Below, one piece after another: positions 1-64,000 of a stretch of DNA of 64,000 nucleotides. This DNA comes from Loktanella sp. 5RATIMAR09 (GTDB lineage Bacteria > Pseudomonadota > Alphaproteobacteria > Rhodobacterales > Rhodobacteraceae), in NCBI RefSeq assembly GCF_001419985.1, contig NZ_LJAL01000002.1, positions 248,001 through 312,000 on the forward strand, read 5' to 3'. Positions within the stretch are counted from its first letter, which is position 1; every line of letters starts with the position of its first letter. The notes beneath the pieces were generated by a model. The model searched no databases. It was not told the DNA's origin and saw only the letters and a program-made list of their open reading frames with translations. A program made the position numbers and the translations under genes.

Positions 1-17
1 GGCCATCTCTGTCAGGG

Positions 18-485
18 TCACGCTGCGCGCACCGCTTCAAGTACGGCTTCGACGTGACCGGGGACTTTGACCTTGCGCCACGCTTGCGCGATCTTGCCAT
101 CTGCGCCGATCAGATAGGTGGCCCGTTCAATGCCCATGTAGGTTTTGCCGTACATGCTCTTTTCGACCCATGTGCCATAGCGTTCGCAGACGTCGCCTTC
201 CTCATCCGACAAAAGCGCGATCTTGAGGTCATGTTTCGCCACGAATTTATCATGCTTTTTGACGCTGTCCTTGGACACGCCAAGAACGACGGTGTCTTCG
301 GCGGCAAAGGCATCGGCCATATCGGTGAAACCGATGGCCTCTTTCGTGCAGCCGGGGGTGTCGTCTTTGGGGTAGAAATACAGCACGACCTTTTTGCCTT
401 TGAAGTCAGAAAGGTTCACCATTTCACCACCGTCGCGGGGCAGGCTGAAGTCGGGGGCTGTGTCACCGATTGCGGGCTGTGTCAT
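18..485 (-). CDS. bcp: Thioredoxin-dependent thiol peroxidase (peroxiredoxin Q/BCP)
   Basis: AhpC/TSA-fold peroxiredoxin that reduces hydrogen and organic peroxides in the cytoplasm using thioredoxin. The 155-residue protein has the typical BCP length. The peroxidatic cysteine lies in DDTPGCTKEA (Cys46). The resolving cysteine that Escherichia coli BCP has five residues later is replaced by Ile51; the only other cysteine is Cys100 (EEGDVCERYG), so the protein is either a 1-Cys type or uses a distant resolving Cys. I chose the ATG at 485 because an AAGGA stretch lies about 8 bases before it. A longer reading frame to 509 would add eight charged residues without family support. It is divergent from the AsmA-like gene. 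Family assignment is sure; the cysteine mechanism is inferred. Confidence 0.94.
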   Translation of the reverse strand: MTQPAIGDTAPDFSLPRDGGEMVNLSDFKGKKVVLYFYPKDDTPGCTKEAIGFTDMADAFAAEDTVVLGVSKDSVKKHDKFVAKHDLKIALLSDEEGDVCERYGTWVEKSMYGKTYMGIERATYLIGADGKIAQAWRKVKVPGHVEAVLEAVRAA

Positions 486-588
486 GGGTGCGTCCTTTTT
501 GCGTTTCACTTTCCTGGTTTTGTTTTAGGTCATGATAGGCAAAGATAAAGAGCAAAGCGCGCAGCTAGCCGCGCAAGACAAGGCCACA

Positions 589-3500
589 ATGACCGAAGAG
601 ACCGACCCAAACCAGACGAGGCCCGCGCGGCCCAAGGGTATGCGCCCTTGGGTGTTCTGGCTGCGCGCGGTGTTTGTGGTCTGCATGATGCCCCTTGTTT
701 TTCTGGCTGCAGCCGCCGTCATGGTCATCGATCGCGACATTACCGCGCCCAGCTGGATCACGGATCGCATCGAGGCGCGGGCCGACGCGCTCTTGGAGGG
801 TGGCAGCCTTGAGTTCGGGGCGATAACCGTGCGGATTGGCCGTGACCTGCACCCGACCGTGCGTCTTGTGGATACGCGGCTGGTGGATGCCGGCGGGTTA
901 ACGCTTACGCGGGTGCCGCTGGTTGAGGGGGGCATATCGCCGCGCGGTTTGATCCTGCAACAAGAGGTTCTAATGCAAAACGTGCGCCTGATCGGGGCGC
1001 AGGTGAATTTGCGCCGCGCGCGCGACGGCTCGGTGTCTTTTGCGCTGACAGCGGGTGGCGGAGATTTGGGGCAGGCGCGGTCTTTGCCGGAATTGCTGGA
1101 ACAGTTTGACCGCGTTTTTGAACGCCCCGCACTTGAGGCGCTTGAAACCGTGCGGGCGGACGGGCTGATCGTGAATTTTGATGATGCGCGGGCGGGACGC
1201 AGTTGGGTTGTGGACGGCGGCAGTGTGATGCTTGATCTGCGCGGCGGCGAGACGGAGATCAACGGCAGTTTTTCATTGCTGTCGGGCCGCGCCGACGTGA
1301 CCGGTGTGACCCTCTCATATATCAGCCCGCGCGGCAGCCGCGCGGCGCAGGTGGGCATCAACCTGACCAATGCGGAGGCCAGCGATATTGCCGCGCAATC
1401 CCCAGCCTTGCGGTGGTTACAAGGCGTCGAGGCCCCGATCACCGCCGCGTTACGCACCGCGCTTGATGAAGACGGTGCGCTGGGGCCGCTCAATGCTGTC
1501 CTTGAAATTGGCACCGGGGTCTTGCAGCCCAACCCCGCGACCGAGCCTATCGCTTTTGAAGATGCCAAAGCCTACTTTACTTATGATCCCGTGCGCGATC
1601 TGATCGCCTTCAGCGAGGTATCGCTTGAGACCGCGTGGGGCAGTTTGCGCGCCGAGGGCGACGCCTATCTGCGCGAGTTCAGGGATGGTTTGCCGCGCGC
1701 CTCTTTGGCACAGTTTCGCTTTCGCGATGTGGCGCTGAACCCGCCAGGTTTCTTTGACACACCACCTGAGATTACTGAAGCCTCGATTGATATGCGCCTG
1801 CGGTTTGAGCCCTTCTCGGTAGAGATCGGGCAGGCGGTGATGACGGATGGCGATGTGCGGCTGGATGCAAGCGGCGCGTTGGCGGCAACAGACGCGGGGT
1901 GGCAACTGGCGCTGGACGCGCAGGTTGCCGCAATCACGCCCGAGAGGCTTGTATCCTTTTGGCCCCTGACGATGAAACCGGGTTCGCGGCAATGGGTGCG
2001 TAACAATCTGACCGACGGGCGCTTGTTTGACGTGGATATGGGGCTGCGGATCGCGCCCGAGCGGCCCGCACAGTTCGCGGTCGACTTTGAATTCGAAGGC
2101 ACATCGATCAAGTTTTTGCGCAACATCCCACCTGTCACGCAAGCGCGTGGGTCTGCCAGTATCGCGGACAGCCAGTTGATTGTCGGGCTGGATGGCGGGG
2201 TGGTCAATGCACCACAGGGCGGGCCGATGCGGCTTGCCGGATCGGATTTCACCATTGTTGATCTGCGGCTGAACCCGTCGCCCGCGATCCTGAACCTGCG
2301 GGTGGACAGTTCTCTGACCGCCGCCCTCTCTGTGCTCAATCAAGAGCCTTTTTCCTATATGGACAAAGCCAATCTGCCGGTGACACTCGGCGATGGACGC
2401 GCCCTGAGCGAAGGTCAGATTACCTGGCCGCTGCAACCGCGCCCGGCACCGGAAAGCGTTCTTTTCGAGATGACATCGCAGTTGCGCAATGTGCGCAGTG
2501 ATGTGCTGATAGCGGGACGCAGTTTTGCGGCCCCCCGTTTGTTAGTGACGGCCAGCAGGCGCGGCGTGAATATTGCTGGTTCGGTGCGTGTTGGCGATGT
2601 GACCGGCGTGGGGGCATGGGACCAGCGTTTTGGTGATGCCGAGCGTCCTGGTAGCCGTGTGACCGCGGATGTCGCCCTGTCACAGGCGTTTCTGGATGAG
2701 TTCGACATCGCACTGCCGCCCGGGACGATCCGGGGCAGTGGGACAGGAGCGCTTGCAGTTGATTTTCAGCGTGGGCGTCCGCCCGCATTCAGCTTGCGTT
2801 CCGATTTGCAGGGTCTGACAGTGGCGATCCCTGCGATCGGGTGGTCCAAAGGGCCGGGAACGGTGGGAAACCTTTTGATTGCGGGCACCTTGGGCGCAGT
2901 GCCGTCTATCGACACCCTTGAAATTGCAGGCGGTGGCCTGCGGGCGGCGGGACGGATCACGCTGGACCCTTCGGGCGGCTTGCAGACCGCGCAGTTCACG
3001 CAATTCCGCGTTGGCAATTGGTTTGATGCGCCGCTCACGCTGCGCGGACGCGGGGCGGGGCAGCCGGTGGGCGTTGAGATCCAAGGCGGCACGCTCGATC
3101 TGCGTAACGCCAGTTTCGGCGGGGGCCAGCAAAATGGCGGGCCTGTGCAGATTGCGCTGGATCGGTTGCAGGTGACAGAAGGCGTGGCCCTGACCAATTT
3201 TCAGGGCGATTTCCGCAGCCAAGGCGGGTTTCGCGGTGAGTTCACGGGGCGGATCAACGGCGACGCGGGCATCGGGGGCACAGTGGCCCCGCGTGACGGG
3301 CGTTCTGCGGTGCAGTTGCGCAGCGATGATGCGGGCGGTGTGCTGCGTGCGGCGGGATTGATGCGCAACGCGGTGGGTGGCACGGCGGAACTGACGCTTT
3401 TGCCCGCGATTGGCCCGGGCACCTTTGACGGCACGTTGCGCGTGCGCGACATCCGCGTGCGCGACGCGCCAGCGATTGCGGCCTTGCTGGACGCGATCAG

Positions 3501-3876
3501 CGTTGTCGGGCTGTTGCAGCAGTTGGACGGGCAGGGGCTTGCATTTGATGAAATGGACGCACGGTTCCGGCTGACCCCCCAACAGGTGATCGTGTCGCAG
3601 GCGAGTGCCGTTGGTCCGGGGCTTGGCATTTCTGTGGACGGCATCTACACGCTGGCCAATAAACAGATTGATCTGCAGGGCGTCGTGTCACCATTCTTTT
3701 TGGTCAACAGTATCGGTTCTTTCCTGACCCGCAGGGGTGAAGGATTGATCGGGTTCAACTTTAACATTGGCGGCACGTCTGACGCGCCGCAGGTGGCTGT
3801 GAACCCGCTATCCGCGCTGACACCGGGCATGTTCCGCGAGATCTTTCGCAGGCCAGCACCGGAACTTTCCCCATGA
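589..3876 (+). CDS. AsmA-like / DUF3971 large envelope protein
   Basis: Protein of about 1095 residues with one N-terminal membrane segment (about residues 20-45: [20 protein letters not shown]) followed by a very long, beta-rich, repeat-like periplasmic part. The C-terminal region ([20 protein letters not shown] ... [20 protein letters not shown]) is the AsmA-like C-terminal module typical of YhdP/TamB-type proteins. These are thought to bridge inner and outer membranes and move phospholipids. The first ATG is at 532, but the ATG at 589 has a better placed AAGG and gives the normal short cytoplasmic tail. The stop overlaps the queA start by 4 bases, so the two are co-translated. The family is fairly sure; a lipid-transport role is inferred from relatives. 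Confidence 0.85.
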
Positions 3877-4940
3877 AACTCAGCGACTTTGATTTTGACC
3901 TGCCCGAAGAATTGATTGCCACGCGGCCAGCGCGCCCGCGTTCGTCCGCGCGGCTCTTGTTGGCGCAGGGGACGGCCATCGCGGACCGAATTGTCAATCA
4001 GCTCCCAGACATTTTGCAGCCTGGCGACCGGTTGATCCTGAACGATACCAAAGTGATCCCCGCGCGATTGTTCGGCGTCCGTCATCGCAGCGGTGAGGCG
4101 GGCGAGACCGCCGCGAAAATGGATGTCACCTTGCTGGAACCGCGCGCGGATGGCGCGTGGTCTGCGTTGATCAAGCCGCTCAAAAAGGTCCGCGATGGCG
4201 AGGTGATTGTTTTTTCAGACGATCTCAGCGCCGAAGTTGTCGGGCGCGGCGATGGGCAGGGGTACCTGCAATTCAACCTCAAAGGTGATGATTTTGATGC
4301 GGCACTGAATGCCGTGGGCGCGATGCCGTTGCCGCCCTACATTGCCGGAAAACGCCCTGCGGATGAGGCCGACAAGCAGGATTACCAGACCTATTGGGCA
4401 CGTAACAGCGGGGCGGTTGCGGCCCCTACGGCATCTTTGCATTTCGACGGGCCGCTGCTGGAGGCGCTTGCCGCGCGGGGTGTGGAATTTACGCATGTCA
4501 CATTGCACGTCGGCGCAGGTACTTTCCTGCCAGTCAAAGTAGATGATGTGCGCGATCACAAGATGCACGCTGAATGGGGCGAGGTGACACCGCAAGCAGC
4601 GGCAGACATGAACGCGACGAAGGCTGCGGGGCACCGTGTGATCCCTGTGGGCACAACGGCGCTGCGCCTGATCGAAAGCGCGGTACAGGACGGCAAAATA
4701 CAGCCGTGGACAGGGCCGACAGATATTTTCATCACCCCGGGGTTCCAGTTTCAGATAGCGGACGGGTTGATGACGAATTTCCATTTGCCGAAATCGACAC
4801 TCATGATGTTGGTGTCGGCGCTGATGGGCACGGACAACATTCGTGCGATTTATGACCATGCGATTGCGGAAAATTACCGCTTCTTTTCCTATGGTGACAG
4901 CTCGCTTCTCTTGCCCGCGCAAGACGGCGTGAATGGTTGA
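3873..4940 (+). CDS. queA: tRNA preQ1(34) S-adenosylmethionine ribosyltransferase-isomerase
   Basis: QueA transfers and rearranges the ribosyl part of S-adenosylmethionine onto preQ1 at tRNA position 34, forming epoxyqueuosine. The 355-residue length is normal. Family motifs are visible at the start ([20 protein letters not shown]), in [16 protein letters not shown], and in the C-terminal [20 protein letters not shown] and [10 protein letters not shown]. The start overlaps the AsmA-like gene by ATGA. No other queuosine gene is in the window, so the coupling is chromosomal rather than by pathway. Confidence 0.97.
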
Positions 4941-5017
4941 GGCCCTGTCGCTTCTGTGATGAATTCTTAGGAGAATCGTGACATTGCACGGTTCTTGCTG
5001 TGCTGAAAGGGCGTGTC

Positions 5018-6289
5018 ATGTTTCAGGTATTTACCGGCTCTTGGGCTTTGTTCGTCGGAATGTTCATGCTGATGGTGGGCAATGGTCTGCAAGGCACGCT
5101 TCTTGGTTTGCGCGGCGAGGCAGAGGGGTTCAGCACCTTTGAACTCTCAATCGTCATGTCGGCCTATTTTCTGGGGTTTTTGTTCAGTTCACGCTATACG
5201 CCCGAACTGATCCGCCGTGTCGGACACGTGCGGGTGTTCGCAGCCCTGGGATCAATGATTTCGGCGGTGCTTGTGGCCTATCCGGTGCTGATCGAGCCAT
5301 GGGCATGGACCATTGGCCGCGTGATCATCGGGTTCTGCTTTTGTGGCGTCTATATCACCGCCGAAAGCTGGCTGAATGATGCGTCCAGCAACGAAAACCG
5401 TGGCAAATCCCTGTCGCTTTACATGATCACGCAGATGGCGGGGATCGTGTTCGCCCAGTGGATCGTCAGCCAAGGGGATGTGTCGGGCTATGTCCTGTTC
5501 ATCATCCCGTCCATTCTGGTGTCGCTGGCCTTTGCACCTGTGCTTTTGTCGGTGCGCCCGATGCCGGCCTTTGCATCCACCAAGCCGATGAAGCTGCGCA
5601 ATTTGATCAACGCGTCACCGTTGGCCTGTTTCGGGATGTTTATGTTGGGCGGTGTATTTTCCGCGCAGTTCGGCATGTCGGCCGTTTACGGCAGCCGTGT
5701 GGGGCTGTCGGTGTCCGAGATTTCGTTGTTTATCTCGGCCATTTATATTGCGGCACTCATCTTGCAGTACCCGATCGGTTGGTTGTCGGACCGTATGGAC
5801 CGGCGCGCGTTGATCGTGTGGATTTCCCTGATCGGCGCGGCGGGTTCAATGATCGCCTTTCTTGTGCCCGGATATTATGTGCTGATCGTGATCAGCGGGG
5901 CAATCGTCGGCGGTATGTCGAACCCGCTTTACGCGCTGCTGATCGCCTATGCCAACGACTATCTTGAGAAAGAGGACATGGCAGCGGCCTCGGGGGGGTT
6001 GTTGTTTATCAACGGTGTTGGGGCGATTGCAGGACCACTGACCGTGGGTTTCATAATGGATCGCATCGGTGACAACGGGTTCTGGCTATTCACGGCGGTC
6101 CTGATGGCATCAGTCGGGTTCTATGGCATCTACCGCGCGACACAGCGGAGCCGCGAACATCTCGAAACCGAGAGCGTGACAGTCCCGTATGCGCCGGTTT
6201 CCGCGGCTTCCACACCTGTTGCGGCCGAGCTGGCGCAGGAGATGTATATCGAAGAGGTTGAGCTTGAAGAAGAGGCGACACAACCGTGA
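5018..6289 (+). CDS. MFS transporter
   Basis: Twelve-helix major facilitator of about 423 residues. The first helix is FQVFTGSWALFVGMFMLMVG. The loop after helix 2 has the degenerate family signature, and the loop after helix 8 has GWLSDRMDRRAL, the second-half copy of the MFS G-x-x-x-D-R motif. The C-terminal 40 residues form an acidic cytoplasmic tail (EEVELEEEATQP). The GTG at 5000 opens the longer frame, but AAAGGG lies six bases before the ATG at 5018, so I start there. The closest described group is the YcaD-like branch. The substrate cannot be read from the sequence, and neighbours give no hint. Confidence 0.87.
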   Translation: MFQVFTGSWALFVGMFMLMVGNGLQGTLLGLRGEAEGFSTFELSIVMSAYFLGFLFSSRYTPELIRRVGHVRVFAALGSMISAVLVAYPVLIEPWAWTIGRVIIGFCFCGVYITAESWLNDASSNENRGKSLSLYMITQMAGIVFAQWIVSQGDVSGYVLFIIPSILVSLAFAPVLLSVRPMPAFASTKPMKLRNLINASPLACFGMFMLGGVFSAQFGMSAVYGSRVGLSVSEISLFISAIYIAALILQYPIGWLSDRMDRRALIVWISLIGAAGSMIAFLVPGYYVLIVISGAIVGGMSNPLYALLIAYANDYLEKEDMAAASGGLLFINGVGAIAGPLTVGFIMDRIGDNGFWLFTAVLMASVGFYGIYRATQRSREHLETESVTVPYAPVSAASTPVAAELAQEMYIEEVELEEEATQP

Positions 6290-6414
6290 TCTTGTGGCAC
6301 CAAGCCGACCCCTCATGTCATTTCGCAAGATGATGTGACCTTCTAAACACTTGTCACGCACCAATTAGTCTGTTTGCAATGGCACAGGAGTGAGGATCAT
6401 CAAGGAGCGGTGCC

Positions 6415-6996
6415 GTGGTAACCCCCGAAGAGGTGTTGGCGTTTTGGCTGGACGAATGTACGCCTTCCGACTGGTATAAGAGTGATCCTGCGTTTGACGC
6501 ATTGATCCGCGACAGGTTTGGCGTGGCGTGGCAGGAGGCGGTCGAGGGCGCTTATGGTCTTTGGCTGACATATCCGTCAGGCGTGCTGGCCTATATCATT
6601 CTGACCGATCAGTTTCCGCGCAATATGTTTCGCGGGAAAGGCAAGGCCTTTGCCACGGACGGGATCGCGCGTGCCGCTGCCAAGATGGCGATTGATCGCG
6701 ACTGGGATCTGAAGATTGACGAACCCGCCCGCCAGTTTTTCTATCTGCCCTTGATGCACGCCGAGAACCTGTCGGATCAGGATCGTGCTGTGCGCCTTAT
6801 CCATACGCGGATGCCCGAGCATGGTGCGGGCAACCGTGATCATGCCTGCGCGCATCGCGCTGTGATCCGCGATTTCGGCCGTTTCCCCTACCGCAACGAT
6901 GCCTTGGGGCGCAAGACAACCCCGGCTGAGCAGGCATTTCTGGATCGTGGCGGCTATGGTGCTGCCTATCGCGCGCAGCAGGAAACCGCAAAATAG
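6415..6996 (+). CDS. DUF924 family protein
   Basis: The 193-residue protein belongs to the DUF924 (YPO1403/YbgF-unrelated) family. Supporting features are the N-terminal PEEVLAFWLDE, the central ILTDQFPRNMFRGKGKAFA and QFFYLPLMHAENLSDQDR, and the C-terminal FPYRNDALGRKTTPAEQAFL. These alpha-helical proteins are widespread but have no agreed biochemical function. The start is a GTG preceded by a clear AAGGAG. It stands alone between the MFS gene and lpd, with about 100 bases on each side. No function is assigned. Confidence 0.85.
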   Translation: MVTPEEVLAFWLDECTPSDWYKSDPAFDALIRDRFGVAWQEAVEGAYGLWLTYPSGVLAYIILTDQFPRNMFRGKGKAFATDGIARAAAKMAIDRDWDLKIDEPARQFFYLPLMHAENLSDQDRAVRLIHTRMPEHGAGNRDHACAHRAVIRDFGRFPYRNDALGRKTTPAEQAFLDRGGYGAAYRAQQETAK

Positions 6997-7024
6997 CGCC
7001 GTTGCGCTCACCGGTTGGCTGTTA

Positions 7025-7076
7025 TGACCTAAGGTCACTAGAGGTCGTCCGGAAAATAGTTTAGTGTTCAACTAAA
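7025..7076. promoter_or_regulatory. Two perfect palindromes in the lpd promoter region
   Basis: Two separate inverted repeats lie just upstream of lpd. The first is TGACCT-A-AGGTCA (7025-7037). The second is TTTAGT-GTTCA-ACTAAA (7060-7076), which ends 22 bases before the lpd start. Both arms are perfect, and neither sequence is followed by a U-tract, so they look like protein-binding sites rather than terminators. The binding proteins are unknown. The TGACCT half-site also occurs in the palindrome before the indolepyruvate oxidoreductase gene (30265-30285). Confidence 0.5.
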
Positions 7077-7098
7077 TTTGGAATTGGAGGGCCCATCC

Positions 7099-8493
7099 AT
7101 GGCTGCGCAGAACTTTGACTTGATCGTAATTGGTGCCGGACCGGGCGGCTATGTGGCGGCGATCCGCGCCTCACAACTGGGAATGAAGGTTGCCATTGTC
7201 GAGCGTGAGAACTTGGGCGGGATTTGTCTGAACTGGGGCTGTATCCCGACAAAGGCGATGCTGCGGTCGTCCGAGGTGTTCCACCTGATGCACCGCGCCA
7301 AGGAATTCGGTCTGAAGGCTACTGGCGTTGACTATGATCTGGACGCAGTTGTGAAGCGCAGCCGCGCGGTTGCCGGCCAGTTGTCGGGTGGCATCGGCCA
7401 TTTGATGAAGAAAAACAAAGTGACCGTGTTCATGGGCGAGGCCACGATACCCGCCAAGGGCAAGGTCAGCGTCAACGGCGCAAAAGGCACCGACGATCTG
7501 ACAGCCAAGAACATCGTGCTGGCCACTGGCGCGCGGGCGCGTGAATTGCCGGGGCTTGAGGCCGATGGCGATCTGGTGTGGACCTACCGTCATGCGCTTG
7601 AACCCAAGAAGATGCCAAAGAAACTGCTGGTGATCGGCTCTGGCGCGATCGGCATCGAATTTGCAAGCTTTTACAACACGCTGGGCGCGGATACGACTGT
7701 GGTTGAGGTCATGGACCGTGTGCTGCCTGTCGAAGACGCCGAAATTTCCGCCTTTGCCAAAAAGCAGTTCGTCAAGCAGGGCATGAAGATCATGGAGAAA
7801 GCCATGGTCAGGCAGTTGGACCGTGGCAAAGGCAAAGTCACTGCGCATATCGAAACGGGCGGCAAGACCGAGAAGATGGAATTCGATACGGTTATTTCCG
7901 CTGTCGGGATCGTTGGCAACGTGGAAGGTCTGGGGCTGGAAGAGCTGGGCGTGAAGATCGACCGGACGCATGTTGTGACCGACGAATTCTGCCGCACCGG
8001 TGTCGAGGGGCTTTATGCCATCGGCGATATCGCGGGCGCGCCATGGTTGGCGCACAAGGCCAGCCACGAAGGTGTCATGGTGGCCGATTTGATCGCGGGC
8101 AAACATGCCCACCCGGTCAAGCCCGAAAGCATTGCGGGCTGTACCTATTGCCATCCGCAAGTGGCATCTGTCGGCTATTCCGAGGCGAAGGCCAAAGAGC
8201 TGGGCTATGACATCAAAGTCGGGCGTTTCCCCTTTATCGGCAACGGTAAAGCGATTGCCTTGGGCGAACCTGAGGGCATGATCAAGACCGTGTTTGATGC
8301 CAAGACGGGCGAGCTTTTGGGCGCGCATATGGTTGGCGCGGAAGTGACGGAGCTGATCCAGGGCTATGTGATCGGGCGTCAGTTGGAGACGACCGAGGAG
8401 GATCTGATGAACACCGTCTTCCCGCATCCAACCCTGTCGGAAATGATGCACGAAAGCGTGCTGGATGCTTATGACCGTGTGATCCATATGTAA
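7099..8493 (+). CDS. lpd: Dihydrolipoyl dehydrogenase (E3)
   Basis: FAD- and NAD-dependent enzyme that reoxidises dihydrolipoamide in 2-oxoacid dehydrogenase complexes. The 464-residue protein shows the FAD dinucleotide fold (VIGAGPGGYVAAIRASQLG), the redox disulfide GGICLNWGCIPTKAML, the NAD fold (VIGSGAIGIEFASFYNTLGA), the second FAD motif (YAIGDIAGAPWLAHKASHEG) and the C-terminal active-site His in FPHPTLSEMMHE. I start at the ATG at 7099 behind GGAGG rather than the TTG seven codons upstream. No E1 or E2 gene is in the window, so this is a stand-alone E3 that may serve several complexes, including the branched-chain one implied by the valine cluster nearby. Confidence 0.96.
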   Translation: MAAQNFDLIVIGAGPGGYVAAIRASQLGMKVAIVERENLGGICLNWGCIPTKAMLRSSEVFHLMHRAKEFGLKATGVDYDLDAVVKRSRAVAGQLSGGIGHLMKKNKVTVFMGEATIPAKGKVSVNGAKGTDDLTAKNIVLATGARARELPGLEADGDLVWTYRHALEPKKMPKKLLVIGSGAIGIEFASFYNTLGADTTVVEVMDRVLPVEDAEISAFAKKQFVKQGMKIMEKAMVRQLDRGKGKVTAHIETGGKTEKMEFDTVISAVGIVGNVEGLGLEELGVKIDRTHVVTDEFCRTGVEGLYAIGDIAGAPWLAHKASHEGVMVADLIAGKHAHPVKPESIAGCTYCHPQVASVGYSEAKAKELGYDIKVGRFPFIGNGKAIALGEPEGMIKTVFDAKTGELLGAHMVGAEVTELIQGYVIGRQLETTEEDLMNTVFPHPTLSEMMHESVLDAYDRVIHM

Positions 8494-8515
8494 GGTGGAT
8501 CAAGATCCACCTTAC
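8490..8515. repeat. REP-like palindrome over the lpd stop codon
   Basis: A perfect 12-base inverted repeat with a two-base spacer: arms GTAAGGTGGATC (8490-8501) and GATCCACCTTAC (8504-8515). It contains the lpd TAA stop. It is followed ten bases later by a separate, classical terminator, so it is not needed for termination. Palindromes of the form GTAnGGTGG...CCACCnTAC are, as far as I recall, scattered in many genomes as short interspersed repeats. Only one copy is recognisable in this window. Confidence 0.6.
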
Positions 8516-8524
8516 CAGAGGCAC

Positions 8525-8551
8525 AGGCCCGCCCATTGTGGCGGGCCTTTT
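8525..8551 (+). terminator. Rho-independent terminator of lpd
   Basis: Stem GGCCCGCC / GGCGGGCC with a six-base loop (CATTGT), followed by TTTTGCTTTT. It lies 32 bases after the lpd stop. Confidence 0.9.
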
Positions 8552-8586
8552 GCTTTTGGCTGGTGGAAGGAAATAAATGTGTCTAT

Positions 8587-8601
8587 GTTCTGCAAACGTT
8601 C
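8587..8601 (+). promoter_or_regulatory. SOS box (LexA site) of uvrA
   Basis: GTTC-TGCAAAC-GTTC, an exact match to the alphaproteobacterial LexA consensus GTTC-N7-GTTC. It lies 65 bases before the uvrA start. The matching lexA gene, with its own copy of the box, is in the same window. Confidence 0.88.
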
Positions 8602-8665
8602 CAATTTTGGGCTGGCGATCTTCGTTTGTGGGCCTATCTGTTAAGACGTTGCCTTGGGGGTCAAA

Positions 8666-11524
<2,859 letters not shown>

Positions 11525-11851
11525 TCAGTCGTAATTGTAACTGAAGGTAAAGACTTCACCGTCGCTGGTGGTGACCGTGCGGGCATAGATTTCTGGCACG
11601 GGGCCGTCATCAACCAGCCCTGTGACAGTAACGTCAGCACCGACGGAAACCGGAACGAGGTTCGGGCCAAGGTAGACCTCGATCTCGCCACTCGCGTCAC
11701 GCAGGATGAATGTGTCCTCGTCCGCGATACGATCGACCACGCCTGCGATTGTCACTTGGGTATCAGGTTGGAGGTCTGCGATTGTCATTTCGGCAAGCGC
11801 AAATGAGGGCGATGCCAGCAGAAGGGCGGTAAAAATGGCTCTTGCTGTCAT
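11525..11851 (-). CDS. Periplasmic OB-fold (BOF/YgiW-like) stress protein
   Basis: The 108-residue protein has a clear signal peptide (MTARAIFTALLLASPSFALA) and a mature part of about 88 residues. It matches the bacterial OB-fold family seen in YgiW and YdeI (TIADLQPDTQVTIAGVVDRI ... DTFILRDASGEIEVYLG). These periplasmic proteins are linked to tolerance of stress and cationic peptides, but the ligand is unknown. Its start lies three bases after the stop of a 47-residue membrane-protein gene, and the two form one unit behind a sigma-32-like promoter at 12032-12060. It converges with uvrA, leaving no gap between the stops. Confidence 0.75.
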   Translation of the reverse strand: MTARAIFTALLLASPSFALAEMTIADLQPDTQVTIAGVVDRIADEDTFILRDASGEIEVYLGPNLVPVSVGADVTVTGLVDDGPVPEIYARTVTTSDGEVFTFSYNYD

Positions 11852-11854
11852 GGC

Positions 11855-11998
11855 TTAATCCAGTGCCACGCCAAGCAGCACAACCGCTACCACCGCCGCA
11901 AGGGCAAACGCCCAACCAGGTGCGCTGACGGTGATGTCTTTCTTCAACCAGTGGGACACGGTTGAAGCGTTAAGGGTGGTTATCTTATTGTCTTGCAT
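11855..11998 (-). CDS. Small single-pass membrane protein, 47 residues
   Basis: Short open frame with an excellent ribosome site (AAGGAG seven bases before ATG). It encodes a polar N-terminus (MQDNKITTLNASTVSHWLKK) and one hydrophobic helix (about residues 29-46: WAFALAAVVAVVLLGVAL). It ends three bases before the BOF gene, so the two are co-transcribed. I do not recognise a family. A role in envelope stress is only suggested by its partner and by the heat-shock-like promoter in front of it. Confidence 0.72.
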   Translation of the reverse strand: MQDNKITTLNASTVSHWLKKDITVSAPGWAFALAAVVAVVLLGVALD

Positions 11999-12031
11999 GG
12001 TAATCTCCTTTTTCCTGACTGAATAGGTCAG

Positions 12032-12060
12032 AAATCGGGATCGCCCGGATAAGTTTCAAG
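12032..12060 (-). promoter_or_regulatory. Sigma-32 (RpoH)-like promoter for the 47-aa/BOF operon
   Basis: On the minus strand: CTTGAAA (12060-12054), 14 bases, then CCCGATTT (12039-12032). The heat-shock sigma consensus is CTTGAAA-N(13-17)-CCCCATNT, so only one core base differs. The predicted transcript would start near 12025, about 27 bases before the small membrane-protein start. A short hairpin (CTCAC/GTGAG) sits just upstream at 12065-12080. Confidence 0.5.
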
Positions 12061-12151
12061 ATACCTCACTTTCTTGTGAGTGGTTCTGTGTTGCGGATTG
12101 GCGAATTCTTGGCCGCTCCGGTGCTTGGCGGTTGGGTGGCCACAGCGGAGC

Positions 12152-13018
12152 CTAGGTCCGTTTGCGTGTTTCAAACCGCGGCAGCATCGCTGAAAAATCC
12201 TTGCCCCGTCCGTCCTCATCTTCCACAAAATTTGCGTAAAGATCGCGTGCGGCCAGCCCCATCGGGGTATCGGCATCGACAGCCTCTGCAGCCATCTGGC
12301 TCAGGTTAAGATCTTTGAGCATCAGTTCCGCCGCAAAACCGGGTTGATAGCCGTTGTCGGCGGGGCTCTGCGGGCCGATGCCCGGTGCGGGGCAATAGGC
12401 GTTCAGCGACCATGAATAGCCCGATGAGGTGCTGACCACATCGAACATCGCCTGCCTGTCGAGGCCGAGTTTATCAGCCAGCACGAAGGCTTCGCAGGTG
12501 GCAATCATGGTGGCCCCGAGGATCATGTTGTTGCAGATTTTCGCGGCCTGTCCGTTGCCGGCATCGCCGCAATGCACGGCCTTTTGCCCCATGATGTCAA
12601 AGAGTGGCTGGACAGTGGCGAAGGCTTCTGCCGTGCCGCCAGCCATGAAGGTGAGCGTGCCGTTTGTCGCCCCGCCAATGCCGCCGGAAACTGGGGCATC
12701 AACCGCTTGCAGGCCTGCCGCATGTGCCTCTGCCGCGACCGCGCGCGCGCTTTCAACATCGACGGTTGAGCAATCAAGGTGTATAGCACCCGCTTTCATC
12801 GCGGGGTGGATTTCGGCGGCGACCGCGCGCAGGATTGCGCCGTTGGGCAGCATCGTGATGACCACATCGGCGTCTTTGGCGGCGGCTGCGGCGTTGTCTG
12901 CCAAGGTCAGGCCCACGGGTGCGGCTGCCGTGTCAAAACCCACCACGTCATGCGCCTTGGCCAGATTTGCGGCCATTGGCGCGCCCATGTTGCCCAGTCC
13001 GATAAATCCGATTTTCAT
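12152..13018 (-). CDS. mmsB: 3-hydroxyisobutyrate dehydrogenase
   Basis: NAD-dependent oxidation of 3-hydroxyisobutyrate to methylmalonate semialdehyde in valine degradation. The 288-residue beta-hydroxyacid dehydrogenase has the Rossmann start KIGFIGLGNMGAPMAANLAK, the substrate motif DAPVSGGIGGATNGTLTFMA and the catalytic lysine region GNGQAAKICNNMILG. The C-terminal segment FAAELMLKDLNLS is also typical. I start at ATG 13018, which overlaps the stop of the upstream HIBCH gene by 4 bases (ATGA). It is the last gene of the acyl-CoA dehydrogenase-HIBCH-mmsB operon. Confidence 0.95.
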   Translation of the reverse strand: MKIGFIGLGNMGAPMAANLAKAHDVVGFDTAAAPVGLTLADNAAAAAKDADVVITMLPNGAILRAVAAEIHPAMKAGAIHLDCSTVDVESARAVAAEAHAAGLQAVDAPVSGGIGGATNGTLTFMAGGTAEAFATVQPLFDIMGQKAVHCGDAGNGQAAKICNNMILGATMIATCEAFVLADKLGLDRQAMFDVVSTSSGYSWSLNAYCPAPGIGPQSPADNGYQPGFAAELMLKDLNLSQMAAEAVDADTPMGLAARDLYANFVEDEDGRGKDFSAMLPRFETRKRT

Positions 13019-14058
13019 GTCTTGTCCTCCCATTGCAGCGCGTTGCTGCCCAAGTCGTCTGTCATGGCGGCCACATCTGCTGTGGATACGTCCTGCCAGT
13101 TGGCGTGTTGCCAGATAGGGGCCCGGTCACGGTCGATGATCGCCGCGCGGATCCCCTCGATAAAGTCACCTTGCGCGCCGCAGCGGTAGGTATAGCGGAA
13201 TTCGTGGTCGAGCGCGTTTTCGATGCGCGGATCGCGCCGGACCGATTGGATGATTTGCGTTGCAACCGCCATCCCGAGCGGGGCGTTGCGATCCATCAGC
13301 TTGCGCGCTTGTGCGCTTGCGGGGCCATCATCGCCTAGAAGCGCCTGATAGATATCGCCAAGGCTGGTACCGACAAAACAGTGGTCAATCTCGGCCTGCC
13401 AGTCCGCAAGACGGGCCGGCGGTGCGGGTTTGGCTGCTGCATCAATAGCGGCGGTGTCACCGGTGGAGATGAGGGTGTCTTTCAAGCAATCCCAAGCGTC
13501 CTGCGGCACAAAGTGATCGGCAAAGCCTGCATAGATCGCATCGCCTGCGTCCATCCGGTCGCCCGTCAGCCCAAGGTATTGACCGCAATGCCCCGGTGCT
13601 TTGGCCAGGATCAGTGATCCGCCCACATCCGGCACCAGACCGATACTACATTCCGGCATGGCGATCTGGCTGGTTTCGCTGACAATCCGCTGTGCGGCAT
13701 GGCAGCCCACACCAACGCCGCCGCCCATGGTAAAGCCGTGCAGGAAACTGACGATAGGCTTGGTGTAATTGTAGATTTTCGCATTGAGGCGGTATTCGTC
13801 GCGCCAGAAACGCTGGCCATAGTCAAAGTCACCGCGCTGTCCGGTGGTGTACATGTCGGCAATGTCACCGCCCGAACAAAAGGCGCGGTCGCCCGCGCCG
13901 TCAATCACGATCAGCGCCACATCGGGATCGTCGCGCCAGCTGTCCAGCGCGTCTTCGATCGCCAGACACATATCCCAGGTCAGCGCGTTCAGGGCCTTGG
14001 GGCGGTTCAGCGTGATGTATCCCGCGCGTCCGGTCTTGCGGATGACGATATCGGTCAT
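13015..14058 (-). CDS. 3-hydroxyisobutyryl-CoA hydrolase (enoyl-CoA hydratase/isomerase family)
   Basis: Crotonase-fold protein of 347 residues, the length of HIBCH rather than of simple hydratases (about 260). Oxyanion-hole and active-site segments are visible in VIDGAGDRAFCSGGDIADMY and FLHGFTMGGGVGVGCHAAQR, with the HIBCH-like MPECSIGLVPDVGGSLILA. In valine breakdown it releases CoA from 3-hydroxyisobutyryl-CoA before MmsB acts. Both neighbours belong to the same pathway and both junctions overlap by 4 bases, which supports this choice over a general enoyl-CoA hydratase. Confidence 0.9.
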   Translation of the reverse strand: MTDIVIRKTGRAGYITLNRPKALNALTWDMCLAIEDALDSWRDDPDVALIVIDGAGDRAFCSGGDIADMYTTGQRGDFDYGQRFWRDEYRLNAKIYNYTKPIVSFLHGFTMGGGVGVGCHAAQRIVSETSQIAMPECSIGLVPDVGGSLILAKAPGHCGQYLGLTGDRMDAGDAIYAGFADHFVPQDAWDCLKDTLISTGDTAAIDAAAKPAPPARLADWQAEIDHCFVGTSLGDIYQALLGDDGPASAQARKLMDRNAPLGMAVATQIIQSVRRDPRIENALDHEFRYTYRCGAQGDFIEGIRAAIIDRDRAPIWQHANWQDVSTADVAAMTDDLGSNALQWEDKT

Positions 14059-15191
14059 TGGATCATATGGCGGGCGGTGATTAACCGCATGATTTCGTTC
14101 GTCCCTTCAAGGATCTGGTGCACGCGCAGATCGCGCACGATTTTTTCGATCCCGTAGTCCGCCAGATAGCCGTAACCGCCGTGCAGTTGCAGGCACCCGT
14201 CCGCGACTTCGCTGCCGGTTTCGGTGCAGAGTTTCTTGGCCATGGCGCAGAACTTCGTCGCATCCGGTGCACCTTGGTCCAGCTTCCAAGCAGCTTGACG
14301 CAGGAAGGTGCGCGCCGATTGCAGTGCGATTTCCATATCCGCCAATCGGAATTGTAACCCCTGAAACTGGTCGATGGATTTTCCAAAAGCTTTGCGTTCG
14401 GCCATATAGGCGACCGTTTGATCCAAAGCGGACTGTGCCGCCCCAATCGAACAGGCCGCGATGTTCAACCGCCCGCCATCAAGGCCCGCCATGGCGTATT
14501 TGAAGCCCATGCCTTCCTCGCCCAACAGGTTCTCTGCCGGGGCAGGGCAGCTATCCATCTGGACCTGCCGCGTGGGTTGCGACCGCCAACCCATCTTGTC
14601 CTCAAGCCCGCCAAAGGACAGGCCGGGTGCGCCATCTTCGACAAGAATTGCGCTGATCCCTTTGGGACCATCGTCGCCGGTGCGGGCCATGACGATGTAG
14701 GCGTCAGAGTACCCGCCGCCCGAAATGAATGCCTTGGTGCCTGTCAGATGATAGCCCGTATTATCGCGCACCGCTTTTGTTTTGAGGGCGGCTGCGTCTG
14801 ACCCTGAGCCCGGTTCGGTCAGACAGTAGGACAGGATCGTTTCCATGGTCAGGGCCTTGGGCAAAATACGATCTTTCAGCGCATCCGAGCCGTAGGCGTC
14901 GATCATACGGGCACACATATTGTGGATCGACAGAAATGCCGAAACGGAGGCGCATGATTGCGACAGGGCCTCGAAAACAAGGGTTGCATCAAGGCGCGAC
15001 AGGCCCGATCCGCCGTGGTCTTCGGATACATAAAGACCACCAAACCCTAGCTCGGCCAGTTTCAGCCAAAGGTCTTTGGGGATCGTGCCATCGCGTTCCC
15101 ACGTGCGGGCATGGGGCGCGATATGCTCTTGCCCGAAATCGCGGGCCATATCGAAAATTGCGGATTGTTCTTCTGTCAGAGCAAAGTTCAT
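14055..15191 (-). CDS. Acyl-CoA dehydrogenase (probable isobutyryl-CoA dehydrogenase)
   Basis: FAD enzyme of 378 residues with the family signatures CLTEPGSGSDAAALKTKA and QLHGGYGYLADYGIEKIVRD, and the C-terminal RVHQILEGTNEIMRLITAR. The catalytic glutamate lies in LEGTNE. It should oxidise a short branched acyl-CoA to an enoyl-CoA and pass electrons to ETF. The valine-specific genes directly downstream point to isobutyryl-CoA as substrate. It is the first gene of the operon. A palindrome (TGAACA-CT-TGTTCA) lies just before it and may be a repressor site. Confidence 0.9.
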   Translation of the reverse strand: MNFALTEEQSAIFDMARDFGQEHIAPHARTWERDGTIPKDLWLKLAELGFGGLYVSEDHGGSGLSRLDATLVFEALSQSCASVSAFLSIHNMCARMIDAYGSDALKDRILPKALTMETILSYCLTEPGSGSDAAALKTKAVRDNTGYHLTGTKAFISGGGYSDAYIVMARTGDDGPKGISAILVEDGAPGLSFGGLEDKMGWRSQPTRQVQMDSCPAPAENLLGEEGMGFKYAMAGLDGGRLNIAACSIGAAQSALDQTVAYMAERKAFGKSIDQFQGLQFRLADMEIALQSARTFLRQAAWKLDQGAPDATKFCAMAKKLCTETGSEVADGCLQLHGGYGYLADYGIEKIVRDLRVHQILEGTNEIMRLITARHMIQ

Positions 15192-15212
15192 TCTTGCCTC
15201 CCGTCAAGGAAT

Positions 15213-15226
15213 TGAACACTTGTTCA
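15213..15226 (-). promoter_or_regulatory. Candidate operator of the valine-degradation operon
   Basis: Perfect palindrome TGAACA-CT-TGTTCA, 22 bases before the acyl-CoA dehydrogenase start. On the minus strand it follows a possible promoter (TTGCCA ... CATTAT/TATATG), placing it over the expected transcription start. This is a usual spot for a TetR- or GntR-type repressor, but no such regulator gene is adjacent. Confidence 0.45.
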
Positions 15227-15272
15227 TATAATGCGCGGATCGGCGTTCTTTGGCAAGCCATCCAGCGCAAAC

Positions 15273-15302
15273 AAAAAGGCCCACCGCGGGGGTGGGCCTT
15301 TG
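15273..15302 (-). terminator. Rho-independent terminator of mmsA
   Basis: Eleven-pair stem AAAGGCCCACC / GGTGGGCCTTT with a five-base loop. On the minus strand it ends in TTTTTG, right after the mmsA stop. Confidence 0.88.
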
Positions 15303-15306
15303 TCGC

Positions 15307-16806
15307 TTATTCCATCAGCGGGATCGAGAACTCGCCGCCTTCTTTGATGCCTGACGGCCAGCGCGACGTGATCGTCTTGGTGCGTGTGTAGAATTTGAAC
15401 GCATCCGGTCCGTGCTGGTTCAGATCGCCGAACATGGATTTCTTCCACCCGCCAAAGGTGTGATAGGCCAGTGGCACCGGGATCGGCACGTTCACACCGA
15501 CCATGCCGATGTTGATCCGGCTGGCAAAGTCGCGGGCGGTATCGCCGTCACGCGTATAGATCGCGGTGCCGTTGCCGTATTCATGGTCCATCGCAAGGCC
15601 AATCGCCTCTTCATAGTTTTGGGCGCGCATCATCGACAGGACAGGGCCGAAGATCTCTTTTTGATAGATGTCCATGTCCTTGGTGACGTTATCGAACAAG
15701 TGCGGGCCCACGAAAAAGCCGTCTTCATAGCCCTGCAGGTTGAAGTTGCGCCCGTCGACCACCAGTTTTGCGCCTTGGTCGATACCGGACTGCACCAGAC
15801 GGCCAATGTTGGCTTTGGCGGCGGCTGTCACGACAGGGCCGTAATCCACGTCATTGCCTGCGGTATAGGGGCCAACCTTCAGCGCCTCGACCTTGGGCAC
15901 CAGCTTTTCCAGCAAACGATCTGCGGTTTCATCGCCCACGGCTACGGCAACCGAAATCGCCATGCAGCGTTCACCAGCCGCACCATAGCCTGCACCAACC
16001 AGCGCATCTGCGGCTTGGTCCATGTCGGCGTCGGGCATGATGATCATGTGGTTTTTCGCACCACCGAAGCACTGCACGCGTTTGCCCTGCGCACAGCCTG
16101 TACCGTAGATATATTCCGCAATCGGGGTTGATCCGACGAAACCGACCGACTGGATCGTGTCGTCATAAAGGATCGCGTCGACCGCTTCTTTGTCGCCGTT
16201 GACGACCTGCAAGATACCCTTTGGCAGCCCAGCCTCTTCCATCAGTTCGGCCAGCATCAGCGGCACGGAGGGGTCACGCTCGGACGGTTTGAGGATGAAA
16301 GCGTTGCCGCAGGCAATCGCAGGCGCGAACATCCACATCGGGATCATGGCGGGGAAGTTGAAGGGTGTGATGCCAGCGGTCACACCCAAGGGCTGTTTCA
16401 TCGAATACATATCAATGCCGGGGCCCGCGCTGTCGGTGAATTCGCCTTTCAGGAGCTGCGGCGCACCGATGCAGTATTCCACCACCTCAAGGCCACGGAT
16501 CACGTCGCCTTTGGCGTCTGGCAGGGTCTTGCCGTGTTCGCGGGACAGCGCCTCGGCCAGTTTGTCCATATCGCGGTTCAGAAGGCCCACAAAGGCCATC
16601 ATCACACGCGCACGGCGCTGTGGGTTGACGGCGGCCCATGCCGGTTGTGCCTTAGCCGCAATTTCAACGGCTTTGGCCATTTCATCAGCGTTGGCCAGCG
16701 GTACTTTGGCTTGCACTTCGCCAGTGGCGGGGTTGAAGACGTCGGCAAAACGGCCTGACGTGCCTTTGACGTGTTCGCCGCCGATATAGTGGGTCAACTC
16801 TTGCAT
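15307..16806 (-). CDS. mmsA: CoA-acylating methylmalonate-semialdehyde dehydrogenase
   Basis: Converts methylmalonate semialdehyde plus CoA and NAD to propionyl-CoA and CO2 in valine (and inositol or beta-alanine) breakdown. The 499-residue aldehyde dehydrogenase has the typical MmsA N-terminus (LTHYIGGEHVKGTSGRFADV), GITPFNFPAMIPMWMFAPAI, the glycine motif VGFVGSTPIAEYIY and the catalytic cysteine in GAAGERCMAISVAVAVG. I chose ATG 16806; the longer frame runs into the divergent promoter. It has its own terminator and is divergent from a LysR gene, so it is probably regulated separately from the acyl-CoA dehydrogenase operon. Confidence 0.96.
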   Translation of the reverse strand: MQELTHYIGGEHVKGTSGRFADVFNPATGEVQAKVPLANADEMAKAVEIAAKAQPAWAAVNPQRRARVMMAFVGLLNRDMDKLAEALSREHGKTLPDAKGDVIRGLEVVEYCIGAPQLLKGEFTDSAGPGIDMYSMKQPLGVTAGITPFNFPAMIPMWMFAPAIACGNAFILKPSERDPSVPLMLAELMEEAGLPKGILQVVNGDKEAVDAILYDDTIQSVGFVGSTPIAEYIYGTGCAQGKRVQCFGGAKNHMIIMPDADMDQAADALVGAGYGAAGERCMAISVAVAVGDETADRLLEKLVPKVEALKVGPYTAGNDVDYGPVVTAAAKANIGRLVQSGIDQGAKLVVDGRNFNLQGYEDGFFVGPHLFDNVTKDMDIYQKEIFGPVLSMMRAQNYEEAIGLAMDHEYGNGTAIYTRDGDTARDFASRINIGMVGVNVPIPVPLAYHTFGGWKKSMFGDLNQHGPDAFKFYTRTKTITSRWPSGIKEGGEFSIPLME

Positions 16807-16843
16807 AGTGTCCTCCAAATGTTGGTTTGGCCGGACTATATCC

Positions 16844-16901
16844 TTGCATTTTTCACCGTAAAAGAACCAATATCTCAAAACCATTTTGCAAAAATGCAAG
16901 G
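16844..16901. promoter_or_regulatory. LysR-type operator between mmsA and its divergent regulator
   Basis: Three TTGCA half-sites occur between the divergent genes. TTGCA-AAAA-TGCAA (16886-16899) is a perfect palindrome, and a further TTGCA is at 16844-16848. Seen as a larger structure, CCTTGCATTTTT (16842-16853) and AAAAATGCAAGG (16890-16901) are perfect 12-base inverted repeats 36 bases apart. This distribution is typical of LysR recognition plus activation sites. Confidence 0.6.
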
Positions 16902-16906
16902 GCGCG

Positions 16907-17806
16907 ATGGAAAACTGGGATGATATGCGGGTGTTTCTGGCGGTGGCGCGGGCCGAAGGGCTGTCTGCTGCGGCCCCTGTCCTGAAAATGGACCCTTCGA
17001 CATTGGGCCGCCGGATTGCACGGCTCGAGCGCAGTCTGGGTGCGGCCCTCTTTGTGAAATCCCCGCAAGGCTATGCGTTGACCGATCTGGGCGAACGGAT
17101 GAAGGCGCGCGCCGCAGAGGCCGAGGTGCATCTGGCGCGCATCGCCGATGAAGGACAGGAGACTGCGGGGCTGACGGGACAGATCCGGATCGGGGCGCCG
17201 GACGGGGCGGCAAACTATCTGTTGCCGCAGGTTTGTGCGGCTATTCAGGAAAAGAATCCTGATCTTGAAGTACAGATTCTGGCACTGCCGCGCGTCGTGA
17301 ACCTGTCACGGCGCGAGGCGGATATGGCGATTACCGTCAGCCCGCCCGCCGCAGGGCGGCTGACAGTGCAGAAGATCACGGATTATCAGCTCCATCTGGC
17401 GATGCGTTCGGATGCGCCGCCTTTGCAGAGCCTGGCCGATCTGAAGGGGCGGCGGATCGTGGGTTACATTCCGGATATGATTTTCGACAAAGAGCTGGAC
17501 TACCTCAGCGCGATTGATGTGGCGGGCGTGCAGATGGCGTCGAATTCTGTGGCGGTGCAGTTGCAGATGATCCGGCAGGCAGGTGTCGGGATCGTGCATG
17601 ATTTCGCGCTGCCCTTTGCGCCCGAGGTGAAAATGGTGTTGCCCGAGCAGGTGGCGCTGACGCGGTCGTTCTATCTGGTGCGCCATACATCGGACCGGCG
17701 GCTTGACCGGTTGACGCGGTTTGCGCAGGCGCTGCGGGCGGGAATACAGGAAGAAGTCGTGCGGCTGGAACGCACAGCACGCTTGACAGCTAGGCCCCCC
17801 GTTTGA
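16907..17806 (+). CDS. LysR-family transcriptional regulator (divergent from mmsA)
   Basis: The 299-residue protein has an N-terminal winged helix (MENWDDMRVFLAVARAEGLS ... DPSTLGRRIARLERSLGAAL) and a LysR effector-binding domain of normal length. The promoter-facing arrangement with mmsA and the TTGCA repeats between them suggest it controls mmsA. The ligand might be a valine-pathway intermediate, but this is inference. The ATG at 16907 has a nearby AAGGG and gives the usual family N-terminus. Confidence 0.88.
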   Translation: MENWDDMRVFLAVARAEGLSAAAPVLKMDPSTLGRRIARLERSLGAALFVKSPQGYALTDLGERMKARAAEAEVHLARIADEGQETAGLTGQIRIGAPDGAANYLLPQVCAAIQEKNPDLEVQILALPRVVNLSRREADMAITVSPPAAGRLTVQKITDYQLHLAMRSDAPPLQSLADLKGRRIVGYIPDMIFDKELDYLSAIDVAGVQMASNSVAVQLQMIRQAGVGIVHDFALPFAPEVKMVLPEQVALTRSFYLVRHTSDRRLDRLTRFAQALRAGIQEEVVRLERTARLTARPPV

Positions 17807-17844
17807 CACGCTGAAATTCCGGAGGAGAACCAAGGAGTCCACCC

Positions 17845-18279
17845 ATGTTAGTTTCCCAAATGTTGAAGTCGAAACCTGAGGTCGGTGTGATTTCGGTGAC
17901 GCCCTCATCCTCTGTTGCGGATGCGGCCAAGCTCTTGTCACATCATCGTATCGGCACGGTTGTCGTGTCTTCTGATGGTGCAGCGCTGGATGGTATCCTG
18001 TCCGAACGCGATATTGTGCGTGAATTGGGCAAACGGGGCGCGTCGTGTCTGAGCGATCCGGTGAGTGCCTTGATGACGGCCAAGCTCACCACATGCAGCC
18101 CGTCAAACAGCGCACTTGAGGTGCTGGAGATGATGACCGATGGACGCTTCCGACACTTGCCGGTGATGGAAGACGGTAAAATGATCGGTCTCATTTCCAT
18201 CGGGGACGCCGTAAAGGGCCGGTTGGCGCAGTTGGCGATGGAAAAAGAATCGCTCGAAAGCATGATTATGGGCCACTAG
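17845..18279 (+). CDS. CBS-domain pair protein
   Basis: The 144-residue protein consists of almost nothing but two CBS domains (about residues 5-70 and 75-135). Signatures are VADAAKLLSHHRIGTVVV, LDGILSERDIVRELGKRGA and FRHLPVMEDGKMIGLISIGD. Such stand-alone CBS proteins bind adenosine nucleotides and act as energy sensors on partner enzymes. The start has AAGGAG eight bases upstream. It is 39 bases after the LysR gene and 67 before coaD; neither identifies a partner. Confidence 0.92.
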   Translation: MLVSQMLKSKPEVGVISVTPSSSVADAAKLLSHHRIGTVVVSSDGAALDGILSERDIVRELGKRGASCLSDPVSALMTAKLTTCSPSNSALEVLEMMTDGRFRHLPVMEDGKMIGLISIGDAVKGRLAQLAMEKESLESMIMGH

Positions 18280-18346
18280 GCCGCGCTTGCATTCTGCTGT
18301 GCAATATTGTTGCTTGGCGAAACTGTAGAACACCAAGAGGTTTGCC

Positions 18347-18841
18347 ATGCGCGTCGCACTTTACCCCGGCACATTTGATCCGGTCACGCATGGCCATCTG
18401 GACATTATCCGCCGCGCCGCGACCTTGGTGGACCGCTTGGTGATTGGCGTGGCAATCAATCGTGACAAAGGCCCGCTGTTCACGCTGGAAGAGCGGGTTG
18501 AGATGATTGAGGCCGAGGTGCGGCATCTGTCTGTTGATGGCGGATGCGAAATCGTGGCCCATCCGTTCGAGAATCTGCTGATAGATTGTGCCCGCGACGT
18601 GGGTGCGTCTGTGATCGTGCGCGGTCTGCGCGCTGTGGCGGATTTTGAGTACGAATATCAAATGGTTGGTATGAACCGCGCGCTGGATAACACAATCGAG
18701 ACGGTCTTCTTGATGGCCGAGGCCGAGCATCAGGCGATTGCGTCCAAACTGGTCAAAGAGATCGCGCGCCTTGGGGGTGATGTGTCGAAATTCGTGACAC
18801 CCGCCGTGAATACCGCGTTGAAAGAACGGTTCGGCGGTTGA
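18347..18841 (+). CDS. coaD: Phosphopantetheine adenylyltransferase
   Basis: Catalyses the fourth step of coenzyme A synthesis, 4'-phosphopantetheine plus ATP to dephospho-CoA. The 164-residue protein has the nucleotidyltransferase motif YPGTFDPVTHGHLDIIRRA (T/HxGH type), RGLRAVADFEYEYQMVGMNR, and the C-terminal SKLVKEIARLGGDVSKFV. The ribosome site is AAGAGG. Its stop overlaps the TTG start of the following hydrolase gene. Confidence 0.97.
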   Translation: MRVALYPGTFDPVTHGHLDIIRRAATLVDRLVIGVAINRDKGPLFTLEERVEMIEAEVRHLSVDGGCEIVAHPFENLLIDCARDVGASVIVRGLRAVADFEYEYQMVGMNRALDNTIETVFLMAEAEHQAIASKLVKEIARLGGDVSKFVTPAVNTALKERFGG

Positions 18842-19614
18842 GCTGGCTCTGGATGCTGGTTGGAACCTATCTGCTTTACGCTGCTGTGATGGTCATGGTG
18901 CATCCGCGCATCATCTACCCCTTCGGCGCTGACGCCTTTGAAAACCCCGCCTTTCGCCAAGAGGTCGTATCAGATCGCGATGTTTCTATCGCGATCTCGG
19001 AAGGCGCAGATGATTTGGCCGTTTTGTTCTTTATGGGCAATGGTGGGTCGTTGGCCTATTTCACCTATGCGCTGGAGGCTCATCAAACCGCGGATAGAAC
19101 AGTTGCCGCACTGGAGTATCGGGGCGGTGCGGGGATTGCGGGGCGCCCGTCCGAGGCGGGTTTGAAGGCTGATGCGCTGGCGGCCTATGACTGGCTCGCC
19201 GCACAGCATGAAGGGCCAATTGCGGTGCATGGGTTTTCGCTGGGCACGGGATTGGCCATTCATGTGGCGGCAAGGCGGGATGTCGCGGCGATTTTGCTGG
19301 ATGCGCCTTATCCCACGCTGTGCGCACTCATGACCAAAGGGTCATACCTTCCCGCCTGCTATCTGCCGTTTGTGCAGAAATGGCGCTCGCTTGATGACGT
19401 GCCTGCGCTGAATGCGCCGGTTCTGGTGCAGCATGGCACCGCTGATCAGCTGATTCCGATTGGCTATGGCATGGAATTGGCGGATGCGATGAAGGCTGTG
19501 GATCTATCCGTGACATTTCACGGTGTGGAAGGGGCGACCCACAACAATCTGGCAGGGCAGTCAGGCTATCAGGACCGCATCAACGCATTTCTGACGGGCC
19601 TTACGAAAGAATAA
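18838..19614 (+). CDS. Alpha/beta hydrolase
   Basis: The 258-residue protein has an N-terminal membrane anchor or uncleaved signal (LWMLVGTYLLYAAVMVMVH), then a hydrolase fold. The nucleophile elbow is HGFSLGTGLAIH (Ser in GFSLG), the acid Asp lies in VLVQHGTADQLIPI, and the His is in GATHNNL. It resembles the ABHD13/BEM46-like group of membrane-linked hydrolases. A TTG start overlaps the coaD stop (TTGA); an ATG five codons later is possible. The substrate is unknown. Confidence 0.83.
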   Translation: MSWLWMLVGTYLLYAAVMVMVHPRIIYPFGADAFENPAFRQEVVSDRDVSIAISEGADDLAVLFFMGNGGSLAYFTYALEAHQTADRTVAALEYRGGAGIAGRPSEAGLKADALAAYDWLAAQHEGPIAVHGFSLGTGLAIHVAARRDVAAILLDAPYPTLCALMTKGSYLPACYLPFVQKWRSLDDVPALNAPVLVQHGTADQLIPIGYGMELADAMKAVDLSVTFHGVEGATHNNLAGQSGYQDRINAFLTGLTKE

Positions 19615-19636
19615 AGCCGCCCCCGAAGGCGCGGCT
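19610..19636 (-). terminator. Terminator of the DUF1127-like gene (UUCG tetraloop)
   Basis: Read on the minus strand: stem AGCCGCGCC / GGGGCGGCT with one mismatch, capped by a TTCG tetraloop and followed by TTTATTCTTTC. It lies 26 bases after the 52-residue gene and overlaps the end of the hydrolase gene on the other strand. Confidence 0.7.
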
Positions 19637-19661
19637 GGTGTTCTTTCGCGGTGTCGGTCGT

Positions 19662-19820
19662 TTAGCCGTAAATTGATCGGGCTGCGATTTTCGCAGCGTC
19701 CTCGCGGAATATGCCCAGGTCAATTGCGGTTTCCAGAGGCATCGATTCCAGCTCATACTTGAGGCGGCTATAGGCCACGCGTTTCTGGACGGCGGTGCGA
19801 ACTGTGTTCAATACGGTCAT
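19662..19820 (-). CDS. DUF1127-like small protein, 52 residues
   Basis: Short gene with AAGGAG eight bases before its ATG. It encodes a charged, helical protein (MTVLNTVRTAVQKRVAYSRL then YELESMPLETAIDLGIFRED). The pattern of an amphipathic helix followed by 'L..MP.....DLGI.R.D' matches YjiS/DUF1127 proteins. Some of these act in RNA turnover or phosphate and carbon responses in alphaproteobacteria. It stands alone with its own terminator, and a LacI-like palindrome lies 78 bases upstream. The family call is by pattern only. Confidence 0.72.
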   Translation of the reverse strand: MTVLNTVRTAVQKRVAYSRLKYELESMPLETAIDLGIFREDAAKIAARSIYG

Positions 19821-19897
19821 GTGCGTGCTCCTTTGCATTCATGCGGGGTTATCCCGTGACCCACATGTAGCAATGCTGCAGCGCAGAACAACTGACA

Positions 19898-19909
19898 GTT
19901 AGCGCTAGC
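19898..19909. promoter_or_regulatory. LacI-type operator-like palindrome before the DUF1127-like gene
   Basis: GTTAGCGCTAGC differs by one base from the perfect 12-base palindrome GTTAGCGCTAAC. Similar sites precede both gap genes (21022-21035 and 22392-22457). Confidence 0.4.
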
Positions 19910-19949
19910 GGTTATGCAGGGTTTGCATGGCGGATTTTGCAAGTTGCAC

Positions 19950-19981
19950 AAAAAAAAGCCGGCCCAGAGGACCGGCTTTTC
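19950..19981 (-). terminator. Rho-independent terminator of the first gap gene
   Basis: Stem built from AAAAGCCGGCC and GGACCGGCTTTT with a CAGA loop and one bulge. On the minus strand it is followed by eight Ts. It lies about 20 bases after the gap stop. Confidence 0.88.
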
Positions 19982-19999
19982 ATTTTGGTTGTGGATCGC

Positions 20000-21001
20000 C
20001 TAGATCAGCTTGCCCATTGCCACGGCTGTATCGGACATGCGGTTCGAGAAACCCCATTCGTTGTCATACCATGTCAAAATCCGCACCATGTTGCCGTCGA
20101 GCACCTTGGTTTGATCAAGGTGGAAGATCGAGGAATGGGGATCATGGTTGAAGTCGGAACTGACCATCGGCAGGTCGGTATAGCCCAAAATGCCTTTCAG
20201 CGGGCCGTCTGCTGCGGCGACAATGGCGGCGTTGACTTCTTCGACTGTCGTGTCGCGGCTCGCCTCGAATGTCAGGTCAACGACCGACACGTTCGGGGTG
20301 GGCACACGGATTGCGACGCCGTCAAGTTTGCCGTTCAGTTCCGGAAGTACGAGCCCCACGGCCTTTGCCGCACCGGTTGATGTCGGGATCATCGACAATG
20401 CCGCAGCGCGTGCGCGGTAGAGGTCTTTGTGCATCGTATCCAGCGTTGGCTGGTCGCCGGTATAGCTGTGGATCGTGGTCATAAAGCCTTTGGTGATGCC
20501 GATGGCATCGTTCAGCACTTTGGCCACAGGGGACAGACAGTTCGTTGTGCAAGATGCGTTCGAGACGATGATATCGTCCGCCGTCAGCATTCCGTCATTC
20601 ACACCGTAAACAATTGTTTTGTCAGCGTCTTTACCGGGGGCCGAGATCAGAACACGGCTGGATCCGTTATCAAGGTGCGCTTGGCAGGCCTCTTTGCTGG
20701 TGAAGATACCGGTGCATTCCATCACCACATCAACGTCAGACCATGGCAGGTCTGCGGGGTTGCGGATGGCGGTCACTTGGATCGGGCCGCGGCCGACGTC
20801 GATGGTGGTCTCTGTCGTGGTTACCGTGGCGGGGAAACGCCCGTGTACGCTGTCAAAGCGCAGCAGGTGTGCGTTGGTTTCGACCGGTCCAAGGTCATTG
20901 ATTGCAATCACCTCAATATCGGTGCGCCCGCTTTCGACGATCGCGCGCAGGATGTTACGGCCGATCCGGCCAAATCCGTTAATAGCTACTTTGACGGCCA
21001 T
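20000..21001 (-). CDS. gap: Glyceraldehyde-3-phosphate dehydrogenase (NAD-type)
   Basis: Oxidises glyceraldehyde 3-phosphate to 1,3-bisphosphoglycerate. The 333-residue protein has the Rossmann start [17 protein letters not shown], the catalytic site [12 protein letters not shown] (Cys151) and [12 protein letters not shown] at the C-terminus. Asp36 in [11 protein letters not shown] is the residue that normally favours NAD over NADP. I start at ATG 21001; upstream codons are not conserved. It is the first of two paralogues here and has its own terminator. A LacI-type palindrome lies 20 bases before the start. Confidence 0.97.
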
Positions 21002-21021
21002 GGTGTTCTCCTCAGGGTCAA

Positions 21022-21035
21022 TGTTGGCGCTAACA
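21022..21035. promoter_or_regulatory. LacI-type operator before the first gap gene
   Basis: TGTTGGCGCTAACA, 13 of 14 bases matching the palindrome TGTTAGCGCTAACA. It lies between the start codon and the upstream small gene. Confidence 0.5.
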
Positions 21036-21072
21036 TTGCGATTTATACGCAAAGGTCAACCGTTGATCGCTT

Positions 21073-21216
21073 TTAGCGCCAAAACGCCATCCATTCGATA
21101 AGTTCAACAAATTTGCGCGATAGAAACAGCGCATTGGCCCCATCGTATTGCAGGTAATCAAAACCAAGCAATGCGACCAAGAACAGACCAAGAAGAACGG
21201 CGATGGTGTTTGTCAT
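21073..21216 (-). CDS. Small membrane protein between the two gap genes, 47 residues
   Basis: An open frame from an ATG at 21216 gives MTNTIAVLLGLFLVALLGFD, a hydrophobic helix, followed by a short polar tail ending LIEWMAFWR. I recall similar small proteins beside gap in related bacteria, but no function is known. No strong Shine-Dalgarno is visible, and the frame continues upstream to 21357 through an implausible sequence. A terminator of the upstream gap gene lies at 21249-21272, so it probably has its own promoter or is read through. Confidence 0.6.
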   Translation of the reverse strand: MTNTIAVLLGLFLVALLGFDYLQYDGANALFLSRKFVELIEWMAFWR

Positions 21217-21248
21217 GGGCCGAGGTTTAGCCCAGATGCAACAAATGG

Positions 21249-21272
21249 CAAAGCCCGCATGGGCGGGCTTGC
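21249..21272 (-). terminator. Terminator of the second gap gene
   Basis: Eight-pair stem AAGCCCGC / GCGGGCTT with an ATGG loop, 28 bases after the second gap stop. The minus-strand tail (TTGCCATTTGTTG) is only partly U-rich, so leak-through is possible. Confidence 0.65.
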
Positions 21273-21299
21273 TGTGCTTTTGCGCTTTGCGGGCAGGGG

Positions 21300-22301
21300 C
21301 TAGTGCATCCGTCCCATCGTGGCCGCGACATCGGCCATGCGCGCCGAAAAGCCCCATTCGTTGTCATACCACGCCAGAACGCGCACAGTGCGACCGCCCA
21401 CGACCTTGGTCTGGTCCGGCGCAAAGATCGAGCTTTCGGTGGTGTGATTAAAGTCGATGCTGACTTTGGCTTCGTCATCATAGGACATCACCATGCCCAT
21501 ATAACCGGCGGCGGCTTCGGCCACGATAGCGTTGACCTCCTCCACGGTGACGGATTTTCCGGCCTCGAAAGTCAGATCAACGGCGCTCACATTGGGGGTA
21601 GGGACCCGCATCGCGGTGCCGTCAAGCTTGCCTGCCAGTTCCGGCAGAACCTCGCCCAGTGCCTTGGCTGCACCCGTAGAGGTCGGGATCATTGCCATCG
21701 CCGCCGCACGAGCGCGGTAGAGGTCATTGTGGCGACGGTCCAGCGTGGGCTGGTCGCCTGTATAGCTGTGAATTGTGGTCATGATGCCGCGTTCAATGCC
21801 AATGGCGTCGTTGAGCACCTTCGCCAAGGGCGCAAGGCAGTTGGTCGTGCAAGAGCCGTTGGACACCATGTTTTCGGTGGCTAGCAAATAACGGTGGTTC
21901 ACGCCATAAACGACCGTGCGGTCCACATTCTTCGCGGGGGCCGAAATGAGCACCTTTTTGGCACCGCGCGCGAGGTGGATGTTTGATTTCAGACCGTCGT
22001 TGAATTTGCCGGTACATTCCAGCACCACATCGACACCGTCCCAGTCCAGCTCTTCCGGATCATACGTCGACATCACATCAATCGGGCCACGCCCCAGATC
22101 CATTGTGTTGCCTTTGACGGTGATCGGGCTGCCAAAACGACCATGAATACTATCGTATTTCAGCAGGTGCGCGTTGGTTTCAATCGGGCCGGTGGCGTTG
22201 ATTTTTACCACCTGAACATCGTTGCGGGCGGCTTCGGTGATATGGGCCAAAGTACAGCGTCCAATGCGCCCGAACCCGTTGATTCCGATGGTCACTGTCA
22301 T
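21300..22301 (-). CDS. gap: Glyceraldehyde-3-phosphate dehydrogenase, probable NADP-type paralogue
   Basis: Second GAPDH of 333 residues with [17 protein letters not shown], catalytic SNGSCTTNCLAP (Cys151) and [12 protein letters not shown]. At position 36 it has Ala (VVKINATGPIE) where the neighbour has Asp. It also has Arg-Arg (QPTLDRRHNDL) where the neighbour has Thr-Met ([11 protein letters not shown]), at the second cofactor-selecting site. Loss of this Asp is what separates NADP-using GapB enzymes from glycolytic GapA, so this copy may work in the gluconeogenic direction. Three LacI-type sites lie in its long upstream region. The function is sure; the cofactor is inferred. Confidence 0.95.
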   Translation of the reverse strand: MTVTIGINGFGRIGRCTLAHITEAARNDVQVVKINATGPIETNAHLLKYDSIHGRFGSPITVKGNTMDLGRGPIDVMSTYDPEELDWDGVDVVLECTGKFNDGLKSNIHLARGAKKVLISAPAKNVDRTVVYGVNHRYLLATENMVSNGSCTTNCLAPLAKVLNDAIGIERGIMTTIHSYTGDQPTLDRRHNDLYRARAAAMAMIPTSTGAAKALGEVLPELAGKLDGTAMRVPTPNVSAVDLTFEAGKSVTVEEVNAIVAEAAAGYMGMVMSYDDEAKVSIDFNHTTESSIFAPDQTKVVGGRTVRVLAWYDNEWGFSARMADVAATMGRMH

Positions 22302-22391
22302 AACTGAATATCCTTGCCACTCGTTCGTTGTTGCAAGCGGTATACGCAGGTGTGCGGCGCAGGGGAATGAAAAACGTGTTTTTCATCAATA

Positions 22392-22457
22392 TGTTAACGA
22401 TAACGGACCGTGTTAGCGATAACGATTCTGCGGGAAAAGCATGTGTTACCGCAAACA
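22392..22457. promoter_or_regulatory. Three LacI-type operator-like sites before the second gap gene
   Basis: The 315-base region between this gap gene and transketolase has no gene but holds three related sites: TGTTAACGATAACG (22392-22405), TGTTAGCGATAACG (22411-22424) and TGTTACCGCAAACA (22444-22457). Against TGTTAGCGCTAACA they match 11, 12 and 12 of 14 positions. Spacing between centres is 19 and 33 bases. The remainder of the region contains only a hairpin next to the tkt stop. Confidence 0.5.
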
Positions 22458-22565
22458 TCACAAGGGTCTGTCGAATCATCTTTGGGTGTTATCGGCTGTC
22501 AGCGAATGAAAAGGACGGCGCACCATGTGTGAGGGGGCTGCTGACAACGGCCACCATCCCGGCGT

Positions 22566-22618
22566 CGCCACTGCGATGATGACCTAGATCCATGTCATCG
22601 CAGTGGCGTTTATTGTTT
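22566..22618 (+). other. Long perfect hairpin 3' of transketolase, U-tract on the plus strand
   Basis: Perfect 14-base arms CGCCACTGCGATGA (22566-22579) and TCATCGCAGTGGCG (22595-22608), with a 15-base loop. The T-rich tail (TTTATTGTTT) follows only on the plus strand, opposite to tkt and gap. It may stabilise the tkt 3' end or terminate a plus-strand transcript from the gap promoter region. Confidence 0.6.
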
Positions 22619-24635
22619 ACTTGATCAGCGACTTGACCTTCGCCGCTGTCGCCGCGGCTGTGATCCCGAACTCTTCAAAAAGACGCTCGGCCGGGGCAGA
22701 TGCCCCGAAACCGTGCATCCCCACAAAGCCGGATTTCTCACGCTTGCCGCGCTCGCCGAACAACCAGCGGTCCCAGCCAAAGCGGATGCCAGCCTCGACC
22801 GCGACGCGTACGGGTCCGCCGGGCAGCACACGCTTGCGATAGCTTTCCTCTTGCTCTTCAAAGAGTTCCCAGCACGGCATGGACACAACGCGGGTGCCGA
22901 TCCCTTCCGCTTGCAGCAGATCGCGGGCTTCCATCGCGATGGACACCTCAGAGCCGGTGGCCAGAAGGATCGCTTGGCGTTTGCCCTCCGCATCGGCAAG
23001 CACATAGGCGCCCTGGGCGACCATGTTCTTGTTCTTATGCTCGGTGCGTACGGTGGGCAGGTTCTGACGGGTCAGGGCCAGCACGCTAGGGGTTTTCTGG
23101 GATGTCAGTGCGATTTCCCAAGCCTCGGCGGTTTCGACCGTATCGGCGGGACGGAACACGTTCATGTTCGGGGTGGCCCGCAACATGGCAAGGTGTTCGA
23201 CAGGCTGGTGTGTCGGGCCGTCTTCGCCAAGGCCGATACTGTCGTGCGTCATGACATAAGTGGCCGGAACGCCCATCAGCGCGGACAAACGCATGGCCCC
23301 ACGCGCATAGTCGGTGAAACACATGAATGTGCCGCCATAGGCCCGCGCGCCGCCGTGCAGTGCCATACCGTTCATCGCGGCCGCCATGCCGTGTTCGCGC
23401 ACACCGTAGTAGATGTAGCGGCCCTTTCGGGTATCAGGGTGGAAGGTGCCCATGTCTTTGGTCAGCGTGTTGTTCGATCCGGTCAGGTCGGCCGAACCGC
23501 CGATGGTTTCCTGCATGATCGGGTTGATGACCTCAAGCGTCATTTCCGATGATTTGCGGGTTGCGACCGAAGGTGCGCCTTCGCTGATCTGCTTTTTCAG
23601 CGCACGGATCGTAGCCGATAGACGCTTGGGCGCTTGACCGGCGTAGATACGCTTGAACTCGGCCTGTTTGTTGGCCGAGAGCGCGTTGAAGCGGTCGTGC
23701 CATTCTTTGTTGGCTGTGGCCCCGCGTGCGCCGATTTCAGCCCATTGCTTGAGCGCGTCGGCGGCGACTTCGAAATCCCCCATAGGCGCGCCATAAGCTT
23801 CCTTGGCTGCTTTCAGCTGGTCGGCGTTGGTCAGGGCGCCGTGGCCTTTGGAGGTGTCCTGTGCCGCGTGGCCCAGAGCGATATGGGTTTTGCAGGCGAT
23901 CATGGACGGGCGGGGGTCGTTCTTTGCCGCCGTGATGGCCGCGTCAATCGCGGAGGGGTCGTGACCGTCGATGGATTGGACGTGCCAGCCCGAGGCCTCA
24001 AAGCGCATCGGTTGGTTGGTAATGTCGGCGATATCAACAGTGCCGTCGATGGTGATGTTGTTGTTGTCCCAAAACACGATCAGGTGGGACAGTTTTTGCA
24101 TCCCGGCAAGTGCAATCGCCTCTTGGCTGATGCCTTCCATCAAACAGCCGTCGCCAGCCATGACATAAGTGTAGTGATCGACTATCTTCTTGCCCCATGT
24201 GGCACGCTGGATTTCCTCGGCGATGGCAAAGCCGACCGAATTGGCTATGCCTTGGCCCAGCGGGCCAGTCGTGGTCTCGATCCCGCGGGCATGGCCGAAC
24301 TCTGGATGGCCTGCGGTACGCGCACCCCATTGGCGGAAGTCCTTGATCTGCTCCAGCGGCATATCCTCGTATCCGGTCAGATACATCAGGGAATAAAGCA
24401 ACATCGAGCCGTGGCCTGCCGACAGGATAAAGCGGTCGCGATCGGGCCATTCTGGCGCTTTGGGGTCGAACTTGAGGTGTTTTTCAAACAGCACTGTTGC
24501 AACATCGGCCATGCCCATTGGCATGCCGGAGTGGCCAGAGTTTGCTGCGGCGACCGCATCCAGCGTCAGAGTGCGGATGGCGGTGGCTTTCATCCAGTGG
24601 TCGGGGTGTGCGGTGCGCAGGGCTGCAATATCCAA
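22617..24635 (-). CDS. tkt: Transketolase
   Basis: Thiamine-diphosphate enzyme of the pentose phosphate pathway, 672 residues, normal length. The TPP-binding motif is [18 protein letters not shown] ... NNNITIDG, with the N-terminal [20 protein letters not shown]. The pyrimidine domain has [20 protein letters not shown] and [21 protein letters not shown]-terminal domain: [20 protein letters not shown]. It lies directly upstream of a gap gene on the same strand, a common carbon-metabolism grouping, but the two are separated by a hairpin and a regulated promoter region. Confidence 0.97.
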
Positions 24636-24897
24636 GTGATCAGGTCCTATTTACGAATGGTGAACATCAGGCGTTGGCAGCGTCATATCAGGACCGAACC
24701 CAAGATCAAGCGTGACGGCTAAGTTACTCATATTCTTGGCACGCTGTGGTTTGCGGCAGGGCCGGTGATGGCATACGCTTGGCATCAACAGGTACGATTC
24801 GGTACATTTTTGCCGCGGCAGTCGGGCAGAAGACCATTTGATTACAACGACGATGGCAAAAACGGGCACGCCTATTGCGCCACGAAAGGACGAGCGG

Positions 24898-25371
24898 ATG
24901 AGTGACATAAGTATATTGGAAGGCCGCATCACCGCTGCGCTGGACAGGATCAGGCAGGGTCTGGATGCCGCCGGCGGGCAGAATGCTGCCGATGATGTCG
25001 CGCTACAGGCGGCCCTTGATCAGGAGCGTGCGCAAAACGCCGAACTGGTCGAACGCGTACGCGTGCTGAAAGAGCGGCAGGATACGCAAGTGGCCAGCCT
25101 CACGCTGCGTGCCGAGACACAAAGCAAGCATCTGATGAAATTGGATGAAGAGTTGCAGCAATTACGCGCCTCGAACGTGCAATTGCGCGACATGAACGCA
25201 AAACTGCGCGCGGCCGTGACCACAGGGCTTGCACCTGAATTGCACGACGCGGCTGTGAACGCTGAAATCGAGGCGTTAAGCGCGCAGCGGTCGGCCGATG
25301 CAGCCGAGATTGATGCCATTCTGGACGAGCTGAAGCCCCTGATCGAGGAGACATCCCATGCCGCAGGTTGA
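24898..25371 (+). CDS. Coiled-coil protein upstream of zapA
   Basis: The 157-residue protein is strongly helical, rich in Ala, Glu, Gln and Leu, with heptad-like stretches (LKERQDTQVASLTLRAETQ, LDEELQQLRASNVQLRDMN). It has no signal peptide or membrane segment. AAAGGA lies seven bases before the ATG at 24898, which I prefer over the in-frame TTG at 24838. It overlaps zapA by 14 bases. The tight coupling suggests a role with ZapA at the division ring, but no known family is recognised. Confidence 0.75.
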   Translation: MSDISILEGRITAALDRIRQGLDAAGGQNAADDVALQAALDQERAQNAELVERVRVLKERQDTQVASLTLRAETQSKHLMKLDEELQQLRASNVQLRDMNAKLRAAVTTGLAPELHDAAVNAEIEALSAQRSADAAEIDAILDELKPLIEETSHAAG

Positions 25372-25744
25372 GATTGCTATCGGAGGTCGCACCTTTGAGG
25401 TCGCCTGTCAGGACGGCGAAGAGCATTTTCTGCATTCTGCTGCTGCGATGCTGGATGCGGAGGCCAGTCATCTGGCGGATCAGATTGGCCGGATGCCCGA
25501 GGGCCGTATGCTTTTGATGGCGGGTCTGATGCTGGCGGATAAGACCGCAGGTCTGGAAGACAAGGTGCGCCAGCTGGAAACAGAGGCCGCGAACATGCGC
25601 GCGCAGATGGAAACCCTTCAAAGCCAGCCCGCACCTGCGCCTGTGCGCGTCGAGGTGCCAGTGGTGCCTGCTGCTGTGACGGATGCTTTGGCCGAGATCG
25701 CCGCGCGCGCCGAAGCCTTGGCGGATCAGGTCGAAGCCCGATAA
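25358..25744 (+). CDS. zapA: Cell division protein ZapA
   Basis: Small FtsZ-associated protein that promotes Z-ring bundling. The 128-residue sequence has the ZapA N-terminal domain (VEIAIGGRTFEVACQDGEE, HLADQIGRMPEGRMLLMAGL) and a C-terminal coiled coil (TAGLEDKVRQLETEAANMRA), with an Ala/Pro-rich tail. It overlaps the coiled-coil gene upstream, and a strong terminator follows. Unlike in enterobacteria, no 6S RNA gene follows: only 34 bases separate it from convergent grxD. Confidence 0.9.
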   Translation: MPQVEIAIGGRTFEVACQDGEEHFLHSAAAMLDAEASHLADQIGRMPEGRMLLMAGLMLADKTAGLEDKVRQLETEAANMRAQMETLQSQPAPAPVRVEVPVVPAAVTDALAEIAARAEALADQVEAR

Positions 25745-25775
25745 AAAAAGGCGGGCAATGCGCCCGCCTTATTCC
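25743..25775. terminator. Bidirectional terminator between zapA and grxD
   Basis: Nine-pair stem AAGGCGGGC / GCCCGCCTT with a short loop, flanked by A7 on the left and ATTCCGTTTT on the right. It can stop both convergent transcripts. Confidence 0.92.
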
Positions 25776-25778
25776 GTT

Positions 25779-26138
25779 TTAGCCGTTCGCTTCGCGAATT
25801 TTCTCGGCGGCGTCTTTATCGAAGGCGACGCCGTTTTCTGCAAACAGCGTATCGAGTTCGCCCGAAAGCGTCATCTCGGTGATGATGTCGCAGCCACCGA
25901 CGAATTCGCCTTTGACGTAAAGCTGCGGAATGGTGGGCCAATCGGAATAATCCTTGATCCCTTGGCGGATCTCGTCATCTGCCAGCACGTTTACGTCGGC
26001 ATAGTCGACCCCCATGAAGTTCAGAACGCCTGCGACGCGCGATGAGAACCCGCACTGCGGCATGCTCTTGGTGCCTTTCATGAAAAGCACAACTTCATTG
26101 GCTGTTACGGCGTCTTTGATTTTGTCTTGGGCTGTCAT
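25779..26138 (-). CDS. grxD: Monothiol glutaredoxin (Grx4 family)
   Basis: CGFS-type glutaredoxin of 119 residues that binds a [2Fe-2S] cluster with BolA and delivers Fe-S clusters. Key segments are [20 protein letters not shown] (active site CGFS), [20 protein letters not shown] and [16 protein letters not shown]. It is the last gene of an overlapping bolA-orf-grxD operon, which matches the known BolA-Grx4 partnership. Confidence 0.96.
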
Positions 26139-26392
26139 GTTTTTGTATCCGTTTGTTTTGGAGCAAATTTTTTCGCGTAAGCCTGTGGATCACGCGTGAT
26201 ATGATAGGCGGTCGAGCTTGTCGATCTGCCAGAACCATAGTTTGAGTGGATAAGTGTATTCTCATGTCCTGGAACAACTCCACGATGCTGTTTGGGAGCG
26301 AACCTTCTTCGTGCTTCACCTCTTAAGATCCGGAGCACGCATAAGCCTGCGAAGATCGAAAGGAAGACAAAAAGATAGACGTAAGGTGACAT
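26135..26392 (-). CDS. Small membrane protein between bolA and grxD, 85 residues
   Basis: N-terminal hydrophobic helix ([20 protein letters not shown]) followed by a basic, Ser/Thr/Tyr-rich tail ([20 protein letters not shown] ... [15 protein letters not shown]). The stop overlaps the grxD start by 4 bases and the start overlaps the bolA stop by 1 base, so the frame exactly fills the space and is very likely real. Base composition is visibly lower in GC than its neighbours. I do not recognise a family. It might tether the Fe-S pair to the membrane, but this is speculation. Confidence 0.65.
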
Positions 26393-26628
26393 CAGTCCGG
26401 TGCCTTGGTTGTTAACGCCAACGCATGCAATTCGCCGTTGCTGCCGTCCATCTTGCCTTTGAGCGCGGCATAGACGGCGCGTTGTTGTTGCACGCGGTTC
26501 TTGCCGCGGAAGCTTTCGTCGATAACCTCGGCTGCGAAATGGGCCCCGTCGTCACCCTGCACATTGATGGTGGCGTCAGGGAAGCTTTCGCGCAGAAGGG
26601 TCTCGATCTCGAAGGCGGTGATAGGCAT
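26392..26628 (-). CDS. bolA: BolA family protein
   Basis: The 78-residue protein is a compact BolA fold (ETLLRESFPDATINVQGDD, HFAAEVIDESFRGKNRVQQQ, YAALKGKMDGSNGELHALAL). The conserved C-terminal His lies in GELHAL. It pairs with the CGFS glutaredoxin GrxD to form a cluster-bridged heterodimer used in iron signalling or Fe-S trafficking. It is the first gene of the bolA-orf-grxD operon. Confidence 0.93.
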   Translation of the reverse strand: MPITAFEIETLLRESFPDATINVQGDDGAHFAAEVIDESFRGKNRVQQQRAVYAALKGKMDGSNGELHALALTTKAPD

Positions 26629-26692
26629 TTGCGGTCCTTTTGGTGCGTTTGTTTTAAATTAGGGCCGCTTGCGTCGGGGGACAAGTGGGGAT

Positions 26693-26712
26693 GCCTCCGG
26701 CGGGAGTATTTT
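26693..26712. repeat. Short conserved 3' element, copy 1 (after purL)
   Basis: GCCTCCGGCGGGAGTATTTT, 14 bases after the purL stop when read along the gene. Related copies follow gpt (58602-58621) and moeA (47531-47549). The core CCTCCGGCGG is nearly palindromic. Confidence 0.65.
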
Positions 26713-26726
26713 GGGCAAGATGATAA

Positions 26727-28886
26727 TCAGGCGACCGCGTTTTCGAATGAGGTGCGGAAGATCTGGCTGAGCTCTGACAGGGGGGCGCTGTGGCTGCCAA
26801 AGGTGATCTGGTCGCCGCCCGCTTTTCCGACAGTCGCCAGCGGTACATGCGCTTGGCTGGCGGCGATCATCAGTGCTTCGGCTTGATCAAAGTTGCAGGC
26901 GATCAGATAACGGGCCTGATCCTCGCCAAACAGTGTTGGTGTATCTTCTGCGTCAAGTGTGATGCCCACGCCGGCGCTTTCGGCCAGCTCAAAGGCAGCC
27001 AGCGCAAGACCGCCGTCGCTCAGGTCTGTGCAGGCCTTGATATAGGCGTGGTTGGCGCGGATGAAATCACCATGTGCTTTCTCTGCGACAAGATCGACGG
27101 GGGGCGCATCGCCTTCGGCGCGACCATAGACCTCGGCAAGCAGTGCTGATTGTCCAAGGTGGCCAGTCGTTTCGCCCAGCAAGAGCAGCACATGGCCTTC
27201 GCGGATGTCGCCCGTGATCATATGATCGGGGTGGTGGATGATACCGACCGCACCGATGGTCGGTGTGGGCAGGATGCCTTTGCCGTCGGTTTCATTATAA
27301 AGTGATACGTTGCCCGATACAATCGGCATGTCGAGCGCTTTGACCGCCTCGCCGATGCCTTGGATGGCACCGACGAATTGTCCCATGATGCGCGGTTTCT
27401 CGGGGTTGCCGAAGTTCATATTGTCCGTCGTTGCCAATGGGACGGCACCTACGGATGTCAGGTTACGGTAGGCTTCTGCCACGGCCTGCTTGCCGCCCTC
27501 AACGGGGTTGGCCATGACGTAGCGCGGGGTCACGTCGCTGGTGAAAGCCAGCGATTTATCGGTGCCATGCACCCGCACGATGCCGGCGCCGGCGCCGGGT
27601 GTGCGTGCTGTATCGCCCATGACCTGTTGGTCGTATTGCTCATAAACCCATTGCTTGCCCGCGTAGTTGGGGCTGCTGATCAGTGCTTTCAATCCGTCGA
27701 TGGGGTGCACGCCTGCCATATCGCCCAGCGGGGCGGCGGGGGGGGTGGGTTCCCAAGGGCGGTCGTATTCGGGGGCCGAGCCGGAGAGGGTGGCAAGCGG
27801 CAGATCGGCCATGACCTTGCCGTTGTGTTCGATGATGAAACGGTCTTCGGCGATTGTTTCGCCAACGATCGCGAAATCGAGGTCCCATTTGACGAAGACA
27901 GCGCGGGCTTCCGCCTCAAGCTCGGGCTTGAGCACCATCAACATGCGCTCCTGGCTTTCGGACAGCATCATTTCGTAGGCCGTCATGTTCTCTTCGCGCT
28001 GTGGGACCGCGTTGAGGTTCAGTTTGACACCCAAGCCGCCTTTGTCGCCCATTTCCACCGCCGAACACGTCAGGCCAGCGGCCCCCATGTCCTGAATGGA
28101 AATCACGGCACCTGTGGCCATCAGTTCCAGTGTCGCTTCCATCAGGCGCTTTTCGGTGAACGGATCGCCCACTTGCACGGTGGGGCGCTTTTCTTCGATG
28201 GTGTCGTCAAATTCGGCTGATGCCATCGTGGCCCCGCCCACGCCGTCGCGGCCGGTTTTCGCGCCAAGGTAGACCACAGGCATACCGATGCCGGAGGCAG
28301 CGGAATAGAAAATCTTGTCGGCATCCGCGAGGCCCGCCGCAAAGGCGTTGACAAGGCAGTTGCCATTATAGGCGGGATCAAAGCGCACTTCGCCGCCCAC
28401 AGTCGGCACGCCAAAGCAGTTGCCGTAGCCGCCAACGCCCGCAACGACGCCATTGACCAATTGCCGTGTTTTCGGGTGAGAAGGTTCACCGAAAGACAGT
28501 GAGTTCATCGCGGCTATAGGGCGCGCGCCCATGGTAAAGACATCGCGCAGAATGCCGCCCACGCCGGTCGCTGCCCCCTGGTAGGGTTCGATATAGCTGG
28601 GGTGGTTGTGGCTTTCCATTTTGAAGACCACCGCCTGTCCATCACCGATATCGACAACGCCTGCGTTTTCGCCGGGGCCGCAGATCACTTGCGGGCCTTC
28701 CGTGGGCAGGGTGCGCAGCCATTTCTTGGAGGATTTGTAGGAACAATGCTCGTTCCACATCGCCGAAAAGATGCCCAATTCGGTGAAGGTTGGTTCGCGG
28801 TCGATGATCTCGAGGATCCGCTGGTATTCGTCAGGCGAAAGCCCGTGGGCTGCAATCAGGTCTTCGGTGATGGCTGGCTCTTGCAT
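26727..28886 (-). CDS. purL: Phosphoribosylformylglycinamidine synthase subunit PurL
   Basis: Fourth step of purine synthesis: converts FGAR to FGAM with ATP and ammonia from PurQ. The 719-residue protein is the small PurL that works with separate PurQ and PurS. Markers are [59 protein letters not shown] and [20 protein letters not shown], with [20 protein letters not shown] near the C-terminus. purQ and purS are not in the window. It is read away from the sRNA region, and one copy of the 3' element follows its stop. Confidence 0.97.
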
Positions 28887-29019
28887 CTTGGTCCCCCGCG
28901 CGTGAGTCGCGCGTGTTTTACGGGGTTGCGCGTAAGAGGGAAAGGGAGGTGTTGATTTGTCTGCTTTACAAAGCTGCTAATGCGGATCCGTGGGATGCAG
29001 CACAGGGCAGTGATGCGCC

Positions 29020-29047
29020 AAAAAAAATGCCGGGCACAAGGCCCGGC
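29020..29047 (-). terminator. Strong Rho-independent terminator ending the candidate sRNA
   Basis: Perfect seven-pair GC stem GCCGGGC / GCCCGGC with a five-base loop, then A and eight Ts on the minus strand. No protein gene on that strand ends within 200 bases upstream. Confidence 0.9.
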
Positions 29048-29141
29048 GAAGTCCAACAGGGAGGTGAGGTTGATGAGCGCTATCGCATCGTCAACCTCGA
29101 CTGATCAAATAGGGTGCGTTTTTTGACCAATCAAGAAAAAA
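29020..29141 (-). ncRNA. Candidate small regulatory RNA, about 120 nt
   Basis: The 373-base gap between purL and the LysR gene holds a complete minus-strand transcription unit. The promoter is TTGAAA (29176-29171), 17 bases, TAACAC (29153-29148). An internal hairpin has arms GAGGTTGA / TCAACCTC (29097-29065). An unpaired stretch contains CACCTCCCTG, complementary to Shine-Dalgarno sequences. The terminator has GCCGGGC / GCCCGGC arms and T8 (29047-29020). No reading frame of note lies in it. The layout resembles stress-induced sRNAs with C/U-rich anti-SD loops known in Rhodobacter, but sequence identity to any family was not tested. It could also be released from the LysR mRNA 3' end. Confidence 0.55.
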
Positions 29142-29259
29142 TCGGTTGTGTTATCGCAATGCCGCTATGCTTTCAATGCATAGCTAACGGGGCAAATCGC
29201 ATCAATCAACAGCTTTGGCCCTGTTTTCGAACGATAATTCTGCCTGTGGTTGCGTCGCG

Positions 29260-30165
29260 CTATATGTCTGTCGCTTCGCGCATTTTTCGCCGATGCGTGA
29301 AAATCTCGTCCTGTACAAAGTCGCGGAAGGCCGCGATGCGTTTGGATTGCCGCAATTCTTCGGGGTATGCGAGGAAAACGGGCACTTCCCCGCTTTCCAG
29401 ATCCGGCAGGACGCGCACAAGATCTGGAAAATCCTCAGTCAGGTAGTCAGGTAGAACGCCGATCCCGATATTATTGATAACGCCCTGTAGCACTCCAAAG
29501 TAGTTGTTTACGGTGAACGTGTTGGGAATGTCGTATGTCATCAGGTGTTGCAGCAGTGTTGCCCCCGCAGCGACCTGAATGGAATTGAGGCTTTGGCAGA
29601 TCAGTCTGTGGTCAGAGATATCCGACATCTCGACCGGCGCTTTGTTCGTTTCCAGATAGGTTTTTGACGCGTAAAGCCGCATCCGCACCGACATCAGCCG
29701 CTTGCGGATCAGGTCCGCCTGCGAGGGCTCTTTCATGCGGATCGCGACATCGGCCTCGCGCATGGGCAGATCGAGCACCCGTTCTTCCAGCATCAGGTCG
29801 ATTTTCAGATCGGGGTATAGCTCATAAAGCTTGGGCAGGCGCGGCGCGAGCCAGAGCGTGCCAAAGCCAGTGGTCGTGGTCACGCGCAATTCGCCAAACA
29901 CTTCCTCTTCGCTGTCACGGATGCGTGCTGACGCGGCCTCGAGCCGTTTGTTCATGCTTTTGGTAGCGTCAAACAACAGCTCGCCCTGTTCGGTCAGGAT
30001 CAGCCCGCGCGCATGGCGGTGAAACAGTGTCGTATTCAGCGATTCTTCAAGCGCACGAATCTGGCGGCTGACGGCCGATTGCGACAGGTGAAGCGTATCG
30101 CCCGCGTGCGTGAGCGAACCCGCGTCCGCAACGGCGTGAAAGATTCTTAGTTTATCCCAGTCCAT
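29260..30165 (-). CDS. LysR-family transcriptional regulator (divergent from indolepyruvate oxidoreductase)
   Basis: The 301-residue protein has the helix-turn-helix MDWDKLRIFHAVADAGSLTH ... LSQSAVSRQIRALEESLNTT and a normal effector domain (LRVTTTTGFGTLWLAPRLPK, LPMREADVAIRMKEPSQADL). I start at ATG 30165, preceded by AAGG. It is divergent from the indolepyruvate oxidoreductase gene, with two perfect palindromes between them, so local control is likely. The ligand is unknown. Confidence 0.9.
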   Translation of the reverse strand: MDWDKLRIFHAVADAGSLTHAGDTLHLSQSAVSRQIRALEESLNTTLFHRHARGLILTEQGELLFDATKSMNKRLEAASARIRDSEEEVFGELRVTTTTGFGTLWLAPRLPKLYELYPDLKIDLMLEERVLDLPMREADVAIRMKEPSQADLIRKRLMSVRMRLYASKTYLETNKAPVEMSDISDHRLICQSLNSIQVAAGATLLQHLMTYDIPNTFTVNNYFGVLQGVINNIGIGVLPDYLTEDFPDLVRVLPDLESGEVPVFLAYPEELRQSKRIAAFRDFVQDEIFTHRRKMREATDI

Positions 30166-30211
30166 AACGGCCTTTTTAAAAAAAATTTGTTGTATTTGAT
30201 TTGCAGACATT

Positions 30212-30285
30212 ACCCGAAACGGGTGTTTTGATGCAAACCACGATCTGATTTATTTTGTGCTTTGTAGGTCAGCAATTTTGACCTA
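30212..30285. promoter_or_regulatory. Two palindromes between the LysR gene and the oxidoreductase
   Basis: ACCCG-AAA-CGGGT (30212-30224) and TAGGTCA-GCAATTT-TGACCTA (30265-30285) are perfect inverted repeats in the divergent promoter. The second has the T-N11-A shape and spacing typical of LysR boxes, so it is the better candidate for the adjacent regulator. Confidence 0.55.
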
Positions 30286-30322
30286 TACTTTGATGTGTAA
30301 TCGACGTGCGGGGAGGTGCGGG

Positions 30323-33300
30323 ATGTCACATCAGAATGTGTCGCTCAATGATCGATATAATCTTAACAAACACCAGATTTTGCTGAACGGCACGCAGGCC
30401 TTGGTGCGCCTGATGCTGATGCAGCGCGCCCGGGATGAACAGGCGGGTTTGAACACCGCCGGATATGTTACCGGCTATCGCGGATCACCGCTTGGCGCCG
30501 TCGATATGCAGATGACCCGGGCGAAAAACGTGCTGGAGCCTGCACAGATCACCTTTCAGCCCGGATTGAACGAAGACCTTGCTGCAACCGCCCTTTGGGG
30601 CAGCCAGCAGGCGGAATTGCGCGGTGAGGGCAAATATGACGGCGTCTTTGGCCTGTGGTACGGCAAAGGCCCCGGTGTGGACCGTTCAGGCGATGTGATG
30701 CGCCACGCCAATATGGCGGGCACATCCCCCAATGGCGGGGTGATCATGGCAATGGGCGATGACCACACTGGCGAAAGCTCGACCACGTTGCACCAGTCCG
30801 ACTGGGCGATGATTGATGCCTATATGCCGATTGTGTCGCCTGCCGGTGTGCAGGAAATTCTCGACTACGGGTTATATGCGTGGGAATTGTCACGCTTTGC
30901 CGGTGTCTGGGTCGGTCTGAAGACCATGAAAGACACGATCGAGGTGACATCGGTGGTGGATGGCAATCCTGACCGCATGTCTTTTGTCCGCCCCGATTTC
31001 GACATGCCTGAGGGCGGTTTGAATATCCGTGTGGTCGACACCCCGCAGCTGCAAGAGGCGCGGATGATCGACTATAAACGCTTTGCCGCCGAGGCGTTTA
31101 GCCGTGCCAACAAGATGGACCAACGTAAATGGGGCAAGCCGGGAGCGAAAATCGGGTTCGTGGCAGCGGGCAAGAACTGGCTTGATTTGCAACATGCATT
31201 GGCGCTGCTGAATATTAATGAAGCAGAGGCCGAGGATTTGGGGATCACAACCTACAAGGTCGGACAGGTCTGGCCGCTGGATATGGCGTCGTTCCATGAA
31301 TGGGCCGAGGGCCTTGATCTGATTGTCGTGGTCGAAGAAAAGCGCAAGCTGATCGAGGTGCAGGTCAAAGAGGCGCTGTTTGATGACCGTGATGGACGCC
31401 GCGTTTATGGCTGGCATAAGGGCGATGAACACTCCGAAGGTCGCCGCGAAGAGGTGTTCCAGACCAAGGCGGATCTGAACCCAATTATGATCGCCGAAAA
31501 GCTGGGCGGTATTCTAGTGGAAGAGGGCTGTGGATCGGCAGGTGTTGAGGCAGGTCTTGTCCAGCTGGCCGAGGCGCGCCGTGCCGATAATGCACCCGAG
31601 ATCGCACAGCGTCTGCCCTATTTCTGTTCGGGTTGTCCGCATAACTCATCAACCAAAGTGCCTGAAGGATCACGCGCCTATGCGGGCATCGGCTGTCACT
31701 ACATGGTGCAGTGGATGGATCGTGATACGGTTGGTTTTACCCAAATGGGTGGTGAGGGCGCAAACTGGGTCGGCGAGGCCCCGTTCTCGACCCGCGACCA
31801 TGTGTTCCAGAACTTGGGCGACGGCACCTATAACCATTCGGGCGTGCAGGCCATTCGGTTTGCGCTGATGGCTGGCACCAATATCACCTATAAGATCCTC
31901 TATAACGACGCCGTCGCCATGACGGGTGGTCAGGGCAACGACGGCGGTTTGACTGCCGACCAGATCTGCCGCGAAATTCAGGCGATGGGCGTGCGCAACG
32001 TGGCGCTTGTCTACGATGACAAAGAAGACATCGACCTTGCGCTCTTTCCCAAGGGGCTGGATGTGCATGAGCGGGCAGAGATGCCGGCTGTGCAGGAGAA
32101 ATTTAGTAAATACAAAGGTGTGTCTGTCATAGTTTATGTCCAGACGTGCGCCGCAGAGAAGCGACGCCGCCGCAAGCGCGGCCAGTTCCCTGATCCCGAC
32201 AAGCGTGTCTTTATCAACACCGATATCTGCGAAGGCTGCGGCGATTGCGGGGTGCAATCGAACTGCGTCTCCATCGTGCCGGTTGAGACAGAACTGGGCC
32301 GTAAGCGCGCGATTGACCAGTCGTCGTGCAACAAGGATTTTTCCTGCGTCAAAGGGTTCTGCCCGTCTTTCGTGACGATTGAAGGCGCGAAAATCCGCAA
32401 AGAGGCGACAGCGGACGTTGATCTGCCCGAGATGCCCGCACCGGTGCTGCCTGCAATCACTGGAACGCATAACGTTGTGATTACCGGTGTTGGTGGCACT
32501 GGCGTTGTCACAATCGGTGCCGTGTTGGCCATGGCTGCGCACATCGACGGCAAAGGTGCGGGCATGATGGAAATGGCGGGGCTGGCCCAAAAGGGCGGCG
32601 CTGTGCACATCCATTGCCGGATTGGCGAAAAGCCCAGTGATATCAATGCAATTCGTGTCGCAACGGGTGAGTGTGATGCGCTGATCGGGGGTGATCTGGT
32701 CGTCTCGGCGGGTGCGAAAACGCTTGGCTTGATGAAAACCGGGCGCACCAAAGGCGTGGTAAACAGCCACGAGATTATCACCGGTGACTTTACCCGTGAC
32801 ACCGAATTTCGCCTGCCGAGTGACGAACTCAAAGTGTCACTTGCCGCGCGTTTGTCGGATGGATTGGCGATGTTTGACGCCTCTGATCTGGCCAAGGCGC
32901 TCTTGGGGGATAGCATCTATTCCAACATGATGATTTTTGGTGCTGCTTGGCAAATGGGCGCTATTCCAGTGGGTTATGACGCGATCTTGCAGGCAATCAA
33001 GCTGAATGGTGCCGCAGTAGAGCGCAATATCCGCGCGTTTGAATTGGGCCGTTGGGCATATCTGCATCCTGCCGATGCGCAGGCGCTTCTGACGCCAAAT
33101 GTTGTGGCCCTGCCAAAATCCACAGAGGAAAAGATCGCGTTCCGCGAGGCACATCTGGTGGCGTATCAAAGCAAGTGGCTCGCCAAACGCTATCGCAAAA
33201 TGGTCGCGCGTTTTATGGATGACGGGATGCGCGCTGCGGTGGCAACAGGCTATCACAAGCTATTGGCCTATAAGGATGAATACGAAGTAGCGCGTCTGCT

Positions 33301-33739
33301 GACCCAGACCGAAGAAAAGGCGAAAGCCGAGTTTGATGGGGATCTGAAGCTGACTTATCATCTGGCCCCGCCGATGCTGAGCAAGACCGGCCCTGACGGG
33401 CGGCCCGCCAAGAAGGAATTCGGCGCGCGCATGGCGTGGGCCTTTCCCAAGCTTGCCAAGCTGAAATTCCTGCGCGGCACGCCCTTTGACCCATTCGGGC
33501 GGACCGCCGAGCGGCGGATGGAGCGCGCACTGATTGCGGAATATGAAGCCGATATGGCCGAAGTGCTGCAAATCATGCGGCCTGATACGCGCGATGCGGC
33601 GATTGCGCTTGCGGAATTGCCCCGCGACATTCGTGGCTTCGGTCCGGTGAAAGAGGCGAATGCGCGCAAGACGGCAAAGCGCCGTGAAGAGCTTTTGGCG
33701 GTGTTGCGCGCGCGCCCGATGCAACAGGCGGCGGAATAG
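30323..33739 (+). CDS. Indolepyruvate ferredoxin oxidoreductase, fused alpha/beta type
   Basis: The 1138-residue enzyme decarboxylates aryl- or branched 2-oxoacids oxidatively to acyl-CoA, reducing ferredoxin. Order of parts: pyrimidine-binding domain (YVTGYRGSPLGAVDMQM), TPP domain (AGIGCHYMVQWMDRD, AMTGGQGNDGGLTADQI), a 4Fe-4S site (NTDICEGCGDCGVQSNCVSI), then the gamma-type domain (ITGVGGTGVVTIGAVLAMAA, MEMAGLAQKGGAVHIHCRIG). The fusion of IorA- and IorB-like parts is usual in this group. I chose ATG 30323 behind GGGAGGTG. The neighbouring LysR probably regulates it. Confidence 0.93.
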   Translation: MSHQNVSLNDRYNLNKHQILLNGTQALVRLMLMQRARDEQAGLNTAGYVTGYRGSPLGAVDMQMTRAKNVLEPAQITFQPGLNEDLAATALWGSQQAELRGEGKYDGVFGLWYGKGPGVDRSGDVMRHANMAGTSPNGGVIMAMGDDHTGESSTTLHQSDWAMIDAYMPIVSPAGVQEILDYGLYAWELSRFAGVWVGLKTMKDTIEVTSVVDGNPDRMSFVRPDFDMPEGGLNIRVVDTPQLQEARMIDYKRFAAEAFSRANKMDQRKWGKPGAKIGFVAAGKNWLDLQHALALLNINEAEAEDLGITTYKVGQVWPLDMASFHEWAEGLDLIVVVEEKRKLIEVQVKEALFDDRDGRRVYGWHKGDEHSEGRREEVFQTKADLNPIMIAEKLGGILVEEGCGSAGVEAGLVQLAEARRADNAPEIAQRLPYFCSGCPHNSSTKVPEGSRAYAGIGCHYMVQWMDRDTVGFTQMGGEGANWVGEAPFSTRDHVFQNLGDGTYNHSGVQAIRFALMAGTNITYKILYNDAVAMTGGQGNDGGLTADQICREIQAMGVRNVALVYDDKEDIDLALFPKGLDVHERAEMPAVQEKFSKYKGVSVIVYVQTCAAEKRRRRKRGQFPDPDKRVFINTDICEGCGDCGVQSNCVSIVPVETELGRKRAIDQSSCNKDFSCVKGFCPSFVTIEGAKIRKEATADVDLPEMPAPVLPAITGTHNVVITGVGGTGVVTIGAVLAMAAHIDGKGAGMMEMAGLAQKGGAVHIHCRIGEKPSDINAIRVATGECDALIGGDLVVSAGAKTLGLMKTGRTKGVVNSHEIITGDFTRDTEFRLPSDELKVSLAARLSDGLAMFDASDLAKALLGDSIYSNMMIFGAAWQMGAIPVGYDAILQAIKLNGAAVERNIRAFELGRWAYLHPADAQALLTPNVVALPKSTEEKIAFREAHLVAYQSKWLAKRYRKMVARFMDDGMRAAVATGYHKLLAYKDEYEVARLLTQTEEKAKAEFDGDLKLTYHLAPPMLSKTGPDGRPAKKEFGARMAWAFPKLAKLKFLRGTPFDPFGRTAERRMERALIAEYEADMAEVLQIMRPDTRDAAIALAELPRDIRGFGPVKEANARKTAKRREELLAVLRARPMQQAAE

Positions 33740-33777
33740 CATTTTTGTCATAGTACTTCCGCAGTTACAGGCTAATT

Positions 33778-33801
33778 ATCCGAAAAACGTATTTTTCGGA
33801 T
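33778..33801. promoter_or_regulatory. 24-base perfect palindrome before the acyltransferase gene
   Basis: Arms ATCCGAAAAA (33778-33787) and TTTTTCGGAT (33792-33801) around CGTA, ending nine bases before the ATG at 33811. In RNA it would form a hairpin occupying the ribosome-binding position. In DNA it is a plausible operator. It might also terminate the preceding gene weakly. Confidence 0.55.
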
Positions 33802-33810
33802 GATTCCCGC

Positions 33811-34722
33811 ATGCCCACAACTGACCGCGACGCCGCCCGAGACATCACCTATGCGTCATCCGCCAAACGCCGTTCTGGCCGTGCGGTGATCCGCGTGATG
33901 GAAAATGCCACGGGGCGGTTGCGCCTGATCCGCAAGGCGCGTGGATATGACGCCGAAGTCGCGGCGGGGGCGGATTTTTGGGAGGTAATGAGCGCGCGTT
34001 ACGGGCTTGATCTGGATATTATCGGTGGATCGCTTGAAAATATTCCGCGCGAGGGGCCGCTGATCGTGGTGTCAAACCACCCTTACGGTATTCTTGATGG
34101 GCTGATGATGGGCCGTATCCTGTCGGCGCGCCGCGACGGTGATTTCCGTGTGCTGGCCCACCGCATCTTTCGGCGCGCGGTAGAACTGGAACGGATCATT
34201 CTGCCGATTTCCTTTGATGATACCAAAGAGGCCGCCAAGCTGAACCTTGAAACCCGCGCGCAGGCGATCGCATATCTGCAGGATGGCGGCGCGATCGGCA
34301 TTTTTCCCGGCGGCACGGTGTCAACTTCGGCCACGCCCTTTTCCAAACCGATGGACCCCGGCTGGCGCACCTTCACGGCCAAGATGGTTGCCAAATCAGG
34401 GGCAACTGTGGTGCCGGTGTTTTTCGAAGGGCAAAACAGCCGTCTGTTCCAACTGGCGAGCCACCTGCACAGCACCTTGCGCACGGGCATGTTCATCCGC
34501 GAATTCAAGGTTCAGATCAATAGACCCGTGCGCGTGGTGATTGGTGAACCGATCCCGCAAGCGACCTTGGAGCGTTTCAAAAAAGACCCCAAAGGATGCA
34601 TGGATTTTCTGCGTAAAGCCACGTATGAGTTGAGCACAAGCCCGGTGGATCCATCCCATTTGGGGCATGAGTTTGAAGCGAAATACAAGGTACGCAGCAA
34701 TGGCAGTGGGCATATTCGATAG
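33811..34722 (+). CDS. Lysophospholipid acyltransferase family protein
   Basis: PlsC-fold protein of 303 residues. The catalytic HX4D-like motif is [14 protein letters not shown] (His and Asp), and the glycerophosphate site is [11 protein letters not shown]. It most likely acylates a lysolipid, as in phosphatidic acid or ornithine-lipid-type synthesis; the exact acceptor cannot be read. No Shine-Dalgarno is seen before ATG 33811, where a 24-base palindrome sits instead. The last 23 bases overlap murI. Confidence 0.85.
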
Positions 34723-35512
34723 CGGTCTTGGCGGGCTGACGGTGCTGGACGCTGTGGCCAAGCGCCTGCCTGATCTTCCGCTGGTTTACATGGGGGATAG
34801 CGCGCATGCGCCCTACGGTGTGCGCACGCCGGACGATATTTATAACCTGACCACCAAATCCACGCAGCGGCTGTTTGATGCGGGCTGTGATCTGGTGATT
34901 TTGGCCTGCAACACCGCCTCGGCCGCTGCTTTGCGCCGGATGCAAGAGGGGTGGGTGCCAGAGGGCAAGCGCGTTTTGGGTGTATTTGTCCCGCTGATCG
35001 AGGCGCTGACCGAGCGGCAGTGGGGCGATAATTCGCCCCCCCGCGAAGTGGATATCAAACATGTCGCGCTCTTTGCGACGCCCGCGACCGTATCCAGCCG
35101 CGCGTTCCAGCGCGAACTGGCGTTCCGCGCGATTGGCGTGGATGTCGAGGCGCAGGCCTGTGGCGGTGTGGTCGATGCGATTGAAGACGGTGATATGATC
35201 TTGGCCGAAGCATTGGTGCGCAGCCACGTTGACGCGCTCAAGCGCAAGATGCCCGAACCGGATGCCGCCGTGCTGGGCTGTACCCATTACCCGCTGATGG
35301 CTGATGCGTTTCAGGCGGCCCTTGGCCCGAACGTTAAAGTGTTCAGTCAGGCCGATCTGGTCGCAGAGAGCCTTGCTGATTACCTTCAGCGGCGGCCAGA
35401 GATGGTGGGGCCGGGCACGACGCCTGCCTATCTGACAACAGGCGATCCGGACCGTGTGTCCAATCGCGCGACCCAATTCCTGCGACGGCAGATCACGTTT
35501 ACCGCCGCATAA
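34700..35512 (+). CDS. murI: Glutamate racemase
   Basis: Makes D-glutamate for peptidoglycan. The 270-residue protein has the start [32 protein letters not shown], and the two catalytic cysteines in [11 protein letters not shown] and [13 protein letters not shown]. The start at 34700 matches the family N-terminus and lies within the end of the acyltransferase gene (23-base overlap). The longer frame from 34667 has no family support. Confidence 0.95.
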
Positions 35513-35548
35513 CGCAATTCACGACTATTCATCCTGAGGGATAAACAA

Positions 35549-36577
35549 ATGACCTATAATGTCGCCATACTTGGTGCTTCTGGTTACACGGGCGCCGAAC
35601 TTGTGCGCCTGATCGCCACGCATCCCAGCCTGCAAATTGTGGGCCTGTCGGGCAATTCGAAGGCGGGCATGGCGATGGCCGATGTGTTTCCGCACCTGCG
35701 CCATCTCGACCTGCCCGTACTGACGACGATTGAGGACATGGATTTTGACGGTGTTGATCTGGTGTTCTGTGCTTTGCCGCACGCCACATCACAGGCGGTC
35801 ATTTCCGAGCTACCGAAAACGCTCAAAATCGTCGATCTGTCGGCTGATTTCCGTCTGCGTGATCCGGCCGATTATGAAAAATGGTACCGCAAGGGCCATG
35901 CGGCGACCGAGATGCAGAAAGAAGCAGTTTACGGTCTGACCGAGTTTTACCGTGACCAGATCAAGAGCGCGCGGTTGGTAGCTGGCACGGGCTGCAACGC
36001 GGCCACAGGCCAGTATGTGCTGCGTCCCCTGATTGAGGCGGGCGTAATTGATCTGGATCACATCATCCTTGATCTAAAAGCGGCAGTATCGGGCGCAGGA
36101 CGCAGTTTGAAAGAGAATCTGTTGCACGCGGAATTGTCAGAAGGGGCACATGCCTATTCGGTTGGTGGCACACACCGGCATTTGGGTGAATTCGATCAAG
36201 AGTTCTCGGCGATTGCCGGACGCGCGGTGAAAATCCAGTTTACGCCGCATCTGATCCCCGCCAACCGCGGCATTTTGGCCACCACCTATGTGCAAGGCGA
36301 TCCTGACGACATATATGCTGCTTTGAAGGCCGCTTATGCGGATGAGCCGTTTATCGAGGTACTGCCGATGGGACAACATCCGTCGATCAAACATATCCGG
36401 GGATCGAACTTTTGCCATATCGGGGTCGTGGCCGACCGTATTCCGGGACGGGCGATTGTGATTGCCGCACTGGATAACCTGACCAAAGGATCATCAGGGC
36501 AGGCGATCCAGAACGCCAACCTGATGCTTGGCTTGCCTGAAACAGAGGGGCTGATGCTGGCGCCGGTGTTCCCATGA
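35549..36577 (+). CDS. argC: N-acetyl-gamma-glutamyl-phosphate reductase
   Basis: NADPH-dependent third step of arginine synthesis. The 342-residue protein has the cofactor fold [20 protein letters not shown], the catalytic cysteine in [18 protein letters not shown] (GCNAA in place of the more common GCYPT) and the family segment [15 protein letters not shown]. It overlaps ccmE by ATGA, although the two pathways are unrelated. Confidence 0.96.
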
Positions 36578-37044
36578 CCGGTGGTCTCAAAAGCCTCAAA
36601 AAGCGCCGTCGGATCCAGGTGATGTCGATGGCAGGGGTCAGTGTGGCGCTGGTTCTGATGCTCTTGTGGTTCCTGCCCGATGACAGTTTCCAGTTCTTCC
36701 GCTCGCCCTCTGAAGTGGCCGAAGCGCCGCCGCCGCCCAATGAGCGTTTCCGCATTGGCGGTTTGGTTGCCGAAGGCTCGCTTGTGCGTGGTCAGGGCGA
36801 ACAGGTGAGCTTTGCTGTAACCGATGGTGGCGCAGTTGTGACTGTGGTCTATACCGGCATCCTGCCCGATTTGTTCGAGGAAGGTCAGGGTATGGTTGCC
36901 CAGGGAAACTACATCAATGGTCGCTTTGAAGCCGTTGAAATTCTTGCAAAACATGATGAAACCTACATGCCTTCGGAAGTGCTTGATGCGCTGAAGGAGC
37001 AGGGTCTTTATGTTGACCCGGACGGTGCTATCGTCACGAATTAA
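36574..37044 (+). CDS. ccmE: Cytochrome c maturation haem chaperone CcmE
   Basis: Membrane-anchored periplasmic protein that binds haem covalently and hands it to CcmF. The 156-residue protein has one N-terminal helix ([20 protein letters not shown]), an OB-fold domain ([40 protein letters not shown]) and the haem-binding histidine in [12 protein letters not shown]. In related bacteria ccmE, ccmF and ccmH are adjacent. Here a lysis cassette lies between ccmE and ccmF. Confidence 0.96.
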
Positions 37045-37089
37045 CGAATTGAGAGCAGCCTTTGCCCCATCCATATGGAAGGGGCGAAG

Positions 37090-37701
37090 ATGCCGACAGT
37101 CACCGAAATTGCCACAGATATCGTGAACCGCGAAGGCGGCTATGTGAACGATCCTGATGATCCGGGCGGTCCGACCAATTTTGGCGTCACGGTGCATACC
37201 ATGCGCCGCTTGGGGCTTGATCTGACCAAGGACGGCCAGATTGACAGCAGCGACGTGCGCGTGCTGACAAGCGCCCATGCGGTTTCGATCTTTGTCGAAC
37301 ATTACTTTCGCGGACCACGGATTGACCGGCTGCCTGCGCCGCTACAGGCCAGTGTTTTCGACCTGTATGTGAATGCAGGGGCCAATGCGGTGAAAATCCT
37401 TCAACGCTTGCTGTGCGATATGCGCATCGTGGTCACGGTAGACGGTGTCATTGGCCCCAAGACCGTCGCTGCGGCGCGGCAGGCGATGGAAGCTGCCCCC
37501 GATCATCTTGTTGATGCCTACGGGATTGCGCGGCGCAACTATTACTATGATTTGGCCGACAGGCGTCCCGCCAGCCGCAAATACGCCATGCGCAGCGACG
37601 GGGGCAAAGGCGGGTGGATCAAGCGGGCCGAGGAATTTATCGCCGCCCGCTATCACCTCACCGAAGCACAACATCAAGCGAGGGTTGCGCAATGGGTCTG
37701 A
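37090..37701 (+). CDS. GTA/phage-type endolysin, glycoside hydrolase family 108
   Basis: Peptidoglycan-cleaving enzyme of 203 residues. The catalytic N-terminal domain has the GH108 hallmark NREGGYVNDPDDPGGPTNFG (Glu of EGGY). The C-terminal peptidoglycan-binding part follows (VNAGANAVKILQRLL, DGVIGPKTVAAARQAMEAAP). The ATG at 37090 has AAGGGG upstream and fits the family start better than 37075. It overlaps the holin gene by 10 bases, forming a classical holin-endolysin pair. In Rhodobacter capsulatus a comparable pair releases gene transfer agents; I infer the same here. No phage structural genes are in the window. Confidence 0.88.
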   Translation: MPTVTEIATDIVNREGGYVNDPDDPGGPTNFGVTVHTMRRLGLDLTKDGQIDSSDVRVLTSAHAVSIFVEHYFRGPRIDRLPAPLQASVFDLYVNAGANAVKILQRLLCDMRIVVTVDGVIGPKTVAAARQAMEAAPDHLVDAYGIARRNYYYDLADRRPASRKYAMRSDGGKGGWIKRAEEFIAARYHLTEAQHQARVAQWV

Positions 37702-38192
37702 TTCCAACGGTGATGTCATTTCTTTTTGGCGATAACCGCAACGTTATCGTCGAGACCGCCCAGATATTCCGCGAGAATGCAGAAAACGGGGCGGTGCGGG
37801 ATGCGTCGGCGCGCAGCGATAGCCTCACACAGCTTGCTGCCGAATTTGCGCGCCCGCAGCGCGGCCTTTTCGACAGGATGGTGGATGGTTTGAACAGGCT
37901 GCCGCGCCCCGCACTTGCTTTGGGGACAATCTGGCTTTTTACGATGGCGATGCAAAACCCTGAACAATTTGCAAAGGGGATGGAAGGCCTTGCGTTGGTG
38001 CCGGAACCGCTTTGGTGGCTGATGGGCGCGATTGTGAGTTTCTATTTTGGTGCGCGTCATCAGGTAAAATCTCAAGAATTTCAGAGATCTGTGGTGCAAA
38101 GCCTGGGCGTTTCGAAAGCGCTGCATGCCCCGGTTGCACCGCCCTCCGACAATCCGGCCCTGTCCGCGTGGCAGGCGAAGAATGGAGAATAA
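37692..38192 (+). CDS. Holin family protein (3-TM type, gene transfer agent release)
   Basis: The 166-residue protein matches the alphaproteobacterial holin group linked with gene transfer agent release. It has an N-terminal amphipathic part (MGLIPTVMSFLFGDNRNVIV), a hydrophobic segment around PRPALALGTIWLFTMAMQNP, then PEPLWWLMGAIVSFYFGARH. It forms pores in the inner membrane, letting the endolysin reach the wall. Both ends overlap neighbours (endolysin by 10 bases, the following small gene by 11), showing a compact lysis cassette. Confidence 0.85.
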   Translation: MGLIPTVMSFLFGDNRNVIVETAQIFRENAENGAVRDASARSDSLTQLAAEFARPQRGLFDRMVDGLNRLPRPALALGTIWLFTMAMQNPEQFAKGMEGLALVPEPLWWLMGAIVSFYFGARHQVKSQEFQRSVVQSLGVSKALHAPVAPPSDNPALSAWQAKNGE

Positions 38193-38385
38193 CTGGGCCA
38201 GCCAGCTCGAGCGCCGGATCGTCGCGCTTGAGATGCGCAATGCGGTGGATGAGGTGCACAGGGCCAATGTGGCCCGCCGTTTGGGGGCCATTGAAGACAC
38301 ATTGAAATGGTTGGTGCGGTTGGTAATCGGCGGGCTGTTGATGGCGGGACTAACCTACGCTGTCGGCGGTGGTCTGGCGCTGTAG
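38182..38385 (+). CDS. Small coiled-coil/TM protein of the lysis cassette (XhlA-like or GTA g3.5-like)
   Basis: The 67-residue protein has a short coiled coil (LERRIVALEMRNAVDEVHRA, RLGAIEDTLKW) and one membrane helix (WLVRLVIGGLLMAGLTYAVG). The order of parts is that of XhlA-type proteins that work with holins. From memory it also looks like small GTA g3.5 products (rcc01685-like). It overlaps the holin stop. Function beyond a link to lysis or particle release is not established. Confidence 0.7.
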   Translation: MENNWASQLERRIVALEMRNAVDEVHRANVARRLGAIEDTLKWLVRLVIGGLLMAGLTYAVGGGLAL

Positions 38386-38460
38386 GCCTGCGCCAATTTG
38401 TACCGCATATGTGACCGGTCAGGTATGTTGCCTCACCAATAAATGCGTTATCTATGGGTC

Positions 38461-40440
38461 ATGTTGATAGAACTTGGACACTTCGCTTTGATTCTGGCTT
38501 TTGGCATTGCCATTATCCAGATGATCGTGCCGATGATCGGCGCGCACCGTGGTAACGCAAGCTGGATGGCGATGGCCGAACCGGCGGCCACCGTACAATT
38601 CCTGCTCACCGCATTTTCCTTTGCGGTGCTGACATGGGCCTTTGTGACATCGGACTTTTCGTTGCAGCTGGTCTATCTGAACTCTCACACCGACAAGCCT
38701 TTGATCTACAAGATTACGGGTGTCTGGGGTAACCACGAGGGCTCGATGCTGCTCTGGATGGTTATCCTGACGCTCTTCGGGGCCTGTGCCGCATGGTTTG
38801 GCGACGGTTTGCCAGCAAGGTTGCGTGCGCGCGTGCTGTCGGTACAGGCTGCGATCGGCGTGGCGTTTTTCGCCTTCGTCCTGTTCACATCCAACCCGTT
38901 CCTGCGATTGGAAGTGCCGCCTCTGAACGGCCGTGATTTGAACCCGCTGTTGCAAGACCCCGGTTTGGCCTTTCATCCGCCATTCCTGTATCTTGGTTAC
39001 GTCGGCCTGAGCATGTCATTTTCTTTTGCGATTGCCGCCCTGATCGAAGGGCGCGTGGACGCCGCTTGGGGGCGTTGGGTCCGTCCGTGGACTTTGGCCG
39101 CGTGGATGTTCCTGACCGTCGGTATCGCGCTCGGCTCCTGGTGGGCGTATTACGAGCTTGGTTGGGGTGGTTTTTGGTTCTGGGATCCGGTCGAGAATGC
39201 GTCATTCATGCCTTGGCTGATCGCGGCGGCGCTGTTGCATTCGGCAATCGTGGTCGAGAAACGTGAGGCGTTGAAAAGCTGGACAATCCTGTTGGCTATC
39301 ATGGCCTTCGGTTTCTCGCTGCTTGGCGCGTTTATCGTCCGCTCGGGTGTCCTGACATCCGTGCATGCCTTTGCAAACGATCCAGAGCGAGGGATGCTGA
39401 TACTGATCATTCTTGCTGTGTTCCTTGGCGGTGCGCTGACGCTCTTTGCCTTCCGCGCGGGTGCGATGGAATCAAAAGGCGTATTCTCGACCGTCAGCCG
39501 TGAAAGCGCGCTGATCCTGAACAACATCTTGCTGTCAGTGAGTTGTTTTGTGGTGTTCATCGGCACAATCTGGCCATTGGTGGCCGAGATGCTGTTTGAT
39601 CGCACACTCTCGGTCGGGCCACCGTTCTTTGACGCGGCCTTTACACCGTTCATGGTGGCGCTGGCGATTGCATTGCCGCTCGGGTCGCTTCTGGCGTGGA
39701 AGCGTGGAAATCTGACACGTGCCTCTAAATCCCTTGTCGGTTGGCTTGTACTCTCGGTCGCGATTGCTGCACTTGTCTACGCTGTGCAAAGCGGTAACTC
39801 GGCCTTGGGGCCGGTTGGTGTGGCGCTTGGTGTTTGGGTCGTTGGTGGTGCCCTTCTTGATCTGTGGTTGCGAAGTGGCCGCGACGGTTTGATGTCGCGC
39901 CTTCGCCGTATTTCACGCCTGCCGCGCGCCGATTGGGGCAAGGCAACGGCGCATATCGGGATGGGTGTGACGATCTTCGGTATTGCAGCCATGCTTGCCT
40001 GGGAAAAGGAAGACATCCGCGTGGCCCAGATCGGCGACGCATGGACCGTTGGCCAGTTCCAGTTCCGCCTAGATGACGTCAGCGAGCAACAAGGGCCGAA
40101 CTATATGACCACGATGGCCGATATTTCTGTCTGGCGTGGGACAGATCAGGTCGGCGATCTGCACCCGGAAAAGAGGTTCTATCCCGTTGCAAACATGCCC
40201 ACGACCGAAGCCGCGATTTTGAACGGTTTTGTACGGGATATCTATGTTGTCATCGGTGATCCGCAGGCAAATGGCGGATGGGCGGTGCGTGTTTACCTGA
40301 AACCCTTTGCAAACTGGATTTGGGGCGGCGCGATCCTGATGGCGCTTGGCGGCTGTTTCTCGCTCTCTGACCGGCGGTTGCGGGTGGGTGCTGCTGCGTC
40401 TACCAAGAAAACCCCAGCCGGGGCGGTACCTGCGGAATGA
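38461..40440 (+). CDS. ccmF: Cytochrome c haem lyase subunit CcmF
   Basis: Multi-spanning membrane protein (about 659 residues) that reduces CcmE-bound haem and attaches it to apocytochrome c. Diagnostic segments are ITGVWGNHEGSMLLWMVI and the tryptophan-rich WWAYYELGWGGFWFWDPVEN, followed by ASFMPWLIAAALLHSAI. I prefer ATG 38461 (MLIELGHFALIL), the usual CcmF beginning; an ATG six codons upstream is possible. It overlaps ccmH by 4 bases. Confidence 0.96.
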   Translation: MLIELGHFALILAFGIAIIQMIVPMIGAHRGNASWMAMAEPAATVQFLLTAFSFAVLTWAFVTSDFSLQLVYLNSHTDKPLIYKITGVWGNHEGSMLLWMVILTLFGACAAWFGDGLPARLRARVLSVQAAIGVAFFAFVLFTSNPFLRLEVPPLNGRDLNPLLQDPGLAFHPPFLYLGYVGLSMSFSFAIAALIEGRVDAAWGRWVRPWTLAAWMFLTVGIALGSWWAYYELGWGGFWFWDPVENASFMPWLIAAALLHSAIVVEKREALKSWTILLAIMAFGFSLLGAFIVRSGVLTSVHAFANDPERGMLILIILAVFLGGALTLFAFRAGAMESKGVFSTVSRESALILNNILLSVSCFVVFIGTIWPLVAEMLFDRTLSVGPPFFDAAFTPFMVALAIALPLGSLLAWKRGNLTRASKSLVGWLVLSVAIAALVYAVQSGNSALGPVGVALGVWVVGGALLDLWLRSGRDGLMSRLRRISRLPRADWGKATAHIGMGVTIFGIAAMLAWEKEDIRVAQIGDAWTVGQFQFRLDDVSEQQGPNYMTTMADISVWRGTDQVGDLHPEKRFYPVANMPTTEAAILNGFVRDIYVVIGDPQANGGWAVRVYLKPFANWIWGGAILMALGGCFSLSDRRLRVGAAASTKKTPAGAVPAE

Positions 40441-40877
40441 AGCGGTTTTTGCTCATCCTGTTGCTGCTTGGCGGGCCGGTTTGGGCCGTTGACCCGAGCG
40501 AGATCCTCGCCGATCCAGTCCTGGAAGAGCGGGCGCGCGATCTCTCGCAAGGGCTGCGCTGTCCCGTGTGCCGCAATGAGAACATTGACGAAAGCAACGC
40601 GGCACTTGCCCAAGAGCTTCGAATTTTGTTGCGCGAAAGGCTTGTCGCTGGGGACACGGATGCGCAAGCGGTGGATTTCCTTGTCGCACGCTATGGTGAA
40701 TTTGTGCTGCTGCGTCCAACGACGGATGGTGCAAATATTGTGTTGTGGCTCGCTGCACCTGCGCTCTTGCTGATTGCACTTGGTGTCGGCTGGTCCACGA
40801 TCCGCGCCAGACGCGACACGACCGAGGCTCTGTCCGAGAGCGAGAAAGCGGAATTGGAGAAAATACTACGGTCGTGA
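40437..40877 (+). CDS. ccmH: Cytochrome c maturation protein CcmH/CcmL
   Basis: Thioredoxin-like helper that keeps apocytochrome cysteines reduced. The 146-residue protein has a signal peptide (MKRFLLILLLLGGPVWA), the redox site LRCPVCRNENI (CxxC) with the usual flanking LSQGLRCP, and a C-terminal membrane helix (VLWLAAPALLLIALGVGW). It starts inside the ccmF end (ATGA overlap). Confidence 0.95.
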   Translation: MKRFLLILLLLGGPVWAVDPSEILADPVLEERARDLSQGLRCPVCRNENIDESNAALAQELRILLRERLVAGDTDAQAVDFLVARYGEFVLLRPTTDGANIVLWLAAPALLLIALGVGWSTIRARRDTTEALSESEKAELEKILRS

Positions 40878-40946
40878 CGTGCCGTAGTGCTTTCCTAAAC
40901 GGATCAGTTCAGTAGAGTGTTGGGGAACTGTTAGAGGACCCCGCTC

Positions 40947-41723
40947 ATGGACTATCAAGCCATTCACTTCGCCATCCATAATTCTGTCGCAGAGATCACG
41001 CTGAACCGTCCGGATATGATGAATGCGCTTAACACGCAGATGCGCGCCGAGATCACCCATGCCTTCAAAGCCGCCGAGAAAGACGCGCGGGTGGTTGTCC
41101 TGACAGGGGCGGGCCGGGCGTTCTGTTCCGGCCAAGACCTCGGCGATGGCGGCAGTGCGGCGACGCTTGATCTGGAACGCACCCTGCGTGACGAATATGT
41201 GCCGATGCTCAAGGCGATCTTTGACTGCCGTGTGCCGACGATTGCGGCCGTCAATGGACCAGCCGCAGGGGCAGGGGCGAACCTTGCGCTGGCGGCGGAT
41301 GTGGTGATTGCTTCCGAAGACGCCTATTTTATTCAGGCCTTTACACGGATTGGCCTGATCCCCGATGCCGGTGGCACCTATTGGTTGCCGCGCCAGATGG
41401 GCGCAGCGAAGGCGATGGGGGCCGCACTGTTTGCGGACAAGATCAGTGCACAACAGGCCGAACAATGGGGGATGATCTACGAGATCGCCCCTGCTGCGAC
41501 ATTCAAAGACCATGTGGCCAAGCGTGCCGCCCATCTGGCGCAGGGGCCGACGGTGGCTTACCGGCAGTTGAAAAAGGCCATCCGGGGGTCGTTCGAGAAT
41601 TCTCTGGATGAGCAACTTGCGCTTGAAGCAAAACTGCAAGGGCGCTGCGGAAAGACCCGAGATTTTCAGGAAGGTGTTGTTGCGTTCCTGGAAAAGCGCA
41701 AAGCGGTTTACGAAGGCCGCTAA
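40947..41723 (+). CDS. Enoyl-CoA hydratase/isomerase family protein (PaaG-like)
   Basis: Crotonase-fold protein of 258 residues with oxyanion-hole segments VVLTGAGRAFCSGQDLGDGG and VNGPAAGAGANLALAADVVI, and a substrate-pocket segment IGLIPDAGGTYWLPRQMGAA. Overall it is closest to PaaG (2-(1,2-epoxyphenyl)acetyl-CoA isomerase), including Asp in LIPDAGGT and the C-terminal ALEAKLQGRCGKTRDFQEGV. No other phenylacetate gene is nearby, so the assignment to that pathway is tentative. Confidence 0.85.
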   Translation: MDYQAIHFAIHNSVAEITLNRPDMMNALNTQMRAEITHAFKAAEKDARVVVLTGAGRAFCSGQDLGDGGSAATLDLERTLRDEYVPMLKAIFDCRVPTIAAVNGPAAGAGANLALAADVVIASEDAYFIQAFTRIGLIPDAGGTYWLPRQMGAAKAMGAALFADKISAQQAEQWGMIYEIAPAATFKDHVAKRAAHLAQGPTVAYRQLKKAIRGSFENSLDEQLALEAKLQGRCGKTRDFQEGVVAFLEKRKAVYEGR

Positions 41724-41725
41724 TA

Positions 41726-41757
41726 AGTAAAGGGGCCGCCCGGAGGCAGCCCCAAAA
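41726..41757. terminator. Bidirectional terminator between the hydratase and gltA
   Basis: GGGGC-C-GCC / GGC-A-GCCCC stem with a CGGA loop. The minus-strand tail TTTACTT and a plus-strand AAAATCTT flank it. It lies between convergent stops. Confidence 0.75.
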
Positions 41758-41759
41758 TC

Positions 41760-43055
41760 TTAGCGTTTTTCGATGTCGACATATTTGCGTTCCATCTCGC
41801 CCAGATAAAGCTGGCGCGGACGCCCGATCTTCAGTTGTGGATCGGCAAGCTGTTCTGCCCACTGTGAAATCCAGCCCACGGTGCGGGCCACGGCAAAGAT
41901 CGGTGTGAACATCGAGGTCGGGAAACCCATCGCCTCAAGGATGATGCCGGAATAGAAGTCCACGTTCGGGAACAGTTTCTTGTCGGCAAAATACGGATCG
42001 GCCAGCGCCTGTTTTTCAAGCTCTTTCGCGACCTGCAGAACGGGGTTGTTTTCAACACCCAAGAGTTCCAGCACCTCATCGGCGCTTTGCTTCATTACTG
42101 TCGCGCGCGGGTCGAAGTTTTTGTACACGCGGTGGCCAAAGCCCATCAGGCGATAAGGATCATTCTTGTCCTTGGCGCGGGCGATGTATTCAGGAATGCG
42201 GTCAACGGTGCCGATTTCCTTGAGCATCTCAAGACAGGCCTGGTTGGCACCACCATGCGCAGGGCCCCAGAGGCAGGCAATACCTGCCGCGATGCACGCG
42301 AACGGATTGGCACCAGATGAGGATGCCAGGCGCACCGTCGAGGTCGAGGCGTTCTGTTCGTGGTCCGCATGAAGCGTAAAGATACGGTCCATCGCGCGGG
42401 CCAGAATCGGATCAACGTGGTATTCCTGCGCAGGCACGGCAAAGCACATGTGCAGGAAGTTCGCAGCGTAATCCAGATCGTTGCGTGGATACACGAATGG
42501 CTGGCCGATGGAGTACTTGTAGGCCATCGCTGCCACTGTCGGCATTTTGGCGATCAGACGGATCGTCGCAACTTCGCGCTGGTGTGGGTCATTGATGTCA
42601 GTGGAGTCGTGATAAAACGCCGACATTGCACCGACAACACCCACCATCGTGGCCATCGGGTGCGCATCGCGGCGGAAACCACGGAAAAAGTTGTGCATCT
42701 GCTCGTGGATCATCGTGTGATTGGTCACGAGGGATTCGAATTTCTCCAGCTCTGTGGAAGAAGGCAGCTCACCATAAAGCAGCAGATAACAGACTTCGAG
42801 ATAATGCGACTGGGATGCCAGCTGGTCGATCGGATAGCCACGGTGCAGCAATACGCCTTCTTCACCATCAATAAATGTGATGGTGCTGTCGCAGGCTGCT
42901 GTGGACGTAAAGCCGGGGTCGTAGGTGAACACATCGGCTTGAGCGTAAAGCTTGCGGATATCAATCACGTCTGGTCCACCCGTAGGAGAGTAGACAGGCA
43001 AATCGTAAGTCTTGCCTTTGAGCGTCAGCTTCGCGGTATCGGTAGTTTCAGCCAT
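41760..43055 (-). CDS. gltA: Citrate synthase
   Basis: Condenses acetyl-CoA and oxaloacetate. The 431-residue protein is the hexameric Gram-negative type, with catalytic histidines in [18 protein letters not shown] and [20 protein letters not shown] and the aspartate in [15 protein letters not shown]-terminal [20 protein letters not shown] and [14 protein letters not shown] are typical. It has its own promoter region of about 100 bases and a terminator. Confidence 0.98.
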
Positions 43056-43153
43056 ATTTCATTCCCTTTCGGTCCTGCGACCAATCCAGTCGCAGCAGCA
43101 GCATCAATCAACATTGGTTACCAGCGGATAATCACGCGTGTATGACGCAGATA

Positions 43154-44554
43154 TCAGCGGCTGGCATCCTGCAGGCGGGCGACGGTTTCATCTTGCCCGA
43201 GGACCAACATCATGTCGAACACACTCGGTGAGACCGCGCGTCCAGCGAGAGCCGCCCGTAAAGGTCCGGCCAGCTTGCCTAGTTTCATGTCATGAGCTTC
43301 GGCAGTGGATGCAACGATCCCTTCCAGGATGTCACGAGACCAGCTAGCATTTTGCAACTGCGGCGTCAATTCACCCAGTATACCACGGAATACATCCGTG
43401 AGATGAGCGGCTGCCTTCTCGTCCGGCGCGATCGGCCGTGGCGTCAGAATAAAGTGAGCCTTTTCAATCAATTCCGGAAATGTCTTGGCCCGTTCCTTGA
43501 GGCAGTACATTGCTTTAAGCATGCCATCTTTTTGTGCCGCGGTCAGCGGTTCCGCCGCTATTGCCGCAAGGTAACCCTGCATTTCTTGCAGCAGTGCAGC
43601 ATCGTCCGCGACGGCAATATGCTGACCGCAGATGTTTTCGAGCTTTTTGAAATCGAACCGTGCCGGTGATTTGCCGATTCCGTCCAGATCGAACCAGTCT
43701 TTGGCCTGATCGTCAGTGAAAAACTCGTCATCCCCGTGGCTCCAGCCCAGACGCGCCAGATAGTTGCGCATACCCGCCGCAGGATACCCCAGCGCCTGAT
43801 ATTCGGCAGCGCCCGTCGCCCCGTGACGTTTTGACAGTTTCTTGCCGTCAGGACCAAAAATCAGCGGGATATGGGCAAGGACCGGTTTCGCCCACTCCAT
43901 CGCCTCGTATATCAGGTTCTGGCGGAAGGCGTTGGCAAGGTGGTCGTCGCCACGGATGACGTGCGTCACGCCCATGTCGTGATCATCCACGACGACCGCC
44001 AGCATATAAACAGGTGTTCCGTCCGAGCGCAGCAGGATCATATCGTCCAACTGGTCATTGGCGAATGTGACATCGCCCTGCACCTCGTCATGCAGTGTCG
44101 TCTGCCCGTCGCGCGGCGCCTTGATGCGGATCACGTAAGGCGCATCAGGATGGTCCGCTTCGGGCACATCCCGCCATGGCGAGCGGAAAAGGGTAGATGT
44201 TTTCTCCTCGCGGGCCCTTTCACGGAACGCTTCGATTTCCTCTTGCGTGCTGAAGCACTTATAGGCCGCGCCTTTGGCCAGCAGTTCATGCGCGACAGCG
44301 GCGTGACGGTCGGCATTGGCGGCTTGGCTGGATGGTTCGCCGTCCCAGTCAAGCCCAAGCCATGTCAGACCATCAAGGATCGCCTGGCGGTTTTCGCCGG
44401 TGGAGCGTGCCTTGTCCGTGTCCTCGATCCGCAGCAGAAACGTGCCGCCATGTCCGCGGGCATAAAGCCAGTTAAACAAGGCTGTGCGCGCACCCCCGAT
44501 GTGCAAGGCGCCGGTGGGCGACGGGGCGAAGCGTGTGACAACAGACATGGGCAT
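43154..44554 (-). CDS. gltX: Glutamyl-tRNA synthetase
   Basis: Class I synthetase of 466 residues with HIGH-type motif [25 protein letters not shown]-type motif [20 protein letters not shown] and the C-terminal anticodon-binding region. The start at 44554 has AAAGG five bases before; a second ATG lies two codons on. It is divergent from comEC with 77 bases between. Alphaproteobacteria often have two GltX copies, one with relaxed specificity; the sequence alone does not show which this is. Confidence 0.96.
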
Positions 44555-44631
44555 ATTAACCTTTCGCTAACCAGCTTTCCGGTAAGATCCCGGCTTGGAC
44601 GTGGGATAGAAGACTGCGGGGTGAAGGACAA

Positions 44632-46758
44632 GTGCGTGCGCGGATCGAAGACGCGCTTCTGGCGCAACGCGGGCAATTGATCGGTTGGGTGCCGGTCTGT
44701 CTCGGTGTCGGGATTGGCACCTATTTCGCGCTGTCTTTTGAACCTGATGTCCTGCTCATGGCCGGTTGCGCCATTGGTGCGGCCTTTTTGCTGCTTGCGT
44801 CACGTCTGGTGCCCACGGCATTTGCGCCTTTGCTGATGGCCCTTGTCCTCGTGGTCGCAGGGGCCGGCATTGCCAAACTCCGCGTGGCATCTGTCGAGGC
44901 CCCGATCCTGACGTTTCGCTATTATGGCGCAATCGAAGGGCGGATCGTGAATATCGACCGTTCGGCCAGTGATGCGGTGCGGCTCACGCTTGACCGTGTT
45001 GTTCTGGAACGGATGTCGCCGGTGCGGACACCGCGCCATGTGCGCGTGTCGGTGCATGGCCAGCAGCCGCTTGCTGCCTTTACCCCCGGTGATGTGATCA
45101 TCCTGACAGGGCATCTTTCACCGCCCGCAGGCCCAGCCGAGCCGGGCGGTTTCGATTTTCAACGCCATGCATGGTTCATGGAACTGGGCGCTGTGGGCTA
45201 TACGCGCACCCCCGTCCTGCGTTTGACGGCAGCCGATAACACCACCGTTGCCGCGCGTCTTTTTGCGCTGCGCATGGCTGTGTCGCGTGCGGTGCAAGCA
45301 GCCATCCCCGGCGAAGCGGGGGCCTTTGCCGCTGCCATCATGACCGGTGACCGGTCCGGCATGGGGCAAGAGACGTTGCGCGATTTGCGCACTTCCAATC
45401 TGGCGCATCTCTTGGCGATTTCAGGCCTGCACATGGGGCTTCTGACAGGCTTTATCTTTGCGGTGGTCCGCTACGGACTGGCTTTGATACCCGGCGTGGC
45501 GCTACGCTGGCCGACCAAGAAAATCGCCGCAATCTGTGCACTGGCGGTGGGGGCATTCTATCTGGCGCTCTCGGGGGGCAGTGTTTCCACCGAACGCGCC
45601 TATATCATGGTCGCCGTCATGCTGGTCGCCGTCTTGTTGGGGCGCAAAGCGCTGACACTGCGGGCCGTCGCGATTGCTGCAATCCTCGTGCTGCTGTGGC
45701 AACCCGAGGCCCTGATCGGGCCGGGATTCCAGATGTCATTTGCTGCCACAACGGCACTTGTCGTGGCGTTCGGGGCGCTGCGAAAGATTGATTTGCGCGG
45801 TCTGCCGCGGTGGGCGCGTGCGGTCCTCTCTGTGATCCTGTCATCGTTTATTGCAGGGATTGCGACAGCACCTTTCGCTGCCGCACATTTCAACCAGATT
45901 GCGCACTACGGTTTGATCGCCAATGTCGTAAGCGTGCCTTTGATGGGTATTCTGGTGATGCCTGCGGCGGTGCTGGCGGTCTGTCTTGCGCCCTTGGGGC
46001 TGTGGGGGATCGGGCTTTGGTTGATGGACCTCGGACTGCGCTGGATCCTGTTGGTGGCCCGCACCGTATCCGCGCAAGAGGGGGCGCTGGGACATGTTGT
46101 GGCGCCGGATTGGTATGTCTTGCCGCTCTTGGCCTTCGGGTTTCTGGCGTGCGTTCTGATCGTGGGGCGGGGGCGGTTAACGGGGGTTGCTGTCGTTTTG
46201 CTTGCCGCTGTGCTTTGGCAACAGACATCGCGCGCCACGTTGCTTGTTGCTGATAGCGGGGCGCTGATCGGGTTAAACGGAGCGGACGGGCGGGCGCTCT
46301 CCAAGCCCTCAGGCAATAGCTTTGTCGCGGGGATCTGGCTTGAGAATGATGGTGCGCCCGTGGCTCAGGAGGTGGCCGCCGCACGTAACGGATTCTTGAT
46401 TGATAAGCGTGTGACGCGGGCCGATCTGGGTGGCTGGCAGGTTTTGCAGGTGTCCGGCAAAACCGCCCTTGCGGCAATGCTGGATTGCGATGGGGCAGAT
46501 GTGCTGATCAGTAACCAGATTGATTCGGGGACGCGCCCCTGCGCGGTCTACGATGTGGCACGGTTGCGCAACACGGGCGCTCTGGCGCTGGATGTGGCGG
46601 GAAATGGTGATCTGCTGATCACAACAGCGCATCAGATGACGGGTCAGCGCCCCTGGAACAGTTGGCAAGGTCCGTGGCCTACGCCCGTCAGGCTGTCTTA
46701 TGCGCAAAAAGAAAGGGCCGCCGCAGCGACCCTTTCGGGTAACGCGGAAAGACCCTAA
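44632..46758 (+). CDS. comEC: ComEC/Rec2-like DNA-uptake channel protein
   Basis: Inner-membrane protein of 708 residues thought to carry single-stranded DNA into the cell. It has an N-terminal DUF4131 region ([20 protein letters not shown]) and the Competence domain ([59 protein letters not shown]). The C-terminal 130 residues resemble the metallo-beta-lactamase-derived tail but no HxHxDH motif is present, so catalysis there is unlikely. The start is a GTG. The stop overlaps the convergent lexA stop by 4 bases. Whether it works in natural transformation or GTA uptake is unknown. Confidence 0.92.
46705..46735 (-). terminator. lexA terminator inside the comEC coding region
   Basis: Read on the minus strand: AAAGGG-TCGC / GCGG-CCCTTT stem followed by CTTTTTGC. 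It lies 20 bases after the lexA stop and within the last codons of comEC. Confidence 0.75.
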
Positions 46759-47441
46759 TATGTCCGGATCAATCCGACCAAACGGCCTTGTACCTTGACC
46801 TGATCATCACGGAACACCCGCGTTTCATAGGCGGGGTTGGCGGCCTCAAGTGCGATGGCAGACCCGTTGCGGCGAAACCGTTTCAGCGTGGCTTCATGGC
46901 CTTCAACCAGTGCCACGACGATATCGCCGTTATCGGCCACGGATGTTTCGCGGATCACGACGACATCGCCGTCGTTGATACCCGCCTCGATCATAGAATC
47001 TCCTTTGACTTCAAGGGCATAATGATCGCCGCTGCCCAGCATGGACTGCGGTACGGATACGTTGTGCGACGCTTCGCTGATCGCCTCGATCGGAACACCC
47101 GCAGCGATGCGGCCCATCAACGGCAGGTCAACCGCGCCGGTTTCAACCGCAAGAGCGGCGGCAGGCGTGCTATCGGGTTTATCCCCGTCAATCACGCGGG
47201 GCTGAAAGCCGGATTTGGTTTGCATGGCGTCGGGCAGTTTCACGATTTCAAGCGCACGGGCGCGGTGCGCCAGCCGCCGGATAAACCCACGTTCTTCCAG
47301 TGCCGTAATCAAACGGTGGATACCGGACTTGGAGCGCAGATCAAGCGCCTCTTTCATTTCGTCAAAACTTGGGGGGACACCATCGCGTTGCACACGCTTG
47401 TGGATAAACTCCAAGAGGTCGAGCTGCTTTTTCGTCAACAT
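46755..47441 (-). CDS. lexA: SOS repressor LexA
   Basis: Repressor of DNA-damage genes that self-cleaves with RecA. The 228-residue protein has the DNA-binding start [20 protein letters not shown], the cleavage site region [12 protein letters not shown] (Ala-Gly), catalytic serine in [13 protein letters not shown] and lysine in [12 protein letters not shown]. The linker is long, as in other alphaproteobacteria. Its promoter carries an SOS box, so it represses itself. Confidence 0.97.
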
Positions 47442-47471
47442 ATGACTGCTCCGTTGCCACGTTTTGCATAT

Positions 47472-47500
47472 GTTCTATGCATGTTCTTGTTTTGTGTCAA
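47472..47500 (-). promoter_or_regulatory. lexA promoter with overlapping SOS box
   Basis: SOS box GTTC-TATGCAT-GTTC at 47472-47486, an exact GTTC-N7-GTTC. On the minus strand a strong promoter, TTGACA (47500-47495), 17 bases, TAGAAC (47477-47472), overlaps it, so LexA binding should block RNA polymerase. Confidence 0.88.
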
Positions 47501-47530
47501 CTGGGGGCTGTTTTGTGGGGAAAGCCTTGA

Positions 47531-47549
47531 TTCCTCCGGCGGAAGTTTG
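47531..47549. repeat. Short conserved 3' element, copy 3 (after moeA, degenerate)
   Basis: TTCCTCCGGCGGAAGTTTG, 22 bases past the moeA stop. It shares CCTCCGGCGG and a following A/T-rich run with copies at 26693 and 58602. Confidence 0.5.
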
Positions 47550-47571
47550 AAGGGACATGGAAAGCCCAGGA

Positions 47572-48744
47572 TCAGAGGCGAACGATCGCGATGTGGTCGC
47601 CACTTGGACGTGCAGGATCGTTTATGGGGCGTACTGCGAGGCAGTTCGCATCAGCGAGAACCGTTAGCAGCGCGCTGTCCTGCCGGTCAAAGATTGTCAC
47701 GCCCGCCGGCCCCAGATGCGCGCGCATATAGTGTTCGCGTGGCCCGTTGGCGGGAACGGCTTTGGCAAGCGGGTGGTTTTCGCGCGGGGCAGGCTGTTCA
47801 CCCATCCCCAGCATTTTGCGGATGACGGGGGCCAGAAACACATGCCCGCAGACCATGGCCGAGACAGGATTGCCGGGCAGCCCGATCATTGTGGCATCGC
47901 CCAGCTGTCCCGCCATCAGCGGTTTGCCGGGCCGCATCGCGACTTTATAAAAGGACCGGTCCATGCCTTTGTCGGCGGCCACGTCGCCCACCAGATCATG
48001 GTCCCCGACCGAAGCGCCGCCAATCGTCACGATCAAATCGGCATCAGCTGCCAGATCAAAGGCAAGTGCGAGCGAGGCCCGATTATCGCGCGCAATCGGA
48101 AGCAAACGGGCTGTTGCGCCAAGCTGGTTGATAAGTGCTGCCAGACCATAGCTGTTCGAGGCGATAATCTGGTCCGGCCCGGGGGCCTCGCCCGGTTGGA
48201 CCAGCTCATCGCCGGTGGCGATGATCGCGACGATGGGGCGCCGCGTGACAGGAACGGTTGCGATGTTCATCGATGCCAGCAAGGCGATGTCGGACGGGGT
48301 CAGCAGACGGGGCGCGCGGATCGTGTCGCCCATTTTAAAATCCGCACCGGCGGGGCGCACGTAAGCGGTGTCATTGGCGCTATCGTCGAGAGTGATTGTA
48401 TCCCCTGTCCGCGTGACGTTTTCCTGAATGATCACATGGTCCGTCCCCTCGGGAAGCGGCGCGCCGGTAAAGATGCGCACTGCTTGGGATGCACCGACTG
48501 TGCCCGCCCATGCGTGGCCTGCGGCGGCCTCGCCGATCACATCGAATGTCTGGCCCGGTGCGATGGCCCGCGCGTTCACGGCATACCCATCCATCGCCGA
48601 GGCCGCAAAGGGCGGTTGATTGCGCGTGGCGCTGACATCGCGCGCAAGCACGCGGCCATGCGCCTTGATCAGCGCGACATTGTCGGCCTCAAGTGGTGTG
48701 ACAAGGGCGAAAAGATGGGAAAGTGCCTCATCCACCGAGATCAT
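47572..48744 (-). CDS. moeA: Molybdopterin molybdotransferase MoeA
   Basis: Inserts molybdate into molybdopterin-AMP. The 390-residue protein has the N-terminal [20 protein letters not shown], the central [17 protein letters not shown] (MoCF domain) and [19 protein letters not shown]. It is the last gene of the trpG-trpD-ung-trpC-moaC-moeA run, overlapping moaC by 4 bases. Confidence 0.96.
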
Positions 48745-49217
48745 GGGTTTTCAAACCGTCCTGATTTGCCGCCGTCCTTGAACGTCAGCCGCACGCCGCC
48801 GATTTCCATGTCTTTTTGTACGGCTTTCACCATGTCATAGACCGTGAGGGCGGCGATATTAACCGCCGTCAGCGCCTCCATTTCAACGCCGGTCTGGCCG
48901 CCTGTTTTCACCGTTGCGGTGATGCGGATGCCGGGCAGGCCGGTGTCAGAGGTCAGGTCCAGCGCGACCTTTGTGATCGGCAGCGGGTGACACAGCGGGA
49001 TCAGATCAGCGGTCTTTTTGGCCCCCATGATTCCTGCGATCCGCGCAATGCCTAGTACATCACCTTTGTCGGCGCGGCCTTCGGTGATCAGGGCGAGCGT
49101 GTCTGCACTCATCTTGATATGCCCTTCGGCAATCGCTGTGCGCGCGGTCACCGGTTTGTCCGAGACATCGACCATATGTGCTTTGCCGTCCTGATCGAAA
49201 TGCGAAAGCCCAGTCAT
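48741..49217 (-). CDS. moaC: Cyclic pyranopterin monophosphate synthase MoaC
   Basis: Forms cyclic pyranopterin monophosphate in molybdenum cofactor synthesis. The 158-residue protein has [40 protein letters not shown] and [20 protein letters not shown]. Start and trpC stop share one base (TAATG), so translation is coupled. Confidence 0.97.
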
Positions 49218-50023
49218 TACATCATCCCCGTTGCAGGGTTTGCCAGCAGAGTGCGGGTGGCCAAGGCCACATCGTCTTGCCGCATGAGGCTTTCACCAAT
49301 TAAGAAGCTGCGCGCGCCGTAGCGCGCCATATCGGCCAATTCCTCGGGGGTGTCCAAACCGCTTTCGCAGACAATCATCCGGTCAGCAGGCACCTTTTTT
49401 GAAAGGGTCCGCGTGGTGTCCAGCGTGGTCTCGAAGGTTTTGAGATTGCGGTTATTGATCCCCATAAGGGGCGATTTCAGCAATGTCGCGCGTTCGAGCT
49501 CATCCGCATCGTGGACCTCGATCAGCACATCCATGTTCCATGCAAACGCCGCATCCTCAAGCTCTTGCGCCTGCGCGTCGCTGACGCTGGCCATGATGAT
49601 CAGGATGCAATCGGCGTGCAGGGCGCGCGCTTCGGCCACCTGATAGGTGTCGTACATGAAATCCTTGCGCAGTGCGGGCAGGTTCACAGAGGCGCGCGCT
49701 GCCGTCAGATAGCTGTCATCGCCTTGGAACGAAGGGCCGTCGGTGAGCACCGACAGACAGGTCGCACCGCCTTCTTCGTAAGCTTTGGCCAAGGCGGGCG
49801 GATCGAAATCGGCGCGGATCAACCCCTTTGAGGGGCTCGCCTTTTTAATCTCGGCGATCAGGCCATAGCCTTCGCGCACGGCCGCTGACAGGGCATCGGC
49901 AAAACCGCGTGTCGGCGGGGCCTCTTTGGCGCGCGCCTCGACCTCGGCCAGTGGAACCGCTGCTTTGCGCGCGGCCACGTCGGCGAGTTTGTAGGTTTTG
50001 ATCTTTTCCAGAATATCGCTCAT
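49217..50023 (-). CDS. trpC: Indole-3-glycerol phosphate synthase
   Basis: Ring closure in tryptophan synthesis. The 268-residue TIM barrel has [20 protein letters not shown] (catalytic Lys), [40 protein letters not shown] and [19 protein letters not shown]. It is not fused to TrpF. It overlaps ung by 4 bases. Confidence 0.97.
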
Positions 50024-50664
50024 GGGTCCGCCCAGTTAATTGGCTGTTGGTCTTGTTCAATAAGCCACCGGTTCACCTTTGAAAATGGGCGCGACCCGAA
50101 AAACCCGCGATGCGCCGAAAGCGGGGAAGGATGGGCGGCGCGCAGGATCAGGTGCTGCTGGTCAAGATACTTGGCATAGGCGTGTGCAGGCGCGCCCCAA
50201 AGCATGAACGCGCGGGGGCGGTCATTCAGCCGCTCCAGCACTTGGGCAACCAGTGTTGACCAGCCTAGTTTGGCATGTGCTTTGGGTTGGCCCGGTGGCA
50301 CGGTCAGCGCAGTATTCAGCAGCAAGACACCTTGATCGGCCCAATCCCGCAAATCGGTTCGGGTGCGCCTTTGGCCGGTATCAGTCTGAATTTCTTTGAA
50401 AATATTCCCAAGACTGTCGAGCCTGCCACCAAACCCTGTAGGAATGGAAAACGCCAGACCGTCGGCTTTGCCCGGGGTGTGATAGGGGTCTTGGCCAAGG
50501 ATCACCACGCGGGTTGCAGCGGGCTGGGTCCGTTTAAGGGCAGCGAAGGTCAGCGCGGGGGGCGGCAGGAAATCCCCGTCAATCTGTGTTGCAATGCGCG
50601 GCAGGTCTTGGGCGAAAAACGGCAAATCACCCCACGCGCCAAGGTCCGACAGATCAAACATCAC
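50020..50664 (-). CDS. ung: Uracil-DNA glycosylase (family 1)
   Basis: Removes uracil from DNA. The 214-residue protein has the water-activating motif [40 protein letters not shown] and the leucine loop [20 protein letters not shown]. The N-terminus is divergent from enterobacterial Ung. Unusually, it sits inside the trp operon, overlapping trpD and trpC by 4 bases each. Confidence 0.95.
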
Positions 50665-51677
50665 GCGGCAGAGGTGATCCGCGCAAGTGTCTCAACCGCT
50701 TTTTTCGCTTTGCCGCTGTCGATGCTTTCGCGCGCCATTTCCACACCTTCTTTGAGATCGCCCGCCTTATCGGCCACGACCAAAGCAGCGGCGGCGTTCA
50801 AGAGCACCGCATCACGGTAGGCACCGGTTTCGCCGTCCAGCAAGGCCATGAGCGCAGTCGCGTTTTCCTCTGGCGTGCCGCCCAGAATATCGCGGAAGTG
50901 ATGGACGGGCAGGCCCGCATCCTCGGGGTGGATTTCGCGGGATGTGATTTTGCCGTTCTCAAGCGCGGCCACGGCGGTTGGGCCGCAAATCGTGATCTCA
51001 TCCGTGCCATCGCTGCCGTGGACCAGCCATGCTTTTTCGGTGCCAAGCTGTTGCAGGGTTTCAGCCATTGGAAAGATCAGGTCGGGGGCAAAAGCGCCCG
51101 TCAACTGGCGTTTCACGCCTGCGGGATTAGTCAATGGCCCCAATATGTTAAAGATCGTTTTTGATCCTAATTCGACACGGACAGGCCCCACATGTTTCAT
51201 CGCCGGATGGTGCATCGGGGCCATCATGAAACCGATGCCCGCCTCTGCGATGGCTTTCTCTACCACCTCCGGGCCGACCATCACGTTGATGCCAAGCGCA
51301 CTCTGCACATCCGCCGTGCCGGATTTCGATGACAGGTTGCGGTTGCCGTGTTTTGCCACGGGTACGCCCGCACCTGCCACGACAAAGGCGGTGGCCGTCG
51401 AGATATTCAGCGTGTGCTTGCCGTCACCCCCGGTGCCGACGATATCCATCGCCCCCTCGGGGGCTTTGACGGGGATACAATGCGCGCGCATCACGGCGGC
51501 GGCGGCGGCATATTCGGATACGGATTCGCCGCGTGCGCGCAGCGCCATCAAAAACCCGCCGATTTGCGCAGGCGTGGCAGCCCCCTCGAACAGATAGCCG
51601 AACGCCTCTTCCGCCTGCGACCGTGACAGCGGGCCTTCGGATGCTGCGAAAATCAGAGGCTTCATTGCGTCACTCAT
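50661..51677 (-). CDS. trpD: Anthranilate phosphoribosyltransferase
   Basis: Joins anthranilate and PRPP. The 338-residue protein has the PRPP site [39 protein letters not shown] and [20 protein letters not shown]. It overlaps trpG by 4 bases. Confidence 0.97.
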
Positions 51678-52255
51678 GCGGGCACCTTTGTCATTGCAAG
51701 AAAATTCTGGAGAAGCTGGTGGCCGTGTTCTGACCGGATGCTTTCGGGGTGGAATTGCACACCGTGGATCGGCAGTTCGCGATGTTGCAGACCCATGATC
51801 GTGCCATCCTGCAGCTCGGCGGTGATCTCAAGGCAATCGGGCAGGGTATCGCGGTCGACGACCAGCGAATGATAGCGCGTGGCGTCAAACGGACTAGGCA
51901 ATCCGGCAAACAGCCCTTTGCCGGTATGCTGCATCGCGCCCATCTTGCCATGCACAATCTCATGGCAGCGCACGACGTTACCGCCAAACGCCTCGCCAAT
52001 TGCCTGATGCCCGAGGCACACGCCCATCAGCGGCATTTTCACCTCAGCGGCCGCATGGACAAGGGCCAGACAAATCCCCGCTTGCGCCGGATCACAGGGA
52101 CCGGGCGACAGCATGATCGCCTCGGGGCGCATCGCCATCGCTTCTTGTACATCAAGCGCGTCGTTGCGTTTGACCACGACCTGTGCACCCAACTCGCCCA
52201 GATAGTGGACCAGATTGTAGGTAAAGCTGTCGTAGTTATCGATCAGAAGCAGCAT
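51674..52255 (-). CDS. trpG: Anthranilate synthase component II (glutamine amidotransferase)
   Basis: Supplies ammonia to TrpE. The 193-residue protein has [20 protein letters not shown], the oxyanion strand ML-SPGPCDP, the nucleophile [16 protein letters not shown] and the His/Glu pair in [10 protein letters not shown] start at ATG 52255; the longer frame adds eight residues into the divergent promoter. The partner trpE is 1.7 kb away on the same strand, separated by a divergently oriented gene. Confidence 0.96.
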
Positions 52256-52286
52256 AGTAAAAACCCGCGCATGGAACAAAAAGGAC

Positions 52287-52312
52287 TACCGTTTCCAGTG
52301 AAGAGAACGGTA
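52287..52312. promoter_or_regulatory. Inverted repeat between trpG and the deacetylase gene
   Basis: TACCGTT (52287-52293) and AACGGTA (52306-52312) with 12 bases between, in the divergent promoter. It is a possible operator; there is no U-tract. Confidence 0.4.
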
Positions 52313-52378
52313 TAAGCCCGCCATACATGGGCCGGGACGCAAGGGCACGTCAAGGTCGAAGAAAAAAGGTGTGGGCAG

Positions 52379-53944
52379 ATGAAGGGCTATGTAAAGGGCG
52401 GTCTCTGGGGGCTGGTTTTGGGCGGCGTCGGGCTGAGTGGCATCTCGCTTGCCAACAAGCAGCCGGATTTTGCAACTGGCCCTGCCGCGCCGCAGCTGGC
52501 GGCGCCTGACATGGTGCCCGCAGTGCAGACAACGCAACTGCCCGTACCGCTACCCAGCAGCCCCGACGATGTACCGAGTTTTGCCGATGCCGTTCCATTG
52601 AGCGTCGTGACGCCTGACGCAGAAGCTATACCGGATGTGCCGACCGAAACAGCGCAAGCGCCAGTTATAGTGGCCGTGGAAGACCCCGCGCCACAAGCGG
52701 CGACGACCACATTCGCGCCTGTTTTTGATGATGATGCAGTGGAAACAGCCGATGGCACACCGCTTGCGGCGGCTGGACAGGACGATACACCACTTTCTGT
52801 TACTCCGCCTGCGATTGCCGTCGAAAGCCCAACCGGAGACGCGGCCGCAGTGGCAGAAACGACAACCCCTGCGCCAGTCGCAGAGGCCGCGCCGGAACCA
52901 CAAGCGGAAGCACCGGTAGAAGAGGCAGCGGTTACCGAAGTGGAAGCATCGCAAGACGCTCTTGCAGGGGTGCCACAAGAGATGCCAGTGGAAGCCCCCG
53001 CAGTGGATGAGGCGGAAGGCGAAGCTGGCGATGAGACCGTTCAGGCGCCCGACGAGACCGAGGTTGTCACGGCAACGCCGGAGCAAACCACCGCGCCCGC
53101 GCAAGAAACCACCGCGCAAGCAGCTGCCGCGTCAGACCAGCCGGTGATCGTAGCGCAGGCCTTGCCGCAAGCATCAGGCGGGGTGCGGATCAACCGCCCG
53201 GGCGCAGAGCCCGCCGAGACCGAAGACGCAGTACCTGCGACCGCCGAGGCCGACGAGATTTCAGACGACATGCCTGCATTGATGCGCTTTGCCGCACCTT
53301 TTGACGCGACAGATGGCTTGCCGAAAATTGCCGTGATCTTGATTGATACGGATGCGATGGCGGATGCCACGCCTGAACTTGCGACACTGGGCTTTGCGCC
53401 AACTGTTGCGGTCAACGCGCTGGCCGATGGGGCGGGCGATAAGATGACAGCTTATCGTGCGGCTGGGCTAGAGGTGGCACTTCAGGCCGATCTGCCATCG
53501 GGCGCGCGCCCTGTGGATGTAGAAGTAGCATTTGAGGCGGCGTTCCAGCTTTTGCCCGAAGCCGCGATGCTGTTTTCTTTGGGTGCGGGCGCGATCGAGG
53601 ATCGGGCCGTGACAGCACAGGTGATGCAGATTTTGGCGGCTGACGGACTTGGGTTTGTGACCGTGCAGCGCGGCCTGAGCGATGCCACGCGGGCGGCTGA
53701 ACAGGCCGGTGTGCCAGCGGCCACGGTCCTGCGCGACGTTGACGGCGGGGGCGAAGACAGCCGCGCCATGGCGCGTGCACTCGATCAGGCCGCATTTCGT
53801 GCGCGCCAGACCGGGGATGTGGTGATCTTGGGGCGGATGACCCCCGAAACCGTGCAGGCGCTACGCGATTGGGCAGGTGCGCTTGACCGCTCCACGTTGT
53901 CGATTGCGCCTGTTTCGGCAATTTTGCTTGCGCAGGACGACTAA
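52379..53944 (+). CDS. Divergent polysaccharide deacetylase family protein
   Basis: The 521-residue protein starts with a membrane anchor or signal (KGGLWGLVLGGVGLSGISLA). A low-complexity stretch of about 230 residues follows, rich in Ala, Pro, Glu, Thr and Val. The C-terminal 220-residue divergent polysaccharide deacetylase domain begins near LPKIAVILIDTDAMADATPE and continues with LEVALQADLPSGARPVDVEV and VVILGRMTPETVQALRDWAG. Relatives are periplasmic and sit near EnvC-like cell-wall genes; catalytic activity is unproven. It breaks the trp genes in the opposite orientation. Confidence 0.8.
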   Translation: MKGYVKGGLWGLVLGGVGLSGISLANKQPDFATGPAAPQLAAPDMVPAVQTTQLPVPLPSSPDDVPSFADAVPLSVVTPDAEAIPDVPTETAQAPVIVAVEDPAPQAATTTFAPVFDDDAVETADGTPLAAAGQDDTPLSVTPPAIAVESPTGDAAAVAETTTPAPVAEAAPEPQAEAPVEEAAVTEVEASQDALAGVPQEMPVEAPAVDEAEGEAGDETVQAPDETEVVTATPEQTTAPAQETTAQAAAASDQPVIVAQALPQASGGVRINRPGAEPAETEDAVPATAEADEISDDMPALMRFAAPFDATDGLPKIAVILIDTDAMADATPELATLGFAPTVAVNALADGAGDKMTAYRAAGLEVALQADLPSGARPVDVEVAFEAAFQLLPEAAMLFSLGAGAIEDRAVTAQVMQILAADGLGFVTVQRGLSDATRAAEQAGVPAATVLRDVDGGGEDSRAMARALDQAAFRARQTGDVVILGRMTPETVQALRDWAGALDRSTLSIAPVSAILLAQDD

Positions 53945-53962
53945 TCCGACAAAGCGCGTGTC

Positions 53963-55474
53963 TTATTGATTTCCGGACCCACAAAACATCGTGGCATCCG
54001 CCGCCGCTTTGCGGATTGCATTCGATTTATGCACCGTTTCCTGATACTCCGCCTCGGGGTCGCTGTCATAGACCACGCCGCCGCCTGCCTGAATATAAAG
54101 CTTTTCGTCCTTCAAGACGGCTGTGCGCAGGGCGATGCACATATCCATGTCGCCATTGGCGCTGAAATATCCGCACCCGCCACCATAAACACCGCGCTTT
54201 TCGGGCTCCAGCTCGTCGATGATCTCCATCGCGCGGACTTTGGGCGCGCCTGACACAGTGCCAGCGGGCATGCCTGCGAAAAACGCGCTGAGTGCGTCTT
54301 GGTCGTCCGCCAGTTCGCCCACGACGTTGGATACAATGTGCATCACGTGGCTGTAGCGTTCGACGATGAATTGCTCGGTCGGGCGCACGGTCCCGATCTT
54401 GCTGACCTTGCCGGTATCGTTGCGGCCCAGATCAAGCAGCATCAGATGTTCGGCCAGTTCCTTCTGGTCGGCCATCAGATCGGCCTCGTTTGCGTTGTCT
54501 TCTTCGGGGGTGGCACCACGCGGGCGGGTGCCTGCGATGGGGCGGATCGTGACCTCTTTGCCGAACACACGGACAAGGATTTCGGGGCTGGCCCCGATGA
54601 CCTGAAAACCACCGAAATTGAAAAAGAACATGAACGGCGAGGGGTTCGTGCGCCGCAGCGAGCGGTAAAGCGCGAAAGGGGGCTCGCGAAACTCCTGCGT
54701 CCAGCGCTGCGAGGGGACGACCTGAAAGATGTCACCCGCGCGGATGTATTCCTTGGCCTGTTCGACGGCGGCCAGATAGGCCTCATGCGCGAAATTCGAC
54801 ACCGGCGGTGCAACCTGCGCAGGCTCGGCCAGATCGCGGGCTTCGCTGGGCATCGGGCGTTCCAGCGCGCGCTGTGCGTCCATCACCCGTTCGGCCGCTT
54901 GCGCATAGGCCGCGCGGGCGGACACCCCATTCGTGACATAGGCGGGGGCCACAAGGATCACATCGCCCTTCACACCGTCCAGCACAGCCACCACCGAAGG
55001 GCGCAGCATCATCGCATCCGGCAGCCCAAGCGGATCCGGGTTCACATCGGGCAGATGTTCGACCAGACGGATCATGTCATAACCCAGATACCCGAACAGC
55101 CCCGCCGATGCGGCAGGCAGGCCATCGGGCAAATCAATCCGCGATTGGGCGATCAATGACCGCAGGGCCGTCAGCGGGTCTTCGTCCAGTTCCTCAAAAG
55201 CGGCGTCATCATAGCGGGCGGTGCGGTTCACGCGCGAAGTGGTGCCGCGACATTCCCAGATCAGATCGGGGTTCATACCGACGATGGAATAGCGCCCGCG
55301 CACTTCACCGCCTGTGACACTTTCCAGCATGAAGGCGTTTTTGCCCGCACCGGACAGTTTCAGCATCAGCGATACAGGCGTGTCCAGATCGGCGGCGATC
55401 CGTTTATAGACCACCTGATTGGCACCCGCGTCATAGCTTGCGGCGAAACTGTCGTAATCGGGCAAGAGTGCCAT
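53963..55474 (-). CDS. trpE: Anthranilate synthase component I
   Basis: Converts chorismate to anthranilate with TrpG. The 503-residue protein has the tryptophan-feedback region LKLSGAGKNAFMLESV near the N-terminus and chorismate-binding motifs SPEILVRVFGKEVTIRPIAG, MLLDLGRNDTGKVSKIGTV, FFAGMPAGTVSGAPKVRAME and GVYGGGCGYFSANGDMDMCI. It starts ten bases after the ppiD stop, so it is likely transcribed with ppiD. No leader peptide or attenuator fits in that gap. Confidence 0.97.
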   Translation of the reverse strand: MALLPDYDSFAASYDAGANQVVYKRIAADLDTPVSLMLKLSGAGKNAFMLESVTGGEVRGRYSIVGMNPDLIWECRGTTSRVNRTARYDDAAFEELDEDPLTALRSLIAQSRIDLPDGLPAASAGLFGYLGYDMIRLVEHLPDVNPDPLGLPDAMMLRPSVVAVLDGVKGDVILVAPAYVTNGVSARAAYAQAAERVMDAQRALERPMPSEARDLAEPAQVAPPVSNFAHEAYLAAVEQAKEYIRAGDIFQVVPSQRWTQEFREPPFALYRSLRRTNPSPFMFFFNFGGFQVIGASPEILVRVFGKEVTIRPIAGTRPRGATPEEDNANEADLMADQKELAEHLMLLDLGRNDTGKVSKIGTVRPTEQFIVERYSHVMHIVSNVVGELADDQDALSAFFAGMPAGTVSGAPKVRAMEIIDELEPEKRGVYGGGCGYFSANGDMDMCIALRTAVLKDEKLYIQAGGGVVYDSDPEAEYQETVHKSNAIRKAAADATMFCGSGNQ

Positions 55475-55483
55475 GGGGCCGCC

Positions 55484-57319
55484 TTAGAATTGCGCGTTGA
55501 CCGCGTTGATGGTTTGCTGGTTCAGCGATGTTTCCGTGCGTTGCTGCACTGATGTCGCATAAGCGTCAAAGATATCCTGTGCGATCCCGGCACGCGCGTT
55601 TTCGGCCAGCGCATCGCGCTGAGCGATCACCGACGGATCAGTCAGATCAGGGGCAGCGATATTGTCCAACCGCACGATCAAGGCGCGATCAAAGGCGTCC
55701 ACGACACGGACCTCACCAATCGACATATCAAACAGGACATCATTGAAGTTGGGCGGTGTGCCTTCCACAAAGCTCCGGCGCGTCAGCCCTTGCTCGCTTA
55801 GAGGGTCAAGGCCCACTGTTTCAAAGCCTGTGAGGGGCAGGATATCTGCAGCAATCTCCTCGGCTCTTGCAAGGATTGCCTCCTGACGGGCCTGCGCCTC
55901 CCATGCTGCCGCGACCGCATCACGCACGTCGTCAAGCGGTTGCAGTGTCGGCGGCGTGATGCCGTCCAATGTCAGCGCAAAAATACCGCCATCGGCAAGG
56001 TCGATGATCTCGGGGAAGGCACCTTCCTGAACAGTCGCCGCCGCATCGCGGAACGCGTCATAGGCTGCAATCCCGTCAATCGTGTCGGGTGTCCAGTTTA
56101 CGGTACCAAGTTCCATTTCGGTGCGTTCGGCCAGATCGGCCATGGACGCGCCACCGGCCAGAAGGTCGATGATCGCATCGGTGCGGTCGTTGATATAGTC
56201 ACGCGCGGCATCTGCGGCCAATTCCTCGCGCAAATCAGGTGTCGCCTCTTCCAAGGTCGTCACTTGCTCGGACAGGACGGCATTCATGCGGAACAGGGCA
56301 GGGCCCAGGCGCGCGTTGAACGGCCCCACGACCTCACCGGCATTGGCGGCAAAGACCGCGTCACCTGCGGCGCGCAGATCTTCCTTGCTCACATCGCCAA
56401 GATCGACGTCTGTGAGCGACAGGCCACGTTCTGCGACCAGTTCCTCAAAGGTTGCTTCGCCTGCGTTGAGCCGTGCCATCGCTTCTTCGGCACGGTCGGC
56501 ATCCAGATAGACCAGACGTTCGACCAGACGGCGCTCGGGCTGGACGAATTCGGCAATCCGCTCATTGTACAGGCGCTCTACCGCCTCATCGGGAACGACC
56601 ATCTCGTCGAGAATCATCGTCGGCGTCAGCCAAGCATAGGTGATGTTGCGGGCTTCGGGCAGAGTAAACTCGGCCGGGTTTGCGTCATAGTATTCCTGCT
56701 GTGCGGCTTGCGTCGCACCCGGCACTGGCGAAGTCAGGTCTTCTGCGTCCACGACGGCCCAAGTGATATCGCGGCTTTCGCTGATGTATTGCACCATCGC
56801 ATCTGCATAGGCCTGCGGTGCAGGCACGCCGCTGACGACAGCGCCTTGCAGCAGGGTGCGGGCGGTTTCCTCGCGGATACCTGCTTCGAACTCGGCTGCG
56901 GACTGGCCTGATTGCTGAAGCGCAAGGCGATAGGTTTCGCGGTTAAAGCCACCCGCGCCCTGAAAGGACGGGATCGCCCGCAGCCGTTCGAACACGCGTT
57001 CGTCGCCAACAGAAATCCCCAGCTGGTCCGCTTCGTTATCCAGCGTCCGCAGCAAGACGACCTGATTAAGCGCCAGCTGGTCAATGCCAAAGGCCTGCGC
57101 CTGCTGGAAGGTAATCTGCTGGCCGAACTGGGCCGATACCGCACGAATTTGATCGTTGAGGGCGCGTTGATATGAGGCGACGCTTACCTCTTTCTCACCC
57201 ACTGTGCCGATGTTGCGGATGTTCCCGCTCAGGCCGCCCGAGCCAAAGCCTGCAAGGCCCACAAGGATGACGCCGACAATGATCCATGCGCCATAACGAG
57301 GTTTGTCTTTTTTAGCCAT
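55484..57319 (-). CDS. Peptidyl-prolyl isomerase PpiD-like chaperone
   Basis: Membrane-anchored periplasmic folding factor, about 611 residues. One N-terminal helix (YGAWIIVGVILVGLAGFGSG) precedes a SurA/PpiD N-terminal chaperone domain (QRALNDQIRAVSAQFGQQIT). A parvulin-type domain follows (RLVERLVYLDADRAEEAMAR, VVGPFNARLGPALFRM), then a long C-terminal region. The start at 57319 gives the usual KKDKPR basic tail. It is the first gene of a unit with trpE, a layout I recall from related genomes. Confidence 0.87.
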   Translation of the reverse strand: MAKKDKPRYGAWIIVGVILVGLAGFGSGGLSGNIRNIGTVGEKEVSVASYQRALNDQIRAVSAQFGQQITFQQAQAFGIDQLALNQVVLLRTLDNEADQLGISVGDERVFERLRAIPSFQGAGGFNRETYRLALQQSGQSAAEFEAGIREETARTLLQGAVVSGVPAPQAYADAMVQYISESRDITWAVVDAEDLTSPVPGATQAAQQEYYDANPAEFTLPEARNITYAWLTPTMILDEMVVPDEAVERLYNERIAEFVQPERRLVERLVYLDADRAEEAMARLNAGEATFEELVAERGLSLTDVDLGDVSKEDLRAAGDAVFAANAGEVVGPFNARLGPALFRMNAVLSEQVTTLEEATPDLREELAADAARDYINDRTDAIIDLLAGGASMADLAERTEMELGTVNWTPDTIDGIAAYDAFRDAAATVQEGAFPEIIDLADGGIFALTLDGITPPTLQPLDDVRDAVAAAWEAQARQEAILARAEEIAADILPLTGFETVGLDPLSEQGLTRRSFVEGTPPNFNDVLFDMSIGEVRVVDAFDRALIVRLDNIAAPDLTDPSVIAQRDALAENARAGIAQDIFDAYATSVQQRTETSLNQQTINAVNAQF

Positions 57320-57381
57320 TTGTTGCCGCTCCACCCGCTGGTTTGCGTCTGAATAAGGGGCCGGACGCGGCGGTGCAAGGG

Positions 57382-58557
57382 CTAGCGTTCCAGCAGTGAC
57401 AGCCTGTTGAACAGGGTTTCGACACCGGCGCGGTCAATGTTGGCAAAAGCGATCCGTAGCTGGCGGTCACCGCCTGCGACATCATCGGGCATGAACATGG
57501 TGCCGGGGAGCAGAAGAACGCCTGCCTCTTTCACCAAAAGCGGTGCCAGATCAGCCGATGACATGGCAAAGGGATGCTTTACATAGGCAAAATATGCGCC
57601 ACAGCCCAAGAGTTCCCAGCCCTTGTCGGCCAGCAGATGGAAGTTCTCTTCGATCGCTGCACGCCTGTCGAGGATTTCGAGACGCTCGCCAGCCAACCAC
57701 GCGCCGAGATGCTGCATCCCCCAGAGCGCGGCGCGCTGGCCCAACTGGTTGGGGCAGATGGTGACGGTATCAAGGAATTTTTCGATTTCGGCCAAGCGGG
57801 AAGCGCTGGCGACAACGGCACCAACACGGTGGCCGGTCAGCCGGTAAGCCTTTGAAAAGGAGTAAAGCTGGATGAGCGTGTCATCCCATGCGGGATCCGC
57901 GAACAAATCATGCGGCGCACCCGTGCGGCTGTCGAAATCGCGATAGGTTTCGTCGACAATCAGGGCGATGCCATGCGCGCGCGCCAGATCGCGAAAAGCG
58001 TGCAGGACCGCAGCGGGGTACTCCACACCGCAAGGGTTGTTGGGGCTGACCAAGGCAATGGCGCGGGTTTTGGCCGTAATCAGTTTTGCAGCATCGGCTG
58101 CTTGGGGGATCATCCTGTCGTCTGCGGGCAATGGCACGGTTTTAACGCCCGACATATCCAGCCACATGCGGTGGTTAAAGTAATAGGGAACGGGGACGAT
58201 AACCTCGTCGCCCTCTGTGCACAGTGTCGCGATGGTGGCGGCAAAAGCCTGATTGCAGCCTGACGTGATTGCGACCTGATCGGGGGTGATAGTGCCGCCG
58301 TAACCTGCGCTCCACTGGGCAGCGACTTCTGCGCGCAGGGCGGGCAGGCCGAGGACAGGCCCGTAAAGATGTGCATCGGCGTCGTTCAGCACAATATCCG
58401 CCATGGCTTCGCGCAAAGGCGCGGGAGGCGGATCTACCGGGGCGGCTTGACTGACGTTCAGCAGCGGGCGGTCAGCGGGATGTGTGACACCCGAAAGCCA
58501 GCGCCGCGCCTCCATGACTGGCGGGGGAAAAGTGTTTGATGTGCGGCTTTCAGGCAT
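57382..58557 (-). CDS. Aminotransferase, fold type I (PLP-dependent)
   Basis: The 391-residue class I/II aminotransferase has SPNNPCGVEYPAAVLHAFRD, the PLP lysine in LIQLYSFSKAYRLTGHRVGA and the Tyr/Asp pocket in VDETYRDFDSRTG. Specificity is unknown; aspartate- or aromatic-type are both possible. It is transcribed in the same direction as gpt and fabI but is separated from gpt by 85 bases that include a copy of the 3' element. Confidence 0.9.
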   Translation of the reverse strand: MPESRTSNTFPPPVMEARRWLSGVTHPADRPLLNVSQAAPVDPPPAPLREAMADIVLNDADAHLYGPVLGLPALRAEVAAQWSAGYGGTITPDQVAITSGCNQAFAATIATLCTEGDEVIVPVPYYFNHRMWLDMSGVKTVPLPADDRMIPQAADAAKLITAKTRAIALVSPNNPCGVEYPAAVLHAFRDLARAHGIALIVDETYRDFDSRTGAPHDLFADPAWDDTLIQLYSFSKAYRLTGHRVGAVVASASRLAEIEKFLDTVTICPNQLGQRAALWGMQHLGAWLAGERLEILDRRAAIEENFHLLADKGWELLGCGAYFAYVKHPFAMSSADLAPLLVKEAGVLLLPGTMFMPDDVAGGDRQLRIAFANIDRAGVETLFNRLSLLER

Positions 58558-58601
58558 GGTTCACCAAAAACTGGGCGGTGGCGCGCGGTCGCGATGGCGG
58601 A

Positions 58602-58621
58602 GCCTCCGGCGGGGATATTTT
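58602..58621. repeat. Short conserved 3' element, copy 2 (after gpt)
   Basis: GCCTCCGGCGGGGATATTTT, 21 bases past the gpt stop. It differs from the copy at 26693 at only three bases. Confidence 0.65.
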
Positions 58622-58642
58622 CAGGCCGATAATAACGCGGGA

Positions 58643-59146
58643 TCAGTCTTTGCCGCGATAGGGTTCAACATATTGCAGGGCCATGTCCCATGGAAAGAAG
58701 ATCCATGTGTCCTGGCTGACTTCGGTGATGAATGTGTCAACCTGCGGGCGGCCCTTTGGCTTGGCATAGACCGTGGCGAAATGCGCCTGCGGATACATTT
58801 CGCGTACCAGTTCAAGTGTCTTGCCGCTATCCACCAGATCATCAATGATCAGGATACCGGTGCCGTCGCCCATCAGTTCCGCATCGGGGGCTTTCAGAAC
58901 GCTGGCCTGCGACTGATCCTGATGGTCATAGCTTTTCACGCTGATGGTATCGACGGTGCGGATATCCAATTCGCGGGCCGCAATCATCGCAGGGGCCATG
59001 CCGCCGCGCGTAATGGCAACAACGGCGCGCCATGCGCCATTGTCAGGGCCTTTACCGTCAAGGCGCCATGCCAAGGCACGGCTGTCACGGTGGATCTGGT
59101 CCCAGCTGATGTGGAACCCTTTTTCATGCGGCAAACGGTCGGTCAT
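58643..59146 (-). CDS. gpt: Xanthine phosphoribosyltransferase
   Basis: Purine salvage enzyme joining xanthine or guanine to PRPP. The 167-residue protein has [19 protein letters not shown] and the PRPP motif [20 protein letters not shown]. The N-terminus ([20 protein letters not shown]) is typical of Gpt from alphaproteobacteria. It starts 11 bases after fabI. Confidence 0.93.
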
Positions 59147-59157
59147 AGCGCTGGGTC

Positions 59158-59964
59158 CTATTCTTTGGTAATATCGGGGGCGTCTACGGCCTTCATGCCG
59201 ACGACATGATACCCCGCATCAACATGCAGGATTTCGCCCGTCACAGCGCTGCCCAAGTCTGACAACAGATAAAGCGCGGAATTGCCCACTTCTTCCTGTG
59301 TGACGGTGCGGCGCAGGGGCGAGTTATACTCGTTCCACTTCATGATCAGGCGGAAGTCACCGATCCCGGAGGCTGCAAGCGTTTTTATCGTTCCCGCACT
59401 GATTGCATTGACCCGAATCCTGTCTTTGCCCAGATCTTCGGCCAGATAGCGGACCGAGGCCTCAAGCGCGGCTTTGGCCACGCCCATCACATTATAATGT
59501 GGCATCACTTTTTCCGCGCCATAGTAGGTCAGCGTCAGACAGGACCCGCCATCTGTCATCATCTTTTCGGCGCGTTGCACGACAGCCGTAAAGGAATAGA
59601 CCGAAATATCCATGGATGTCAGAAAGTTGCCGCGCGTGGTGTCGACATAGCGGCCACGCAATTCGTTTTTATCTGAAAAGCCAATGGCATGAACGATGAA
59701 ATCCAACTTGCCCCAGCGCTCTTCGAGTGCCGCAAAAAGCGCATCAATCGAGCCCTCATCACCCACGTCACAAGGCAATACGATATCAGATCCAACCGAG
59801 GCGGCCAGCGGGCCGACGCGCTTTTTCAATGCCTCTCCCTGATAGGAAAACGCAAGCTCCGCGCCCGCATCCGCACATGCTTTGGCAATGCCCCAGGCAA
59901 TTGATTTGTCGTTGGCGAGGCCCATGATCAGGCCACGTTTGCCTTTCATCAGTTCCGATGTCAT
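59158..59964 (-). CDS. fabI: Enoyl-[acyl-carrier-protein] reductase (NADH)
   Basis: Last reductive step of fatty-acid elongation. The 268-residue short-chain dehydrogenase has [39 protein letters not shown] and the FabI catalytic Tyr/Lys ([20 protein letters not shown]). The segment [17 protein letters not shown] is also typical. It is the first gene of the fabI-gpt pair and divergent from pdxH. Confidence 0.96.
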
Positions 59965-60116
59965 TGCGCGAATTCCTTTGTTGTTTGCCTCTGGCTTAAT
60001 TCCCGTTTAGGCGATTGCGCGCGGGCCAGCAAGTATCTGAACAATGATGCAAAATGCTTGCCACTGTGTCTATTTACCCATAGCGTGGCCGTGGGGGTTT
60101 TGTTTGGGGATCAGCT

Positions 60117-60722
60117 ATGTCTGACCGTGGCGGCATTTTTGCGGGCGCAGATCCGTTTGTTATTGCGCAGGAATGGCTTGACGCGGCGGCTGAATCGGAA
60201 CCCAGCGATCCGAACGCGATTGCGCTCTCTTCAGTCGATCAAAACGGTATGCCGAACGTGCGCATGGTGCTTTTGAAAGACATCGAAGTAGACGCGTTCG
60301 TCTTTTACACTAATTACGAGAGTCAGAAAGCGCGGGAAATCGCGCAATCTGGCAAGGCCGCATTCGTTTTGCATTGGAAATCACTCGCAAGGCAGATACG
60401 GGTACGGGGGCTTGTCTCGAAAGAGGATGGCCCGATTGCTGATGCCTATTACAAGTCGCGCTCCTTAAAGAGCCGGGTTGGCGCATGGGCATCACAACAG
60501 TCTCGACCTTTGGCGTCGCGTGCGGCGTTGATGGCCGAGGTTGCAAAAGTAACGATACAAAAAGGTGCGGACCCGGAACGGCCACCTTTTTGGGGCGGTT
60601 TCCGGATTGTGCCTCTGGAGATCGAGTTTTGGTCTGATGGCGCATTTCGTTTGCACGACCGGTTTCGGTGGTCGCGCAGTGAAGTTGACCAGGATTGGGA
60701 GATAACCCGACTGTCACCGTAA
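60117..60722 (+). CDS. pdxH: Pyridoxamine 5'-phosphate oxidase
   Basis: FMN enzyme making pyridoxal 5'-phosphate. The 201-residue protein has [40 protein letters not shown], the substrate loop [20 protein letters not shown] and the C-terminal [20 protein letters not shown]. Start at 60117 with GGGGA upstream. Confidence 0.96.
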
Positions 60723-60795
60723 CGTCTTGGACGAAGGCTTATGTGTTGGTTTGGTGATCTCGATGTCCCGGTTGGGGCGATAGACAAATACGGAT

Positions 60796-60816
60796 AGCGG
60801 CAAGGCAATTGCCGCT
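60796..60816 (+). promoter_or_regulatory. Leader hairpin before the cold-shock gene
   Basis: AGCGGCAA-GGCAA-TTGCCGCT, a perfect eight-pair stem. It ends five bases before the AAGGA ribosome site of the cold-shock gene. No U-tract follows, so it is not a terminator. It may act as a temperature- or protein-responsive leader element. Confidence 0.5.
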
Positions 60817-60834
60817 GTTCTGAAGGAAGACATT

Positions 60835-61362
60835 ATGGAAACGCAGGATACCGGTACGCCGCGTATGGTACTGGGCCAGGTGAAATGGTTCGATCCCACC
60901 AAGGGATTCGGGTTTGTTATCTCTGAAGAGGGTGGACCCGATATTTTGCTGCATGCGAATGTGTTGCGGAATTTCGGTCAGGGCTCTGTTGTAGATGGCT
61001 CTGAAATAAAAATCATGGTGCAGGATACCCAGCGGGGTTTGCAGGCAACGGAAGTGATTTCGATCACACCGCCCGCGAGTGAAGAAACTCTGCCGCTGCG
61101 CGATATGGTCGAGTTTACACCAGAGGATATTGCCAGCAAACCGATAGAACCGGCGCGGGTGAAGTGGTTTGACAAGGGCAAGGGCTTTGGTTTTGCGAAT
61201 GTATTCGGCAAGAGCGAAGACGTTTTCGTGCATGTTGAAGTTTTGCGGCGCTCCGGTCTGTCCGACCTGCAATCAGGTGAGGCAGTCGGTTTGCGTATGG
61301 TAGATGGCGAACGTGGCCGCATGGCGATTGAAGTCATCGGCTGGGAGGCAGCGGCCAAGTGA
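60835..61362 (+). CDS. Two-domain cold-shock protein
   Basis: The 175-residue protein has two cold-shock domains. The first (about residues 10-75) has GQVKWFDPTKGFGFVI and ILLHANVLRNFG. The second (about 100-170) has ARVKWFDKGKGFGFANVFG and VFVHVEVLRRSG. Both keep the RNP1-like KGFGF; RNP2 is altered to ILLHA and VFVHV. These bind single-stranded RNA. A hairpin lies just before the ribosome site. It overlaps the DUF192 gene by 4 bases. Confidence 0.93.
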   Translation: METQDTGTPRMVLGQVKWFDPTKGFGFVISEEGGPDILLHANVLRNFGQGSVVDGSEIKIMVQDTQRGLQATEVISITPPASEETLPLRDMVEFTPEDIASKPIEPARVKWFDKGKGFGFANVFGKSEDVFVHVEVLRRSGLSDLQSGEAVGLRMVDGERGRMAIEVIGWEAAAK

Positions 61363-61835
61363 AGCTAGCCAGTTTTGTGGGGGTACTCATGGTGGCGGCT
61401 GCGCCGCTGTGGGCAACATGTGCCGACGACCGTATCACGATCAAGGGCGATTTCGGTCAGGCGACCTTTACCATCGACGTGGCAGATGATGCGCGTGAAC
61501 GCGCGCAGGGGCTGATGTTCGTCGAAGAGATGCCTTTGCTCTCGGGGATGCTCTTTGTCTACGAGCAGCCTCAAGCCGTGAGCTTCTGGATGAAGAACAC
61601 ACTGATTCCCCTCGACATGCTGTTTACCAGTCCGACAGGTGAAATCCTGCATATCCATGAAAATGCGATTCCCGGCGACACCACGTCGATCACGGGCGGC
61701 GACGGTGTGCAGATGGTTTTAGAGATCAATGGCGGCCTTTCTGCGCGTCTGGGCATTGCTGTGGGCGACGTCATGCAACACCCCACCTTTGGGAATGACG
61801 CTATTTTGCCTTGTGTGCAAAACGGCGGCAATTAG
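61359..61835 (+). CDS. DUF192 family secreted protein
   Basis: The 158-residue protein has a signal peptide (VKLASFVGVLMVAAAPLWAT) and a DUF192 domain with the signatures RERAQGLMFVEEMPLLSGML, VSFWMKNTLIPLDMLF and ILHIHENAIPGD. The family is found in the envelope of many bacteria without a known activity. The GTG start overlaps the cold-shock stop. Confidence 0.85.
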   Translation: MKLASFVGVLMVAAAPLWATCADDRITIKGDFGQATFTIDVADDARERAQGLMFVEEMPLLSGMLFVYEQPQAVSFWMKNTLIPLDMLFTSPTGEILHIHENAIPGDTTSITGGDGVQMVLEINGGLSARLGIAVGDVMQHPTFGNDAILPCVQNGGN

Positions 61836-61879
61836 GGCTTTTCAAATCAGTTTCGGGAAGCTAAAGACACGCCATGGTT

Positions 61880-61956
61880 CGGGGCGTAGCGCAGCCTGGT
61901 AGCGCATCTGTTTTGGGAACAGAGGGTCGGGAGTTCGAATCTCTCCGCCCCGACCA
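61880..61956 (+). tRNA. tRNA-Pro (anticodon TGG)
   Basis: Full cloverleaf: acceptor CGGGGCG / CGCCCCG, D arm GCGC-AGCCTGGTA-GCGC, anticodon stem TCTGT / ACAGA with loop TTTGGGA (anticodon TGG), T arm GGGAG-TTCGAAT-CTCTC, and encoded 3' CCA. Confidence 0.97.
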
Positions 61957-62045
61957 CTTTTCAGGAAATATGCAAGTGTTTACATCACCGCGGCGCGGCA
62001 CCTATTGCTGTCGGACAGCGTTATTGGGCTGTGTGAGCGAGAGTT

Positions 62046-63077
62046 TTAGTCAGTACCGTGTGTCGCCGTGTTCCCGTAGCGTCGATATTTTTTTCCAAGG
62101 AGATACGAGACCACTGCAAAAGCCCGTGTCATGTCGGACAATCCCATGCCGATCGTTTGTTGTGCAGCGGTGCGCGAGGAGGGAAGCGTGGCAATGCCTG
62201 CCCCCAAACGCAGTAACCCTCTGACAAGATTTCTGACCGTCCGCCGTATGAGCACAAACGCGAGTGGGGCTGGCTTGTCCATCAGCTTATCGCGCCTGTG
62301 AAGTGCCGCAATGTAGTAGGCATTCATCTGTGTGCAGAGCGTGCGGTTCAGGTGATAAAGAAGTGTGCCGCGGTCGCCGTTCTGCGCTTCGGTCACGAGA
62401 GCCGATGGCCAGCCATGCGTCACGTAGCGATATTGTCGCTTTGCCCTGAGGAAGAATTCAGCGTCCTCGCCGCCGATTTGATTGAAGGCGGGGTGATAGC
62501 GCAAACCCAGCCCTTTTGATCGCGCAAAAACGCGCTGCGAAATGGCATAATTGGTTGTCGCAAGCACGCGTGGCTCTTTGCCGGTTTCAGGATTTGAAAA
62601 CGGGCGTCGCGACAGATAGGGGCTCGCACTGGCGTGAAACGTCAGCTCGACAGAGCCTATCAGGATGTCAGTGTCTGCAACGTTAAGTCCCCTGATCCAT
62701 TCAGACAACCAGTCCGGTTCGGCGATCACATCATCATCAACGCCGATTAACCAATCTGCGTCGGCTTCTTCAGCCAAGTCAAAAAGCCGGTTGCGCGCAT
62801 GAACAAGGCCTGTTTGCGGTTCATGTACGACCCTGAAACTGTAAGGGGTACTGTTGCGCACGCGATCTCGCGGGACGGTCGGTATTGGATTGTTGTCTAC
62901 GATGAGAATGACAATATCGGCATCAATTTGGCCTGTCTGGCCGCCGATCGATTCAAGCAATTCCAGCAAGGGCTCATTGCGCTCGAAAGTGCAAATCCCG
63001 ATAGCGAGAAAGGGCCGCGAGGATATCCGCGCGGCCCTTTCGGTATTCTTGGCTACTTTCGCACTCGATGCGTGCAA
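62046..63077 (-). CDS. Family 2 glycosyltransferase
   Basis: The 343-residue protein has a GT-A fold: FLAIGICTFERNEPLLELLE, VDNNPIPTVP, the nucleotide-sugar metal motif in DWLIGVDDDVIAEPDWLSEW and GGEDAEFFLRAKRQYR. The C-terminal 100 residues contain a basic, hydrophobic stretch (AFVLIRRTVRNLVRGLLRLG) that may bind the membrane. Substrate unknown; no other surface-polysaccharide gene is near. The start is uncertain: the TTG at 63077 is the only candidate before the fold, and a terminator-like hairpin lies within its first 25 codons. Confidence 0.78.
   Translation of the reverse strand: MHASSAKVAKNTERAARISSRPFLAIGICTFERNEPLLELLESIGGQTGQIDADIVILIVDNNPIPTVPRDRVRNSTPYSFRVVHEPQTGLVHARNRLFDLAEEADADWLIGVDDDVIAEPDWLSEWIRGLNVADTDILIGSVELTFHASASPYLSRRPFSNPETGKEPRVLATTNYAISQRVFARSKGLGLRYHPAFNQIGGEDAEFFLRAKRQYRYVTHGWPSALVTEAQNGDRGTLLYHLNRTLCTQMNAYYIAALHRRDKLMDKPAPLAFVLIRRTVRNLVRGLLRLGAGIATLPSSRTAAQQTIGMGLSDMTRAFAVVSYLLGKKYRRYGNTATHGTD
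63008..63041 (-). terminator. Terminator-like hairpin within the glycosyltransferase N-terminus
   Basis: Perfect 12-pair arms GAAAGGGCCGCG / CGCGGCCCTTTC with a ten-base loop, about 50 bases after the stop of the 77-residue gene. The U-tract is weak (CTTTCTCGC). Confidence 0.6.
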
Positions 63078-63089
63078 GGTTAGCGCAGG

Positions 63090-63323
63090 CTATCTTGCGT
63101 AGGGGTCGCGGCCATCATCATCGTCATCGTCGTTTGACGCAACGACGACACCGATGAGCACAGCGACGATTGCCGCCGGGATAACCCAGCTTGGCACGCT
63201 TGGTGCGGTTGCGGCAGGTTCTGCCATCGGGGCGGTTTCGGTGATCGCATCGGCCAGACCGCCTGCGTATGCAGATACGCCAGCCACAAGCAGCGCACCC
63301 AGAATGATCCAGAATTTGTTCAT
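63090..63323 (-). CDS. Small membrane protein with Asp-rich tail, 77 residues
   Basis: Likely signal peptide or first helix (NKFWIILGALLVAGVSAYAG), a linker rich in Ala, Pro and Glu, a second helix (WVIPAAIVAVLIGVVVAS), then six consecutive Asp and DGRDPYAR. GGGAGA lies six bases before ATG 63323; the longer frame upstream is not supported. I do not recognise a family. The acidic tail could bind cations or a positively charged partner. Confidence 0.72.
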   Translation of the reverse strand: MNKFWIILGALLVAGVSAYAGGLADAITETAPMAEPAATAPSVPSWVIPAAIVAVLIGVVVASNDDDDDDGRDPYAR

Positions 63324-63976
63324 TGTTTGTCTCCCAATCAAGTTTTTCTTCGCGGAACAAGGTGTGCAGCGCGGCACCGCGATTGAGTTTTGCCAAACTA
63401 TAGGCGCGCTGTTCAGTCAATGGATTTCGCCGGCTGTTGGCGCAAGATATGGCCTTATGTGTTGATTGGACCACGGTTTTCAATCTACGCGATTGTTGCG
63501 TGATCTCCTTGCATGCCGGTGCGTTGGAGCAATGCTATTTGCATGAGGCCGATGTGGCGTGGCTATCGTGCAACGCAGGGTCGGGTGGCGGTTGCGCAGA
63601 ACCGCTGCTTGCTGTGCCTGTCCTGAGATAGTTGACAGTTTGCTTGAAGCGGAATGGCTAAGGTTGCGAAGTAAAACGGTTTCTGGTGACGCGGCTTTCG
63701 GCATACATCTGTGGACAAGTTTGTGTGTGAATCACCCACCCAAAAGGGCGGGCATGTGAGGACGGGCAGGTCAACTGAATTAATCCACATTTTGTGTTAA
63801 AAAGCCGTTGACCCACGAGGGCTAGATGCGTCAGGTTGTGCAGGCCGATGAGCACGACACAAGATGTGGTAGCGGCACGGGGACAGATCAACAGGCGGGT
63901 GCATGGTTTCAGCGCCCATAGACGGGCTCTTGATGATGTATCAGGAGCGGCACAACGTCGACATGTGACATCCCCT
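63324..63976. other. 650-bp stretch without a convincing gene; two DnaA-box-like sites
   Basis: All frames here are short and lack ribosome sites or family patterns. It contains TGTGGACAA (63711-63719) and TAATCCACA (63781-63789, first T at 63781), each one base from the DnaA box TTATCCACA or its complement. A/T-rich TTTTGTGTTAAAAAG follows at 63790. An ATG at 63848 opens a frame to the window edge but its residues look unlike a conserved protein. Confidence 0.4.
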
Positions 63977-64000
63977 TTATTCGGCCGCAGCCGCGGTCTT
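63977..64000 (-). CDS. Possible 3' end of a gene entering from the right
   Basis: Minus-strand codons to the window edge read KTAAAAE followed by a stop, an Ala-rich C-terminus common in many proteins of this group. Only eight codons are visible, so identity and even reality are uncertain. Confidence 0.3.
   Translation of the reverse strand, partial: KTAAAAE

Follow-up and report, generated by a model that had tools for sequence, protein, structure and literature searches.

In the window, by which we mean the whole 64,000-nucleotide stretch of DNA analyzed here, the interval between a lysR gene and purL carries a compact minus-strand unit: a 25-bp operator-like site, a promoter, and a predicted ~81-nt RNA in which a mostly unpaired CCUCCCUGUUGGACUU lies between a 5′ hairpin and an intrinsic terminator. 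By gene order and sequence, this RNA is the positional ortholog of SorY, a known stress-response sRNA of Rhodobacter; the assignment is well supported and the RNA is not new. We consider it probable that this SorY counterpart, which has a predicted RpoH-type promoter, is activated by the LsrB/VtlR-type LysR encoded upstream, acting at a conserved palindrome. The gene order, the promoter, the near-invariant CCUCCCUGUUGGACU, the terminator, and a palindrome at a near-fixed distance from the promoter are seen in the sequence itself. In the proposed mechanism, the upstream-encoded LysR would bind the palindrome ahead of the SorY promoter and, together with RNA polymerase carrying an RpoH sigma factor, would switch the sRNA gene on under oxidative stress. 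The ~81-nt RNA, helped by Hfq, would then pair with the Shine-Dalgarno regions of transporter mRNAs and block them, an action modelled on the published SorY-takP case in R. sphaeroides.

SorY and CcsR1-4 are described as part of the singlet-oxygen response of R. sphaeroides, and their transcription is attributed to RpoHI and RpoHII; SorY, CcsR1, and SorX are reported to be RpoHI/RpoHII-dependent and bound by Hfq (PMC5036791). This attribution favors an alternative, namely that SorY answers to RpoHI/RpoHII alone, that the palindrome is bound by another protein, and that lysR is a neighbor by descent only. We regard this alternative as unlikely. A conserved operator with a candidate LysR would instead add a second, signal-specific input to SorY/CcsR1-4, and would join two literatures, that on VtlR/LsrB-AbcR in rhizobia and that on SorY/CcsR in Rhodobacter. 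The operator, the regulator assignment, and a joint regulon of SorY and ccaF1-CcsR were not found in the literature searched, to which the original SorY and SorX papers did not belong.

A SorY ortholog between lysR and purL

The unit is flanked by a lysR gene of the LsrB/VtlR type encoding the candidate activator (29260..30210, minus strand; Pfam HTH_1 and LysR_substrate) and by its downstream neighbor purL (26727..28886, minus strand; Pfam AIRS, AIRS_C, and FGAR-AT_linker), the location already given in the initial annotation. Divergent to lysR, the upstream neighbor 'kor' (30257..33739, plus strand) encodes POR and DUF6537 Pfam domains. The SorY-ortholog sRNA itself occupies 29020..29100 (minus strand), its start near 29100 and its length near 81 nt being obtained by aligning it with the start published for R. 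sphaeroides SorY. The predicted transcript begins with the 5′ hairpin (29066..29098, minus strand; –17.9 kcal/mol for the pre-core segment), continues with the anti-Shine-Dalgarno core CCTCCCTGTTGGACTT (29049..29064, minus strand), whose first 15 bases are exact in 122 of 131 lysR-purL loci, and ends in the terminator (29020..29047, minus strand), which has a 7-bp all-GC stem (29047-29029) and T8 (29027-29020) and reads GCCGGGC-CTTGT-GCCCGGC, then A and T8.

The initial annotation had described a ~120-nt anti-Shine-Dalgarno sRNA in this interval, with a hairpin, an unpaired segment, and a GC terminator with T8. An sRNA with these parts is supported: the terminator lies at 29047-29020, and a predicted 121-nt fold has a 5′ hairpin and leaves CACCTCCCTG mostly unpaired (–45.7 kcal/mol, z –5.8; none of 200 shuffles reached so low an energy). 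A length of ~120 nt is not supported, as the aligned start near 29100 gives ~81 nt; with this start, of the two 5′ hairpins that the 121-nt fold contains, the first would be promoter DNA, not RNA. We noted a second CACCTCCC stretch (AACACCTCCCTTTCC) past the terminator at 28937-28953 (minus strand), ~55-65 nt upstream of where purL begins; it may belong to a purL leader or be a run of pyrimidines arising by chance.

The reference locus comes from genome G051, which we take to be R. sphaeroides 2.4.1, a member of the same family as the window genome. Its SorX match starts at 2,598,225, compared with a published R. sphaeroides RNase E site at 2,598,224, and its SorY match (115 bits) starts at 1,632,645, compared with the published SorY start at 1,632,642. 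The SorY locus of G051 has the same order as the window, its lysR, purL, and divergent kor being 79%, 79%, and 72% identical to the window genes; this lysR is at C4:1631580-1632464. It is from this common order, kor-lysR-SorY-purL, that the window element is identified as a SorY ortholog. The likeness to R. sphaeroides SorY (formerly RSs1543; RF02651) extends to the promoter, the start, the core, the 5′ hairpin, and the terminator, whereas the stem sequences differ; because of these stems, the Rfam SorY model gives just 44.2 bits where 111 are required, and the window RNA is not filed under the SorY entry as curated. A covariance model of 27 orthologs, the window sequence included, matches 29020-29100.

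To examine conservation, which the initial annotation had put forward as a check, 149 genomes of the family were searched; 144 had a strong LysR match and 131 loci were read, the 13 others being left out for lower identity or a gene at a contig edge. CCTCCCTGTTGGACT is exact in 122/131 orthologous lysR-purL loci, and CCTCCCT occurs within 300 nt of the lysR stop in 124/131. Seven loci are without CCTCCCT in this range; in one of them, from genome G105, it is displaced ~1.3 kb further (L252). We found kor divergent to lysR in 104/131 loci and purL behind the sRNA in 59/131, many stretches ending too early to tell. Upstream of the core, sequence identity between species is ~34% (ungapped, left-justified). 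Despite this divergence, a 5′ hairpin was predicted in all 113 orthologs folded, with a mean z of –3.8 against dinucleotide shuffles and values below –2 in 109/113. With the exact core and this hairpin, the proposed conservation check is borne out. For the most part, the CCUCCC bases stay single-stranded, with a mean unpaired probability of 0.64 and more than 0.6 in 105/113. When RNAalifold was applied to a MAFFT alignment, the 5′ hairpin went undetected, since sequence similarity does not bring the stems into register; support for the hairpin therefore comes from per-sequence folding against shuffles, not from a covariation count.

The sRNA follows lysR on the same strand, 160 nt past its stop, a position that would also suit a 3′ UTR fragment cut from the lysR mRNA, as SorX is from ompR-1. 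Such an origin is very improbable, as the conserved promoter described below stands between lysR and the sRNA and SorY of R. sphaeroides is reported to have its own start (PMC6238624).

An Rfam search, also proposed in the initial annotation, did return an sRNA family, namely SorX (RF02784), for which the window scores 58.8 bits against a cut-off of 46.6; the sRNA is not an unknown one, gene order making it a SorY ortholog. SorX (formerly RSs2461) shares the core and the terminator layout with the window RNA, and the score is above threshold, so taken at face value the Rfam label would make the window RNA SorX. We give this slightly less weight still: among the three SorX-model matches in this genome, the best (75.1 bits; G000:C5:112737-112808) lies elsewhere, behind an OmpR-type gene, as SorX does in R. 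sphaeroides, and the window locus is syntenic with SorY. Moreover, SorX is derived from the 3′ UTR of ompR-1 (PMC6238624), whereas the window RNA has its own conserved promoter at another locus. SorY orthologs can thus be missed or labelled SorX, as the Rfam SorY cut-off excludes the window's own ortholog. The last of the three SorX-like RNAs scores lower (32.1 bits; L005 5142-5215, plus strand, equal to G000:C3:171141-171214); it has CCTCCCTGTTTGACT and a terminator, and is by position neither SorX nor SorY. Near the SorX ortholog of this genome, Rfam also reports a serC leader (68.9 bits; L004 1671-1722, minus strand). In the window, the sole other Rfam match at gathering threshold is a tRNA gene at 61880-61953 (plus strand).

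Hfq binding, another check put forward in the initial annotation, is published for SorY of R. sphaeroides (PMC5036791). The published SorY target in R. sphaeroides is takP (cited in PMC6238624), and one G051 protein matches the solved TakP chain 2hzk across the whole query, a further point for taking G051 to be R. sphaeroides. The core pairs with the R. sphaeroides takP ribosome-binding site (GUCCACAAGGGAGGA) at –22.8 kcal/mol, with 0 of 200 shuffles as low; this is the lowest value among 18 TRAP receptor genes in two genomes. For the nearest takP homolog in the window genome (37.5% identical), pairing reaches –17.7 kcal/mol, with 8 of 200 shuffles as low, and the takP link in this genome is weak.

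Predicted promoter and LysR-type operator

An RpoH-like promoter lies at 29107..29135 (minus strand), with CTTGAT at 29135-29130 and CCTATTT at 29113-29107. Among 123 orthologs examined, one gave no candidate and nine low-scoring ones were left out; the conserved form CTTGA...CCTAWWT, with 22 nt between element starts, is present in 98 of the remaining 113. The R. sphaeroides promoter has its end 6 nt ahead of the published SorY start, and the apparent RpoH-type sequence stands at the same place in R. sphaeroides and in the window. For promoters of RpoHI and RpoHII, TTG is described as what is conserved in the –35 element, at –36 to –34 (PMC3441632); in the window promoter it is at –34 to –32 relative to the aligned start.

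The initial annotation had instead placed a TTGAAA-17-TAACAC promoter further upstream. Both hexamers (29176-29171 and 29153-29148) and the 17-nt spacer are indeed present, but a promoter role for them, with a ~120-nt sRNA as product, is the least credible of the alternatives considered here: TTG occurs at that place in 1 of 85 strict-palindrome orthologs, namely the window itself, a different promoter is conserved, and a sigma-70 scan of 28500-30400 yielded no site. Comparison with the orthologs shows a conserved palindrome with a variable spacer, and TTGAAA is this spacer; it so lies inside a LysR-type operator, which the initial annotation had not recognized.

This operator, ATGCATTGAAAGCATAGCGGCATTG, spans 29157..29181 (minus strand), and its last 15 bases (29171-29157) form a part resembling the VtlR motif. 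Its palindrome, ATGC-N7-GCAT, is a T-N11-A form of LysR sites. The palindrome stands ahead of the promoter in 85/123 orthologs, as compared to 0.3 in mononucleotide shuffles and 1/123 in a downstream control; it is missing in its strict form in 38/123. A looser ATG-N9-CAT is found in 104/123, versus 4.7 in shuffles and 5/123 in the downstream control. One locus whose lysR frame runs on (L144) was excluded from these counts. The operator center is 38.5-39.5 nt ahead of the –35 element in 75/83, and in the window it is ~74 nt ahead of the predicted start. A wider pattern, ATGC-N7-GCAT-RNCNGNNWTG, which was built from the SorY-ortholog upstream regions themselves, has two sites in the whole genome and is present in 132/149 family genomes, as against none for the reversed pattern. 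Ahead of lysR itself, the strict palindrome occurs in 1/131 loci. Self-regulation of lysR is therefore not indicated, and this count also speaks for control of SorY by RpoHI/RpoHII alone; A. tumefaciens LsrB is reported to regulate itself (PMC11975290).

For Brucella, the VtlR-binding motif is quoted as CAATGCAGCCATGCA (PMC12595884). The window operator agrees with it at 12/15 bases, GG replacing TG of the box GCAT-N3-TG-N3-T; for the DUF1127 sites, both here and in R. sphaeroides, agreement is 13/15. With up to four mismatches, the motif is found in 52/123 SorY upstream regions, compared with one in the downstream control and two in the lysR-upstream control; 200 scrambled motifs gave 0.85 of 123 on average and 19 at most. 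By itself, the published 15-mer is unspecific genome-wide (190 sites at up to three mismatches vs 30 for the reversed pattern), a second point in favor of RpoHI/RpoHII acting alone.

The LsrB/VtlR-type regulator and candidate DUF1127 targets

The solved chain nearest to the window LysR is 9hh1 (237 bits; the next scores 102), which is LsrB of A. tumefaciens (PMC11975290). In the reverse comparison, the LysR neighboring SorY was the best of eight R. sphaeroides LysR loci for LsrB (246 vs 134 bits). A tree of 60 proteins places the family LysR, 27 relatives from the class, and 12 LsrB proteins in one group of 53 (support 92/97), apart from seven other R. sphaeroides LysR proteins, the outgroup branches being long and flagged by the tool. 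From these comparisons, the adjacent LysR appears to belong to the LsrB/VtlR lineage. LsrB has been stated to be unique to Rhizobiales (PMC11975290), and our comparisons speak against that. The partner of lsrB in Rhizobiales, trxB (PMC11975290), is absent beside the window lysR, whose neighbors are kor and purL; it adjoins lysR in four class loci scanned, which were picked because their neighbors looked like TrxB.

The helix-turn-helix domain of the window LysR is 75.5% identical to that of LsrB and 41% to those of other LysR proteins, which argues against the view that lysR is a bystander of an RpoH-driven gene. Its effector domain is 34% identical to LsrB and 26% to other LysR. DNA recognition thus looks kept and signal recognition changed. 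With regard to redox-sensing cysteines, the single cysteine of the window LysR (205) is found in 102/130 family relatives, whereas the position is T or S in all six LsrB proteins compared.

Besides the window site, this genome has a single full-operator site, which stands ahead of a DUF1127 gene with CcsR-like repeats. At this locus (L182 1501-2140, G000:C12), the operator is accompanied by a DUF1127 gene of 75 aa and by six or more CCTCCTCCC repeats with a terminator, a CcsR-like (CIN1) array in the window's genome. As the same operator stands ahead of SorY and of this locus, their two sets of anti-Shine-Dalgarno RNAs are probably driven by a single regulator. Among the matches listed, there are 60 further operator sites, one of which (L252) is the displaced SorY of G105. 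By the pattern used, a DUF1127-like gene follows 26 of these 60 and is lacking at 34. In the GCATRGCRG subclass, which was defined after seeing the sites, 24 of the 36 sites listed have such a gene. Eleven of the 26 DUF1127-like proteins were scanned and all are PF06568, and CCTCCTCCC repeats follow 13/13 DUF1127 operator loci examined. At four loci (L184, L185, L220, and L231), CCTCCTCCC repeats come after the operator, and the pattern used detected no DUF1127-like frame between them.

Behind the R. sphaeroides site at C4:692789-692813 come a DUF1127 gene of 71 aa and CCTCCTCCC repeats. The site lies ~2 kb from the published UpsM cleavage site at 694,720; we infer that this locus is ccaF1-CcsR1-4 (PMC10253847). 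The ccaF1-CcsR1-4 system (CIN1) of R. sphaeroides resembles the window unit in its reported RpoHI/RpoHII promoter and anti-Shine-Dalgarno RNAs (PMC10253847), as well as in the operator found here; it differs in that its RNA array is processed from a protein-gene transcript.

Similar target sets are reported for VtlR. In Brucella, VtlR drives a neighboring sRNA plus DUF1127 genes, and in B. melitensis it up-regulates AbcR2 and three DUF1127 genes (PMC12595884); A. tumefaciens VtlR activates abcR1, vrsA, and atu1667 (PMC7486931). Taken together with the operator sites found here, the two orders thus show one pattern, a sibling sRNA accompanied by DUF1127 genes. That both the motif and the kinds of target match the VtlR regulon weighs further against RpoHI/RpoHII acting alone and in favor of the LysR as activator.

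Related loci across the alphaproteobacteria

With less assurance than for the window unit itself, though on balance in its favor, we propose a wider reading: LsrB/VtlR would head an ancient alphaproteobacterial module, in which the LysR drives a neighboring anti-Shine-Dalgarno sRNA together with a DUF1127 gene carrying a CcsR-like array. The sRNAs of this module would be SorY in Rhodobacterales, AbcR in Rhizobiales, and unnamed RNAs elsewhere, and SorY and CcsR1-4 of R. sphaeroides would make up one regulon under one unrecognized switch.

Among 190 genomes of the class, 106 have a LysR match at E up to 1e-50. The 27 class loci studied are the best-scoring ones from other families, and therefore lean towards similar proteins. 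In 19 of these 27, the box (16 strict) is followed within 60-330 nt by CCTCCCTGT, compared with none of seven loci around other LysR genes and a mean of 0.04 in shuffles; this association of box and core with one LysR lineage again counts against a LysR that is a neighbor by descent only. Box and core are absent in eight of the 27. The covariance model of 27 SorY orthologs detected an RNA in 18/27 class loci at E up to 0.1 (16 at 0.01), and none in the seven control loci or in four rhizobial AbcR loci. Rfam at gathering threshold gave no match on 20 class loci. One class relative has three tandem SorY-model matches behind an LsrB-type lysR (L256 2591-3196, plus strand). The SorY counterpart and the conserved LysR-type site beside it suggest that a protein-to-sRNA switch known from rhizobia is shared across the alphaproteobacteria.

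In rhizobia, ar15 (AbcR, RF02345) was found behind lsrB in 4/4 Rhizobiaceae-type genomes scanned. The box GCAT-N3-TG-N3-T lies within 1.5 kb behind lsrB in 58/80 rhizobial loci, and forms the right half of ATG-N8-GCAT in 21 of the 80, both being counts without a control. Reports on the link between LsrB and AbcR disagree: LsrB is said not to be involved in AbcR expression in S. meliloti (PMC7486931) and, to the contrary, to be indispensable for AbcR1 (PMC8844928). The VtlR/LsrB-AbcR system shares with the window a LysR gene of the same lineage with an sRNA behind it, a similar operator, and DUF1127 targets, and AbcR is likewise described as an anti-Shine-Dalgarno CCUCCC sRNA acting on transporter mRNAs. 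However, both Rfam and the SorY model set AbcR apart as a different RNA family, trxB does not adjoin lysR in the window, and the LysR effector domain differs. The ar15 model had no window match at gathering threshold, nor up to E = 1 in 28800-29400.

A conserved 10-mer with an anti-Shine-Dalgarno signature is also described for the alpha-R8 sRNAs, MmgR of S. meliloti and SisA-D of Caulobacter (PMC12559287). The window matches the corresponding Rfam model (suhB, RF00519) weakly, at 22.5 of the 41 bits required, and membership in alpha-R8, like that in ar15, was set aside. Lastly, two records titled Arenimonas (L317) and Bacillus subtilis (L361) contain rhizobial lsrB loci, 93% and 70% identical to LsrB, and probably come from mislabelled or contaminated assemblies.
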